Assembly: GCA_013288305.1 (NCBI GenBank) | Contig: JABDCD010000003.1 | Location: 11,466 to 58,029 of the forward strand | Source of the DNA: Alphaproteobacteria bacterium | GTDB taxonomy: Bacteria > Pseudomonadota > Alphaproteobacteria > Rickettsiales > SXRF01 | Length of the DNA: 46,564 bases | Direction of reading: 5' to 3' | Part shown: positions 1 through 46,564 of the stretch, in pieces | Numbering within the stretch: the first letter of the stretch is position 1 | Layout: each line of letters opens with the position of its first letter | Notes under the pieces: model-generated | Database searches by the model: none | Told to the model about the DNA's origin: nothing | What the model saw: the letters and a program-made list of their open reading frames with translations, nothing else | Made by a program: the position numbers and the translations under genes

Positions 1-1015
1 GTTGAAACCGCGCCGGATAGGTGACGTGCGCCTGCACGCGCGCCACGGAGATTTTGCCGCTTTCCAGCGGCTGGCGCAATGATTCGAGCACGACGCGCGG
101 GAACTCCGGCAATTCGTCCAAGAACAACACGCCGTGATGCGCCAGCGAAATTTCGCCGGGCACGGCGCGTTTGCCGCCGCCGACCATCGCCGCCATCGAC
201 GTCGAATGATGCGGGTCGCGGAACGGGCGGCGGTGGCTGAGTTTACCGCCTTCGAGCTTTCCGGCGATGGAGGCGACCATGCTGACTTCGAGAATCTCGC
301 GCGCGTCAAGCGGCGGCAGGATGCCGGGCAGGCATGAGGCAAGCATGGATTTTCCGGCGCCGGGCGGCCCGACCATCAACAGGTTGTGTCCGCCAGCGGC
401 GGCGACTTCCAAGGCGCGGCGCGCCGTATGCTGGCCGCGGATTTCGCGCATGTCGGTGAAGCGGGCGTTATCGCTTCGCGTTTCGCATACCGGCGGCGAC
501 AGCACTTGCGTGCCTTTGAAATGATTGATCAGCGCCAGGAGCGACGACGGCGCCAGCACATTCTCCAATCCCGACCACGCCGCCTCGCCGCCGCAGATTT
601 GCGGGCAGATCAGCCCCTTGTCTTCTGATGACGCATGTACCGCCGCCGGGAGAACGCCGGCCACCGGCAGCAGCCCGCCGTCGAGCGACAATTCGCCCAT
701 GGTGACATAGCCGTCGATTTCATCCTGCGGCAGCACGCCCATGCTGATAAGCAGGGCAATCGCGATCGGCAGGTCAAAATGGCTGCCTTCCTTGACAATA
801 TCGGCAGGCGAGAGGTTGACGATAATGCGCCGCGCCGGAAGCGACAGTCCCAGCGCATGGATGGCGGCGCGCACGCGTTCCTGTGATTCGCCGACCGCCT
901 TGTCCGGCAGCCCGACGATGATAAAGCGCGGCAGGCCGGAGACGGTCTGCACCTGCACATCGATGGGAATCACCTCGATGCCCTCGAAGGCGACGGTTGA
1001 AACGTGCGCTACCAT
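1..1015 (-). CDS. comM: YifB/ComM-family Mg-chelatase-like AAA+ ATPase (3' end outside window)
   Basis: About 338 N-terminal residues are visible; the C-terminus lies beyond base 1. The protein starts [15 protein letters not shown], with the N-terminal ChlI-like (Lon-protease-fold) domain first. A Mg-chelatase-type AAA+ core follows, with a Walker A GPPGAGKS near residue 214 and a Walker [12 protein letters not shown] near residue 297. The DPHHSTS segment between them is typical of YifB/ComM. Known members are hexameric helicases that promote branch migration during natural transformation; a transformation role here is inference. The ATG at 1015 overlaps the maf stop by 7 nt, so the two are probably translationally coupled. 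Confidence 0.93.
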
Positions 1016-1569
1016 GCGAACCCCGAAACCTTAAGCAAATGCGCCGTCTCGGCCAGCGGCAGGCCGACGACGTTGGAATAGGAACCGCTTATCCACGGGA
1101 TAAAACTTTCGGCCAGCCCCTGAATGGCATAGCCTCCGGCCTTGCCGCGCCATTCACCCGATGCAATGTAACGGTCGATGGTTTTGTCATCGAGCCGGTT
1201 GAAGCGCACTGCCGTCATGACCACTCTGCTTTTTTTATTGACGCACACCGCCGTATAGACGCGGTGCCGCCGCCCGGAAAGCAGCTTCAGGCATTTTCTG
1301 GCCGTGGCTTCGTCTTCGGCTTTGGGGAGTATGCGCCGCCCGGCGGCTACCACCGTATCGGCGGCAAGTACGATGGCATCGGGATATTTTTTGGCAATCA
1401 CTGATGCCTTGGCCTCGGCCATACGCAGCGCATATTTATCGGGAAGCTCGGCCATGCGCGACGTTTCGTCGATGTCGGCGGAAATGGTTTGATCGGGAGC
1501 GATGCCGATCTGTTGCAATAACTGCAACCGGCGCGGCGAAGCGGAGGCGAGGATGAACTGGATTGCCAC
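1009..1569 (-). CDS. maf: Maf-family nucleoside triphosphate pyrophosphatase
   Basis: The protein of about 186 residues opens with [13 protein letters not shown], the Maf signature S-x-x-R, and continues with ADIDET, a KA segment and LAADTVV, the usual substrate and metal-binding motifs. Maf proteins hydrolyse non-canonical or pyrimidine NTPs to NMP and pyrophosphate in the cytoplasm. I chose the GTG at 1569 because it places the family core at the N-terminus and has GAGGAG upstream. An in-frame ATG at 1638 would add 23 residues encoded by a palindromic repeat and by the 3' end of infA, which looks artefactual. The gene lies between infA and comM and overlaps comM. Confidence 0.9.
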
Positions 1570-1596
1570 GTCGCTTACGCTCCTCGCAATGACGGA
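1562..1596. repeat. Dispersed-type imperfect palindrome between infA and maf
   Basis: Read on the minus strand, the element runs from TCATTGCGAGGAGCG to CGACGTGGCAATCC. The ends (ATTGC/GCAAT) are complementary and the centre has a stem-like GC-rich core. Elements of this CATTGCGAGG...GCAATCCA type are dispersed in many bacterial genomes; that is recalled, not searched. It sits just downstream of the infA stop and supplies the maf start codon region. Confidence 0.6.
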
Positions 1597-1597
1597 A

Positions 1598-1816
1598 TTA
1601 TTTCTCGCGGAATTTGATGCGGCCTTTGGTGAGGTCATACGGCGTCATTTCGACGATCACCTTATCGCCGGCCAGCACGCGGATGCGGTTTTTGCGCATA
1701 CGCCCGGAGGTATGGGCGATAACGATGTGCCCGTTCTCCAGCTTGACGCGGAAGGTGGCGTTGGGCAGCAGTTCGGTCACCAGGCCGGGAAATTCGAGCA
1801 GTTCTTCTTTGGGCAT
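1598..1816 (-). CDS. infA: Translation initiation factor IF-1
   Basis: This is a complete 72-residue single OB-fold protein. The segments [35 protein letters not shown] and [10 protein letters not shown] are near-invariant in IF-1. It binds the 30S A site and helps IF-2 and IF-3 select the initiator tRNA. The length is exactly the usual 72 residues and the ATG lies just after the inverted repeat at 1825-1906. The order UPF0262, infA, maf is commonly seen in alphaproteobacteria. Confidence 0.98.
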
Positions 1817-1824
1817 AGGCTAAA

Positions 1825-1906
1825 CAGTTGGCAGTTGGCAGTTAGCGGTTTAACACAAAATTACATTTAGCCAACCCTTATTTTGCTAACTGCCAACTGC
1901 CAACTG
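1825..1906. repeat. Inverted repeat built from CAGTTGG heptamers
   Basis: The left arm 1825-1846 consists of two CAGTTGG heptamers, then CAGTTAG and C. The right arm 1885-1906 is its exact 22-nt reverse complement, and the loop is 38 nt. Both arms also carry a neighbouring GCGGTT/AACCGC. It fills the gap between the UPF0262 stop (1914) and the infA start (1816). A transcript would form a long hairpin, but there is no U-tract, so I do not call it an intrinsic terminator. Confidence 0.9.
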
Positions 1907-1913
1907 CTAACCG

Positions 1914-2375
1914 CTATCTAATATGCAACACGCAAATCAGGGTAAACAGCCGCCGCGAGGTCGGGAAATCGACCGTGATGCGGCCTTTGAGGAGGGTTTG
2001 CAATTCCTCCGAGCCTTCGTTGTGGATGCCGCGCCGCCCCATGTCGATGGCTTCCAGCTTGTGCGATTTGGAGTCCTTGAGCGCCGCGTAATAGCTCTCG
2101 CAGATCATGAAATAATCGCGGATGACGCCGCGCAACGGCGCAATCGGCAGCACCGCCTTGGCTTTTTCGCCGGTGTCGGAAGCGATGTCGAAAATCAGCC
2201 TGCCCTCGGAGACGCTTAAGTGCAGCGTATACGGCCCGCCCTTCATGCAGTGCGGCTGGAAGCTGTTCTCATGCAGCAGGTCGGTGATGGCGACGGTTTT
2301 CTCATGCTCGGCTTCCATCGAGCGATGCCCAATGCTGCCTTCGTCGAGGGTGATGGCGATGATGCGGTTGGTCAT
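1914..2375 (-). CDS. UPF0262 family protein
   Basis: The 153-residue protein matches the UPF0262 family end to end: ITLDEGSIG near the N-terminus, GGPYTLHLS, APLRGVIRDYFMICESYY, AIDMGRRGIHNEGSE and a C-terminal RRLFTLICVLHIR. The family is nearly confined to alphaproteobacteria and has no established function. The start codon overlaps the hisD stop by 4 nt (ATGA), so it is co-translated with hisD. Length and termini are normal. Confidence 0.95.
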   Translation of the reverse strand: MTNRIIAITLDEGSIGHRSMEAEHEKTVAITDLLHENSFQPHCMKGGPYTLHLSVSEGRLIFDIASDTGEKAKAVLPIAPLRGVIRDYFMICESYYAALKDSKSHKLEAIDMGRRGIHNEGSEELQTLLKGRITVDFPTSRRLFTLICVLHIR

Positions 2376-3661
2376 GTGCGCCTAACCGTCACCGACAGCG
2401 CATGGGCCTCCAGCCCTTCGGTGGTGGCCAGCACTTCGGCGTATTGGCTGAGCTTGGCCAGCGATTCGGCCGTAGCGGCGATCAGCGAGGTACGTTTGAT
2501 AAAATCAAACACCGACAGGCCGGAGGAAAAGCGGGCGGTGCGCGACGTCGGCAGCACGTGCGACGGCCCCGCGACATAATCGCCGATGGCTTCGGGCGTG
2601 TGGCGTCCGAGGAAAATCGCCCCGGCATGGCGGATGTTGGGCAAGAGCGCATCGGGATTTTCGACGGCGAGTTCGACATGCTCCGGCGCGAGTTCATTCA
2701 CGAGTGCCGCGGCTTCCTGCCAATCTTGAATCAAAAAAATCGCGCCGTATTTTTCCCATGACGCCGCGGCAATCTCGCGGCGCGGCAGGGTAGCCAGAAT
2801 CTTTTTAATTTGCGCTTCCACCGCGTCGGCAAACTTGGCATCGTCGCAAATCAATACCGACTGCGCCATAACATCGTGCTCGGCCTGCGATAATAAATCG
2901 GCGGCGATCCAGGCCGGGTTATTTTTATTATCGGCGATGACCAGGATTTCCGAAGGACCGGCGATCATATCGATGCCAACGCGCCCGAACACCTGCCGCT
3001 TGGCCTCGGCGACATAGGCATTGCCGGGGCCGACGATTTTATCGACCGGCGCGACGGTTTTCGTGCCATAGGCCAGCGCTGCGATCGCCTGCGCGCCGCC
3101 GATTTTATAAATCTCCTCGATACCCGCCACATGCGCCGCCGCCAGCAGCGACGGATTCAATTTTCCATCCGGCGCCGGAACAACCATGACCAGGCGATCA
3201 ACGCCCGCCACCTTGGCCGGAATTGCATTCATCAATACCGAGCTGGGATATGCCGCCGTTCCGCCGGGAACATAGAGGCCAACGGCGTCTATCGCGTTCC
3301 AGCGATGGCCGAGGCGGACGCCCTGATCGTCGGTATAATCGAGATCGGCAGGCATCTGGCGCTGGCTATAATCGCGGATGCGCTTGGCGGCAAACTTCAA
3401 CGAGGTCATCAGTTCCGGCTGGCATAAACTCAAGGCATCGGCGATGTCGTGCGGCGTGACTTTGATATTTTCCGGCATCGCCCCGAAACGGTCGAACTGT
3501 TTGGTATAGGCCAACAGCGCCTTATCGCCCTCGGCGCGGATGCGGGCGATAATCTCCGCAACCATACCCGCGACCTGTTTTTCTTCGGACTCGCGCAAGC
3601 GCAGAAAATCCGCGAAGGCTTTGGCGAAATCCTTCTGCTTTGTGGTCAGTTTAATTGGCAT
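2372..3661 (-). CDS. hisD: Histidinol dehydrogenase
   Basis: This 429-residue protein is the usual HisD length. It has the conserved DQGVRLGHRW region, PGGTAAYPSSVLMN, GPGNAYVAEAKR, the zinc-site segments SQAEHD and APEHVEL, and GDYVAGPSHVLPTS. It catalyses the last two steps of histidine biosynthesis, histidinol to histidine, with two NAD+. A strong GAGGAGGGG Shine-Dalgarno lies 3 nt upstream of the ATG. It follows hisG after a 99-nt gap holding two hairpins and overlaps the UPF0262 gene downstream. Confidence 0.98.
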   Translation of the reverse strand: MPIKLTTKQKDFAKAFADFLRLRESEEKQVAGMVAEIIARIRAEGDKALLAYTKQFDRFGAMPENIKVTPHDIADALSLCQPELMTSLKFAAKRIRDYSQRQMPADLDYTDDQGVRLGHRWNAIDAVGLYVPGGTAAYPSSVLMNAIPAKVAGVDRLVMVVPAPDGKLNPSLLAAAHVAGIEEIYKIGGAQAIAALAYGTKTVAPVDKIVGPGNAYVAEAKRQVFGRVGIDMIAGPSEILVIADNKNNPAWIAADLLSQAEHDVMAQSVLICDDAKFADAVEAQIKKILATLPRREIAAASWEKYGAIFLIQDWQEAAALVNELAPEHVELAVENPDALLPNIRHAGAIFLGRHTPEAIGDYVAGPSHVLPTSRTARFSSGLSVFDFIKRTSLIAATAESLAKLSQYAEVLATTEGLEAHALSVTVRRT

Positions 3662-3678
3662 TACCCCTCCTCGCCATA

Positions 3679-3710
3679 ATCCTGCGGCGCATGAAGTGCG
3701 AGCGCAGGAT
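3679..3710. repeat. 32-nt hairpin (ATCCTGCG arms), hisG-hisD intergenic
   Basis: ATCCTGCG at 3679-3686 is matched by CGCAGGAT at 3703-3710, with an inner CGCA...TGCG stem. It shares the ATCCTG/CAGGAT terminal arms and exact length with the second hairpin 18 nt away. Confidence 0.85.
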
Positions 3711-3728
3711 CCTATACCATTGGCAGAG

Positions 3729-3760
3729 ATCCTGTGCAGCCGCTTCGCGTCTCACAGGAT
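3729..3760. repeat. 32-nt hairpin (ATCCTGTG arms), abutting the hisG stop
   Basis: ATCCTGTG at 3729-3736 is matched by CACAGGAT at 3753-3760, with an inner CGC-TTC-GCG stem. It begins directly after the hisG stop codon on the minus strand. With the 3679-3710 copy it forms a two-member REP/BIME-like array inside the his transcript. Confidence 0.85.
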
Positions 3761-4417
3761 TCATACAACCACCCCACGGAACCGTTCGATCAGTTCGCTG
3801 ATTTCGGCGCTGCGGGTTTTGAAGGCAGCGCGGTTGACGATCAGGCGCGACGATACCTCGGCAATGGTAGCCGCTTCGCGCAGGCCGTTAGCTCCCAGCG
3901 TGCGGCCGGTGGATACGAGGTCGACGATGCGCGTGGCCAGCCCCAGTTTGGGCGCCAGCTCCATCGCGCCGGAGAGCTTGATGCATTCGGCCTGGATGCC
4001 GCGCTCGGCGAAATATTTACGCGTCACGTTCGGATATTTGGTGGCGATGCGCAGGTGGCTGACGCGCGCGAGGTCTTCTTTTTCGGTCATGTCCTGCGGC
4101 TCGGCGATGCATAGGCGGCAGCGACCGATTTTCAGGTCGAGCGGCGTGTAGAGGTCGCCATAATCGAATTCCATCAATACGTCGCTGCCGCATACGCCGA
4201 TCTGCGCCGCGCCGAACGCCACGAACGTCGCCACGTCGAAGCTGCGCACGCGGATCAGGCTGATGGCGGAATCCTTGCAGGAAAATTGCAGCTGGCGCTC
4301 GCCGTCGTCGAAAAACGCCTGCTCCGGGTAAATACCGACGCGTTGCAGCAGCGGAGCGAGCTCTTCCTGAATGCGCCCCTTGGGCACGGCAATGGTGAGG
4401 GAATTATCGGTCTTCAC
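3761..4417 (-). CDS. hisG: ATP phosphoribosyltransferase, short form
   Basis: The 218-residue protein has the HisG core: LTIAVPKGRIQEE, IGVCGSDVLMEFD, RIATKYPNVTRKYF and IVDLVSTGRTLGANGL. It catalyses the first committed step of histidine synthesis, ATP plus PRPP to phosphoribosyl-ATP. The length and lack of a C-terminal regulatory domain mark the short form, which needs the HisZ partner; no hisZ is visible here. The start is GTG at 4417, inside the 3' end of the toxin gene (14-nt overlap), so its expression may depend on translation of the toxin. Confidence 0.96.
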   Translation of the reverse strand: MKTDNSLTIAVPKGRIQEELAPLLQRVGIYPEQAFFDDGERQLQFSCKDSAISLIRVRSFDVATFVAFGAAQIGVCGSDVLMEFDYGDLYTPLDLKIGRCRLCIAEPQDMTEKEDLARVSHLRIATKYPNVTRKYFAERGIQAECIKLSGAMELAPKLGLATRIVDLVSTGRTLGANGLREAATIAEVSSRLIVNRAAFKTRSAEISELIERFRGVVV

Positions 4418-4688
4418 GGGAATGCCATGCGCGCAGGATGATAACGGTGTCTTCTTCTACAATATAGCGTAAAATATAGGCATTTCTTCCAAATGCAATC
4501 GCAAGTTCGCGCCGCCCCGTGCCATCTTCCAGCGCCCTACCCATGTAAGGAAAATCTATCAACTGCTCACTTGCGTCATAAATTCGGATGATGGCGCGAT
4601 CGGCAAGGTGGAGATCAACGGGGGATAGAAAATCATGAAAACGCCGTAAATCGCTCTCCGCTTCCGAAAGCCAGATAATTTGGCGCAT
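4404..4688 (-). CDS. RelE/ParE-family toxin
   Basis: This 94-residue basic protein has the RelE/ParE plan: an N-terminal IIWLSEAESDLRRF helix, IDFPYMGRALEDGTGRRELAIAFGRNAYILRYIVEEDTVIILRAWHSRE, and the R...H-x-R-E end typical of ParE. Members inhibit gyrase or cleave ribosome-bound mRNA; which applies here is unknown. It overlaps the antitoxin by 1 nt (TAATG) and hisG by 14 nt. Its position inside a histidine/cell-wall gene run is unusual. Confidence 0.88.
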   Translation of the reverse strand: MRQIIWLSEAESDLRRFHDFLSPVDLHLADRAIIRIYDASEQLIDFPYMGRALEDGTGRRELAIAFGRNAYILRYIVEEDTVIILRAWHSREDR

Positions 4689-4945
4689 TATTCAGGGGAC
4701 CTTGCACGTAAGCCGTCCACCCATAGCTTCATTGCTTCATGGCTAACATGTTCCCCGGTTTCGCGATAGCGGCGAAGGCGCTGTTCATCCTCATGTTTTT
4801 CAATCTCATAGGCGTCACCCTTCGCCAAAAATTCCTCCGCCGCGCGCCGGAATAATTCCTGTTCATCGGTATGGTAACGCTCGCTTGCCGCCACCATCCG
4901 GGCATGTAAGCTGGCGTCCACGGGGATATGCACCTGATTTTCCAT
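4688..4945 (-). CDS. Antitoxin, ribbon-helix-helix ParD/CopG-like
   Basis: This is an 85-residue acidic protein. The N-terminal VHIPVDASLHARMVAAS fits a ribbon-helix-helix strand and helix. The C-terminal part, with YRETGEHVSHEAMKLWVDGL, is the toxin-binding tail commonly seen in ParD-type antitoxins. Antitoxin precedes toxin with a 1-nt overlap, the usual order. The roughly 50 nt upstream are AT-rich and could hold an autoregulated promoter, but I could not define the elements with confidence. Confidence 0.85.
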   Translation of the reverse strand: MENQVHIPVDASLHARMVAASERYHTDEQELFRRAAEEFLAKGDAYEIEKHEDEQRLRRYRETGEHVSHEAMKLWVDGLRARSPE

Positions 4946-4995
4946 AAAACTATCCTATAGCAATATCTTAGAAAATTCAATCGTAAAATAGACTG

Positions 4996-5721
4996 TTATT
5001 TTATGCCGCCTCGCCTTTCGGCAATGGTTTCCGTGGGTATCACCTCAGTTTCACGAAACTGCACGGGTTCGGGTATAAGCTTTTTTAACCTAGAATCGCT
5101 TTCTCTTAAAGCATTATAGGCTGCGGCCTGATTCTCAAGAGTAATATAATTGCTGCTACACATATGCAATTTAGCCGATTCAGAAGGCTGTGAGCTATAT
5201 AAGTGATTCGACAATGCCGATGGGTCGGAGATAATGGGAATGGTTCTCAAACGCCCATGATCATCTCTCAACGAAATCATCACTACGTCTTTCCAGAAAT
5301 GTTTCATATTCTCTATTTTTTTCGGCTGCCAACCAGCCAGCTGCATTTGCTCTAATAAAAATTCCTTGTCGCTTTCCGTAAGATTTTTATTTCCCGCCAG
5401 CAATACTTCAAGCTTCATGGTAGCTAGGGAAGACCGAGTAAATGTTTCATATCCACTAGCAAGAAAAAAAGGGAGATCATTCCTTCTGTTCTGTTCTTCA
5501 GAGCTTATCCTGAAAACGATTTTGTCATTATCTGTCGGCGCAACAAAAAATGCATTGGTTCCTTTTCCTACCCATTTAAAGTCGTGAAATCCTGCATTGG
5601 TGAGAGGTGCAGAAAGTGTTGTGACATAGCTGGGACAATCTTTTAAGAGTTCGAACGTTTCACAGAACGCATGTCCGCCTTTGGATTCTTCTTCGTCAAT
5701 CACATCCTGGATGGTTGCCAT
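4996..5721 (-). CDS. Hypothetical protein, coupled to murA
   Basis: I do not recognise this 241-residue protein. It has no signal peptide or membrane segment and looks soluble. An N-terminal part with WVGKGTNAFFVAP and KIVFRIS superficially resembles a glycine-rich loop and strand, but there is no kinase catalytic loop. The central part is rich in charged residues and ends in EPVQFRETEVIPTETIAERRGG. The ATG lies 1 nt after the murA stop, indicating translational coupling. The DNA is clearly AT-richer than murA and hisG, which suggests acquisition together with the toxin-antitoxin pair. Confidence 0.75.
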   Translation of the reverse strand: MATIQDVIDEEESKGGHAFCETFELLKDCPSYVTTLSAPLTNAGFHDFKWVGKGTNAFFVAPTDNDKIVFRISSEEQNRRNDLPFFLASGYETFTRSSLATMKLEVLLAGNKNLTESDKEFLLEQMQLAGWQPKKIENMKHFWKDVVMISLRDDHGRLRTIPIISDPSALSNHLYSSQPSESAKLHMCSSNYITLENQAAAYNALRESDSRLKKLIPEPVQFRETEVIPTETIAERRGGIK

Positions 5722-5722
5722 G

Positions 5723-7018
5723 TTACGCCGCCTCGACCTTTACCGATTGGCGCGAGGTAATGCGTTCGATATTGGCGCCGCAGCCGGCCAGTTTTTCTTC
5801 CAGGCGTTCGTAGCCGCGATCGAGGTGGTAGATGCGGTGGATGATGGTTTCGCCCTTGGCGGCCAGCGCGGCGATGACCAGCGATACCGAGGCGCGCAGA
5901 TCGGTCGCCATCACTTCGGCGCCGCGCAGTTCCGGCACGCCGCGGATCATCGCCGATGCGCCGTGCAGCACGATTTTCGTGCCCATGCGCATCAGCTCCG
6001 GCACGTGCATGTAGCGGTTCTCGAAAATGGTTTCGGTCACCATCGACGCGCCGTCGGCCAAACTTAAAAGCGCCATCATCTGCGCCTGCATGTCGGTGGG
6101 AAAGCCTGGGTAAGGCTGCGTCATGATGTCGGTGCCGCTGATACGCCCGTCGCGGCACACGCGCAGACCGCGCGGCGTTTCGCTGATCTCGACGCCGGCT
6201 TCGGCGAAGGCGGCGATGGTCGCCTGCATCAAATCGGCGCGCGCGCCCAATAATTCGACATCGCCGCCGGTGATGGCGGCGGCGGCGGCGAAGGTTCCGG
6301 TCTCGATGCGATCGGCGATCACGGCGTAATCGCAGCCGTGCAATGTGTCGACGCCGGTGACGCGGATTTCGCCGGTGCCGATGCCTTCGATGCGCGCGCC
6401 CATTTTTTGCAGGCAATGCGCCAGGTCGCACACTTCCGGCTCGCGCGCGGCGTTGCCGATGACGGTAACGCCTTCGGCGAGGCTGGCCGCCATGAGGAGG
6501 TTTTCCGTCGCGCCCACCGAGACTTTTTCGAACTGGATGGCAGCGCCTTTGAGCCTTCCCGCCACTTTGGCGTGAATGTAGCCGTCGCGCAAATCGATCT
6601 GCGCGCCCATGTCGGCCAGCGCTTTCAAGTGCATGTCGATCGGGCGTGCGCCGATGGCGCAGCCGCCCGGCAGCGATACTTTGGCGGCGCCGAAGCGCGC
6701 CAGGAGCGGCCCCAGCACCAGCACCGAGGCGCGCATGGTGCGCACCAGTTCGTAAGGCGCGGTGAGGTTATGGACATTGGCGGCGGCAAGCGACATCGAC
6801 CGTCCCTTCGCCTGCGGGGAGAAGGAAAGCGCCACGCCGTGCTGCGCCAGCAGGTTGGCCATGGTCACGATGTCGGCCAGGTACGGCATGTTGGAAAGAT
6901 GCAGCGTCTCATCCGTCAGCAGCGACGCGCACATCAGCGGCAGGGCGGCGTTCTTCGCCCCGCTGATGGGAATAGTTCCCTGAAGCGGCGCGCCGCCTAT
7001 GATGCGAATTTTGTCCAT
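5723..7018 (-). CDS. murA: UDP-N-acetylglucosamine 1-carboxyvinyltransferase
   Basis: A 431-residue MurA that transfers enolpyruvate from PEP to UDP-GlcNAc, the first committed step of peptidoglycan synthesis. It begins [27 protein letters not shown]. The PEP-binding and fosfomycin-target cysteine is present at about residue 120 in [23 protein letters not shown] and TIFENRYMH are also conserved. An upstream in-frame start at 7081 would add 21 residues unlike MurA, so I use the ATG at 7018. It is divergent from bamE. Confidence 0.97.
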
Positions 7019-7144
7019 ATGTAATCCTGACGTTTTTATAGGCAATACGCCAAAAATCAAAGGAAAAAGCGGGTTTTGCAACCCATTTGCCTTTGCCCTT
7101 GTTATGCGCTAACCTGACATCGTCTTTATCCATATGCAGGGTTT

Positions 7145-7633
7145 ATGAAGCGAATTCAGCTTATTACACTGTTTTCCGCCGCCATGCTCCTGGCGCTGTC
7201 GGCCTGTTCGCCCAAGGTGGCGACCGGGGGCTATGTCCATGACGGCGACATCAAGGACCAGGTTATCATCGGGCAGACCACGAAGGATCAGGTCAAGGAA
7301 AAGCTGGGCTCGCCGTCGGCGCAATCGAGTTTCGGCGATGAGGCGTGGTATTACATCACCGACCGCCACGAAACCGTCGCCTTCCTGAAACCCGAAACCG
7401 TGCAGGAAGACGTGGTGCGCATTGAGTTCGACATGGCCGGTGTGGTCAGCAAGGTCGAAACCTATAACAAGAATGACGGCAAAGAATTCGCCATCGCCAC
7501 GCAGACCACCCCGACCGAAGGCCATACGCTGGGCTTCTTCGAACAGATTCTGGGCAATATCGGCCGCTTCAACAAACCGGCTAATGCCAGCGATACGGTC
7601 GCCCCCGGCCGTAAACCGGGCAGTGGATATTGA
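7145..7633 (+). CDS. bamE: Outer membrane assembly lipoprotein BamE (SmpA/OmlA)
   Basis: The 162-residue lipoprotein has a signal peptide ending LALSAC with Cys21 as the lipidation site. A SmpA/OmlA fold follows: QVIIGQTTKDQVKEKLGSPS, then DEAWYYITDR and VVRIEFDMAGVVSKVETYN. BamE is a periplasm-facing outer membrane lipoprotein that stabilises the BAM complex inserting beta-barrel proteins. It is divergent from murA. Its stop is 1 nt from the next start, so it forms an operon with the HD-domain gene. Confidence 0.92.
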   Translation: MKRIQLITLFSAAMLLALSACSPKVATGGYVHDGDIKDQVIIGQTTKDQVKEKLGSPSAQSSFGDEAWYYITDRHETVAFLKPETVQEDVVRIEFDMAGVVSKVETYNKNDGKEFAIATQTTPTEGHTLGFFEQILGNIGRFNKPANASDTVAPGRKPGSGY

Positions 7634-7634
7634 T

Positions 7635-9767
7635 ATGTCCGGCGAATTTGAAACTGCCATTCCCGAAATGCCTGGCGTCGCCCCGCGGCTTTATGGCATT
7701 GCCGCTTTGGTCGCCGCCATCGTGCTGGTCGGGCTGTGGCTCATCCTGCGCTTTACTGCCGCCGATCTCGCCCGCGACGTGCAGGCCTGGCAGGAAAAGC
7801 TGAACCTGATCGCCGAAAGCCGCGCCGCTGAAATCAACGGCTGGGTGGAAGGCAATGTCAAGGAGTTGCAGACGCTGTCTGATAATCCCTCGCTGCAGCT
7901 ATACATGACCGAATTGCAGATGCAAAAAGCGCCCGATGCCGGTGACGAACCGGCGCAAAAAACTTACCTGCGCAACCTGCTGCTGTTCACCGCCCAGCGC
8001 GCCGGTTTCGGCAGCGGCGGCAATGCGGCGTCCATCCCGGCCGACGTGCAGCCGGAAAGCAAAAGCGGCCTGGCCATCATCGATGCCGGCGGGCAGCCCA
8101 TCGTCTCAACCCCTATGCTGGCCGCGGTGCGCGACCGGCTGCTTGAATACGCCAAGCAACCGGCCTCGGCTGAGCCTGCCCTGATCGACATCAGCAAGGA
8201 TAATGACGGCACGCCGATGATCGGCTTTATCGCACCGGTATTTTCCATCCAGGGCGACCGCACGGCCGGCGGGCAGATCGGCCGCATCATCGCCATGAAA
8301 ACCGTCGGCGATAATTTATTCGGGCTGCTCAAATATCCCGGCGCTACGGAAAAAACGCTGGAGTCCGTCCTGGTGCGCACCAATGACGGCAAGCTCGAAT
8401 ATATTTCTCCGTTGGAGGACGGCACCGCCACCCTGGGCAAGCAAACGCCGCTCGATCCGGCAGCATCCGCCGAAGCGGCGCTCGTGCAAACCATAGGCAA
8501 TTTCGTATCGGATCAGAAAGATTACCGCGAGCGGACGGTGCTGGCGACGTCGCGCGCCATCGCCGGGACGCCGTGGACGTTGATAGTGAAGATCGACCGC
8601 GAGGAAGCCTTGGCACAAAGCGGGGAACGCCGCGCCGGCATGGCGGTGTTTTTCTTCCTGATCATCGCCAGCATCGTGCTGATCGTCGTCGCCGTGTGGT
8701 GGCACGCCCATTCGCGGCGCTCGCTGATGCTGTCGGGCTATTTCCGCGCGCTGGCGGCGCAGGCCAAGGCGCAGGAGCGGCTGCTCAGGCTGGTTGCCGA
8801 TCACCAGCCGGAGCCGATCTATATCGTCGATGCCGGACACAGTTTCCGCTTTGCCAACCGGCAGGCGGCGGCGGAGGCAAACATGGCGGAGGACAGCATG
8901 GCGGGCAAAACGCTGGCCGACGTGCGCGGCTATGCGCGCGCCGACCACATCGCCCAGCAATGCGACCAGGCGCGCAAAGACGGCCGGATTACGTATGACG
9001 TGCAGCGTATCCGGCAAAAAAATAATGAGGAAAAAATCGTCCGCAGCGCCTATGTGCCGCTCGCCCATATTCCGCTGGCGACGCTGCCCGAGCCGACGCC
9101 GGGCGTGCTGGTCGTCGAACAGGATATCAGCGAGGTGGTGCAGCAGCGCGAGCGGCGGCTGGAAATCCAGCGGCAGCTGGTCGAGATGCTGATCCGACTG
9201 GTCGATAAGCGCGACCCGTTCGCCGCCAACCATTCGCAGCTGGTGGCAGACATCGCGCAGGAAATCGCTGTGGGCATGGGGCTGGACGAGGTGACGGCCG
9301 AGACGGCAAAAACCGCTGCCAGCCTCATGAATATAGGCAAAATCGTCGTGCCGGCCGAATTGCTGACCAAGACGAAAAGCTTAAGCGCCGACGAAAAACG
9401 CACCATCCACGATTCCATGAACGCCGCCGCCGAGTTGCTGGCCGGCATTCGCTTCGACGGGCCGGTCGCCGATGCCATCCGCCAGTGGCAGGAAAAATGG
9501 GACGGCACCGGCCCGCTGGGATTGAAAGGCGAAACCATCCTGATGCCGGCGCGCATCATCGCCGTCGCCAACACTTTCGTCGGCATGATCAGCCCGCGCT
9601 CGTGGCGCACGGCGCTCACCGTCGAGGCGGCCAATAAATTCCTGCTCGACCAGTCCGGCAGCCATTTCGACCGCCGCGTCGTCATCACGCTGATCAATTA
9701 CGTGGAAAACCAGAGCGGCCGCGCCTGGCTTAAGACCACGCTCGACGGCCAGAAAAAAGCGGCGTGA
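7635..9767 (+). CDS. Membrane sensor with PAS and degenerate HD-GYP domain
   Basis: The 710-residue protein has a first membrane helix at about 20-42, an extracytoplasmic sensor region to about 333, a second helix at about 335-357 (VFFFLIIASIVLIVVAVWW), a PAS-like region at about 382-500, and an HD-GYP-like domain at about 505-690. HD-GYP enzymes degrade c-di-GMP. Here the expected HD pair is MN (near residue 565, LMNIGKIVVPAELL), the paired histidines before DGTGP are replaced (QWQEKWDGTG), and the final metal Asp is Asn (AVANTF). It is probably a non-catalytic receptor. The ATG at 7635 lies 1 nt after the bamE stop; the longer frame from 7422 merely overlaps bamE. Confidence 0.85.
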   Translation: MSGEFETAIPEMPGVAPRLYGIAALVAAIVLVGLWLILRFTAADLARDVQAWQEKLNLIAESRAAEINGWVEGNVKELQTLSDNPSLQLYMTELQMQKAPDAGDEPAQKTYLRNLLLFTAQRAGFGSGGNAASIPADVQPESKSGLAIIDAGGQPIVSTPMLAAVRDRLLEYAKQPASAEPALIDISKDNDGTPMIGFIAPVFSIQGDRTAGGQIGRIIAMKTVGDNLFGLLKYPGATEKTLESVLVRTNDGKLEYISPLEDGTATLGKQTPLDPAASAEAALVQTIGNFVSDQKDYRERTVLATSRAIAGTPWTLIVKIDREEALAQSGERRAGMAVFFFLIIASIVLIVVAVWWHAHSRRSLMLSGYFRALAAQAKAQERLLRLVADHQPEPIYIVDAGHSFRFANRQAAAEANMAEDSMAGKTLADVRGYARADHIAQQCDQARKDGRITYDVQRIRQKNNEEKIVRSAYVPLAHIPLATLPEPTPGVLVVEQDISEVVQQRERRLEIQRQLVEMLIRLVDKRDPFAANHSQLVADIAQEIAVGMGLDEVTAETAKTAASLMNIGKIVVPAELLTKTKSLSADEKRTIHDSMNAAAELLAGIRFDGPVADAIRQWQEKWDGTGPLGLKGETILMPARIIAVANTFVGMISPRSWRTALTVEAANKFLLDQSGSHFDRRVVITLINYVENQSGRAWLKTTLDGQKKAA

Positions 9768-9885
9768 AGAGTACCGCTTTCCCCTTTCTGGCCATGCGGT
9801 TTGCCGCTTCGCCTGCTATTTTACCTATTGCGCTTGCCGGCAAAGCTTTGTAATGCTTTTTGCCCTTATCACTTAGCCGCCACAT

Positions 9886-9959
9886 TGGGGGATCGTCTAG
9901 CGGTAGGACTACGGACTCTGACTCCGTCAACCTAGGTTCGAATCCTAGTCCCCCAGCCA
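9886..9959 (+). tRNA. tRNA-Gln(CUG)
   Basis: A full cloverleaf: acceptor TGGGGGA (9886-9892) pairs with TCCCCCA (9949-9955), discriminator G 9956, encoded CCA 9957-9959. The anticodon stem ACGGA/TCCGT encloses CTCTGAC, giving anticodon CTG. The T-arm is CCTAG-GTTCGAAT-CCTAG. Its 3' end serves as the left attachment site of the island that follows. Confidence 0.97.
9940..9953 (+). other. Left attachment site (attL) in the tRNA-Gln 3' end
   Basis: GAATCCTAGTCCCC, covering the T-loop and the 3' acceptor strand of tRNA-Gln, recurs exactly at 21037-21050 in the same orientation. This is the arrangement left by tyrosine-recombinase integration into a tRNA gene. Confidence 0.75.
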
Positions 9960-9966
9960 GTTTATA

Positions 9967-9993
9967 GTCCAACACCGTCCAGTAACGTCCAAA
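9967..9993 (+). repeat. Short direct repeats GTCCA next to attL
   Basis: GTCCA recurs three times at 10-11 nt spacing just downstream of the tRNA (GTCCAACACC, GTCCAGTAAC, GTCCAAAATA), about one helical turn apart. A further GTCCAG lies near 10050. This spacing resembles arm-type integrase binding sites; that role is inference. Confidence 0.4.
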
Positions 9994-10057
9994 ATACCTA
10001 GCAAAATCAGAGTTTACAGCGCGAGTGTTATCCGGTATGCTCCAATCATGTCCAGTT

Positions 10058-10070
10058 AAATCTACCGCCA
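10058..10070. repeat. Island-end inverted repeat, left copy
   Basis: AAATCTACCGCCA here is the exact reverse complement of TGGCGGTAGATTT at 20959-20971, close to the other island end. A 13-nt inverted match near both ends suggests recombination-protein binding sites. Confidence 0.5.
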
Positions 10071-10121
10071 AATGACGGTCATTCTGACGGTAGCTAAAAC
10101 CATTAGATTGGAGTTACCGCC

Positions 10122-10262
10122 ATGTCCCTTACCGATATTGCCATCCGTACCGCCAAACCCAGGGATAAAGCCTATAAGCTCTATGATGGTGGCGGGTTGT
10201 ATTTAGGAGTGCAGCCAAATGGCGGTAAGTGGTGGCGGTATGAATATCGTTTTACTGAATGA
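10122..10262 (+). pseudogene. Truncated tyrosine integrase (N-terminal domain remnant)
   Basis: A 46-residue frame starting MSLTDIAIRTAKPRDKAYKL and continuing YDGGGLYLGVQPNGGKWWRYEY is the N-terminal arm-binding domain (DUF4102) of P4/phage-type integrases, which are normally about 400 residues. It stops at 10262, where the sequence becomes unrelated. The catalytic domain (R-H-x-x-R-Y) is absent from the window. Its location directly after the tRNA attachment site is the usual place for a tRNA-targeting integrase, so the island can no longer move on its own. Confidence 0.85.
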
Positions 10263-10551
10263 AAAGATAATTTTTGCCCTCAAGGATATTGATGGCAAAT
10301 TTGATGGGTTTGCCATCGAGCGCCTATTTGCTCCAAGCGATATTGCAACGTTGGTTGAAACGGAACCAAAGGAAATAAAAAAGGATATAAAAAGATACAA
10401 GAAGGCTTTGGCTGGAAAAATTCAGGAACTATTGGCTAGTAATCAAAAAGCAAACCTCTCTGCTGAAACAATTAAGAATTTTGATGCAATATTGTCTTTC
10501 TTGAGTGCAAAGTTTAATTCTGTCCAAAGTACAGCAAAAAAAGTGGCCTAA
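10240..10551 (+). CDS. Hypothetical protein at the integrase deletion junction
   Basis: This 103-residue frame (MNIVLLNEKIIFALKDIDG...) overlaps the last 23 nt of the integrase remnant in another frame. It is lysine-rich and helical in character, with ETEPKEIKKDIKRYKKALAGKIQ. I recognise no family. The first codons may be a fusion artefact of the deletion that removed the integrase, so it could be the tail of a larger lost gene. No convincing ribosome binding site precedes the ATG. Confidence 0.4.
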   Translation: MNIVLLNEKIIFALKDIDGKFDGFAIERLFAPSDIATLVETEPKEIKKDIKRYKKALAGKIQELLASNQKANLSAETIKNFDAILSFLSAKFNSVQSTAKKVA

Positions 10552-10577
10552 GCGAATCGGCGGCCATATGTGAATAT

Positions 10578-10946
10578 TTAATCCGGTATTGCTTGCTTGA
10601 TTTCTTCGAGCGATACGCCGTCTTTTACATTAAACCGGATTATGTGATACCCAGCACCCTTTAATAATTCGTCGCGGCTGTCGTCCTGGTCGTGATAATT
10701 GTGGGTGTAATCATCCAATTCTATTATAGCGGCAACCTTCATGGTCACACTGTTGTAGATAACAAAATCTGCGACTTTCCGATTAAACCGGTTCCTTTCA
10801 GCCCACTCTTTTTTGTTGGATACATCAAGAAGCGCATTAAATGAAACTTGAGGAAATATATAATGGTTCGGCAACGCTTTTCTTAGCTTAAGAAAAAAGC
10901 TGGTCTCCGTAGGAGTAAGCAAGTCTTTTTTGATACACTGTGTCAT
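10578..10946 (-). CDS. DUF2726 domain protein
   Basis: This 122-residue protein fits DUF2726: LTPTETSFFLKLRKALP, IFPQVSFNALLDV, VADFVIYNSVTMKVAAIIELDDYTH, then DDSRDELLKGAGYHIIRF. The D...E-x-D pattern (ADFV, IELDD) and the following R/F strand resemble the restriction-endonuclease-like PD-(D/E)XK fold proposed for this family. A nuclease role is inference and the substrate is unknown. It is convergent with the junction gene and stands alone. Confidence 0.75.
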   Translation of the reverse strand: MTQCIKKDLLTPTETSFFLKLRKALPNHYIFPQVSFNALLDVSNKKEWAERNRFNRKVADFVIYNSVTMKVAAIIELDDYTHNYHDQDDSRDELLKGAGYHIIRFNVKDGVSLEEIKQAIPD

Positions 10947-10974
10947 GTGTTCTGCATCATGCCTGAGGGAGATG

Positions 10975-11703
10975 TCACGGCTGATTGACCATCTGCGCGA
11001 AGGCTTCCAGTTCCTGCTGATTCAGGTCGGATACCGCTTCGAATGCCATATTATTTTTGTGCCACGAGACGATGTTAAACCCGCGCCGGGAGATGGTGCG
11101 TATTGGGGAATCCGCTGCCGTGTCCGGGATGATGAACAGATTGATGATGTGTTTATTGCGATGATAAGCGAGTGCCGCAGCGTTCTGATGCCGGATATAA
11201 TCAAGCCGCCCGCCGATCAGCGGATAGCCTTTATCGCTTAGATCAATTACCGGCGGCGAGAAGTCGATCTTGCCGGCAAACCATGGCTTGACCGTATGCT
11301 TATCGGAAGACGCCACATCAGTCAGATGCTGCTCCATCAGCGAGCGTACATGGCTTGATACGACTTCCTCGGTCAGCATATCCTGCGATGATGGTGTAGC
11401 GATATACAGCATCACCGAAGCCGCAAGCGCGGCAGCGGAAATTGCCGGAGCGATCCAACGGCTCGGTGTTTTTTGTTTTGCCTGAGGCATAATGCGCCGT
11501 TGTAATAATTCCGATGCGGGATAATAAGGCGCATTCTGGCGGAGGCCATCACGGAGCGTCTGAAGCTCAGCCAGCTTTGATTTGCAAGCCGGGCACTGTA
11601 CTAAATGCTGGCTCACGCGCAATGCCATCTCCATCTCGAGTTCGTTGTCGAGATAGGGATGTAACCAATCGGCGCAGTCGTTACAGTTCATTTCACTGGT
11701 CAT
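10975..11703 (-). CDS. Zinc-finger anti-sigma factor
   Basis: The 242-residue membrane protein has an N-terminal zinc-binding anti-sigma domain (C7, C10, and H33-x3-C37-x2-C40, the ZAS/zf-HC2 pattern) and a membrane helix at about 83-102. An extracytoplasmic C-terminal domain of about 140 residues follows. Such RsiW/ChrR-like proteins hold an ECF sigma factor at the membrane or release it on redox change. It overlaps the sigma gene by 11 nt, so the two are made together. The Cys/His cluster makes a redox signal plausible, but this is unproven. Confidence 0.9.
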   Translation of the reverse strand: MTSEMNCNDCADWLHPYLDNELEMEMALRVSQHLVQCPACKSKLAELQTLRDGLRQNAPYYPASELLQRRIMPQAKQKTPSRWIAPAISAAALAASVMLYIATPSSQDMLTEEVVSSHVRSLMEQHLTDVASSDKHTVKPWFAGKIDFSPPVIDLSDKGYPLIGGRLDYIRHQNAAALAYHRNKHIINLFIIPDTAADSPIRTISRRGFNIVSWHKNNMAFEAVSDLNQQELEAFAQMVNQP

Positions 11704-12232
11704 TTTTCAGCAATTCCTTCTTCAGCATTTCGCGCCCGCGCGCCAACCGCGACATCACCGTACCAATCGGCACTTCCGTCACACCCGCGATTTCTTTGTA
11801 AGACATCTCTTCCAATTCTTTAAGCACGATAACCTCACGAAATATCGCTGGCAGGGCTTCCAGCCCATTTTGCAATGCCTGTCTGTCCTGCATCCGCTCT
11901 GTCCATTTTTCCGGCGTATCCGTATGTGCCAATGTCGTTTTATCCTTTTCGCTCATTGCAGCTTCGTCATCAATATCCACATAATAACGCTCGCCTGCCG
12001 ATTCTTTGAGCCATGTGTAGCTCTGGTTGCGCACGATGGTTAATAGCCACGCGCGCGCATTGCCATCCAAGAAGCGATGCAGCGATTTAAAGGCGCGCTC
12101 ACAGCTTTCCTGCACAATATCCTGCGCTGCACTGTCACTTCTGGTCAGCCAGCGGGCAAGGTTATGGGCGGCATTCAAATGCGGCAGAATAAGCTGCTCG
12201 AAGCGCCTTGTATCCTCATTATGTGCCTTCAT
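11693..12232 (-). CDS. ECF-type RNA polymerase sigma factor
   Basis: The 179-residue protein has the two sigma-70 regions of an ECF factor. Region 2 carries HNLARWLTRSDSAAQDIVQESCERAFKSLHRF and ARAWLLTIVRNQSY. Region 4 carries LEALPAIFREVIVLKELEEMSYKEIAGVTEVPIGTVMSRLARGREML, the helix-turn-helix that reads the -35 box. It is divergent from the metallophosphoesterase-cupredoxin operon. Both directions carry the same GGAATA-N15-CGGTT promoter, indicating autoregulation and direct control of that operon. Confidence 0.95.
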   Translation of the reverse strand: MKAHNEDTRRFEQLILPHLNAAHNLARWLTRSDSAAQDIVQESCERAFKSLHRFLDGNARAWLLTIVRNQSYTWLKESAGERYYVDIDDEAAMSEKDKTTLAHTDTPEKWTERMQDRQALQNGLEALPAIFREVIVLKELEEMSYKEIAGVTEVPIGTVMSRLARGREMLKKELLKNDQ

Positions 12233-12238
12233 TACTCT

Positions 12239-12265
12239 AAACCGCTCTCCGCCTCGATTTATTCC
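12239..12265 (-). promoter_or_regulatory. Putative ECF promoter of the sigma/anti-sigma operon
   Basis: On the minus strand GGAATA (12265-12260), a 15-nt spacer and CGGTTT (12244-12239) lie just upstream of the sigma ATG at 12232. Boxes and spacing match the divergent promoter at 12292-12318. The short leader would be about leaderless to a few nucleotides. Confidence 0.65.
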
Positions 12266-12291
12266 CGCTTAAAAATATTTTTGTTTGCCCG

Positions 12292-12318
12292 GGAATAAAA
12301 CCTCTAACTCGCCGGTTA
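12292..12318 (+). promoter_or_regulatory. Putative ECF promoter of the phosphoesterase-cupredoxin operon
   Basis: GGAATA (12292-12297), a 15-nt spacer and CGGTTA (12313-12318) lie 39 nt upstream of the ATG at 12357. GGAA-type -35 and CGGTT-type -10 boxes are typical of ECF sigma factors. The same pair occurs on the opposite strand ahead of the sigma gene. Confidence 0.7.
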
Positions 12319-12356
12319 TATACCGTGAGTCGCGTAACAAGTAAATGGAGGAATTT

Positions 12357-13316
12357 ATGGAAAATAAGTCTGATCAGAAGGTTATTGACCTAGGAAATCA
12401 AAGCCGCCGGGATTTCCTTAAATGCTCGGCCTGGGCAGGTGCGGGCGTGCTGTGGATGCTGTCTGGAGGAATCCCCAAAGCTTTTGCGCTTGATGGCACC
12501 AGCAAGATACCGGATGCCGAGACGTTGGCTCAGAGCTTCCATTTCGTGCAGATCAGCGACAGCCATATCGGCTTTAATAAAGAAGCCAATCCCGATCCAA
12601 TAAAAACACTGCACGAAGCCATCGACAGGGTCAATGCGCTGCCTAAACCGTCATTGATCCTGCATACCGGCGATATCACGCACCTTTCCAAACCGGAGCA
12701 ATTCGATACGGCGGCGGAGATTTTCCAAAGCCTGCCCGCACAGGTGCATTATGTGCCGGGTGAGCACGACACGCTCGACGAAGGCATGGGCAAGCTATTC
12801 CTTGAACGCTATGGCAAAGGCACCAAAGGGAGCGGTTGGTATAGTTTCGACGATCATGGCGTGCATTTTATCGCACTCATCAATGTGCTTAACTTCAAAG
12901 ACGGCAGCATGACCAGCCTCGGCGATGAACAACTCAAATGGCTGGCCGATGATTTGCGTAGCGTCAGTAAGAGCACGCCGATTGTAGTCTTCGCGCATAT
13001 TCCGCTGTGGACGATCTATGAACCCTGGGGCTGGGGTACTGCCGATGGCGCACAAGCGATTGCGCTCTTACGCGATTATGGTTCAGTGACGGTACTCAAC
13101 GGCCATATCCATCAGGTGATTCAAAAGGTGGAAGGTAACATTACTTTCCATACCGCTCGCGGAACAGCCTATCCGCAGCCCGCACCTGGCTCTGCGCCAG
13201 CACCAGGCCCCATGAAAGTACCCGCAGAACAGCTACGCAGCTATCTGGGCATTACCGATGTCAAGACCGTGCAAGGCGATCACGCGCTGGCGCTGATCGA
13301 TACAACTTTAGTTTAG
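12357..13316 (+). CDS. Tat-exported metallophosphoesterase
   Basis: The 319-residue calcineurin-like phosphoesterase has a twin-arginine signal (QSRRDFLKCSAWAGAGVLW) and the metal-binding motifs QISDSHIG, LHTGDITHL, GEHD, VFAHIPLW and NGHIHQ in order. The fold uses two metals to hydrolyse phosphate esters; the substrate is unknown and exported CpdA/Icc relatives vary. The ATG at 12357 follows GGAGG by 5 nt, whereas the in-frame ATG at 12345 overlaps that site. It is co-transcribed with the cupredoxin 11 nt downstream. Confidence 0.9.
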   Translation: MENKSDQKVIDLGNQSRRDFLKCSAWAGAGVLWMLSGGIPKAFALDGTSKIPDAETLAQSFHFVQISDSHIGFNKEANPDPIKTLHEAIDRVNALPKPSLILHTGDITHLSKPEQFDTAAEIFQSLPAQVHYVPGEHDTLDEGMGKLFLERYGKGTKGSGWYSFDDHGVHFIALINVLNFKDGSMTSLGDEQLKWLADDLRSVSKSTPIVVFAHIPLWTIYEPWGWGTADGAQAIALLRDYGSVTVLNGHIHQVIQKVEGNITFHTARGTAYPQPAPGSAPAPGPMKVPAEQLRSYLGITDVKTVQGDHALALIDTTLV

Positions 13317-13327
13317 AGGAGGCATTT

Positions 13328-13651
13328 ATGAAAAAATTACTCGCGATGGCACTCATCGGTGTTTTATCGGCATCAGCTGCTTGGGCAGAGGACATGCAGG
13401 TTGGCATCAAGGATCACGCCTTCACACCAGCTGAACTCACAATCAGCACCGGTACAAAAGTAACCTGGACAAATCACGACCAAGACCCGCATACCGTTGT
13501 ACAGCGCGGTGCGCCATCCGGTTTCCATTCCAGCGCGCTCGATACCAATGACAGCTATTCCTACACCTTCACCACGCCAGGAACTTATACTTATTTCTGC
13601 ACTCTACACCCGGCGATGGTAGGTAAAATCACCGTTACCGCAGGGAAGTAA
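13328..13651 (+). CDS. Periplasmic cupredoxin (amicyanin/plastocyanin-like)
   Basis: The 107-residue protein has a signal peptide of about 20 residues (ASAAWA|ED) and one type 1 copper domain. The four ligands are visible as H55 (DPHTVV), C91, H94 and M97 in FCTLHPAM. It is a small soluble electron carrier. An AGGAGG site precedes the ATG. Pairing with a Tat phosphoesterase under an ECF sigma factor recalls redox or envelope-stress regulons; the electron partner is unknown. Confidence 0.93.
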   Translation: MKKLLAMALIGVLSASAAWAEDMQVGIKDHAFTPAELTISTGTKVTWTNHDQDPHTVVQRGAPSGFHSSALDTNDSYSYTFTTPGTYTYFCTLHPAMVGKITVTAGK

Positions 13652-13687
13652 ATAGCGCTAATCCTACATTAGCTAGGCTGGCTTCTG

Positions 13688-14080
13688 TCATAATTTTTTA
13701 TCAAACTTCTCCTGCGCTTCGTGAATCTTTGGGTAATTCATCCGCGCCCATTCTGCCAATCCTTTGATTGGTACCAGGAGAGTTTTTCCGAGCGGTGTAA
13801 GTGTATAGTACACGCTGGGTGGCACGGTTGGCTCGACGCGGCGCGTCAGTAATCCGTAACGTTCCAGTTCGCGTAATGTGCGCGTAAGCATACGCTGCGA
13901 GATGCCCTCGATACTGTGCTGTATTTCGCTGAAGCGCTTGGTGCCGCCGTCGAGAATAGCGACAATGAGAATACTCCATTTATCCCCTACCAGGTTCAAT
14001 ACTTCCCGGATAGGGCGACAGCTTTGCTCAGTGTGTTTGACTGATTCTTTAGTGGTAACACGCTTGTTAGTACCTGACAT
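13688..14080 (-). CDS. HxlR-family transcriptional regulator
   Basis: The 130-residue winged-helix protein has the HxlR core: CRPIREVLNLVGDKWSILIV, GTKRFSEIQHSIEGISQRMLTRTLRELERYGLLTR and YYTLTPLG. The Cys21 at the start of the domain is the position used by several HxlR/QorR/YodB proteins to sense quinones, aldehydes or oxidants. It is divergent from the reductase at 14197, its probable target. Confidence 0.93.
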   Translation of the reverse strand: MSGTNKRVTTKESVKHTEQSCRPIREVLNLVGDKWSILIVAILDGGTKRFSEIQHSIEGISQRMLTRTLRELERYGLLTRRVEPTVPPSVYYTLTPLGKTLLVPIKGLAEWARMNYPKIHEAQEKFDKKL

Positions 14081-14111
14081 AATTGTGCCTTCTTGTGGAG
14101 TTTTCTATAGT

Positions 14112-14139
14112 TACTATAATATACCTTATAACGATAGTA
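14112..14139. promoter_or_regulatory. Possible HxlR operator (inverted repeat)
   Basis: TACTAT at 14112-14117 and ATAGTA at 14134-14139 form an inverted repeat with a 16-nt centre in the AT-rich gap between hxlR and its divergent reductase. Position fits an HxlR dimer site; assignment is inference. Confidence 0.4.
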
Positions 14140-14196
14140 TATCAGATTATAAAAAGTAACCAACTATTAATCCAACCTCACAAAAAGGAGAAAAAT

Positions 14197-14787
14197 ATGC
14201 ATACCGCTCTTGCCAAAGCCGACCTTCAACAACTTTTTACAGAAGCCCGCACGCATCACGCATGGTTGGATGAGCCGGTTTCCGATGCCTTGCTAAAAGA
14301 GGTTTATGATCTGGCCAAATGGGGGCCGACGAGCGCGAACTCCACGCCGATGCGTATGTTATTCGTCAAATCGCCAGCCGCGAAGGAAAAACTACGTCCA
14401 GCCTTGCTGGGCAGTAACGTAGATCAGGTAAAGGCGGCGCCAGTCACCGCTATCATCGCCTACGATGAAAAATTTTATGAAGAGCTGCCAAGATTATTCC
14501 CTGCCTTCGATGCCAAATCCATGTTTGTAGGGAATGAGCCATTGATTAAAGAAACCGAGATGCGCAATGGCTCGTTGCAGGGCGCATATTTCATGCTCGC
14601 CGCGCGGTCACTTGGCCTTGATGTCGGCCCGATGTCTGGATTCAATAATGCCACGGTCGATCAGGCGTTCTTCCAAGGCACATCATGGAAGTCGAATTTC
14701 CTATGCAATATCGGCCACGGCGATAATACTAAACTTCATCCGCGCGGCCCACGCCTTACCTTCGAACAAGCCTGTAAGATTGTTTAA
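14197..14787 (+). CDS. RutE/HadB-like nitroreductase-family reductase
   Basis: The 196-residue flavoprotein matches the malonic semialdehyde reductase branch of the nitroreductase family: HHAWLDEPVSDALLKEVYDLAKWGPTSANSTPMRMLFV, APVTAIIAYDEKFYE and a C-terminal GHGDNTKLHPRGPRL. Members use FMN and NAD(P)H to reduce aldehydes, enones or nitro compounds. The ATG at 14197 has AAAGGAG 7 nt upstream; the frame from 14083 only adds upstream non-coding sequence. The divergent HxlR suggests induction by a reactive electrophile, not pyrimidine catabolism, since no other rut genes are near. Confidence 0.88.
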   Translation: MHTALAKADLQQLFTEARTHHAWLDEPVSDALLKEVYDLAKWGPTSANSTPMRMLFVKSPAAKEKLRPALLGSNVDQVKAAPVTAIIAYDEKFYEELPRLFPAFDAKSMFVGNEPLIKETEMRNGSLQGAYFMLAARSLGLDVGPMSGFNNATVDQAFFQGTSWKSNFLCNIGHGDNTKLHPRGPRLTFEQACKIV

Positions 14788-14811
14788 CATCATCGCGCAG
14801 TAACCTAGCTG

Positions 14812-15681
14812 TCAAAGAGATGAGAGGCTGTTTACCAATGCATCAATGCAGGGTTTGCGTGCGCTGGTTTTGCGCCAGACGAGACCGATGCTGCGCGAAG
14901 GTGCAGGTTTGGCAAAGGGAATATAAACAATACCATCGCTCTTTTGCATGGCCATTTTAGGAATCAACGTGATACCAACGCCGGAGGCTACCATGTGGCG
15001 CAACGTTTCAAGGCTAGTAGCACGAAACTCCTGATTTTCCGTCGCACCGGTCATACTGCATACTTCCAGCGCCTGGGCGCGCAGGCAATGTCCGTCTTCG
15101 AGTAATAATAATTGCTCATGGGCGATATCAGATTGCCGGATGCTTTTGCGTTTTGCCAAGGGATGATTGGGCGGTACGGCCAGAAGAAACGAATCATCGA
15201 ACAGCGGCATGGTTTCGAGTTCATCCTCATCGATAGGCAAGGCCAGCAGCGCCGCATCAAGCGGCCCGGCTATTATCCTTTCCAGCAATGATTTGGTTTT
15301 TTCCTCTATCAATAGCAGTTTCAATTTAGGCAGTTTTTTACGGATAGCTGGCACGGCCAGCGGCAGAAAATAAGGAGCAAGCGTCGGAAATGCACCTAGC
15401 CGGAAATTGCCTGCATAAGGGTCTTGAGCGGTTTTCGCTACAGCCTTTATTTCCCCAGATTCGTGCAAGATACGCCGAGCGCGCTGTACGATTTCCTCAC
15501 CCACCGGCGTAACCATCACGTGCTTGTTGGTGCGCTCGAATAACTGAACGCCGAGCGTTTCCTCTAGCTTCTTAAGCTGCATAGAAAGTGTAGGCTGGCT
15601 CGTATTACACGCTCGTGCTGCCTTCCCGAAATGCCGGTGATCTGCCACCGCTGCCAGATATTGTAAATCGCGTAAATTCAT
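14812..15681 (-). CDS. oxyR: Hydrogen-peroxide-sensing LysR regulator OxyR
   Basis: The 289-residue LysR protein has an N-terminal helix-turn-helix (LRDLQYLAAVADHRHFGKAARACNTSQPTLSMQLKKLEE). The redox cysteine pair is present in HCLRAQALEVC, at OxyR spacing (equivalent to C199/C208 of the E. coli protein). Peroxide forms a disulfide that switches OxyR to an activator. It is divergent from the microprotein-ahpC-ahpD operon, with an almost perfect OxyR site between them. Confidence 0.95.
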   Translation of the reverse strand: MNLRDLQYLAAVADHRHFGKAARACNTSQPTLSMQLKKLEETLGVQLFERTNKHVMVTPVGEEIVQRARRILHESGEIKAVAKTAQDPYAGNFRLGAFPTLAPYFLPLAVPAIRKKLPKLKLLLIEEKTKSLLERIIAGPLDAALLALPIDEDELETMPLFDDSFLLAVPPNHPLAKRKSIRQSDIAHEQLLLLEDGHCLRAQALEVCSMTGATENQEFRATSLETLRHMVASGVGITLIPKMAMQKSDGIVYIPFAKPAPSRSIGLVWRKTSARKPCIDALVNSLSSL

Positions 15682-15694
15682 AGCGTTTCCTATA

Positions 15695-15731
15695 ATAGAT
15701 ATTATCTATTAATATCATAAAATCATTCGAT
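15695..15731. promoter_or_regulatory. OxyR binding site
   Basis: The first half (15695-15709) reads ATAGATATTATCTAT, a full match to the ATAG-N7-CTAT element including the inner T and A. After a 7-nt gap, the second half (15717-15731) reads ATAA-N7-CGAT, a weaker match in register. It lies between oxyR and the ahp operon, so it may serve both. Confidence 0.8.
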
Positions 15732-15787
15732 TGTACATATCGATGTGGGAGGCATACGCTAATAAGGGCAACGCAATGGAGGGACTT

Positions 15788-15934
15788 ATGACCAGCAACG
15801 ACCCAGAATTCATCAAATGCGCTATGGATGCGTTGGAAGAAGGCATAAAGGCGCAGGAAATAAAGGAAGAATGTGCCTGTCGTCTCGGCCAGCCATTGCA
15901 AGAAGAAACCCATAACCCCAAACCAAAGGAGTAA
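15788..15934 (+). CDS. Microprotein upstream of ahpC (paralogue of 18299-18469)
   Basis: This 48-residue protein begins MTSNDPEFIKCAMDALEEG and contains AQEIKEECACRLGQP. GGAGG lies 5 nt before the ATG at 15788; the frame open from 15731 has no such site. It is 4 nt from ahpC and therefore co-translated with it under OxyR control. It shares the pattern [NS]-D-x-E-x-I-K-x-x-M-[DE]-A-[IL]-[DE]-E-G-...-Q-[DE]-I-[RK] with the 56-residue protein at 18299. It carries three cysteines that the paralogue lacks. Function unknown. Confidence 0.75.
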   Translation: MTSNDPEFIKCAMDALEEGIKAQEIKEECACRLGQPLQEETHNPKPKE

Positions 15935-15938
15935 TGTT

Positions 15939-16502
15939 ATGTTAGGCGTAGGCGACAAATTTCCCACATTTAATGTCAAGGCAACGGCTTCCTTGCTGCT
16001 CAAGGACATTACCATCGATAATGTATTCATCGATGTGAATAACCAAAGCTATAAGAATAAATGGCTTGTTGTATTTTTCTACCCGAAGGATTTCACCTTC
16101 GTCTGCCCGACCGAAATCGCTGCATTTGGTGAATTGAACGGCGAATTCAAAGACCGGGATGCGCAGCTGCTCGGCGGCTCGACCGACAGTGAATTCGTGC
16201 ATTGGGCATGGCGCAAGCACCAGGATGAGCTGCGTGATCTGCCGTTCCCCCTCCTGGCGGACGTTAAGCGCGAGCTGACCGGTGCGCTAGGCATCCTTGA
16301 CAAAAATGAAGGCGTGGCACAGCGCGCGACTTATATTGTCGATCCGGACGGCATTATCCGCTTTGCGATGGTGACTGACCTGAACGTAGGCCGCAACCCG
16401 AAGGAAGTGCTGCGCGTGCTCGATGCGCTACAGACCGACGAACTCTGCCCCTGCAACTGGAAAAAGGGCGACGAAACCATCGATCTTCACAAAGCCGCAT
16501 AA
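15939..16502 (+). CDS. ahpC: Alkyl hydroperoxide reductase AhpC (2-Cys peroxiredoxin)
   Basis: The 187-residue peroxiredoxin has the peroxidatic C56 in FYPKDFTFVCPTEI and C170/C172 in DELCPCNWKKGDETI. The latter C-x-C arrangement is known from AhpC proteins reduced by AhpD, not AhpF. It reduces peroxides and peroxynitrite in the cytoplasm. The ATG at 15939 follows AAAGGA; the frame from 15873 adds sequence overlapping the microprotein gene. ahpD follows after 9 nt. Confidence 0.97.
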   Translation: MLGVGDKFPTFNVKATASLLLKDITIDNVFIDVNNQSYKNKWLVVFFYPKDFTFVCPTEIAAFGELNGEFKDRDAQLLGGSTDSEFVHWAWRKHQDELRDLPFPLLADVKRELTGALGILDKNEGVAQRATYIVDPDGIIRFAMVTDLNVGRNPKEVLRVLDALQTDELCPCNWKKGDETIDLHKAA

Positions 16503-16511
16503 GGAGGGATT

Positions 16512-17069
16512 ATGTCTATCCAGAAATTGAAAGATAACTTTGGCGAACATGCCAAGGACATCAAGCTGAACCTCGGCAGCGTGCTGACCGAGGAAGGCGC
16601 GCCGGATTTAAAGCAGAACCAGATTTTAGGCATTGCGCTGGCCTCGGCCTACGCCACGAAAAGCGCGGCGGTCGTCTCTGCAGTGCTTCATGAAGCATCG
16701 ACACTTTCGGCGGAGGAGATCCACGCCGCCAAAGCCGCCGCGACCATCATGGCGATGAACAACATCTATTACCGCTTCAACCATCTGGTCAGCGATAAAG
16801 AGTTCAGCAAGATGCCGGCGAAATTACGCATGAACATCATCGGCGCACCCGGCATAGCCAAGGCGGATTTCGAGCTGATGAGCCTGGCTGTGTCAGCCAT
16901 CAACGGCTGCGGCATGTGCATGGACGCGCATGTGCATGAGGTGGTAAAAGTGGGCGTTTCTAAAACCGGTGTACAGTCGGCCATCCGTATTGCCGCTGTT
17001 ATTAATGCTGCGGCACAGGCGATCACCATAAGCGATATAGAGCATCAAGCCACTCAAATGACGGCATAA
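16512..17069 (+). CDS. ahpD: Alkyl hydroperoxidase AhpD
   Basis: The 185-residue all-helical protein of the carboxymuconolactone-decarboxylase fold has E121 and the C133-G-M-C136-x-x-x-H140 active site (NGCGMCMDAH). This matches the E118/C130/C133/H137 proton-relay set of mycobacterial AhpD. It regenerates AhpC using lipoyl-protein electrons. AGGAGG precedes the ATG. The order oxyR / microprotein-ahpC-ahpD makes a self-contained peroxide response module. Confidence 0.97.
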   Translation: MSIQKLKDNFGEHAKDIKLNLGSVLTEEGAPDLKQNQILGIALASAYATKSAAVVSAVLHEASTLSAEEIHAAKAAATIMAMNNIYYRFNHLVSDKEFSKMPAKLRMNIIGAPGIAKADFELMSLAVSAINGCGMCMDAHVHEVVKVGVSKTGVQSAIRIAAVINAAAQAITISDIEHQATQMTA

Positions 17070-17119
17070 TTATATGAATGCAGCATTATCAATAGGATAG
17101 ATCATCAATTTTCCTCTTG

Positions 17120-17132
17120 ACTGACCGGTCAA
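17120..17132. promoter_or_regulatory. TetR operator, copy 1
   Basis: ACTGACCGGTCAA, with the GACCGGTC palindrome at 17123-17130, lies 40 nt upstream of the tetR ATG. The identical 13-nt string recurs at 17883-17895 ahead of the microprotein operon. Palindromes around GACCGGTC are typical TetR-family operators. Confidence 0.75.
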
Positions 17133-17171
17133 TTTATGAGATAATAACTTCAAGCTGATAAGAGGTATTAT

Positions 17172-17807
17172 ATGAGCACGATTAAACAGAAAGCCACACA
17201 GGATACCAAACAGATTCTGATCGATACAGCATCTGATTTGATCTGGAAAAATAGCTACGGCGCAGTCAGTGTCGATGATATTTGCAAGGCTGCTAATGTA
17301 AAGAAGGGTAGCTTCTATCACTTCTTTCCGTCGAAAGTTGATCTGGCCATTGCGGCATTAGAAGAGTTTTATCAAAGCAAAAAAGAGGCGTATGATCGGA
17401 TATTCTCTCCACAGACGCCATCAATTAAGCGCTTTGAGCAAATGGCTGATTTTGTAGTCGAACTTCAGGAACAGGCTGCCGCCAGGCACGGTAGGGTATG
17501 TGGTTGTCCACACGCTGCTCTTGGCTCTGAAATGGCCGGGCAGGAAGATGCCATCCGCCAGAAACTCGATGATATTACCAAACGGTCTGAACGCTATTAC
17601 GAGAGCGGCATACGTGATCTGATCGCCGATGGCGTTCTGCCTGCGGATACGGACATCAAGGCCAAGGCACAGGAAGTGTTTACTTATCTGCTGGGACAAC
17701 TGATGTTCGCCCGTATCCAGAATGATATCAATATAATAAAACGCGATTTCAAGCCAGGATTATTGAGAATTTTAGGAGTAACCAAAAAGGCAAACGAGGC
17801 TGCATAA
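17172..17807 (+). CDS. TetR/AcrR-family transcriptional repressor
   Basis: The 211-residue protein has an N-terminal TetR helix-turn-helix (LIDTASDLIWKNSYGAVSVDDICKAANVKKGSFYHFFPSKVDLA). A ligand domain follows with the HGRVCGCPHAALGSEM segment, a cysteine-containing loop found in TetR proteins of the NemR/AcuR-like group that respond to electrophiles; the grouping is by eye. Matching operators precede its own gene and the downstream operon, so it probably represses both. Confidence 0.93.
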   Translation: MSTIKQKATQDTKQILIDTASDLIWKNSYGAVSVDDICKAANVKKGSFYHFFPSKVDLAIAALEEFYQSKKEAYDRIFSPQTPSIKRFEQMADFVVELQEQAAARHGRVCGCPHAALGSEMAGQEDAIRQKLDDITKRSERYYESGIRDLIADGVLPADTDIKAKAQEVFTYLLGQLMFARIQNDINIIKRDFKPGLLRILGVTKKANEAA

Positions 17808-17844
17808 CAAGCATCCGTACTTTTAAGGCATTAGCCAGCGATAC

Positions 17845-17868
17845 AGTCGCAAACATGCGGCTTTTTTT
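17845..17868 (+). terminator. Intrinsic terminator after tetR
   Basis: AGTCGC (17845-17850) pairs with GCGGCT (17857-17862) around a 6-nt loop and is followed by seven Ts (17862-17868). It separates tetR from the microprotein operon, which has its own operator. Confidence 0.6.
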
Positions 17869-17882
17869 AGAATAGGAATTAA

Positions 17883-17895
17883 ACTGACCGGTCAA
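17883..17895. promoter_or_regulatory. TetR operator, copy 2
   Basis: A second exact copy of ACTGACCGGTCAA (palindromic GACCGGTC core), 20 nt upstream of the first microprotein ATG at 17916. It places the operon 17916-20764 under the adjacent TetR. Confidence 0.78.
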
Positions 17896-17915
17896 ATCAT
17901 AGAAGGAGAACTACC

Positions 17916-18077
17916 ATGACACAATTTTTATACAATATCAGAAACGAAATCATTGTGCTCGGTGCCATAGCCATACTTTCTCTGCCCGGCGCAAGCCTTG
18001 TTATTTACAGCCTGTCATCCGCCAGTGACACGCATCCGCACGCAATACAAGTTATTTCCAATACATCATCCCACTGA
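17916..18077 (+). CDS. Single-pass membrane microprotein (53 residues)
   Basis: MTQFLYNIRNEIIVLG starts a 53-residue protein with one hydrophobic stretch at about 12-32 (IIVLGAIAILSLPGASLVIYSL) and a polar C-terminal tail with several His and Ser. GAAGGAG stands 8 nt before the ATG, just after the TetR operator. It is the first gene of the operon. No family recognised. Confidence 0.7.
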   Translation: MTQFLYNIRNEIIVLGAIAILSLPGASLVIYSLSSASDTHPHAIQVISNTSSH

Positions 18078-18090
18078 AAGGAGAAATATT

Positions 18091-18279
18091 ATGCCAAAAC
18101 TTTTTCAAAATATCGGTGAAGTTGTTTGCGGTTCAGAGAGACATGCTCCTCTCAACCGACAATTTATCACCATAGGGAACCAGGTATTTGCCGTTGCTCA
18201 TTCGCGCGCGGAAATGGCCAGGATCATGCGGATGCGTGATCAGAAAGTTGCCGGCTACGTTCTTCAACATCGTATGTAA
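18091..18279 (+). CDS. Basic cytoplasmic microprotein (62 residues)
   Basis: A 62-residue protein beginning MPKLFQNIGEVVCGS and containing RQFITIGNQVFAVAHSRAEMARIMRMRDQKVAGYVLQ. It has no membrane segment and one cysteine, and is rich in Arg and Met. AAAGGAGA precedes the ATG at 18091; the earlier open frame from 17998 overlaps the previous gene and has no ribosome site. Second gene of the TetR operon. No family recognised. Confidence 0.7.
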   Translation: MPKLFQNIGEVVCGSERHAPLNRQFITIGNQVFAVAHSRAEMARIMRMRDQKVAGYVLQHRM

Positions 18280-18298
18280 CTTTATTATGGAGGCTTAT

Positions 18299-18469
18299 AT
18301 GTACAACAACGATCAAGAGATTATTAAATACGTGATGGAAGCCATCGATGAAGGCGTCAGCACGCAGGACATCAGAAAAGAGATCAAACGGCTGGCGGAT
18401 GGGGGAAGTGTAATTGATCCCCTAGCGGATCAATTGAGGGAGCGCATGTTATCGGAAGGAGGACGTTAA
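18299..18469 (+). CDS. Microprotein (56 residues), paralogue of the ahpC-linked microprotein
   Basis: MYNNDQEIIKYVMEAIDEGV followed by STQDIRKEIKRLADGG and a C-terminal DQLRERMLSEGGR. The first 30 residues line up without gaps with the 48-residue protein at 15788. GGAGG precedes the ATG by 5-6 nt. It is charged, predicted helical and soluble. Two copies in two different stress operons of one island suggest a shared adaptor-like role; this is inference. Confidence 0.75.
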   Translation: MYNNDQEIIKYVMEAIDEGVSTQDIRKEIKRLADGGSVIDPLADQLRERMLSEGGR

Positions 18470-18470
18470 T

Positions 18471-18632
18471 ATGAAAACTAAAGGCAAGAAAATAACTATC
18501 ACGCTTGCGTCCTTGCTGCTTGTCGCCACAGTTACCTATGCTACATCTACGCTGGGCGCAGGCGTATTCTGGTCGTCGCTGGCCAGCGGTCTAGTCGGCG
18601 TCATCGGTGGCCATATCAAAAACAACGCTTAA
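18471..18632 (+). CDS. Hydrophobic microprotein (53 residues)
   Basis: MKTKGKKITITLASLLLVAT starts a 53-residue protein with a basic N-terminus and two hydrophobic, Gly/Ser-rich stretches (about 8-24 and 28-47), ending GGHIKNNA. It could be a small inner membrane protein, or the first stretch a signal sequence with cleavage near YATS. GGAAGGAGG precedes the ATG at 18471, which starts 1 nt after the previous stop. No family recognised. Confidence 0.68.
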   Translation: MKTKGKKITITLASLLLVATVTYATSTLGAGVFWSSLASGLVGVIGGHIKNNA

Positions 18633-18649
18633 CAAAAAGGAGAAATCTT

Positions 18650-19381
18650 ATGAAGATCGATAATAAAAATATTCTGGTTACTGGTGCAAATCGCGGCATT
18701 GGCGCTGCCATTGTCCGTGAATTGCTGAAACATAAAGTCGGCAAGGTCTACGCCGCCGCGCGCAATGTTAAAAACCTTCCTGATTTTGGCGACAAGCGTG
18801 TTATACCGCTGGCACTCGATATCACGGATTCTAAGCAAGTCGCCGACTTAGCTAAGCAGGCAAAAGACATCAACATACTGATCAATAATGCGGGTACGAT
18901 AGCTTTTGCTTCCATCATCGAAGGCCAGCTGGACCAGATCGCCGCTGATATGAAGGTCAATTATTTTGGCACGATCGGCATGATGCAGGCCTTTGCGCCG
19001 GTGCTGCAGAAGAATGGTCAAGGCATGATTGCCAACGTTATCAGTATTATTGGACTGGCGCCCATGGTATCGGTTGGCGGCTATTCCGCTTCCAAAGCCG
19101 CACTTCATTCCGCCACGCAGTCTGCTCGCACAGAATTAGCGGCTCGCAATATTCATGTCATTGGCATATATCCCGGCCCTATCGATACCGAAATGGCGCG
19201 TGATTTCCCCATTGCGAAAACATCTCCTGCCGTGACCGCACAAGCTATTGTCGCAGGCATCATCGAAGGAAAGGATTATATCTTCCCCGATCCGATGTCA
19301 CAGCAGATGGGCGCGCTGTGGGAACAGAATCCCAAGGCGGTGGAGAAGCAGTTTGCTGCGCCCATGACAGATGCAGCGTAA
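18650..19381 (+). CDS. Short-chain dehydrogenase/reductase
   Basis: The 243-residue classical SDR has the cofactor motif TGANRGIG at 11-18, NNAG at 79-82, a catalytic Ser near 132, Y145 and K149 (GGYSASK), and a PGPIDTEM segment. Members reduce carbonyls or quinones with NAD(P)H; the substrate is unknown. AAAAAGGAG precedes the ATG. It is the first enzyme of the TetR operon, followed by pirin and OsmC genes, which fits electrophile or quinone detoxification. Confidence 0.92.
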   Translation: MKIDNKNILVTGANRGIGAAIVRELLKHKVGKVYAAARNVKNLPDFGDKRVIPLALDITDSKQVADLAKQAKDINILINNAGTIAFASIIEGQLDQIAADMKVNYFGTIGMMQAFAPVLQKNGQGMIANVISIIGLAPMVSVGGYSASKAALHSATQSARTELAARNIHVIGIYPGPIDTEMARDFPIAKTSPAVTAQAIVAGIIEGKDYIFPDPMSQQMGALWEQNPKAVEKQFAAPMTDAA

Positions 19382-19450
19382 ATATGTTGCCATTACCTTG
19401 GTCCTTGATAGCCTGTCTAAGCAATTGACGTAGCAGTCTAGGTAAAACGT

Positions 19451-20344
19451 ATGGGAACGATTGATCTCACCATTACTCCGCGCGATAAGGACTTAGGCGG
19501 CTTTTATGTCAGGCGCATTTTACCCTATGCTCAGCGCCGCATGGTTGGCCCGTTTATCTTTCTCGATCATTTCGGGCCTGTGGAGTTTGCAGTGAACCAC
19601 GGGATCGACGTAAGGCCGCACCCACATATTGGCCTTGCGACAGTCACCTATTTATTCGAAGGCGAGATGTTTCACCGGGATAGCATCGGCTCGGCACAGG
19701 CCATCACTCCCGGTGACGTCAACTGGATGACGGCAGGCCGGGGTATTGCACATTCCGAGCGTACGCCAACTAAGGAGAAAGAAAAGCCGCATCATGCACA
19801 TGGCCTGCAAAGCTGGGTGGCTTTGCCCAAGGAATATGAAGAATGCCTGCCGGAATTTTTTCACCATCCGGAAAATACGCTGCCTGTGTTTGACATCAAA
19901 GGCGTTGCAGTGTGCCTGATCGCTGGGGCTGCCTATGGTTATAAGGCGCCGGTAAAGACCTATAGTCCGCTTTTTTATGCTGCTATAACCATGAACGCCG
20001 GTGATATCCTGGAAATTACCCAGGAGTACCGTGAGCGTGCCTTATACCTGATCGAGGGCGATCTGCGCATTGGCAATGCGCGTATTCTACCGCGCACCAT
20101 GCCAGTATTCGCAGCGGACGAACGCATTATCGTGCAGGCCAGTGCGCCCTCAACGTTTATGCTGCTGGGCGGCGATCCATTATCCGAGCCGCGCTATATC
20201 GACTGGAATTTCGTATCCAGTTCAAAAGAACGGCTGGAGCAGGCCAAACAGGACTGGCTGGAACAGCGCTTTGATAAAATACCGGGCGATGATAAGGAGT
20301 TTATACCCCTGCCGGAGCAGACCAAGCCAGGAACGATTTTATAG
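19451..20344 (+). CDS. Pirin-family protein
   Basis: The 297-residue bicupin has the pirin metal site: H57 and H59 in RPHPHIGLATVTY, H101 and E103 in AHSERT, and the FLDHFGP segment. Bacterial pirins such as YhhW act as quercetinases or bind enzyme partners; some are redox-linked. A 69-nt gap separates it from the SDR gene; OsmC follows after 9 nt. Confidence 0.93.
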   Translation: MGTIDLTITPRDKDLGGFYVRRILPYAQRRMVGPFIFLDHFGPVEFAVNHGIDVRPHPHIGLATVTYLFEGEMFHRDSIGSAQAITPGDVNWMTAGRGIAHSERTPTKEKEKPHHAHGLQSWVALPKEYEECLPEFFHHPENTLPVFDIKGVAVCLIAGAAYGYKAPVKTYSPLFYAAITMNAGDILEITQEYRERALYLIEGDLRIGNARILPRTMPVFAADERIIVQASAPSTFMLLGGDPLSEPRYIDWNFVSSSKERLEQAKQDWLEQRFDKIPGDDKEFIPLPEQTKPGTIL

Positions 20345-20353
20345 GAGAGAGAT

Positions 20354-20764
20354 ATGGCCGGCGAACAAATGATACACGCCTATGTCGCCGAAACCGGTGA
20401 AAGCGTTTTCGCTGTGGATATTGAAGTGTCGGGACACCATATCAAGGGCGATGAACCTATCGAATCCGGTGGCAAAAATCTTGGCCTCGCACCGTATGAT
20501 ACATTGCTGGCAGCATTAGGTGAATGTACGGTAATGACCGTACGTTGGTACGCGCGCCAGCAAAAATGGCCGCTTGATAAAGTTGAGGTCAAACTGACGC
20601 ATCATAAAGAAAACAAACAGGATATCTTCACCAAGGAGATTACGCTGCACGGAAGCACCTTAAGCGAAGAGCAACGTAAAAAGCTCATCGAGATTGCGGC
20701 CAAATGCCCAGTGCAGAGGACATTAGAAGATACACCAACAATCAGCACTCTTGCTGCGAAGTAA
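20354..20764 (+). CDS. OsmC/Ohr-family peroxidase-like protein
   Basis: The 136-residue protein has the two family cysteines, C58 (ALGECTVMTVRWYARQ) and C118 (AAKCPVQRTL). The OsmC/Ohr fold uses such a pair for thiol-dependent reduction of organic hydroperoxides. GGAGAG precedes the ATG. It is the last gene of the TetR operon and the last gene of the island. Confidence 0.92.
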   Translation: MAGEQMIHAYVAETGESVFAVDIEVSGHHIKGDEPIESGGKNLGLAPYDTLLAALGECTVMTVRWYARQQKWPLDKVEVKLTHHKENKQDIFTKEITLHGSTLSEEQRKKLIEIAAKCPVQRTLEDTPTISTLAAK

Positions 20765-20958
20765 CTCGAATTTTCTGATCCGGCGCGTGTGAGAGAAGGC
20801 ACCTGCGATAATCGCAGAGAGAAAAATCCAAGGGGTACCCCGGCACCCACCCCCGCCTTTGAAAATTTTTGATGCCAAAATGACCATCGCCTGATAATCT
20901 TGAAGCTAGGCTCAAGCAGAAAACAAATGACGATATTTTGGCCATCAGGTACCGGTTC

Positions 20959-20971
20959 TGGCGGTAGATTT
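20959..20971. repeat. Island-end inverted repeat, right copy
   Basis: TGGCGGTAGATTT, exact reverse complement of 10058-10070 at the other end. A further GACGGTAG follows, as near the left end (GACGGTAG at about 10090). Confidence 0.5.
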
Positions 20972-21036
20972 GACGGTAGACACGAAATCCACATTTCAAT
21001 ATATCAATAATATTCAATATATTATCTCTTAAATGT

Positions 21037-21050
21037 GAATCCTAGTCCCC
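21037..21050 (+). other. Right attachment site (attR)
   Basis: GAATCCTAGTCCCC, identical to the tRNA-Gln 3' segment at 9940-9953 and in the same orientation. The match ends where the sequence turns to GGTCC, so no second tRNA is present. It defines an 11.1-kb insertion. Confidence 0.75.
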
Positions 21051-21117
21051 GGTCCTGCGCGTGCGGTGCAACAGGCGCAAAACACTGCAACTACGCAGCA
21101 CCGGTTTCTTGAGGATC

Positions 21118-24100
21118 TCAGGCAGAAGCCAGCAGCGTCACATTGCCGCCGATGGCGGCGGTGTTGACGGTCGTGGTGCGTTCGGTGACGAAGCGCAAGA
21201 GATAATGCGGCCCGCCCGCCTTGGGGCCGGTGCCGGACAAGCCTTCGCCGCCGAAAGGCTGCACGCCGACCGTCGCGCCGATCATGCTGCGGTTGATGTA
21301 GATATTCCCGGCGCGCACCCGCGAGGCCAGCAGGCGGATATGTTCGTCGACGCGGCTGTGGATGCCGAATGTCAGGCCATAGCCGGTGCTGTTGATTGCG
21401 TCTATGACCTGCGGCAATGTTCCGGCTTTAAAGCGAATCACATGCAATACCGGGCCGAAGTTTTCGCGTGTCAGCGTCTCGATGCTTTGAATCTCGAACG
21501 CGTGCGGCGCGACAAAATGTCCCGCACCATTCGGCAGCGGCGCGTGAGCGATCAGCCGCGCCGACGCTTTCATGTTTTCGATATGGGCAAGCAGCGCTTT
21601 TTGGGCCTCCGCGTCGATGACGGGGCCGACGTCGGTGGCGGGATTCAGCGGATCGCCGAGCTTCAATTCCTGCATCGCGCCGGCCAGTAATTTCAATAAA
21701 TCATCGGCGATATCCTCCTGCACGAACAATATGCGAAGTGCCGAACAGCGTTGCCCGGCGCTGCCGAACGCGGATAAAATAATATCGTCGACCGCCTGCT
21801 CCGGCAGCGCGGAAGAATCGACCACCATGCAATTCTGGCCGCCGGTTTCGGCGATCAACGGTACGATAGGCCCACTGCGCCCGGCCAGCGATTTCTGAAT
21901 GCGTTGCGCCGTATCGGTTCCGCCGGTGAACACGACGCCGGCGATGCGCTCGTCAGCCACCGTCGCTGCGCCGATGACGCTGCCCCGGCCGGATGCAAGA
22001 CGCAGGACATGTTTCGGAATGCCCGCCTGATGCAGTAATTCGACGGCGCGGGCGGCGATGCGCGGCGTCTGTTCGGCAGGCTTGGCGATGACGCAGTTTC
22101 CAGTCGCCAGCGCCGCAGCAACCTGGCCGGTGAAAATCGCCAGCGGGAAATTCCACGGGCTGATGCAGGCGAATATCCCGCGCGGATGCAGCGACAGCAT
22201 GTTGCTCTCCCCGGCAGGCCCGGCGAGCGAAAGTGGTACAAAAATCTTTCGCGCCTGCGCCGCATAATAGCGGCAGAAATCGGCGGCTTCGCGCACTTCC
22301 GCCACACCGTCGCTTAAGGTTTTTCCGCCTTCGCGGGCGAGGAGCGCGATTAATTCCGCGCCGTTTTTTTCCATAAGGTCGGCCGCACGTTCTAGAATTT
22401 TCGCACGATTTTCCACCGCGGTTTCCGCCCATGCAGGAAACGCTTTTTGCGCTGCGGCGATAGCATCGCTCAGCGCTTCGGACGACAGGGGCGTCACGGG
22501 CAGCAACGGCTTGTCGGCATGAGGCAACATTTCCTGCCGCAACGCCTGTAATTGGGCGAGGTTGCCGAAATCCATCCCGGCGGAATTTTTGCGGTCACCA
22601 TAGAGTTGCACCGGTAATGGAATGGCCGGATTATAAAGCTTGGCATAGGTTTTTGCGGCGGCTACCGGATCGGCGAGAATTTCCTCCGGCGTCTTGCTCG
22701 GGTCCATCAGCAGATGCACAAAGGAACTGTTGGCGCCGTTTTCCAGCAGGCGGCGGATTAAATACGCGAGTAAATCCTTATGCGCGCCGACGGGAGCATA
22801 AATGCGCGACGGCGCATCCTTGATGACCAGGTCGTGCAGCGCTTCGCCCATGCCGTGCAGCCGTTGGAATTCATAGCCGCCGGATGGCCAGCCCTGACGC
22901 TCGGCTATAATCACGATGCTGGCGATGGTGCGCGCGTTATGCGTGGCGAATTGCGGATAAAAGGCGCCCTTGTGCGCCAGTAATTTGTCGGCGCAGGCGA
23001 GGTACGACACATCGGTATGCTCCTTGCGCGTGAATACCGGATAGCCCGGCAATCCCTGCAACTGCGCCCATTTGATTTCCGAATCCCAGTATGCGCCCTT
23101 GACCAGCCTGACCGGGATGATACGTTTATGTTTGCGCGCTAATTCGGCCAGCCAGTCGAGGACGTAAAATGCGCGTTTCTGATAGGCCTGCACGACGAAG
23201 CCGATGCCGTTCCACCCGGCGAAGGCGGGATCAGCCAGCAATTGCTCGAATAATAATAATTCGATATCGAGCCGCGAGGCTTCCTCGGCGTCGATGGCAA
23301 CGGCAATGCCGGCCTGTTTCGCAGCCGACAGAATGTCTTTCAGGCGCGGCAGCAATTCGCTCATCACGCGCTCTTTTTGCGTCAACTGGTAGCGCGGATG
23401 CAGCGCCGACAGCTTGACCGAAATGCCGGGCGCTGCAAACAAAGGCGTATCCGGCGCAATGGTTTTTCCAATCAGCGCGATGCCGTCGCGGTAGGAATCC
23501 ACATAGAATTTCGCTTGGCGGTCGCTGCGCGCGCCCTCGCCCAGAATATCGTAAGAGAAACGGTAGCCATGTTTGCCATAGGATTGGCTATGGCGCAGCG
23601 CTTCTTCCATCGTTTCGCCAAGCACGAACTGGCCGCCGATCAGCGTCATCGCTTTTTTGAGCGCCTCGCGGATGATCGGTTCGCCCATTTTACCCACGAG
23701 GTTTTTCACTGCGCGCAGAATACCGGCGCGGGCGTCCTGCCCGAAATCGACGACCTTGCCGGTCAGCAGCAATCCCCAGCTCGACAGGTTGACCAGCCAG
23801 GAATCATTGCTGCCGGTGTAATTTTGCCAGTCGCGGCCTTCGAATGTATCACGGATCAGCGCATCGGCGGTCTCGCTATCGGGAATGCGCAGCAGCGCCT
23901 CGGCCAGGCACATCAGCGCCACGCCTTCGGTGGTATCGAGACCGTAAGCATGAAGAAACGCTTCGACGCCGTGGCCGATGCCGCGCTCGCGGATGTCGCG
24001 CGTCCAGCTCGCGGCACGCGCCATGATCGGCACTTCCAGTGCCGCCAGCTTTTCGACATGCGTCAGCAACGCGCGCACCGCTTCCGCTTCGTCCATGAAA

Positions 24101-24132
24101 GCGCGGGCACTGAGTGATTCTATGGTGTCCAT
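21118..24132 (-). CDS. putA: Bifunctional proline dehydrogenase / L-glutamate gamma-semialdehyde dehydrogenase
   Basis: The 1004-residue PutA oxidises proline to glutamate in two steps with FAD and NAD+. The proline dehydrogenase barrel spans about 70-430 (YRFSYDILGEGARSD, ISVKLSALHPRY, RLVKGAYWDSEIK, FATHNARTI). The aldehyde dehydrogenase spans about 500-980, with NFPLAIFTGQ, PLIAETGGQN and the catalytic Cys in AGQRCSALRIL at about 795. There is no N-terminal ribbon-helix-helix domain, so it should be a purely enzymatic type A PutA. It stands just outside the island. Confidence 0.97.
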   Translation of the reverse strand: MDTIESLSARAFMDEAEAVRALLTHVEKLAALEVPIMARAASWTRDIRERGIGHGVEAFLHAYGLDTTEGVALMCLAEALLRIPDSETADALIRDTFEGRDWQNYTGSNDSWLVNLSSWGLLLTGKVVDFGQDARAGILRAVKNLVGKMGEPIIREALKKAMTLIGGQFVLGETMEEALRHSQSYGKHGYRFSYDILGEGARSDRQAKFYVDSYRDGIALIGKTIAPDTPLFAAPGISVKLSALHPRYQLTQKERVMSELLPRLKDILSAAKQAGIAVAIDAEEASRLDIELLLFEQLLADPAFAGWNGIGFVVQAYQKRAFYVLDWLAELARKHKRIIPVRLVKGAYWDSEIKWAQLQGLPGYPVFTRKEHTDVSYLACADKLLAHKGAFYPQFATHNARTIASIVIIAERQGWPSGGYEFQRLHGMGEALHDLVIKDAPSRIYAPVGAHKDLLAYLIRRLLENGANSSFVHLLMDPSKTPEEILADPVAAAKTYAKLYNPAIPLPVQLYGDRKNSAGMDFGNLAQLQALRQEMLPHADKPLLPVTPLSSEALSDAIAAAQKAFPAWAETAVENRAKILERAADLMEKNGAELIALLAREGGKTLSDGVAEVREAADFCRYYAAQARKIFVPLSLAGPAGESNMLSLHPRGIFACISPWNFPLAIFTGQVAAALATGNCVIAKPAEQTPRIAARAVELLHQAGIPKHVLRLASGRGSVIGAATVADERIAGVVFTGGTDTAQRIQKSLAGRSGPIVPLIAETGGQNCMVVDSSALPEQAVDDIILSAFGSAGQRCSALRILFVQEDIADDLLKLLAGAMQELKLGDPLNPATDVGPVIDAEAQKALLAHIENMKASARLIAHAPLPNGAGHFVAPHAFEIQSIETLTRENFGPVLHVIRFKAGTLPQVIDAINSTGYGLTFGIHSRVDEHIRLLASRVRAGNIYINRSMIGATVGVQPFGGEGLSGTGPKAGGPHYLLRFVTERTTTVNTAAIGGNVTLLASA

Positions 24133-24157
24133 GCGGGAATGCTAGCAGGGAGAGAAA

Positions 24158-25186
24158 TTAAAAGGAAGGCGTTAGCTGGATGCCGTTTTTATTTTGCAGG
24201 CGTTGCTGCCATCCGGCCATGACGGCAGGAGATGGGATGGATTGCGTGAGCTTCTGATGCAGCATGTCGGTAATTTGTTCCGCCCTGAGATGCACCTCCG
24301 GCTGCGAGGAAAGAAAGCCGGATATATGCTGCACCAGCGCTTCCTGTACCTCCGGCGCCTGCGCGGCAATGACGCGCGCCGAAACATCGGCCAGTTTTTC
24401 CATGGCTTCCATTTTGTGATCTTCATTGCCGCCGCCATGACCCTTGGACGACATAGCCAGCATGGCATTGGCGAAGATGTAACTACCCGCCGTCAGGAAT
24501 TTAAACAGATAGCTTTTTTGCGCCGGATTGGTGCGCATTTCCTTGATCGCACTCAGGGTCAATGTGACATTATTGAGCGCATACAGTGTGCCGGAAATGC
24601 GCAAAGGCTTTTCCTGCAACCATGCCCAGGCTTTGCCGATCATGCTCTCCGGCGGATGATCGGGATCGGGTTTCCTTTCCGGCACCAGCAACCCTGCCAA
24701 TCCGCCGGCAGCGACCAGCGCGCCGGAGGCGGTATCCCAATGCTTGCCGTGCTGAATGCCGGAACGCAGAAGCTGTGCCGCTCCGCCAGCATAGATGGCA
24801 TTGAGCATCTGCGATGGGTATTTATAGAGAAAGGATTCGACATGATCGATGATGCCGCCTTCCTGCGTCAGCCATTTGGTATCCGGCGTTCTGGGAATTT
24901 CCACGCCCTCTTTGCGCAAATATTGGCCTAGGCGAGTGCTTAAAAGCTGCAGTTGTTTTTCCGCACTGGGATTGCCGTAACGCGCCGGAGCCAAGCCGCC
25001 TAATCCCCAAATCAGGCCGGTGGCTGCTTCCTTGTAACGTCCAGCCATCATACCCGAGGCGAATAATGCCGCATCGCCGACCAGGTAAGCATAACCGGCC
25101 GCCTTGAGACTGCTGTCTTTCAAGCTGTCAAATACGCTGTCGCCGGTCTTGTCGTCGTCATCACCAATGGTGGGAGGAATAGCCAT
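24158..25186 (-). CDS. Hypothetical membrane-associated protein
   Basis: I do not recognise this 342-residue protein. The N-terminus (MAIPPTIGDDDDKTGD) is acidic. Several Gly/Ala/Leu-rich hydrophobic stretches follow: about 30-50 (AGYAYLVGDAALFASGMM), 60-70, 130-170 (MLNAIYAGGAAQLL, SGALVAAGGLAGLLV) and 230-250 (FLTAGSYIFANAMLAMSS). The C-terminal third is helical and soluble, with VQHISGFLSSQPEVHLRAEQI. I use the ATG at 25186; an upstream TTG at 25198 is possible. It is divergent from the symporter gene. Confidence 0.75.
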   Translation of the reverse strand: MAIPPTIGDDDDKTGDSVFDSLKDSSLKAAGYAYLVGDAALFASGMMAGRYKEAATGLIWGLGGLAPARYGNPSAEKQLQLLSTRLGQYLRKEGVEIPRTPDTKWLTQEGGIIDHVESFLYKYPSQMLNAIYAGGAAQLLRSGIQHGKHWDTASGALVAAGGLAGLLVPERKPDPDHPPESMIGKAWAWLQEKPLRISGTLYALNNVTLTLSAIKEMRTNPAQKSYLFKFLTAGSYIFANAMLAMSSKGHGGGNEDHKMEAMEKLADVSARVIAAQAPEVQEALVQHISGFLSSQPEVHLRAEQITDMLHQKLTQSIPSPAVMAGWQQRLQNKNGIQLTPSF

Positions 25187-25285
25187 GCCTGAATCCAATT
25201 TTTGTTATTTTATACTATACAGATTTATTGTTACAGTTTAATGTCGGTTATCGCCTTAGATAAAACAATGGGTTAGCGAGGAATT

Positions 25286-26659
25286 ATGGGGCAAGAGGGT
25301 TTCGAAACGTTAGTAAATGGGCTTGCCGCCGTGCTGTTTTTCAATATCGGCGGCTTTCCGTTTATTGTGCTGTGGCTGATTGTTGCCGCCGTGTTTTTCA
25401 CCATTTATCTGCGCGGCGTGAATTTCCGGCTGTTCGGGCGCGCGTTGAAAATTGTCACGGGACGTTACGACCGCAAGGAAGATGCCGGGGAAGTGAGTCA
25501 CCTGCAGGCATTACTTTCGGCATTATCGGCAACGGTGGGATTAGGTTCCATCGCCGGAATTTCGGTCGGCATCGCCATCGGCGGGCCGGGGGCGATATTC
25601 TGGATCGTGCTGGCGGGATTGCTCGGCATGGCGACCAAATTCGCCGAGGTGACGCTCTCCATGTGCTACCGCCGCATCGACGCCGACGGGAAAGTTTATG
25701 GCGGGCCGTTCCAATATATCGAAGGCGGGATGCGCGATTTGAATAAGCCGGGACTCGGCAAGGCGTTGTCATTATTATTTGCCGTATTCTGCCTGGGCGG
25801 CGCGCTGGGCGGCGGCAATATGTTCCAGTCCAACCAGGCGGTCAAAATCATGACGCAGACCTTCGCGCCGCTGCATGAATATGGCTGGCTGCTGTCGCTG
25901 GCGTTCGCTGCGCTGGTATTCGTCGTGCTGCTGGGCAGCATCAAGCGCATCGCCAAAGTCGCCGAAGGCATCGTGCCGCTGAAAGGCATTCTCTATCTAC
26001 TGTGCGCATTGGTCGTGGTGGGGGCGCATATCGGCCATTTGCCCGATACGCTTTCGATGATTTTTCACGATGCATTCAGCGGCCAGGCCGCGACCGGCGG
26101 CTTCATCGGCATGATCGCCGTCGCCTTCAAACGCGCCAGCTTCGCCAACGAAGCCGGACTCGGCTCCGCCCCCATCGCCCACGCCGCCGCCAAGGTGCAT
26201 GAGCCGGTAAGCGAAGCGGCGGTGGCATTGCTGGAGCCGTTTTTCGCCGCCATCATCGCGCTGCTGACCGGCCTCATGGTCATCATCACCGGCGCTTATG
26301 TGGGCGCATCGGCGGAAGACGGGGTGCTCATCGCCAGCAAGGCGTTTGAGAGCGTCGCGCCGTGGTTTTCGGTGATGCTGGCGATCAATGTGTTCGTCTT
26401 CGCCTATTCTACCACCATCGGCTGGAGCTATTACGGCGAAATCGCCTGGTGCTATCTGTTCGGACGCAAGGGCCTGAAACTCTATTACCTGATATTTTGC
26501 ACGGCGACATTCCTCGGCGGCATCATGCATTTCGGCATTATTCTCAATTTCTCGGATTTGCTGATTCTCGGCATGTCGCTGCCCAACATCATCGTGCTGT
26601 ATTTCCTGCGCGGACGCATCAAAGCGGAAATGCACGCCTATATGCGCGATCGCGAATAA
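25286..26659 (+). CDS. AGCS-family sodium/amino acid symporter
   Basis: The 457-residue transporter has about ten membrane helices and family segments such as LSATVGLGSIAGISVGIAIGGPGAIFW, GMATKFAEVTLSM, GGPFQYIEGGM, GGGNMFQSNQA and RASFANEAGLGSAPIAHAAA. AGCS carriers import alanine or glycine with Na+. GCGAGGA precedes the ATG. It lies just upstream of the glycine cleavage genes in the same direction, which makes glycine or alanine the likely substrate. Confidence 0.93.
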   Translation: MGQEGFETLVNGLAAVLFFNIGGFPFIVLWLIVAAVFFTIYLRGVNFRLFGRALKIVTGRYDRKEDAGEVSHLQALLSALSATVGLGSIAGISVGIAIGGPGAIFWIVLAGLLGMATKFAEVTLSMCYRRIDADGKVYGGPFQYIEGGMRDLNKPGLGKALSLLFAVFCLGGALGGGNMFQSNQAVKIMTQTFAPLHEYGWLLSLAFAALVFVVLLGSIKRIAKVAEGIVPLKGILYLLCALVVVGAHIGHLPDTLSMIFHDAFSGQAATGGFIGMIAVAFKRASFANEAGLGSAPIAHAAAKVHEPVSEAAVALLEPFFAAIIALLTGLMVIITGAYVGASAEDGVLIASKAFESVAPWFSVMLAINVFVFAYSTTIGWSYYGEIAWCYLFGRKGLKLYYLIFCTATFLGGIMHFGIILNFSDLLILGMSLPNIIVLYFLRGRIKAEMHAYMRDRE

Positions 26660-26775
26660 ATATCAAGTTTATCGCCTACCAGCCGGCAGCCCTATGACGG
26701 CACTTAATTCCTCATCCCTTGATTTAGGCCAAAGTCCCTCTATTATGTCGCATTCATTTTTAATATAAAAACCCT

Positions 26776-27918
26776 ATGAACAAGAAAACCCCGCTTTATC
26801 AGGAACATGTCGCCTTGGGCGCGAAGATGTGCCCGTTTGCCGGCTACGACATGCCGATCAATTACGCGCCGGGCGTGATCAAGGAGCATGAATGGACGCG
26901 CTCGCAGGCCGGGCTGTTCGACGTGTCGCATATGGGACAGGCCATCGTCAGCGGCGAAAACGCCGCAGGATTCTTTTCACGCATCACCCCTTCCTCTTTT
27001 CGCAAAACCCCTCCCGGGCGCGCTAAATATACCGTCTTGACCAATATGGGCGGGGGCATCATCGACGACCTCATCATCACGCGCATGGATGAAAATAAAT
27101 TCTTCGTGGTGTTCAACGCGGGGCGCAAAGAGGTGGACATCGCCTGGATGACAAAAAACCTGCCGCCAGACGTGACATTTGAAGAACTGGCCGGTAACGC
27201 GCTTATCGCCATCCAGGGGCCGAAAGCGGAAGCGGCGCTGGCGAAGGAACTGCCCGATGCCGGGCTGGCCGCCCTGCCCTATATGATGATGAAGGAAGCC
27301 AGCTGGCCTGCCGCGCCGAAGCGAAGCGAAGGCGGGAAAGGCACTCCCATCTTTATCAGCCGCCTCGGCTATACCGGCGAGGACGGTTTTGAAATCAGCA
27401 TTCCGCAGGAAATGGCACCCAAATTCTGGGACGCGCTGCTGGCCAATCCGGAGGTCAAGGCCATCGGGCTGGCAGCACGCGATTCGCTTCGGCTGGAGAT
27501 GGGCTATCCGCTGTACGGGCACGACCTGAACGAGGAAACGACGCCGGTGGAAGCGGCGCTGGCGTGGGTGATCGGCAAAGACCACGGAGCATTCCTGGGC
27601 GCGGCGCATATCCTGCCGCAACTGGCTTCCGGCGCGGCGAAAAAAAGAGTCGGCGTCAAACTCACCGAAAGCGGCATTGCGCGCGAGGGCGCAGCGATTT
27701 ATGCCGGGGGCGAAAAAATCGGCGCGCTCACCAGCGGCGGTTTTTCCCCATCGCTTAAGGTTGCCATCGGCCAGGGTTATGTTAAAAGCGAGTTCGCCCA
27801 TGAAGGCCAGAAGGTCGAGGTCGAAGTGCGCGGCAAAAAAATCGCCGCCGTGATTCACGGCCTTTCCTTCATGCAAGCGCACACCAAATCATCCTCTTCA
27901 CTAAAGAAAGCCAGCTGA
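26776..27918 (+). CDS. gcvT: Glycine cleavage system T protein (aminomethyltransferase)
   Basis: The 380-residue GcvT releases ammonia and passes the methylene group from the H protein to tetrahydrofolate. It shows [62 protein letters not shown] and [11 protein letters not shown]-like [21 protein letters not shown]. Just before SRLGYTGE there are about 12 extra residues ([12 protein letters not shown]) encoded by a CGAAG-repeat string; see findings. First gene of the operon. I see no glycine riboswitch in the 116 nt upstream. Confidence 0.97.
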
Positions 27919-27919
27919 T

Positions 27920-28300
27920 ATGTCCAACGTCCCCGCCGACCTGAAATACACCGAACAACATGAATGGCTGAAGCTCGACGGCGACATTGCCACCATCGGC
28001 ATCACCGACTATGCGCAAGGCGCGCTGGGCGACCTCGTCTTTGTCGAGCTGCCCGCGAAAGGCAAAAAGGTCAACGCGGGCGATGCCTTCGTCGTCGTCG
28101 AATCGGTGAAGGCCGCCAGCGAAGTCTATGCGCCGATCTCGGGCGAGGTTATCGAGGTCAATGAAGCGTTGTCCAAAACGCCGGAGCTTATCAACAGCGC
28201 GCCGTACGATGGGGGATGGATATGCAAGATCCTTAGCTCCGACAAGGCCGAGCTGGCCAAATTACTCGATGCCGCCAACTACCAGCAATTGGCGGCCTGA
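27920..28300 (+). CDS. gcvH: Glycine cleavage system H protein
   Basis: The 126-residue lipoyl carrier has the usual [35 protein letters not shown] and the lipoylated lysine K64 in [20 protein letters not shown]. It shuttles the aminomethyl group between the P and T proteins. The start lies 1 nt after the gcvT stop. Its stop overlaps the gcvPA start by 1 nt (TGATG). Confidence 0.98.
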
Positions 28301-29604
28301 TGCGCTATCTTCCGCTTACTCCCAAAGACCGCGCTGAGATGCTGGCAGCCGCCGGCGTCAAGTCGATGGACGAATTCTATGCTTCGGTGCCGCCAGCGGC
28401 GCGGCTTACCGGGCTTATCGATTTGCCGCTGCATCAGGGTGAAATCGAGGTGGAACGCGCGCTGTCGCGCCTGGCGGCCAAAAATCATCCGGCGGGCAAC
28501 GGGCCGTTTTTTCTCGGCGCGGGCTGCTATAATCATCATATTCCCGCCACTGTCGATCACCTCATCCAGCGCTCGGAATTCCTGACGTCGTACACGCCCT
28601 ACCAGCCGGAAATTTCTCAAGGGACGCTCATCGCTATTTTTGAATTTCAGACGATGATCGCCAACCTGACCGGCATGGATGTCGCCAACGCCTCGATGTA
28701 TGACGGCGCGACGGCCACGGCCGAAGCGGCGCTGATGGCCAAGCGCGTGACGGGCAAGCCCAACATCCATATCCATGGCCAGCTGCACCCGCAGTATCGT
28801 GAAGTCATCGAGACCTACATCCGCAATTATTCCGGCGTGGCGGTAAAAAATACAGCGCCGGATACGGAGGCTGCTTGCGTCATCGTGCAGACGCCCGATT
28901 TTCTTGGGCGACCGCAGAAGCTTGCCGACCTGCGCAAGCAATGCAGCGACGCCGGCGCGCTTCTGGTAGTCGCCGTCAATGAAATATTATCGCTGGGCCT
29001 GCTGCCGCCGCCAGTGGAAGCGGACATCGTGGTGGGCGAAGCGCAATCGATCGGCGTGCCGATGAGTTTCGGCGGGCCGCATCTGGGCTTCTTCGCCTGC
29101 CGCAAGGACTATCTGCGGCAAATGCCGGGAAGACTCTGCGGCGAAACGGTGGATAAGGACGGGCGGCGTTCCTTCGTACTCACCCTCAACACCCGCGAGC
29201 AGCATATCCGCCGCGAAAAAGCTACCTCCAACATCTGCACCAACCAGGGGCTGTTCGCGCTCGCTTTTACCATCCATATGAGCCTGCTCGGCGAGATCGG
29301 ATTCAAAAAACTGGCGCGGCTCAATCACGAGAAGGCCTGCCAGCTTGCCGACCGGCTGGCCAAAATCAAAAACATCAAGTTGCCGAACAAAAGTTTCTTC
29401 AATGAATTTGTCGTCGAGTTGCCGGTTGCCGCTTCCGAGGTGGTACAAAAACTTAGCTCGCACGGCATCATCGCCGGTCTGGCGCTCGACGGCGGCAAGC
29501 TGCTGGTAGCGGCGACCGAACTGACGAGCGATACCGATATTGACGTTCTCGCCGTTGCGCTGGAAGAACTCTGCCAGCACGCGAAGCGGAAGGAGGTCGC
29601 ATGA
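28300..29604 (+). CDS. gcvPA: Glycine dehydrogenase (decarboxylating) subunit 1
   Basis: The 434-residue alpha subunit of the split P protein has AGCYNHHIPATVDHLIQRSEFLTSYTPYQPEISQGTL, ANASMYDGATATAEAALMA and GGPHLGFFACRKDYLRQMPGRL. It pairs with GcvPB to form the PLP enzyme that decarboxylates glycine. It starts with an ATG overlapping the gcvH stop and overlaps gcvPB by 4 nt (ATGA). Confidence 0.97.
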   Translation: MRYLPLTPKDRAEMLAAAGVKSMDEFYASVPPAARLTGLIDLPLHQGEIEVERALSRLAAKNHPAGNGPFFLGAGCYNHHIPATVDHLIQRSEFLTSYTPYQPEISQGTLIAIFEFQTMIANLTGMDVANASMYDGATATAEAALMAKRVTGKPNIHIHGQLHPQYREVIETYIRNYSGVAVKNTAPDTEAACVIVQTPDFLGRPQKLADLRKQCSDAGALLVVAVNEILSLGLLPPPVEADIVVGEAQSIGVPMSFGGPHLGFFACRKDYLRQMPGRLCGETVDKDGRRSFVLTLNTREQHIRREKATSNICTNQGLFALAFTIHMSLLGEIGFKKLARLNHEKACQLADRLAKIKNIKLPNKSFFNEFVVELPVAASEVVQKLSSHGIIAGLALDGGKLLVAATELTSDTDIDVLAVALEELCQHAKRKEVA

Positions 29605-31067
29605 GCTTCGACCGCGACAGAGGATTGAACGTCGAAGAAAATCTTTTGTTCGAGAAAGGCACCAACGGCGCCTGCGGTGTCGATCTGCCCGAGCCCAAAA
29701 ACACTGCGCTGCGCACCGGCTTCCCGGCACGCGAAAAAATCGGGCTGCCCGAAGTCAGCGAGCCGCAGGTGATGCGCCATTTCGTGCGCCTGTCCAAGCT
29801 CAACTATGCTATCGATACCGGGCTGTATCCGCTCGGTTCCTGCACGATGAAACACAATCCGCGCCTCAACGAAAAAGTGGCGCGGCATCCCGGCTTCGCG
29901 CAGATCCATCCGTTACAGCCTGAGGGCACCATACAGGGCGCGCTGGAAGTGATTTACACCGTGCAGCAATGGCTGGCCAAACTCTCCGGCCTGCCGCATG
30001 TGACGCTCAATCCCGCCGCGGGCGCACACGGCGAATTCGCCGGTATCATGGTGATCCATAAGGCGCACGAAGCGCGCGGTAAAGTCCGCAAAACCGTGCT
30101 CATTCCCGACAGCGCGCACGGCACCAATCCGGCCACCGCGGCGGCTTGCGGCTATGAAACCAGAACCATCCCATCGACCAAAGAAGGCACCGTCGATGTC
30201 GATGCGTTCAAGAATATGTTGAACGACGACGTTGCGGCGCTGATGCTGACCAACCCCAATACCTGCGGCCTGTTCGAGCCGCGCGCCAAGGAAATCGCCG
30301 ATGTCCTGCACAAAGCGGGGGCGTATTTTTATTGCGACGGCGCCAATTTCAACGCGCTGGTCGGCCGCGTGCGCCCGGCGGATTTCGGCGTCGACGTCAT
30401 GCATTTCAACCTGCACAAAACCTTCTCGACGCCGCATGGCGGCGGCGGTCCCGGCTGCGGGCCAATTGCCGTTACCGAAGAACTTGCACCTTATTTGCCC
30501 GTGCCCAAAATCGTGAAACACGGCGATCATTATCATCTGGTGACGGAAGATAAAAACAGCATCGGCCGCCTCAAAGGTTTCAACGGCCAGTTCGGCATGG
30601 CGGTGCGCGCGCTCAGCTACATGATGTCGCACGGCGCGGACGGCCTCAGGCAGGTGGCGGAAGACGCGGTGCTGGGCGCCAATTACATCTTAAGCCAGTT
30701 GCGCGAACTGTATCACGTCCCTTTCCCCGGCACCTGTATGCATGAATGCCTGCTCACCGATAAACTGCAGAAAGATAAAGACGTCACCACGGGCGACATC
30801 GCCAAGACGCTGATCGAATACGGCATCCATCCGATGACGGTGTATTTCCCGCTGGTGGTGCAGGGCGCGATGCTGATCGAGCCGACCGAAACCGAAACCA
30901 AGGCCTCGCTCGATCATTTCATCGCAGTGATGAAAATGATCGCGCAAAAGGCGGCGGCGGGCGACAGCGCCGAGCTGAAAAACAATCCTATCAGCAGCCC
31001 GCGCAAACGGCTGGACGAAGTAAGAGCGGCCAGGAACCCTGTGCTCAAATGGGCAAGCCAGGGGTGA
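29601..31067 (+). CDS. gcvPB: Glycine dehydrogenase (decarboxylating) subunit 2
   Basis: The 488-residue beta subunit has LYPLGSCTMKHNPR, AHGEFAGIMVI, DSAHGTNPATAAACGYET and the PLP lysine in HFNLHKTFSTPHGGGGPG at about residue 273. Split P subunits are common in alphaproteobacteria and Gram-positives. Last gene of the tightly overlapping gcv operon. It is convergent with the polysaccharide cluster, whose last gene ends at the next base. Confidence 0.97.
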   Translation: MSFDRDRGLNVEENLLFEKGTNGACGVDLPEPKNTALRTGFPAREKIGLPEVSEPQVMRHFVRLSKLNYAIDTGLYPLGSCTMKHNPRLNEKVARHPGFAQIHPLQPEGTIQGALEVIYTVQQWLAKLSGLPHVTLNPAAGAHGEFAGIMVIHKAHEARGKVRKTVLIPDSAHGTNPATAAACGYETRTIPSTKEGTVDVDAFKNMLNDDVAALMLTNPNTCGLFEPRAKEIADVLHKAGAYFYCDGANFNALVGRVRPADFGVDVMHFNLHKTFSTPHGGGGPGCGPIAVTEELAPYLPVPKIVKHGDHYHLVTEDKNSIGRLKGFNGQFGMAVRALSYMMSHGADGLRQVAEDAVLGANYILSQLRELYHVPFPGTCMHECLLTDKLQKDKDVTTGDIAKTLIEYGIHPMTVYFPLVVQGAMLIEPTETETKASLDHFIAVMKMIAQKAAAGDSAELKNNPISSPRKRLDEVRAARNPVLKWASQG

Positions 31068-31832
31068 TCAGCGCCACCTGAATATATCAGGAAGAATATG
31101 CGCGTATTTTTTAAGCATGGTCATGCCATAACAGGTAAAATAAAATATCCGCTGCGGAAGGTTTATTTTTTCCTGATCGCGCAGAAGCCGCCAGAAGGCA
31201 CGTGCCATGTATAATTTATGCGAGGAAAGGGATTCCCGGCGCAGGCGGTAACATGCCAGCGACGTCAGAATCGCATGCGCCACATAGCCGGATTTTAAAA
31301 GGCGCAGCCACATGGCGGTGTCTTCCAACACCGGCAGCACAGGACAATCCCGAAGAATGGATCGCCTGATGACGGCCGTCGCCGTGCTGAGGCGCTCCCC
31401 TTTCAGCATATCCTCATAGGTGGTTACCAGGGGGGGGACGACGGTATGAATCCTGTTCCCCTCCTCAGTCATCACATCATACGTGGAATGGCATATATCT
31501 ATCGACTGTGCATGCACATACTGCATCTGCACCTCCAGTTTTTGCGGGTACCACAGGTCATCGCTATCGAGGAAGGCAACGTAATTTCCCGTTGCCATGC
31601 GCACCGCTTTATTGCGGGCGATCGCAACGCCTTCCCTCTGGGCATTATGATAGACTTGAATGCGGGCATCCTGCGCGGCATACCGTGCAATAACCTCCAT
31701 GCTGCGATCGGTGGAGTTGTCATAGATAATCAATTCCCAATCCTGCCAGGTTTGCGCCAGAATCGATTCAATGGCTTCACCGATAAAATCGGCGCAATCG
31801 TAATTGGGCATGATAATGGAGACTTCAGGCAT
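31068..31832 (-). CDS. Glycosyltransferase family 2
   Basis: The 254-residue GT-A enzyme begins PEVSIIMPNYDCADFIGEAIESILAQTWQDWELIIYDN. It has the metal-binding D-S-D in VAFLDSDDLWYPQKL and a C-terminal acceptor region ending near YAHILPDIF. It adds one sugar to a lipid-linked repeat; donor and linkage cannot be read. The ATG at 31832 is preferred over the one at 31865 because the family fold begins there; it leaves an 8-nt overlap with the ligase gene. Confidence 0.92.
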   Translation of the reverse strand: MPEVSIIMPNYDCADFIGEAIESILAQTWQDWELIIYDNSTDRSMEVIARYAAQDARIQVYHNAQREGVAIARNKAVRMATGNYVAFLDSDDLWYPQKLEVQMQYVHAQSIDICHSTYDVMTEEGNRIHTVVPPLVTTYEDMLKGERLSTATAVIRRSILRDCPVLPVLEDTAMWLRLLKSGYVAHAILTSLACYRLRRESLSSHKLYMARAFWRLLRDQEKINLPQRIFYFTCYGMTMLKKYAHILPDIFRWR

Positions 31833-33156
31833 ACGACTGCTTGAAGGCGGGTGTATCTTCATCACGGATATAGGGACTGGCCAGCGTCAGGGCAAGAAAC
31901 ATCCATAGGATAGGGAACTTATCGGTAGCCTCTGTAATACTATTAATGAATAGCAGCATCATAAATTGTATATACCACCTACTCATTACTGATGTATCAG
32001 TATGAAGTTGATTGATGGCAGAATAGGCCGCTTTAAAGAGCGTCAACGCTAAAAGCAAGGAGCCTATTAAAACAAACTTAAGCAAGATGCTCATATATGC
32101 ATTATTAGGATCATACGATGAAAAATTCTTATCCTCAAATATCTGCGTTACGAGGTTACCTTGATCGGTGATTGCAATAGTCTGTGCGCCATACCCTTCA
32201 AATACGCGACCGCTTCTGTAATCGGATAGTGAATATAGAAATCCTTCCCATATGTCTGTTCTACCGGTAAGTGTCGGATCTTTGCCTAACGCCTTTAGAA
32301 GCATATCCATTAATGTCGTCCCTTCGACGAGAACGAATATCAAGCTTCCTAAACATATTAGTGTTAGAATACAACTTACAGCCAAAGCGCCAGGTAAACG
32401 AAAGAATGGTAGGAATAAAGGTGAAATTATTATCAATGATAAGATAACAATGCCTGTACCGGATTGTGATAACAATACTAAGATTGCGGCCAAAACAGCG
32501 AAGCCTGCATAGATCCATCTGAATTTCTTAAAATGCATGGTACTCAATGCAAATGTAATGAAGGCAATATTCATTACGACCGCCAAAGAATTTTTATGCA
32601 TGAAAGCGCCGCGCCATTCTCCCAGATGCTCACCTGAAGAATGCACACCATATTCAGGAAAACCCAGCGCAAAGACAAAGCTGCTGATGACAATAACGGC
32701 CATGGTAATGGACAAGAGCAATAGCAATTCTTTCCCGGAAAAACGCGCGGCGAGAAAGAATCCGAATAAGGAGGCAACGAAAATTTTAATTGCTTCACGC
32801 AGACTTGCTAAAAAATCAAGCGCCCACACACTCGAAAATAAAATATATACCAGCAAAAGCACATATATCTTATTGGTTTTAATAAAAAAAATAACCTCAT
32901 TAATTCTGAAAAATATTAACAACAAAGAGGCTGCTAAAAATAAATCCGTATATAGCTTAAGCCATAATGGGGTTGTTGTATTTCCTGATATACTGGTAAT
33001 TGCAGCGCCTGTTTTGCTAATATCCATGGTCTCGATAGACGACATTGCTAATAGCGGAAAGATGGCTTCCGAAAAATAGAACAGGCAAAATAATGTGCCG
33101 ATGATAATCAGCAATGGTTTGCGTATTATGCCTGTTTTTGTAATGTGCTGTCGCAT
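31825..33156 (-). CDS. O-antigen ligase / Wzy-like polymerase family protein
   Basis: The 443-residue membrane protein has about 10-12 hydrophobic helices and one larger periplasmic loop (about 300-350, with LTGRTDIWEGFLYSLSDYRSGRVFEGYG), the hallmark R...H/G loop of the Wzy_C/O-antigen ligase fold. Conserved GEWRGAFMHKNSLA is typical of this family. In this locus it may polymerise repeats, since a flippase, co-polymerase and export protein are present; ligase activity is the alternative. The DNA is AT-richer than its neighbours. It overlaps the upstream glycosyltransferase by 31 nt. Confidence 0.88.
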   Translation of the reverse strand: MRQHITKTGIIRKPLLIIIGTLFCLFYFSEAIFPLLAMSSIETMDISKTGAAITSISGNTTTPLWLKLYTDLFLAASLLLIFFRINEVIFFIKTNKIYVLLLVYILFSSVWALDFLASLREAIKIFVASLFGFFLAARFSGKELLLLLSITMAVIVISSFVFALGFPEYGVHSSGEHLGEWRGAFMHKNSLAVVMNIAFITFALSTMHFKKFRWIYAGFAVLAAILVLLSQSGTGIVILSLIIISPLFLPFFRLPGALAVSCILTLICLGSLIFVLVEGTTLMDMLLKALGKDPTLTGRTDIWEGFLYSLSDYRSGRVFEGYGAQTIAITDQGNLVTQIFEDKNFSSYDPNNAYMSILLKFVLIGSLLLALTLFKAAYSAINQLHTDTSVMSRWYIQFMMLLFINSITEATDKFPILWMFLALTLASPYIRDEDTPAFKQSYA

Positions 33157-34283
33157 AAATCGGCATATTGTTTAACTGCATCGTATTCTATAAAATCCTG
33201 CCCACGAGCTATACGCTCTTCTCTACTACAGGACACTTTGCCTTCTACAATCACTTCTGTAATCGCCTGTGCCATGGCGTTAACATCATTAACGGGAACC
33301 AGTTTGCCGTACTTTCCATTTTCAAGAATCTCTCTTGGGCCACACGGACAATCCGTTGATATAACCGGACAGCCGCAAGCCAATGCCTCAATGAGCGCTA
33401 ATCCCCATCCTTCAAAATTAGAGGAAAGCACCAATACGTCAGCGTGAGCCATATAAGCGTAAGGATTTTCTGTAATCCCAGGCATGGAAACATCCTCTGC
33501 GACTCCAAGATCTTTGGCTAACTTCTCAAGTTTTTGACGGTCTTCGCCATCTCCCAGAATGATTAAACGGCAAGGAAAATTCTGATGAACCTTTGCGACC
33601 GCACGAAGCAAAAGAGATAGATTTTTTCCGTAATCCTCCAATCTTGCTGCTGCAAGAATTATTGGTTTGCCCCCATCTTCAAACCAGGGATGAGGAGGAG
33701 CAATATTTGCCGCTTCCTGTATGTTTGAAGGAAGAGGGTTATAAATACATAAAACTTTCTCATCTGGAAGCTTAAAAAATGATGTGAGTTCTTTTCGAAT
33801 ACCCTCAGACGCCGCAACTATCTTATCTGCTTTTCTATAAGAAAGTGACATCAAGAAATAACAGATATCCTTTATCTTTCTGTTCAGCCAATGCTTTTTG
33901 ATTGGGAAATGTCTCGAATGATATAAACCATGATCGCAGACTATTATTTTTGTCCGGGTATTTTTTACTGCTAGCAAAGCAATAAAATTGACATTGAAAT
34001 AGGAAGAAATAACTATATCATAACTGCCTTCTTTAATTATTTTCCTGATTTTCGGCACTGTTTTGAGAAATTTTCCTTTAAGCATGTCTTTGAAGTGAGT
34101 GACATCCATTTGATAATGGATAAACGGAATGCCGGAGTGAATCACTCTCTTGCCTGTCAATTCAGGCGCAAGTATCAAAATAGTTGCGTCTATGCCTCGT
34201 GTGATAAATCCTTTTGCAAGTCTTTCAGTGACAGCCCATATGCCGCCCAACCCATTGTCATGAATAATAAATAATATTTTCAT
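33126..34283 (-). CDS. Glycosyltransferase family 4 (GT-B)
   Basis: The 385-residue protein starts MKILFIIHDNGLGGIWAVTERLAKGF, a typical GT4 acceptor domain. The C-terminal donor domain has AAARLEDYGKNLSLLLRAVAKV, LIILGDGEDRQKLEKLA, DVLVLSSNFEGWGLALIEALACGCPVISTDCPCGPREIL with the E-x7-E pair. The frame opens at 34364, but the ATG at 34283 fits the fold and has an AGG-rich upstream. Donor sugar unknown. AT-rich DNA. Confidence 0.92.
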   Translation of the reverse strand: MKILFIIHDNGLGGIWAVTERLAKGFITRGIDATILILAPELTGKRVIHSGIPFIHYQMDVTHFKDMLKGKFLKTVPKIRKIIKEGSYDIVISSYFNVNFIALLAVKNTRTKIIVCDHGLYHSRHFPIKKHWLNRKIKDICYFLMSLSYRKADKIVAASEGIRKELTSFFKLPDEKVLCIYNPLPSNIQEAANIAPPHPWFEDGGKPIILAAARLEDYGKNLSLLLRAVAKVHQNFPCRLIILGDGEDRQKLEKLAKDLGVAEDVSMPGITENPYAYMAHADVLVLSSNFEGWGLALIEALACGCPVISTDCPCGPREILENGKYGKLVPVNDVNAMAQAITEVIVEGKVSCSREERIARGQDFIEYDAVKQYADLCDSTLQKQA

Positions 34284-34315
34284 CCTGGCCCTATTGTTTA
34301 TGCCCATCATTTGTA

Positions 34316-35191
34316 TCACCAGGCACGATACATGTTTATCAAGCATGTACGCACGCTGCACCACGTCGCCAATATAAAGCGTTCATACCATGTGTATTTT
34401 CCATGCATAAGCACGTAGGCAAGCCAGCGTAACTTAGTTATAATACTGACTGTTTTTAAATTCATGGTCCATGCAACATGGGTATGGATCTGAGTTGATG
34501 TAGGTATAAATCCAAGGCGCAATGAAAGTAATGCACTATATAAATCTATAACATTTTGTAGGTTAAAAGACTGGAATGTAGTTGAATTATCATGTACACG
34601 ATAGCGATATAAAATTTTTGGCAGATTGGCTACAGGATGGTGAAGACTAACCCTGACACCGAAATGAACATCTTCCCATGTTGGCATTGCCGGGTATTTT
34701 TCTTTTACAACCATTCTACGAAAAATAAGGGAAGGATGCCAGAATTCCCTGCGAAAAAACAATAACGCTTTAATCATCCAATCCTGAGTAGAGGCGATAA
34801 AAATTTTATTGCTCTTGCCAAAGGCTTTGGCAAAACACCCTGACATTATTATCTTCGGGAGCTTATCCATAAACGCCACTTGCAGCTCCAACCGCCTGGG
34901 CAGGCTGATATCGTCCGCATCCATCATCGCCACATATTCTCCTGTGGCGGCTTCTATGCCGATATTGCGGGCTGGCCCTGCGCCATGCAGATCTGAATCA
35001 TTTCTGATAAGTTTTATGCGGCTGTCTTTTGCAGCGTATTGGCGCACCACATCGGGGCTGCCGTCGGTCGAAGCATCATCGATCACCAGCAATTCCCAAT
35101 CCTGGAATGTCTGATTTATAATGCTCTCAATACCCTCGCCTACATAAGGCAGGCCATTATACATCGGCATGATTACCGATACGCGCGGCAT
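34316..35191 (-). CDS. Glycosyltransferase family 2
   Basis: The 291-residue GT-A enzyme starts PRVSVIMPMYNGLPYVGEGIESIINQTFQDWELLVIDDASTDGS. It carries AATGEYVAMMDADDISLPRRLELQV (D-A-D metal site) and a WEDVHFGVR segment. Its N-terminal third is closely related to the GT2 at 31068-31832. It probably adds another sugar of the same repeat unit. The end of the gene is AT-rich relative to its start. Confidence 0.93.
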   Translation of the reverse strand: MPRVSVIMPMYNGLPYVGEGIESIINQTFQDWELLVIDDASTDGSPDVVRQYAAKDSRIKLIRNDSDLHGAGPARNIGIEAATGEYVAMMDADDISLPRRLELQVAFMDKLPKIIMSGCFAKAFGKSNKIFIASTQDWMIKALLFFRREFWHPSLIFRRMVVKEKYPAMPTWEDVHFGVRVSLHHPVANLPKILYRYRVHDNSTTFQSFNLQNVIDLYSALLSLRLGFIPTSTQIHTHVAWTMNLKTVSIITKLRWLAYVLMHGKYTWYERFILATWCSVRTCLINMYRAW

Positions 35192-35213
35192 AAGCTCCTC
35201 ATGAATTCGGCGG

Positions 35214-35939
35214 TCACGGTTCCACCCTGAAATTTTTAATAACCGTCTGTCCTTTGCCGCACATCACTTCATTCCCGAATTCTATATCTGCGACCCAGTC
35301 CGACGCATTAACCAGGCCACGCTTTTCCAAATCTCTCAGTATATCTCCCAAAGGTATCCGCGCTTTCTGGACGGGAGCCTTAAACGCCAGGCCGACGTAA
35401 TGCCATGTGTTTATTCGCTGTGTCCAAAGCTCATATATCGCGTCATCGACGACGACCAGGCCCCAGTCCGCTGGTTCTACCCCTTCATGGTTCAACCAGA
35501 TCATCAGTTCCGTCGTCATGAGGCTGGAAGATTGACCTTTGACGATCCAGATATCGAAGGCCGTATTATACTTTCCTTCCGCTTTTGTTTCCACCTCCAC
35601 ATCGATCAGCATGTTTTTTATATTGCTGATCTGCCGCGGGAGTTCCGGTGTAGTGGAGTTACTATCCCAAGGTCTGCGCCCGTAAATAATGCTGGGATAG
35701 GAAACCACATGCTCGCAGCGGTTCAGCGTTTGCTCATTGCTTGGCCAATCCCAGTTCCACCCGGGCGTTGATGTAATACATTGATTGCCATCCTTGATGA
35801 CATCCCGATTCCATACGCCGCTCGACACGATTACGTCCTGCAGTTTCAATTGTGCGCTGTCGCCGCACGTTTCCTGGTCATTGGCAGACGCGCTCATCGG
35901 TAATGCAATTGCCGTCAGGAGGAAGAGTATGTATCTCAT
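35214..35939 (-). CDS. Secreted glycoside hydrolase family 12 endoglucanase-like protein
   Basis: The 241-residue protein has a signal peptide (MRYILFLLTAIALPMSASA). A GH12 jelly-roll pattern follows: GWNWDWPS, YPSIIYGRRPWD, GKYNTAFDIWIVKG, TTELMIWLNHEG and DWVADIEFGNEVMCG. The nucleophile would be E144 and the acid/base E224. GH12 enzymes cleave beta-1,4-glucans, xyloglucan or mixed-link glucans with retention. Within this locus it may trim the exported polymer, as cellulase-type hydrolases do in other export systems; that is inference. Confidence 0.85.
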   Translation of the reverse strand: MRYILFLLTAIALPMSASANDQETCGDSAQLKLQDVIVSSGVWNRDVIKDGNQCITSTPGWNWDWPSNEQTLNRCEHVVSYPSIIYGRRPWDSNSTTPELPRQISNIKNMLIDVEVETKAEGKYNTAFDIWIVKGQSSSLMTTELMIWLNHEGVEPADWGLVVVDDAIYELWTQRINTWHYVGLAFKAPVQKARIPLGDILRDLEKRGLVNASDWVADIEFGNEVMCGKGQTVIKNFRVEP

Positions 35940-36081
35940 CTGTGCTACATTGAACCTGTTTCGCTGCCGTTTTTGCGGTAATAGCTGGAGATTCTTTTCA
36001 TAAATTTGATAATATGTAGAATGGATTAAAAGATTATTTCACGTCCGAAGTTCTGCAGATTAGAGCCGCAGTAAAATTGTC

Positions 36082-36843
36082 CTAGATTTTATTAAATTGC
36101 TCGAGCGCCTGAATGATTTGTTCTTTCGTCCAAAGACACATTTCTCTCTTTGGGTCAGGAAATTTCCAGTCCTCTATTCTAAATAAAACCTCTTTGGGGA
36201 AAGAGTAAGGTACAGAAAATAAATCAATCAAACGAAAATCGCCTGTCCTAATGTCTGTGTTCTTGAATTGTCCAGTATTAATGTGATTTGTTGTTAGCAG
36301 GTAGGGTATTTGGGCATCGACAAAATTCTGGAGAACCAATCTGGTATCATGGAACGATAAATGGAACAGACAATCTCGACAAATCATCAAATCGGCACTT
36401 GGGAATTTTTGTTTGGTTAGGTCAATGTGAATAAATCGTGTATTCGAATTTTTATACCTTACGTTATGAGATTCAATCAGAGGAGCAACAATGTCTCCTC
36501 CTGTGTAGTCAAGATTATCTTCTTTTAGTACATGTCTCATCCAATTAAAGTCTCCGCAAGGAGCATCAAATATGGTTTTAATTGATTTTTTTTTAAAAAG
36601 CTCCGGCAGTTTTTTTCTTAAATTTATCGTATATTCAAGAGTAGAACCCGGACCGCTAACGCTTTCTTCGTTTTCCCAATAATTCTTTTTGTAAATTTTT
36701 GTGAACTTATCTTCTATGCCGTTTAATCTAAGAATATCCTTTTCAAAATTTTTTTGCGTAGGATACTTAGCTATCTTAATGAGTGTTTTTGTTAATCCCT
36801 TTGTCCTGAGAGATATGAAAGTTTTGTTGAGAAGTGTGAGCAT
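36082..36843 (-). CDS. SAM-dependent methyltransferase, AT-rich
   Basis: The 253-residue protein has a class I Rossmann methyltransferase motif I (TIFDAPCGDFNWM, about 90-102), an acidic post-I region (DYTGGDIV) and ADLMICRDCLFHLS as motif IV-like. The substrate is unknown; sugar or lipid methylation is plausible from the locus. Its base composition is much more AT-rich than the co-polymerase gene 7 nt upstream, with poly-A/T codon use, indicating recent acquisition. Confidence 0.85.
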   Translation of the reverse strand: MLTLLNKTFISLRTKGLTKTLIKIAKYPTQKNFEKDILRLNGIEDKFTKIYKKNYWENEESVSGPGSTLEYTINLRKKLPELFKKKSIKTIFDAPCGDFNWMRHVLKEDNLDYTGGDIVAPLIESHNVRYKNSNTRFIHIDLTKQKFPSADLMICRDCLFHLSFHDTRLVLQNFVDAQIPYLLTTNHINTGQFKNTDIRTGDFRLIDLFSVPYSFPKEVLFRIEDWKFPDPKREMCLWTKEQIIQALEQFNKI

Positions 36844-36850
36844 AAGTACA

Positions 36851-38953
36851 TCACCTCTTATTCAAAACAAAAAACGCCGCCTTATGGGCGGTGACGTTGC
36901 AGGATTCCAGGGTGGCGGCAAGCTTGCGCAGCGGCGCGTCGCGATTGACCACGACGAACACGGCGTCGAACGTACCCAGGACGCCTTCCTGGCATATGCT
37001 GGGCGTCAGGACAGGAAATTCAATGATGATGCGCTCGAACATCGGCGCTAATTCCGTCAGCAGCGCTTTCATACGCTCTGCATTGGACAGCAACCGGAAA
37101 TTGGGCGTCGGGTTTCCGGCGGGAAGGACGGATAAATTCGGCGTGTCGGTGGGCTGCAGCGCATCCTTGAGCATCGCCCGCCCAATTAAAATATCGGCCA
37201 GGCCGGGAGACGGCGCGCATAAAAATTCATGATGCAGGCCGGGCTGCATGACATTGGCGTCGATGAGCGCCGTCCGGTGTGTCCTGGCGCTGGCGATGGC
37301 CAGTTGCCGCGCGCAGAAGGTTACGCCCTGATGGTCCTCGATGCTGGTAAAGAGCAGCGTTTTATTGGCCGGCGGCTGTAAAAGAATGGGGATTTCCTGT
37401 TCCAGCCGTTCGATTTCCCCGATGGATTTTTTTACCCATTCCTGCGCCGTCGAGACGGTGTTCTTATCGCGGTAGCGATACCACACCCAGCGCCAGCCGC
37501 TCCATTGGAAGGGCAGCCTGACCACCACCGGCAGCGGCGCGACGGCACTCAGATCCTCGGCGTAGCGGACACGGGCAAACGCCGGAGAAGTGTTGCGGAT
37601 GAGCCAGGACAGCGCCAGCATCGCCCCGGTGGCGAAGCCGAGGATAATGGCAAGCAGGCCGCGCAGCACCGGCGAGAATTTTTCATCCAGATGCAGGGAG
37701 ATCAGATGGGCATAGCCGGTGATGGTTTCGACCTCGGCGTGCAGTTGCGCCGCCAGCGCGGTATTCTGGTCGAGCATGGCCTTGGCGATGGTGACGCTGC
37801 TCTGCAGATCATTAACCTGCCTTTCTTTCTGCGGCATACTTTCCAGGCTGGCTTTGAGCTGGTCCGCTTCGCCCTGAAGAAAATCCATGCGCTGATGCAG
37901 GGCGACCATCGAAGGATGGCTGTCGGTCAGTGAGGTGCTGAGCTCTTTATATTTGGTGGTTGTTTTCTGCAATTCATCCTGCACTTCCAGCGAACGCTTA
38001 TAGGCATATTCCTGTTCCTGGTGCAGATCGACGATCTGGTTTTTATCTTTGAATTCCGCCAGCGTTTTTTCGGCGTCGGCCATTTGCTGCTGCAATATCT
38101 GCGATTGCGCTTCGAGCTTGGCCAGCCCCTCTATTTTTCCCAGGGAACTGCGGTCGTAGGCCTGCAGGACATAGGCATTGACCAGCACACTCAGAAATTG
38201 CTGCGCCAATACCGGGTCGATGCTGCTGAAGCCGATATCCATCAGCCCGGAGCGCTCCCGGAATCCCTTGCGCTCAACCTTCAGGGCATTCTGGAGTTTT
38301 TTAGTGTAGATATCGAACGCCACCGGCGTAATGCTGAAGCTATTGCCAGGCCGGGCGGTCATGGCACTTACCAGCATCCGAAGCTCCTGCTTCCCTTCGC
38401 TATCCAGGCTTGCCTTCGCGATCTCGCCCACCTTGCCGTCCAGCAACGGCTTGCCGGACGGGCCATATAACGTGTAGGCGCCGTCTTTTCCCGCCTCCAG
38501 CAGAAAGCTATGGTTGAGATAGGGCGCCTCGTTTTCCGGCAGGGCGAAATAATCGAGGTGAATGGAGGGTTGATAGCTGGAAAAATTGGCGATGGGATTG
38601 CCGGAAAAAAATCCGGCCAGCCAGTCGAGATAATAGCCGAGATGCAGCAGGGGCGCCGATCCCATGGGCATGATGTTCACCGTGCGCCCCATCTGCCGCA
38701 CCGCCTGCGATACCGTTGCCCACGATTGGATGACGTCCATTTCCGCTTCGATCGAGGTGACTTCACCGGTGGTCGAAAGTTCCGGTTCGATGCGCACCAT
38801 GGCTTCATAGTGCGTTTGCCACGGCATGAGAAGGAACAGGACGAAGGCCATGACGGCAAAGTAAACGCCCGAGCGGATAATGAATTTTTTGCGTTTCCAG
38901 ATGACGGAGAACCGGAAGAGCGGGACAGCGTGGATTGGGGTATCTGGCGTCAT
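36851..38953 (-). CDS. GumC/Wzz-type polysaccharide co-polymerase with degenerate BY-kinase domain
   Basis: The 700-residue inner membrane protein has a first helix at about 28-46 (YFAVMAFVLFLLMPW), a periplasmic Wzz domain with coiled coils at about 270-400, and a second helix at about 430-452 (VLRGLLAIILGFATGAMLAL). A cytoplasmic P-loop-like domain follows from about 530. The expected Walker A is replaced by TSIEDHQGVTFCA. ALIDANVMQP (Walker A') remains, and there is no C-terminal tyrosine cluster, so kinase activity is unlikely. It controls chain length with the export lipoprotein 2 nt upstream. Confidence 0.9.
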   Translation of the reverse strand: MTPDTPIHAVPLFRFSVIWKRKKFIIRSGVYFAVMAFVLFLLMPWQTHYEAMVRIEPELSTTGEVTSIEAEMDVIQSWATVSQAVRQMGRTVNIMPMGSAPLLHLGYYLDWLAGFFSGNPIANFSSYQPSIHLDYFALPENEAPYLNHSFLLEAGKDGAYTLYGPSGKPLLDGKVGEIAKASLDSEGKQELRMLVSAMTARPGNSFSITPVAFDIYTKKLQNALKVERKGFRERSGLMDIGFSSIDPVLAQQFLSVLVNAYVLQAYDRSSLGKIEGLAKLEAQSQILQQQMADAEKTLAEFKDKNQIVDLHQEQEYAYKRSLEVQDELQKTTTKYKELSTSLTDSHPSMVALHQRMDFLQGEADQLKASLESMPQKERQVNDLQSSVTIAKAMLDQNTALAAQLHAEVETITGYAHLISLHLDEKFSPVLRGLLAIILGFATGAMLALSWLIRNTSPAFARVRYAEDLSAVAPLPVVVRLPFQWSGWRWVWYRYRDKNTVSTAQEWVKKSIGEIERLEQEIPILLQPPANKTLLFTSIEDHQGVTFCARQLAIASARTHRTALIDANVMQPGLHHEFLCAPSPGLADILIGRAMLKDALQPTDTPNLSVLPAGNPTPNFRLLSNAERMKALLTELAPMFERIIIEFPVLTPSICQEGVLGTFDAVFVVVNRDAPLRKLAATLESCNVTAHKAAFFVLNKR

Positions 38954-38955
38954 AG

Positions 38956-40107
38956 CTATCTGTTGCCGGCTGTGGTTGCCACTGGATATACCGCGTTAAA
39001 CGGCAACAGCTGGCTGATGAACAGATTCCATTCGCTGATCGCCGCGGGCGATACATATACCACGTCGTTGGGTTGCAGCGGAAACTGCGCCGCCATCGCC
39101 AGACCGCTGCCGGTAGAGCTGTCCAGCTGGTAGACTTTCGTCTGCAGGGGAGCGGCAGGCGCATCCGCCGGCGCGACTTCGTTCGCATGGTCATGGATGG
39201 CGCCGCGGATAACGTAAATTTTGGCATAGGAGGCCGTGGCCGGATTCATGCCCTGCGAAGCGTCCAACGCCTCCATGACCGTCATGGTCCCGGCCTTGAT
39301 ATATTGCAGGGCGGGCTTGTTGACTTCGCCCATCACGAATATTTTGTTGCCGTAATTGGCCGGGACATGCAGCGTATCACCGTCGAAGAGAATGCGGTTC
39401 TGGCTGGCATCGCCGTTATTCATCAGGGCGAAGAGATCGATCTTTTCGACGCTGCCGTCCCTGTGGGTGATGGCGGCGTCGGCGATGTCGGCGCTGTCGA
39501 GCACGCCGCCGGCGGCATCTACCGCTTCCAGGACGCGCAGCGGCGCAAAGCGGAGATATTGCTCGCCCGGCTTATGCAGCTCGCCGGTAAGCTGGACTTT
39601 CCGGCTTTTGAATTCCTTGACTTCCAGCACCGACTGCGGATTTTTAAAATACCGGGCCAGCGCACGATCCAGAGATTGCTTGGCTTCCGACAGCGTCTTA
39701 TTCGCGAATTGCACTTCCCCGACATAGGGGAAAGATACATTCCCGTCATCCTTGACGATCACTTCGTTATATTCCTGCCAACTATCCACGGACAGGTACT
39801 GGCTGTATTTTTCGGCGCTATTTCCGTCGAAGCCCGGGTTCGACGGGAGGTATAGCTTTGCATACAAAATATCGCCGGTACCGAGGCGGTAGCTATAGAC
39901 CGGCTCAACCGGGCAGACGGCGGCAGCAGGTGGATGGTATTTGACAGACCGTTCATCCTGGAGCTGCGAGATGACGGCGGGCGTGACCGGCGTGACCTGG
40001 AAGTTCGCATCGCCGCCAGCCGCTTTAGGGTTGGCGGAGTTGCATGCCGCCAGCATAATGGCGGTGAGAGTAGCTATCGCAATCTTCGGGTAGCGTTTAT
40101 ATCGCAA
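38956..40107 (-). CDS. Polysaccharide export outer membrane lipoprotein (Wza/GumB-like)
   Basis: The 383-residue lipoprotein has a signal peptide ending LAAC (lipidated Cys22). A poly_export domain follows (YRLGTGDILYAKLYLPSN, KDDGNVSFPYVGEVQFANKTLSEAKQSL) and then two SLBB domains (VQLTGELHKPGEQYL, IFVMGEVNKPALQYI). Such proteins form the octameric outer membrane pore that works with the GumC/Wzz partner encoded immediately downstream. First gene of the minus-strand operon and divergent from the flippase gene. Confidence 0.94.
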   Translation of the reverse strand: MRYKRYPKIAIATLTAIMLAACNSANPKAAGGDANFQVTPVTPAVISQLQDERSVKYHPPAAAVCPVEPVYSYRLGTGDILYAKLYLPSNPGFDGNSAEKYSQYLSVDSWQEYNEVIVKDDGNVSFPYVGEVQFANKTLSEAKQSLDRALARYFKNPQSVLEVKEFKSRKVQLTGELHKPGEQYLRFAPLRVLEAVDAAGGVLDSADIADAAITHRDGSVEKIDLFALMNNGDASQNRILFDGDTLHVPANYGNKIFVMGEVNKPALQYIKAGTMTVMEALDASQGMNPATASYAKIYVIRGAIHDHANEVAPADAPAAPLQTKVYQLDSSTGSGLAMAAQFPLQPNDVVYVSPAAISEWNLFISQLLPFNAVYPVATTAGNR

Positions 40108-40299
40108 TTTTCAGTTCCTTTCCGGCAGGACAGGCGCAGAAAATCATACTAATAAGGGTTTTATGAATTTTTTATTAAACAAACGGATTAAAGTGAAATC
40201 TTCTCACACTTTATAGCGGAATAATTTGCTTCCGTCATTATACATTATTCTTTAGGCTTGCACGATGTGCGAGTGAATTTTCAGCGTATCGGGTGAACT

Positions 40300-41565
40300 A
40301 TGCGGCTGTTCAGATTTTATGGCGGCGAGACTATGGCGTCGTTCCATCAGGCGGTCGCGCGCACGATCGTTATCCAGATCGGCATGTTGGCGTTTTCCAC
40401 CGTCGTCTCGGTATTGATCAGCCGCGCGCTGGGAGTCGACAACCGGGGAATAGTGTCATGGATGCTGGCCTATAGCGGATTCGGTTCCATCTGCGTGACG
40501 CTGGGGATGGGACAGGCGGTGAAAAAATACATCGCCAAACTGCCGCACCACGCCCCGGCCTTTATTGCGGTCGACCTGATCATACTGGCCATCAGCCTGC
40601 TTCTTTTCCTGCCGCTGTTATATTATTATGGCATCTCGGCACCGATCGCGCGGCATAATCCCGTCATATTCCTGCTGGCGTTGCTGCTCGTTCCTTACCT
40701 GGCATTCGCCGGTATTCTCAATGAAATATTGATCGGGCTGGGGAAAAGCCTGCATTTCAATCTTCTCTATGTCATCGAAAAATGCGTCAATATGGCCCTG
40801 AATATCAGCCTGCTTGCCTTCGGATGGGTCTATCCGCTGGTCGTCGTCGCCACTTATATGACGGCGATATTTTTCCGCCTGGTCGTGGGCATAGGGTTTA
40901 TCCGGCCTTACATTCGCCGGCCGCCGACCCGCCAGGAACTGTGGGAAGCCTTCCGCATCATGCGCAAGTTGATTTTCAGTTCCTATTTCTCCAACCTGAC
41001 GATGTATTACTGTAGCATTTTGCTCACCATCGTGATGGGAATCATGGCTACTTCCAAAGAGCTGGGTTATTTTTCCATCGCCAAATTCGTGACCGACCAG
41101 GCGTTGATGCTGCCGGGAACGCTGGCGTCATTTACCCTGCCGCAACTGGCAAAAGAAAAAACCCTGGCCGGCCAAAAAAGGGCAAAAGAGCATATCCTCA
41201 TGCTCACGCTGGCAATGCTGCTGGTGCTGGCATTGCCTTTATTTTTCTTCCCGGCGACCATCACGCGCCTGCTGTTCGGCGAGGCATTCATGCCCGCTGC
41301 CCCCTGCCTGCACATCCTGGCCATCGGCATGATCGCTTCGGGGATGATCGGGGTGGCGAATTCCATTATCGCGTCCCAGCACCAGGAACGCCTGCTGATG
41401 CTGAACTCGGGAACGCTGGTGCTGTGCATTACGCTCTTCACCTTGCTGTTTCACAACGATCTGACCGCCGTGACTGCGTCGTATATTCATTCCGGCGCGC
41501 ATATCATCGGCATGATCGTGGCGCTGGGAATTGTCGTTTATACGCGCAACAGCACGGAGAATTAA
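40300..41565 (+). CDS. Wzx-type oligosaccharide flippase
   Basis: The 421-residue MOP-superfamily protein has about 12 membrane helices and starts near ARTIVIQIGMLAFSTVVSVLISRALGVDNRGIVSWML, typical of polysaccharide flippases. It contains LAFAGILNEILIGLGK and LPQLAKEKTL. It moves undecaprenyl-linked repeats to the periplasmic face. The start may be 40300 or the in-frame ATG at 40333, which has GGCGAGA upstream. It is convergent with the sugar transferase, with only 18 nt between stops. Confidence 0.9.
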   Translation: MRLFRFYGGETMASFHQAVARTIVIQIGMLAFSTVVSVLISRALGVDNRGIVSWMLAYSGFGSICVTLGMGQAVKKYIAKLPHHAPAFIAVDLIILAISLLLFLPLLYYYGISAPIARHNPVIFLLALLLVPYLAFAGILNEILIGLGKSLHFNLLYVIEKCVNMALNISLLAFGWVYPLVVVATYMTAIFFRLVVGIGFIRPYIRRPPTRQELWEAFRIMRKLIFSSYFSNLTMYYCSILLTIVMGIMATSKELGYFSIAKFVTDQALMLPGTLASFTLPQLAKEKTLAGQKRAKEHILMLTLAMLLVLALPLFFFPATITRLLFGEAFMPAAPCLHILAIGMIASGMIGVANSIIASQHQERLLMLNSGTLVLCITLFTLLFHNDLTAVTASYIHSGAHIIGMIVALGIVVYTRNSTEN

Positions 41566-41583
41566 GTGACGTTAATATTGTGT

Positions 41584-42264
41584 CTAGAGGATATTCGCCA
41601 TTTTTGGGTGTAAAACCCGGGGCGGCCGCGCTTTCACTTGAGCCCTTGCAGGATTGCGTTTGACTCCCGATAGCTCAGATATCACCCGTTTAAGCACGTA
41701 ACGCGCCGTTTTGTAGAATATCTTGGCATCAAGCCCGAGCGATACATGGTTGACATAATAAAGATCGCATTTTATCCGCGACCGGAAATGCTGCCGCGTT
41801 TCGGTAAGATAATGCAGTCCCGTCACCTCGACGATACAAGCCAGCCCAGGCCGCACGCGGTAGCGCTCATAGTACCTGGGATCAATATGAGCATAGCGCT
41901 GTCCATGCCTTATAGCATAGGGACGTGGACCTATCAGCGACATGTCTCCTTTTAATATATTGAACAATTGCGGCCATTCATCCAGCGCGGTTTTGCGCAT
42001 GAAGCGCCCGATGGGCGTAAGCCCCGGCGCATCCGGCTTTATATCTACCGGAGGCGCATGCAGCGATGGCGTTTGCATGGTTCTGAATTTATAGATGGTG
42101 AATTCCTTGCCGTTCAGCCCCAGCCGGCGTTGTAAAAATAAAGGATTGCCGTGCCCGTCGATCATGGCCAGCAACAGTCCCAGTAACAGCAGGGGCGATG
42201 CCATCACTAAAAGTATGGCGCTGAGAACGATATCGATAAAGCGTTTGAGAAAGTATCCGGGCAT
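41584..42264 (-). CDS. Initiating undecaprenyl-phosphate sugar-1-phosphate transferase
   Basis: The 226-residue bacterial sugar transferase (WcaJ/WbaP C-terminal type) has one N-terminal membrane helix after LKRFIDIVLS. It also has FTIYKFRTMQ, PIGRFMRKTALDEWPQLFNILKGDMSLIGPRPY and a C-terminal DLYYVNHVSLGLDAKIFYKT. It attaches the first sugar phosphate to undecaprenyl phosphate, which commits repeat synthesis. I use the ATG at 42264; a TTG at 42282 would add six residues. Confidence 0.93.
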   Translation of the reverse strand: MPGYFLKRFIDIVLSAILLVMASPLLLLGLLLAMIDGHGNPLFLQRRLGLNGKEFTIYKFRTMQTPSLHAPPVDIKPDAPGLTPIGRFMRKTALDEWPQLFNILKGDMSLIGPRPYAIRHGQRYAHIDPRYYERYRVRPGLACIVEVTGLHYLTETRQHFRSRIKCDLYYVNHVSLGLDAKIFYKTARYVLKRVISELSGVKRNPARAQVKARPPRVLHPKMANIL

Positions 42265-42853
42265 GCCGCTTCTTGATTCCAAAGAGGTTGATTACATGTT
42301 TATTGTAAACGCCATCTATTAAATTCATATTAATTAATATGAAAATAAACGCGATGGCGGGGCTGGCAAAAGTCATTAAAATTACGTAAAAATACATAAA
42401 AACAAATTATTATAAGAAGCCGAAGAATGGTACTCATAAAGGAAAGCTTCCTTAATCCTGAGAGGATAAAGCTTATTGCCATCACCATGCCCATTTTATA
42501 TAAGAGACTGTATAAATAATCTCGTATGAAAATAAAAGGTTATGAGCAAAACCGTTACGCTGCGCAGTAAGAAGAATGATTTATTCATTAAACCAAGGCC
42601 CGATTCCGCTGCAAAATTTTACAAATAGCATTTTTTGGCATAACGGATAAAAAAAACGTAAATCTAGACATAAAAATCAATATATTAACTATTTATGCCG
42701 CTTAAAAACCTGCCTGCCGATGAGAATTAACCAGGGATTAGCGTACGTTCATCAAACTGTAACACTCTGCTGATAGAATGGGGCGATTGTCGAAACCGTG
42801 ACTCCCGGCCACGAAGCCATGGTTTTTCTTAAATCTGTACACAGGAATGGGTT
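42265..42853. other. AT-rich intergenic region with no gene
   Basis: I see no coding region in these 589 nt between the divergent sugar transferase and TolC genes. It is strongly AT-rich. It holds the 20-bp palindrome at 42324-42343 and the flanking CGCCATC (42310-42316) / GATGGCG (42353-42359) inverted pair. It probably carries the promoters for both directions. Confidence 0.7.
42324..42343. promoter_or_regulatory. 20-bp perfect palindrome, possible operator
   Basis: TTCATATTAATTAATATGAA is a perfect palindrome 60 nt upstream of the sugar transferase ATG. It is nested in a wider CGCCATC/GATGGCG inverted pair. A dimeric regulator site is plausible; no regulator is encoded nearby. Confidence 0.55.
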
Positions 42854-44347
42854 GTGGACGCAGCAAATGATTGGTCCTATCGTTACAAGCACCTATCCGG
42901 TTACGCGCTGTTGTTCTGCCTGATTATGAGCGGCGCGGCGCAGGCGGAGCCGCTGCCCTGGCTTGCGGGAATACTAGCCGATCCCTTCGCTTCGGAAGAA
43001 AAAGCCGCCGGCCTGGTTTCCCCCGAACTGAAACCCGACAGCTGCCAGCTGCCCGACGTTACGCATAAGCTGCATTTCAACGATGTCGTGATCGCGGCGC
43101 TGTGCAACAATCCCGACACCAAGGCGGCTTACCTCAATCTGCTCGGACAGGCGGCGAGCATGGTCAGCAATTATTCGGGATACCTGCCCAACGCGGCGGC
43201 AAGCTATGACCATGGACGCACCACTTCTTTCGGCGAAAACAGCAAATCGACGTCCATCAACAGTTCTTACGGCGTATCGCTGGGCATGACGCTGTATGAT
43301 TTCGGCCAGCGCGAATTCAAATTGGAGACGGCCGAACTCGCGCTCATGGCGGCGGGGCAAAGTTATAATTCCACCCTGCAGGGCGCCATCGCCTCGGCCT
43401 TGCAGGGCTATTACGGTTTGCTCACCGCGCAAAATGCGCTCGGTGTCGCCAACGAATCGGAGGGTTTTGCCAAAGCCAGCTACGACGCGGCGGCATTGCG
43501 CCACCAGATCGGGCAGGTGCCGCTGGCGGATGAATTGCAGGCCAAAGGCTCCTATTCGCAGGCGCAACTGGCAACGCAATCGGCGCAAAACGCGCTGTCC
43601 CTCCAGCAGGCGGCATTGGCGATACTGATGGGGCTTCCCGCCGATGCCGGGGTCCAGGTGGCGGAGGTGGACGACAACACGCTGGCTCAGGATCCTTTCG
43701 GCGGCCAGGTGCAGGCGCTGATGGAAAAAGCCAAAGAGAAGCGCAACGATCTCCAGGCAAGCCGGACGTCGCTCAAAGCATCGGAAGTATCGCTGCAAGC
43801 CCTCAAGCGCGGCGATCTGGCCACCGTTTCGGCGACGGCGAACTTGAATGCGAGCAATGATCGTGTTAATGTTCTAAGCCGCGATGCCTCGCGCAGCCAG
43901 GGCATCGGCCTCTCGGTCAGCATTCCTATCTTTACCGGCTTCAGCCAGACTTATAGCGAGCGCGCGGCGGAAAAATCGCTGGAAGCGCAGCGCGAGACGC
44001 TCATCAAGACCGAGCTGGGCGTGGAGCAGGATGTGTGGAACGCCTGGCATAATTACGAAACGGCAAAACAGTCGTGGAAAACCAGCCAGGACCAGATTGC
44101 CAGCGCCACCCAGCTCAAGGACGTCGCGCTGGGCCGTTACAAAGAGGGCCTGGGCAGCATCTTGGACGTGCTCAACGCCCAGGTGCAGTACAGTTCCGCG
44201 CTGCAAAGCCAGCTGCAGACGCGCTATAGCCTTCTGACGTCGCGGGTTGACCTGGTGCGGTCGGCCGGTGTACTGGATCTTAATACCATGCGCCCGGATG
44301 TCGTGTCGCAGGATGCTCCCCTAAGCCCGCCGGAGGCGAAAGAATAG
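42854..44347 (+). CDS. TolC-family outer membrane efflux protein
   Basis: The 497-residue protein has a signal peptide ending SGAAQA|EP. Two repeats of the outer membrane efflux domain with long helices follow: LNLLGQAASMVSNYSGYLPNAAASYDH and GIGLSVSIPIFTGFSQTYSERAAEKSLEAQRE. NTKAAYLNLL and KEGLGSILDVLNAQVQYSSA are typical TolC segments. It forms the trimeric outer membrane channel for the adaptor and ABC transporter encoded directly downstream. The start is GTG at 42854; the next in-frame ATG falls inside the signal peptide. Confidence 0.92.
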   Translation: MDAANDWSYRYKHLSGYALLFCLIMSGAAQAEPLPWLAGILADPFASEEKAAGLVSPELKPDSCQLPDVTHKLHFNDVVIAALCNNPDTKAAYLNLLGQAASMVSNYSGYLPNAAASYDHGRTTSFGENSKSTSINSSYGVSLGMTLYDFGQREFKLETAELALMAAGQSYNSTLQGAIASALQGYYGLLTAQNALGVANESEGFAKASYDAAALRHQIGQVPLADELQAKGSYSQAQLATQSAQNALSLQQAALAILMGLPADAGVQVAEVDDNTLAQDPFGGQVQALMEKAKEKRNDLQASRTSLKASEVSLQALKRGDLATVSATANLNASNDRVNVLSRDASRSQGIGLSVSIPIFTGFSQTYSERAAEKSLEAQRETLIKTELGVEQDVWNAWHNYETAKQSWKTSQDQIASATQLKDVALGRYKEGLGSILDVLNAQVQYSSALQSQLQTRYSLLTSRVDLVRSAGVLDLNTMRPDVVSQDAPLSPPEAKE

Positions 44348-44351
44348 GATT

Positions 44352-45515
44352 ATGCCATATAGCAAATATAAAAAAGTTAAACGCCTGCTCGTGCTTTTCG
44401 TGATCGTGACCCTGATCGCCATGAGCTGGCATTTGCCCGGCGACAGCGGCGGCAGCCAGCCCGCCTACCGCACCGATAAGATCACGCGCGGCGACATCAA
44501 GGAAGTGGTGACCGCCACCGGCACGCTCAACCCGGTGCAGCTGGTGACCGTCGGCACGCAGGTGTCGGGGCAGGTCAACAAGCTCTACGTCAAGGTGAAC
44601 GATCATGTTAAAATGGGGCAACTGCTGGCGGAAATAGATCCGGCGCTGCTGCTGGCGCAGATCAAGCAGGACCGGTCGTCGCTGGAAACCGCCAAGGTGG
44701 GGTACGAGCAGGCCGAGCGCGACCTGAACCGCACGCGCATGTTACTGGAAAAAGATTACGTGGCCAAGGTCGATCTCGAACATGCCCAGCAGGCGGAACT
44801 CCAGGCCAAAAACAGCTATGACTCGGCGAAAACCGTCATCGAGCGCGACGAGGTGAACCTCAATTACGCCAAGATCGTTTCGCCCATCGACGGCATCGTC
44901 ATCTCGCAGGAGGTGACCGAGGGGCAGACGCTGCAGGCGAGCTTCCAGGCGCCGACCATGTTCAAGATCGCGGGCGACCTGACGAAAATGAAAATCGAAG
45001 TCAATTTTTCCGAAGCCGACATCGGCAAGGTCAAGGTGAACCTGCCGGCGACGTTCAACATCAATGCCTTTCCCGACCGGGTATTCACCGGCATGGTGCA
45101 ATCGGTCAACCTTAACCCCACCAACCAGCAGGGTAGCGTCACCTACGGCGTGACGGTGACCGTCGATAACCAGGATCAGGTTTTGCTGCCAGGCATGACC
45201 GCCTATGTCAGCGTGACGCTGGCGGAGAAAAAAGGAGTGCTGCGCGTGCTGGCGACGGCGTTGCGCTTCGTCCCGCCGCCCGAGCCGGTCAGCGAGCTGC
45301 AACGTATGCTGCGCATGTTCACGGGGATGAAGCCGGAGAGGCCTGCCGTGCCGGAGGCGGGCAGCAAGACCATCTATCTCCTGCGCCATAACGAGTTGGT
45401 GCCGGTGACGGTCACCGTCGGAAAAACGGATGAAAGCTACGTGGAAATAGAGGGCGCCGGCATAGCGGAAGGCGACACGGTGGTCACCGGCATCATGCCG
45501 CCGGGAAGGCATTAG
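44352..45515 (+). CDS. MacA-like periplasmic adaptor (HlyD/RND-type membrane fusion protein)
   Basis: The 387-residue protein has one N-terminal membrane helix (LLVLFVIVTLIAMSW). The lipoyl/barrel-sandwich halves are GTLNPVQLVTVGTQVSGQVNKLYVKVNDHVKMGQLLAEIDP and IVSPIDGIVISQEVTEGQTL, around an alpha-hairpin (about 95-150). A beta-barrel domain and C-terminal membrane-proximal domain follow. It links the inner membrane ABC transporter to TolC. The start lies 4 nt after the tolC-like stop. Confidence 0.94.
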   Translation: MPYSKYKKVKRLLVLFVIVTLIAMSWHLPGDSGGSQPAYRTDKITRGDIKEVVTATGTLNPVQLVTVGTQVSGQVNKLYVKVNDHVKMGQLLAEIDPALLLAQIKQDRSSLETAKVGYEQAERDLNRTRMLLEKDYVAKVDLEHAQQAELQAKNSYDSAKTVIERDEVNLNYAKIVSPIDGIVISQEVTEGQTLQASFQAPTMFKIAGDLTKMKIEVNFSEADIGKVKVNLPATFNINAFPDRVFTGMVQSVNLNPTNQQGSVTYGVTVTVDNQDQVLLPGMTAYVSVTLAEKKGVLRVLATALRFVPPPEPVSELQRMLRMFTGMKPERPAVPEAGSKTIYLLRHNELVPVTVTVGKTDESYVEIEGAGIAEGDTVVTGIMPPGRH

Positions 45516-45530
45516 GGTGTAGGTTAGCTT

Positions 45531-46220
45531 ATGACCGATGTCATCGCCATGCAGGATATCTGCAAGGATTATACGCTGGGTTCCGGCGTGACGACGCCGG
45601 TGCTGAAATCGATCAACCTGATCGTCGAGCCGGGCGAGTTCGTCGCCATCATGGGGTCTTCCGGTTCGGGCAAAAGCACGCTGATGAATCTGCTCGGTAC
45701 GCTCGACCGCCCGACCAGCGGCCTCTACCTGCTCGACGGGGAAGACATCAACGAGTATGACGATGCCGCCCTGGCACACTTGCGCAACCAGACCATCGGC
45801 TTCGTCTTCCAGGGATTCAACCTGCTGCCGCGGCGGTCGATCGTCGACAATATCGCGCTGCCGCTATTTTACGGCGGCGAGGAGCGCAAGGAGCGCGTCC
45901 GCCGCGCCGAGCATTACCTGAACCAGGTCGGGCTGTCCTCGCATCGCAACTACCTGCCGGGACAATTGTCGGGCGGGCAGCAGCAGCGCATCGCCATCGC
46001 GCGCGCGCTGGCCGGGGAGCCGACGCTCATTCTCGCCGACGAACCGACCGGCAATCTCGACAGCCACACCAGCAAGGAAATCATGGAGATTTTTTCCGCA
46101 CTCAACAAGGAAGGCATCACCATCGTGCTGGTCACCCACGAGATGGACATCGCCTGTTGCGCCAAGCGGCTGGTGCAGCTCAAGGATGGCAAGATCGTCT
46201 ATGACGGGCCGATGTATTAG
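45531..46220 (+). CDS. MacB/LolD-type ABC transporter ATP-binding protein
   Basis: The 229-residue ATPase has Walker A GSSGSGKST at about 41-49, Q-loop FVFQGFNLLP, signature LSGGQQQR, Walker B LILADEPTGNLD and H-loop VTHE. It belongs to the LolD/MacB class that drives mechanotransmission-type exporters. Here ATPase and permease are separate genes, unlike the fused E. coli MacB. The start is 15 nt after the adaptor gene. Confidence 0.96.
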   Translation: MTDVIAMQDICKDYTLGSGVTTPVLKSINLIVEPGEFVAIMGSSGSGKSTLMNLLGTLDRPTSGLYLLDGEDINEYDDAALAHLRNQTIGFVFQGFNLLPRRSIVDNIALPLFYGGEERKERVRRAEHYLNQVGLSSHRNYLPGQLSGGQQQRIAIARALAGEPTLILADEPTGNLDSHTSKEIMEIFSALNKEGITIVLVTHEMDIACCAKRLVQLKDGKIVYDGPMY

Positions 46221-46235
46221 AAAAAGGATGAGCGC

Positions 46236-46564
46236 ATGATGTTCCCCGCCCTGCTGCATGAAGCATGGATTTCGATCGGCACCCATCGGCTGCGGACGTT
46301 TCTGGCCATGCTGGGCATCGTTATCGGCGTCGGCTCCGTGGTGCTGTTGCTGGCGATAGGCGCCGGCAGCAGGCGCGTGGTCGAAGACGCCATCAACATG
46401 CTGGGCAGCAACATGCTCATCATCACGCCCGGCAGCAGCAATAACGGCGGGCTGCGCAGCACCATGCCGACACCGTTTACCTTACCGGACGCCGAAGCTA
46501 TCGCTTTGCTTCCGACCGTTGTGGCGGCGGCACCGGTGCAGATCACCGGCAGCAATCTCCACAT
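46236..46564 (+). CDS. MacB-type ABC transporter permease (5' part; cut by window end)
   Basis: 109 residues are visible. MMFPALLHEAWISIGTHRLRTFLAMLGIVIGVGSVVLLLAIGAGSRRVVEDAI is the classic MacB permease N-terminus and first membrane helix. The start of the large periplasmic domain follows (NMLGSNMLIITPGSSNNGGLRS). It completes the tripartite efflux system with the upstream ATPase, adaptor and TolC genes. The ATG at 46236 or the adjacent one at 46239 is used. Confidence 0.93.
   Translation, partial: MMFPALLHEAWISIGTHRLRTFLAMLGIVIGVGSVVLLLAIGAGSRRVVEDAINMLGSNMLIITPGSSNNGGLRSTMPTPFTLPDAEAIALLPTVVAAAPVQITGSNLH

Follow-up and report, generated by a model that had tools for sequence, protein, structure and literature searches.

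A Cys...CxC microprotein family encoded ahead of ahpC in OxyR-linked operons of Alphaproteobacteria, with a cysteine-free paralogue in a TetR-SDR operon

The window analysed here is a stretch of 46,564 nucleotides on contig JABDCD010000003.1 of an alphaproteobacterium of the order Rickettsiales. It encodes a 48-residue protein, microprotein A, which on the evidence of sequence and gene order is a member of an undescribed microprotein family of about 45-75 residues, encoded at the head of ahpC-ahpD operons linked to OxyR. The family is marked by one cysteine followed at some distance by a CxC motif. A second small protein in the window, microprotein B, is related to A in sequence and lies in a TetR-SDR operon.

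Microprotein A and the OxyR-ahpC-ahpD operon

The gene of microprotein A (positions 15788-15934, forward strand) is the first of the OxyR operon, and its product contains exactly three cysteines, arranged as C11...C29-A-C31. The divergent oxyR gene (14812-15681, reverse strand) encodes a LysR-type regulator (Pfam LysR_substrate, 1.8e-50, and HTH_1), in which the segment GHCLRxQALxxC was read; by comparison with E. coli OxyR, this is presumably the paired-cysteine segment. An OxyR-like tandem site, ATAG-N7-CTAT-N7-ATAA-N7-CGAT (15695-15731, forward strand), agreed with the E. coli-type consensus at 14 of 16 positions, compared with a mean of 9.3 and a best score of 14 in 200 shuffles. A is followed by ahpC (15939-16502, forward strand), encoding a three-cysteine peroxiredoxin with a C-terminal ELCPCNW, and by a gene for an AhpD-like protein of the CMD family carrying CxxCxxxH (16512-17069, forward strand; Pfam CMD, 4.1e-13). 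The locus therefore has the expected composition of an OxyR-ahpC-ahpD operon, with a paired-cysteine OxyR divergent from ahpC and an OxyR-like tandem site between them.

The start codons of both A and B are preceded, at a distance of 5 nt, by GGAGG within a similar leader (ATGGAGG..). Third codon positions had drifted far more than first and second positions when A was compared with its relatives at L036 and L037 and with B, so that both A and B appear to be translated and subject to purifying selection. Between A and its close relatives dN was 0.10-0.18, with dS saturated. For A, purifying selection on the amino-acid sequence, as of a protein-coding gene, was shown by these codon comparisons.

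The AlphaFold2 model of A, built on a shallow alignment of four rows, contained helices at residues 6-18 and 22-32, with a pLDDT of about 90 there, and a low-confidence tail. The prediction for A is thus a hairpin of two helices, with C11 in the first and with C29 and C31 at the end of the second. Given a predicted loop at about residue 20, C11 would be expected to sit opposite C29. Fold searches with this model returned generic helical pairs only (histone, EF-Ts and Sda; E at least 2.5, Z at most 3.5).

Distribution of the Cys...CxC family

Loci were gathered through ahpD, independently of any microprotein sequence, and every ORF in the oxyR-ahpC gap was read; the linkage to AhpC and AhpD in this positional survey is consequently in part by construction. 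Family members were small ORFs between oxyR and ahpC, with an ATG start and a Shine-Dalgarno site, a cysteine at residues 9-12 and a CxC 17-28 residues further on. Eleven carriers were found: 10 of the 36 loci of the window's order in which both oxyR and ahpC were readable, and one (G457) of about 21 in other orders of the class, with the reservation that members may have been overlooked in fragmentary assemblies. With A itself as query, a search of the order recovered a protein 67% identical in G044 and a diverged protein in G042, to which a profile added a member in G140, and all three lie between oxyR and ahpC. When 344 genomes of the order were searched by profile, unconditioned on ahpD, strong matches (E below 1e-20) were confined to oxyR-ahpC loci and B. 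Weaker matches (E 0.005-0.1) were judged to be due to chance, mostly from lying inside longer ORFs; L018 alone was viewed in detail.

The cysteines were the most conserved feature of the family. Ten of the 11 members have exactly three; the aligned column of the first cysteine was kept in all rows but one, and both cysteines of the CxC were kept in all. In shuffled sequences the Cys...CxC pattern arose with a frequency of 0.001-0.009 per protein, values that were not multiplied, the proteins being related. Identity to A fell to about 20% among the members, which formed two subfamilies. These are regarded as one family because a chain of pairwise similarities connects them through G332 and G022 (z of 7-10 for A-G332, about 10 for G332-G022 and about 16 for G022-G329), and because the comparison of their profiles gave an E value of 3.9e-5. 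The profile of the second subfamily recovered every member of that subfamily and added one more.

Outside the order the family appeared to be sparse. The profile of the first subfamily matched only the window's genome among 385 class-wide genomes, and scanning 84,980 named genomes for the pattern returned only two members, both from uncultured Alphaproteobacteria. No family match was present in a plasmid collection, and viral contigs searched with ahpD contained distant AhpD relatives only. Neither Pfam nor NCBIfam has a model of the family, in keeping with the ease with which such tiny genes are missed, and no description of such a protein was found in the open-access literature. Carriers were clustered on the AhpC tree without forming a single clade (7 changes, compared with 10.6 for shuffled labels, and none of 500 shuffles as low). 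As judged from this tree, either a single gain followed by several losses or several gains would fit.

The position of the gene was also conserved. In 10 of the 11 carriers the microprotein starts 91-121 nt from oxyR, downstream of the OxyR-like site; the distance is 198 nt in G332, where the start of oxyR may be set differently. In most genomes without a microprotein ahpC itself starts at a like distance (oxyR-ahpC gaps mostly of 108-152 nt), which suggests that the microprotein gene sits between ahpC and a promoter of fixed position. Each of the other ten loci has an OxyR-like site at the equivalent position, with scores of 11-15 of 16, some of them not above the best of 200 shuffles. As single scores were sometimes no better than the best shuffle, it is the conserved place of these sites that argues for OxyR binding. 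All AhpC partners of the microproteins have a C-terminal CxC.

The same promoter-proximal slot was occupied by other genes in some genomes. A DUF2061 membrane protein was observed there in two genomes of one family (L048:692-922 and L064:536-757), and a Dps-like protein, named by eye from its sequence, in two others (L059:354-824 and L060:294-764). This varied occupancy suggests a swap site for accessory peroxide-defence genes. Separately, a diverged relative of the family without the CxC was noted in G018, a genome without an AhpD match (L161:1501-1659, beginning MKDPDSYALYCALLLQEY...). It does not lie beside ahpC, and has a multi-pass membrane protein and a protein of zinc-ribbon-like type nearby.

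Protein B and the TetR-SDR operon

The initial annotation had described A and B as paralogous microproteins, one in an OxyR and one in a TetR operon, with a shared N-terminal pattern, a GGAGG site before each start and cysteines only in the ahpC-linked copy, and this description stood in full. B (18299-18469, forward strand; 56 residues) contains no cysteine, and the pattern ND-x-E-x-I-K..M-x-A-x-x-EG..Q-x-I is exact and ungapped in both proteins. BLASTP aligned them at 34.3 bits, with 13 of 29 residues identical and 21 of 29 similar. After removal of the start methionine, the A-B score was 72 (z = 13.6), far above the scores of 20,000 shuffles of B, which averaged 20.1 (sd 3.8) and did not exceed 42. 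With B as query, A and B were the top two matches in the window's genome, an incomplete assembly (55% complete); A was found at E 0.0014 and the next matches were longer ORFs at chance level. These alignments indicate that A and B are true homologues, and paralogues. Their nucleotide identity was 0.76, 0.72 and 0.45 at codon positions 1, 2 and 3, with a dN of 0.34 and dS saturated, and by this measure the split between them is old. The model of B, of modest confidence and less confident than that of A, contained an A-like hairpin and a third helix (residues 4-17, 22-33 and 39-53).

B lies among genes which, like its own, are all on the forward strand. The tetR-family gene (17172-17807; Pfam TetR_N 3.2e-13, TetR_C_13 3.7e-10) is preceded by the palindrome TGACCGGTCA (17122-17131), a likely TetR operator, which overlaps a tetR promoter-like site and is conserved before tetR in G036. 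A terminator-like hairpin with a T run (17845-17862) follows tetR, and a second TGACCGGTCA palindrome (17885-17894) precedes the downstream operon. The genes there are m1 (17916-18077), a 53-residue ORF resembling the N-terminus of an RND membrane-fusion protein; m2 (18091-18279), encoding 62 residues and without a Pfam family; B; m3 (18471-18632), encoding 53 residues and of no known family; and a short-chain dehydrogenase or SDR (18650-19381; Pfam adh_short 1.4e-41). A pirin-like gene (19451-20344; the label is that of the initial annotation) and an OsmC-like gene (20354-20764; Pfam OsmC 1.2e-15) follow.

The TetR-SDR operon has its closest counterpart in G036, which belongs to a distant family and has no AhpD match. 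Its TetR is 87% identical, both palindromes are present, its m2 and m3 are 58% and 66% identical to those of the window, and a relative of the pirin-like gene adjoins it. The gene order there is tetR-m2-43-residue ORF-m3-SDR, and the 43-residue ORF is unrelated to B. Since this unrelated ORF occupies the slot of B, the gene order suggests that B was acquired locally, from the A family close by. B itself was found only in the window's genome in the profile search of the 344 genomes, and no homologue was found in any other TetR, osmC or pirin operon. Having no cysteine and not adjoining ahpC, B stands outside the Cys...CxC ahpC-linked family, and is inferred to be a lineage-specific, redox-dead derivative of A. 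An apparent shared block of an ECF sigma factor, a metallophosphatase and a cupredoxin was also observed in the window (11693-13651) and in G036 (L134:8267-10986), in rearranged order, as if it were a stress island common to the two families.

In G031, a TetR 75% identical to that of the window precedes an AcrA/AcrB/TolC-like RND pump, and m1 matches the first residues of the 399-residue HlyD/AcrA-like protein of this pump (38% over 47 residues, E 3e-8). On this evidence m1 is probably the remnant of a lost efflux pump gene, rather than a true microprotein gene, and the TetR of the window may once have been an efflux repressor. The proposal that the two copies answer to two oxidant regulators consequently failed for the TetR, for which such a role is not supported by these comparisons. 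Homologues had been anticipated beside ahpC, osmC or pirin genes; they were found beside ahpC, at 11 loci, and beside neither osmC nor pirin. A general role of the pair in both stress pathways is not supported, given the unrelated ORF in G036 and the lack of a B homologue in the TetR, osmC and pirin operons searched. The chaperone or adaptor role which had been put forward for A and B is possible.

Possible role of microprotein A and comparison with known systems

The preferred reading, held tentatively and at somewhat less than an even chance, is that A is a thiol microprotein acting with AhpC and AhpD, as a relay, adaptor or thiol buffer, and that B is a redox-dead copy of its binding module. 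A hairpin bearing a CxC and produced from the same message as ahpC and ahpD is a natural candidate for a relay, adaptor or protector of the AhpD-AhpC exchange. Presumably induced by OxyR, A might cycle between dithiol and disulfide through pairing of C11 with C29, and might link AhpD, or the reductant of AhpD, to the CxC tail of AhpC, either as an adaptor or as a small carrier of electrons; alternatively, it could serve as a sacrificial thiol. B would then have arisen from a copy of A that entered the neighbouring TetR-SDR operon, keeping the hairpin for binding and losing the redox function. A stricter form, in which A is a dedicated third thiol component of AhpC-AhpD, an OxyR-induced hairpin that relays electrons to the AhpC tail or protects it, with B reused as a binding module, is conceivable and considerably less likely. 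Two observations speak against these proposals. Most ahpC-ahpD loci of the order (26 of the 36) have no microprotein, so that A would be dispensable for AhpC and AhpD, and the spacing of 17-28 residues between the cysteines is not what a fixed C11-C29 pairing predicts. In addition, B and the G018 relative indicate that the cysteine triad is not essential to the fold.

The main rival to a thiol relay is metal binding, a doubtful explanation in which the three cysteines form a site for Zn, Cu or Fe(II) and the OxyR response also buffers or delivers metal. The Cys...CxC triad is a plausible three-thiol site, several members (G022, G023, G025 and G457) have added histidines in the linker, and the Dps-like protein that fills the same slot at L059 and L060 belongs to an iron-storage family. 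However, proteins of the window's subfamily contain few histidines (0-1 each), no fourth conserved ligand was seen in the alignment, and the operon of A contains no metal-handling neighbour.

Next comes a SinI-like regulatory hairpin, which is unlikely. Under this explanation the hairpin would bind a regulator or enzyme, the targets being OxyR or AhpC for A and the TetR or SDR of its own operon for B. A regulator gene does adjoin each copy, Sda was listed in both fold searches, and a weak SinI similarity was found in the same register (Pfam 0.053, NCBIfam 0.18, PDB 1b0n_B and 5tmx_A 0.6-0.7), but all of these scores were under curated cut-offs or at the noise level of helical hairpins. The neighbouring regulators belong to the LysR and TetR types, in which no SinR-like hairpin is known, and the conserved feature of the family, the cysteine triad, would be left unexplained. 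Membership of the SinI family (PF08671) was rejected, as B scored 13.7 bits against a curated Pfam cut-off of 31.4 bits and A gave no match. The hairpin predicted for A had no SinI chain among the fold matches listed, which were generic helical pairs at low Z.

The last codons of A, AAG GAG TAA, double as the ahpC ribosome-binding site, so that translation of the two genes is probably coupled. This would suit a translated leader or upstream ORF that regulates ahpC, for example through such coupling, with an unimportant peptide, but that reading is very improbable given the purifying selection on the amino-acid sequence, a distance to ahpC that ranges from 0 to 117 nt among carriers, and the absence of an attenuator-like terminator between A and ahpC and of any Rfam match.

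A conserved three-cysteine microprotein at an OxyR promoter is a concrete candidate for a further small part of AhpC/AhpD systems, and for a role in the reduction of AhpD outside mycobacteria.

Among known systems, A resembles CxC-bearing thiol proteins in general in its CxC and third cysteine, with no sequence relationship found. SinI, which binds SinR and has no known cysteine triad, and Sda, which binds a kinase, are likewise short two-helix hairpins of the size of tiny regulators, SinI with the weak same-register similarity described above. SinI pairs with a SinR-type repressor, none of which lies next to A or B, and the helix pairs of SinI and SinR form a four-helix bundle (PMC3163267). 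The thiol role preferred here for A is best set beside the AhpC/AhpD system of M. tuberculosis, where electrons pass along Lpd-DlaT-AhpD-AhpC and AhpC resolves through its C-terminal Cys174 or Cys176 (PMC12028322). The AhpC of the window is of the same type, with three cysteines and a C-terminal CxC, and an AhpD-like CMD protein is encoded in the ahpC operon, beside an OxyR-like regulator. The pathway as described in M. tuberculosis has no microprotein, whereas some of the genomes compared here have a gene for a Cys...CxC microprotein at the head of the operon.
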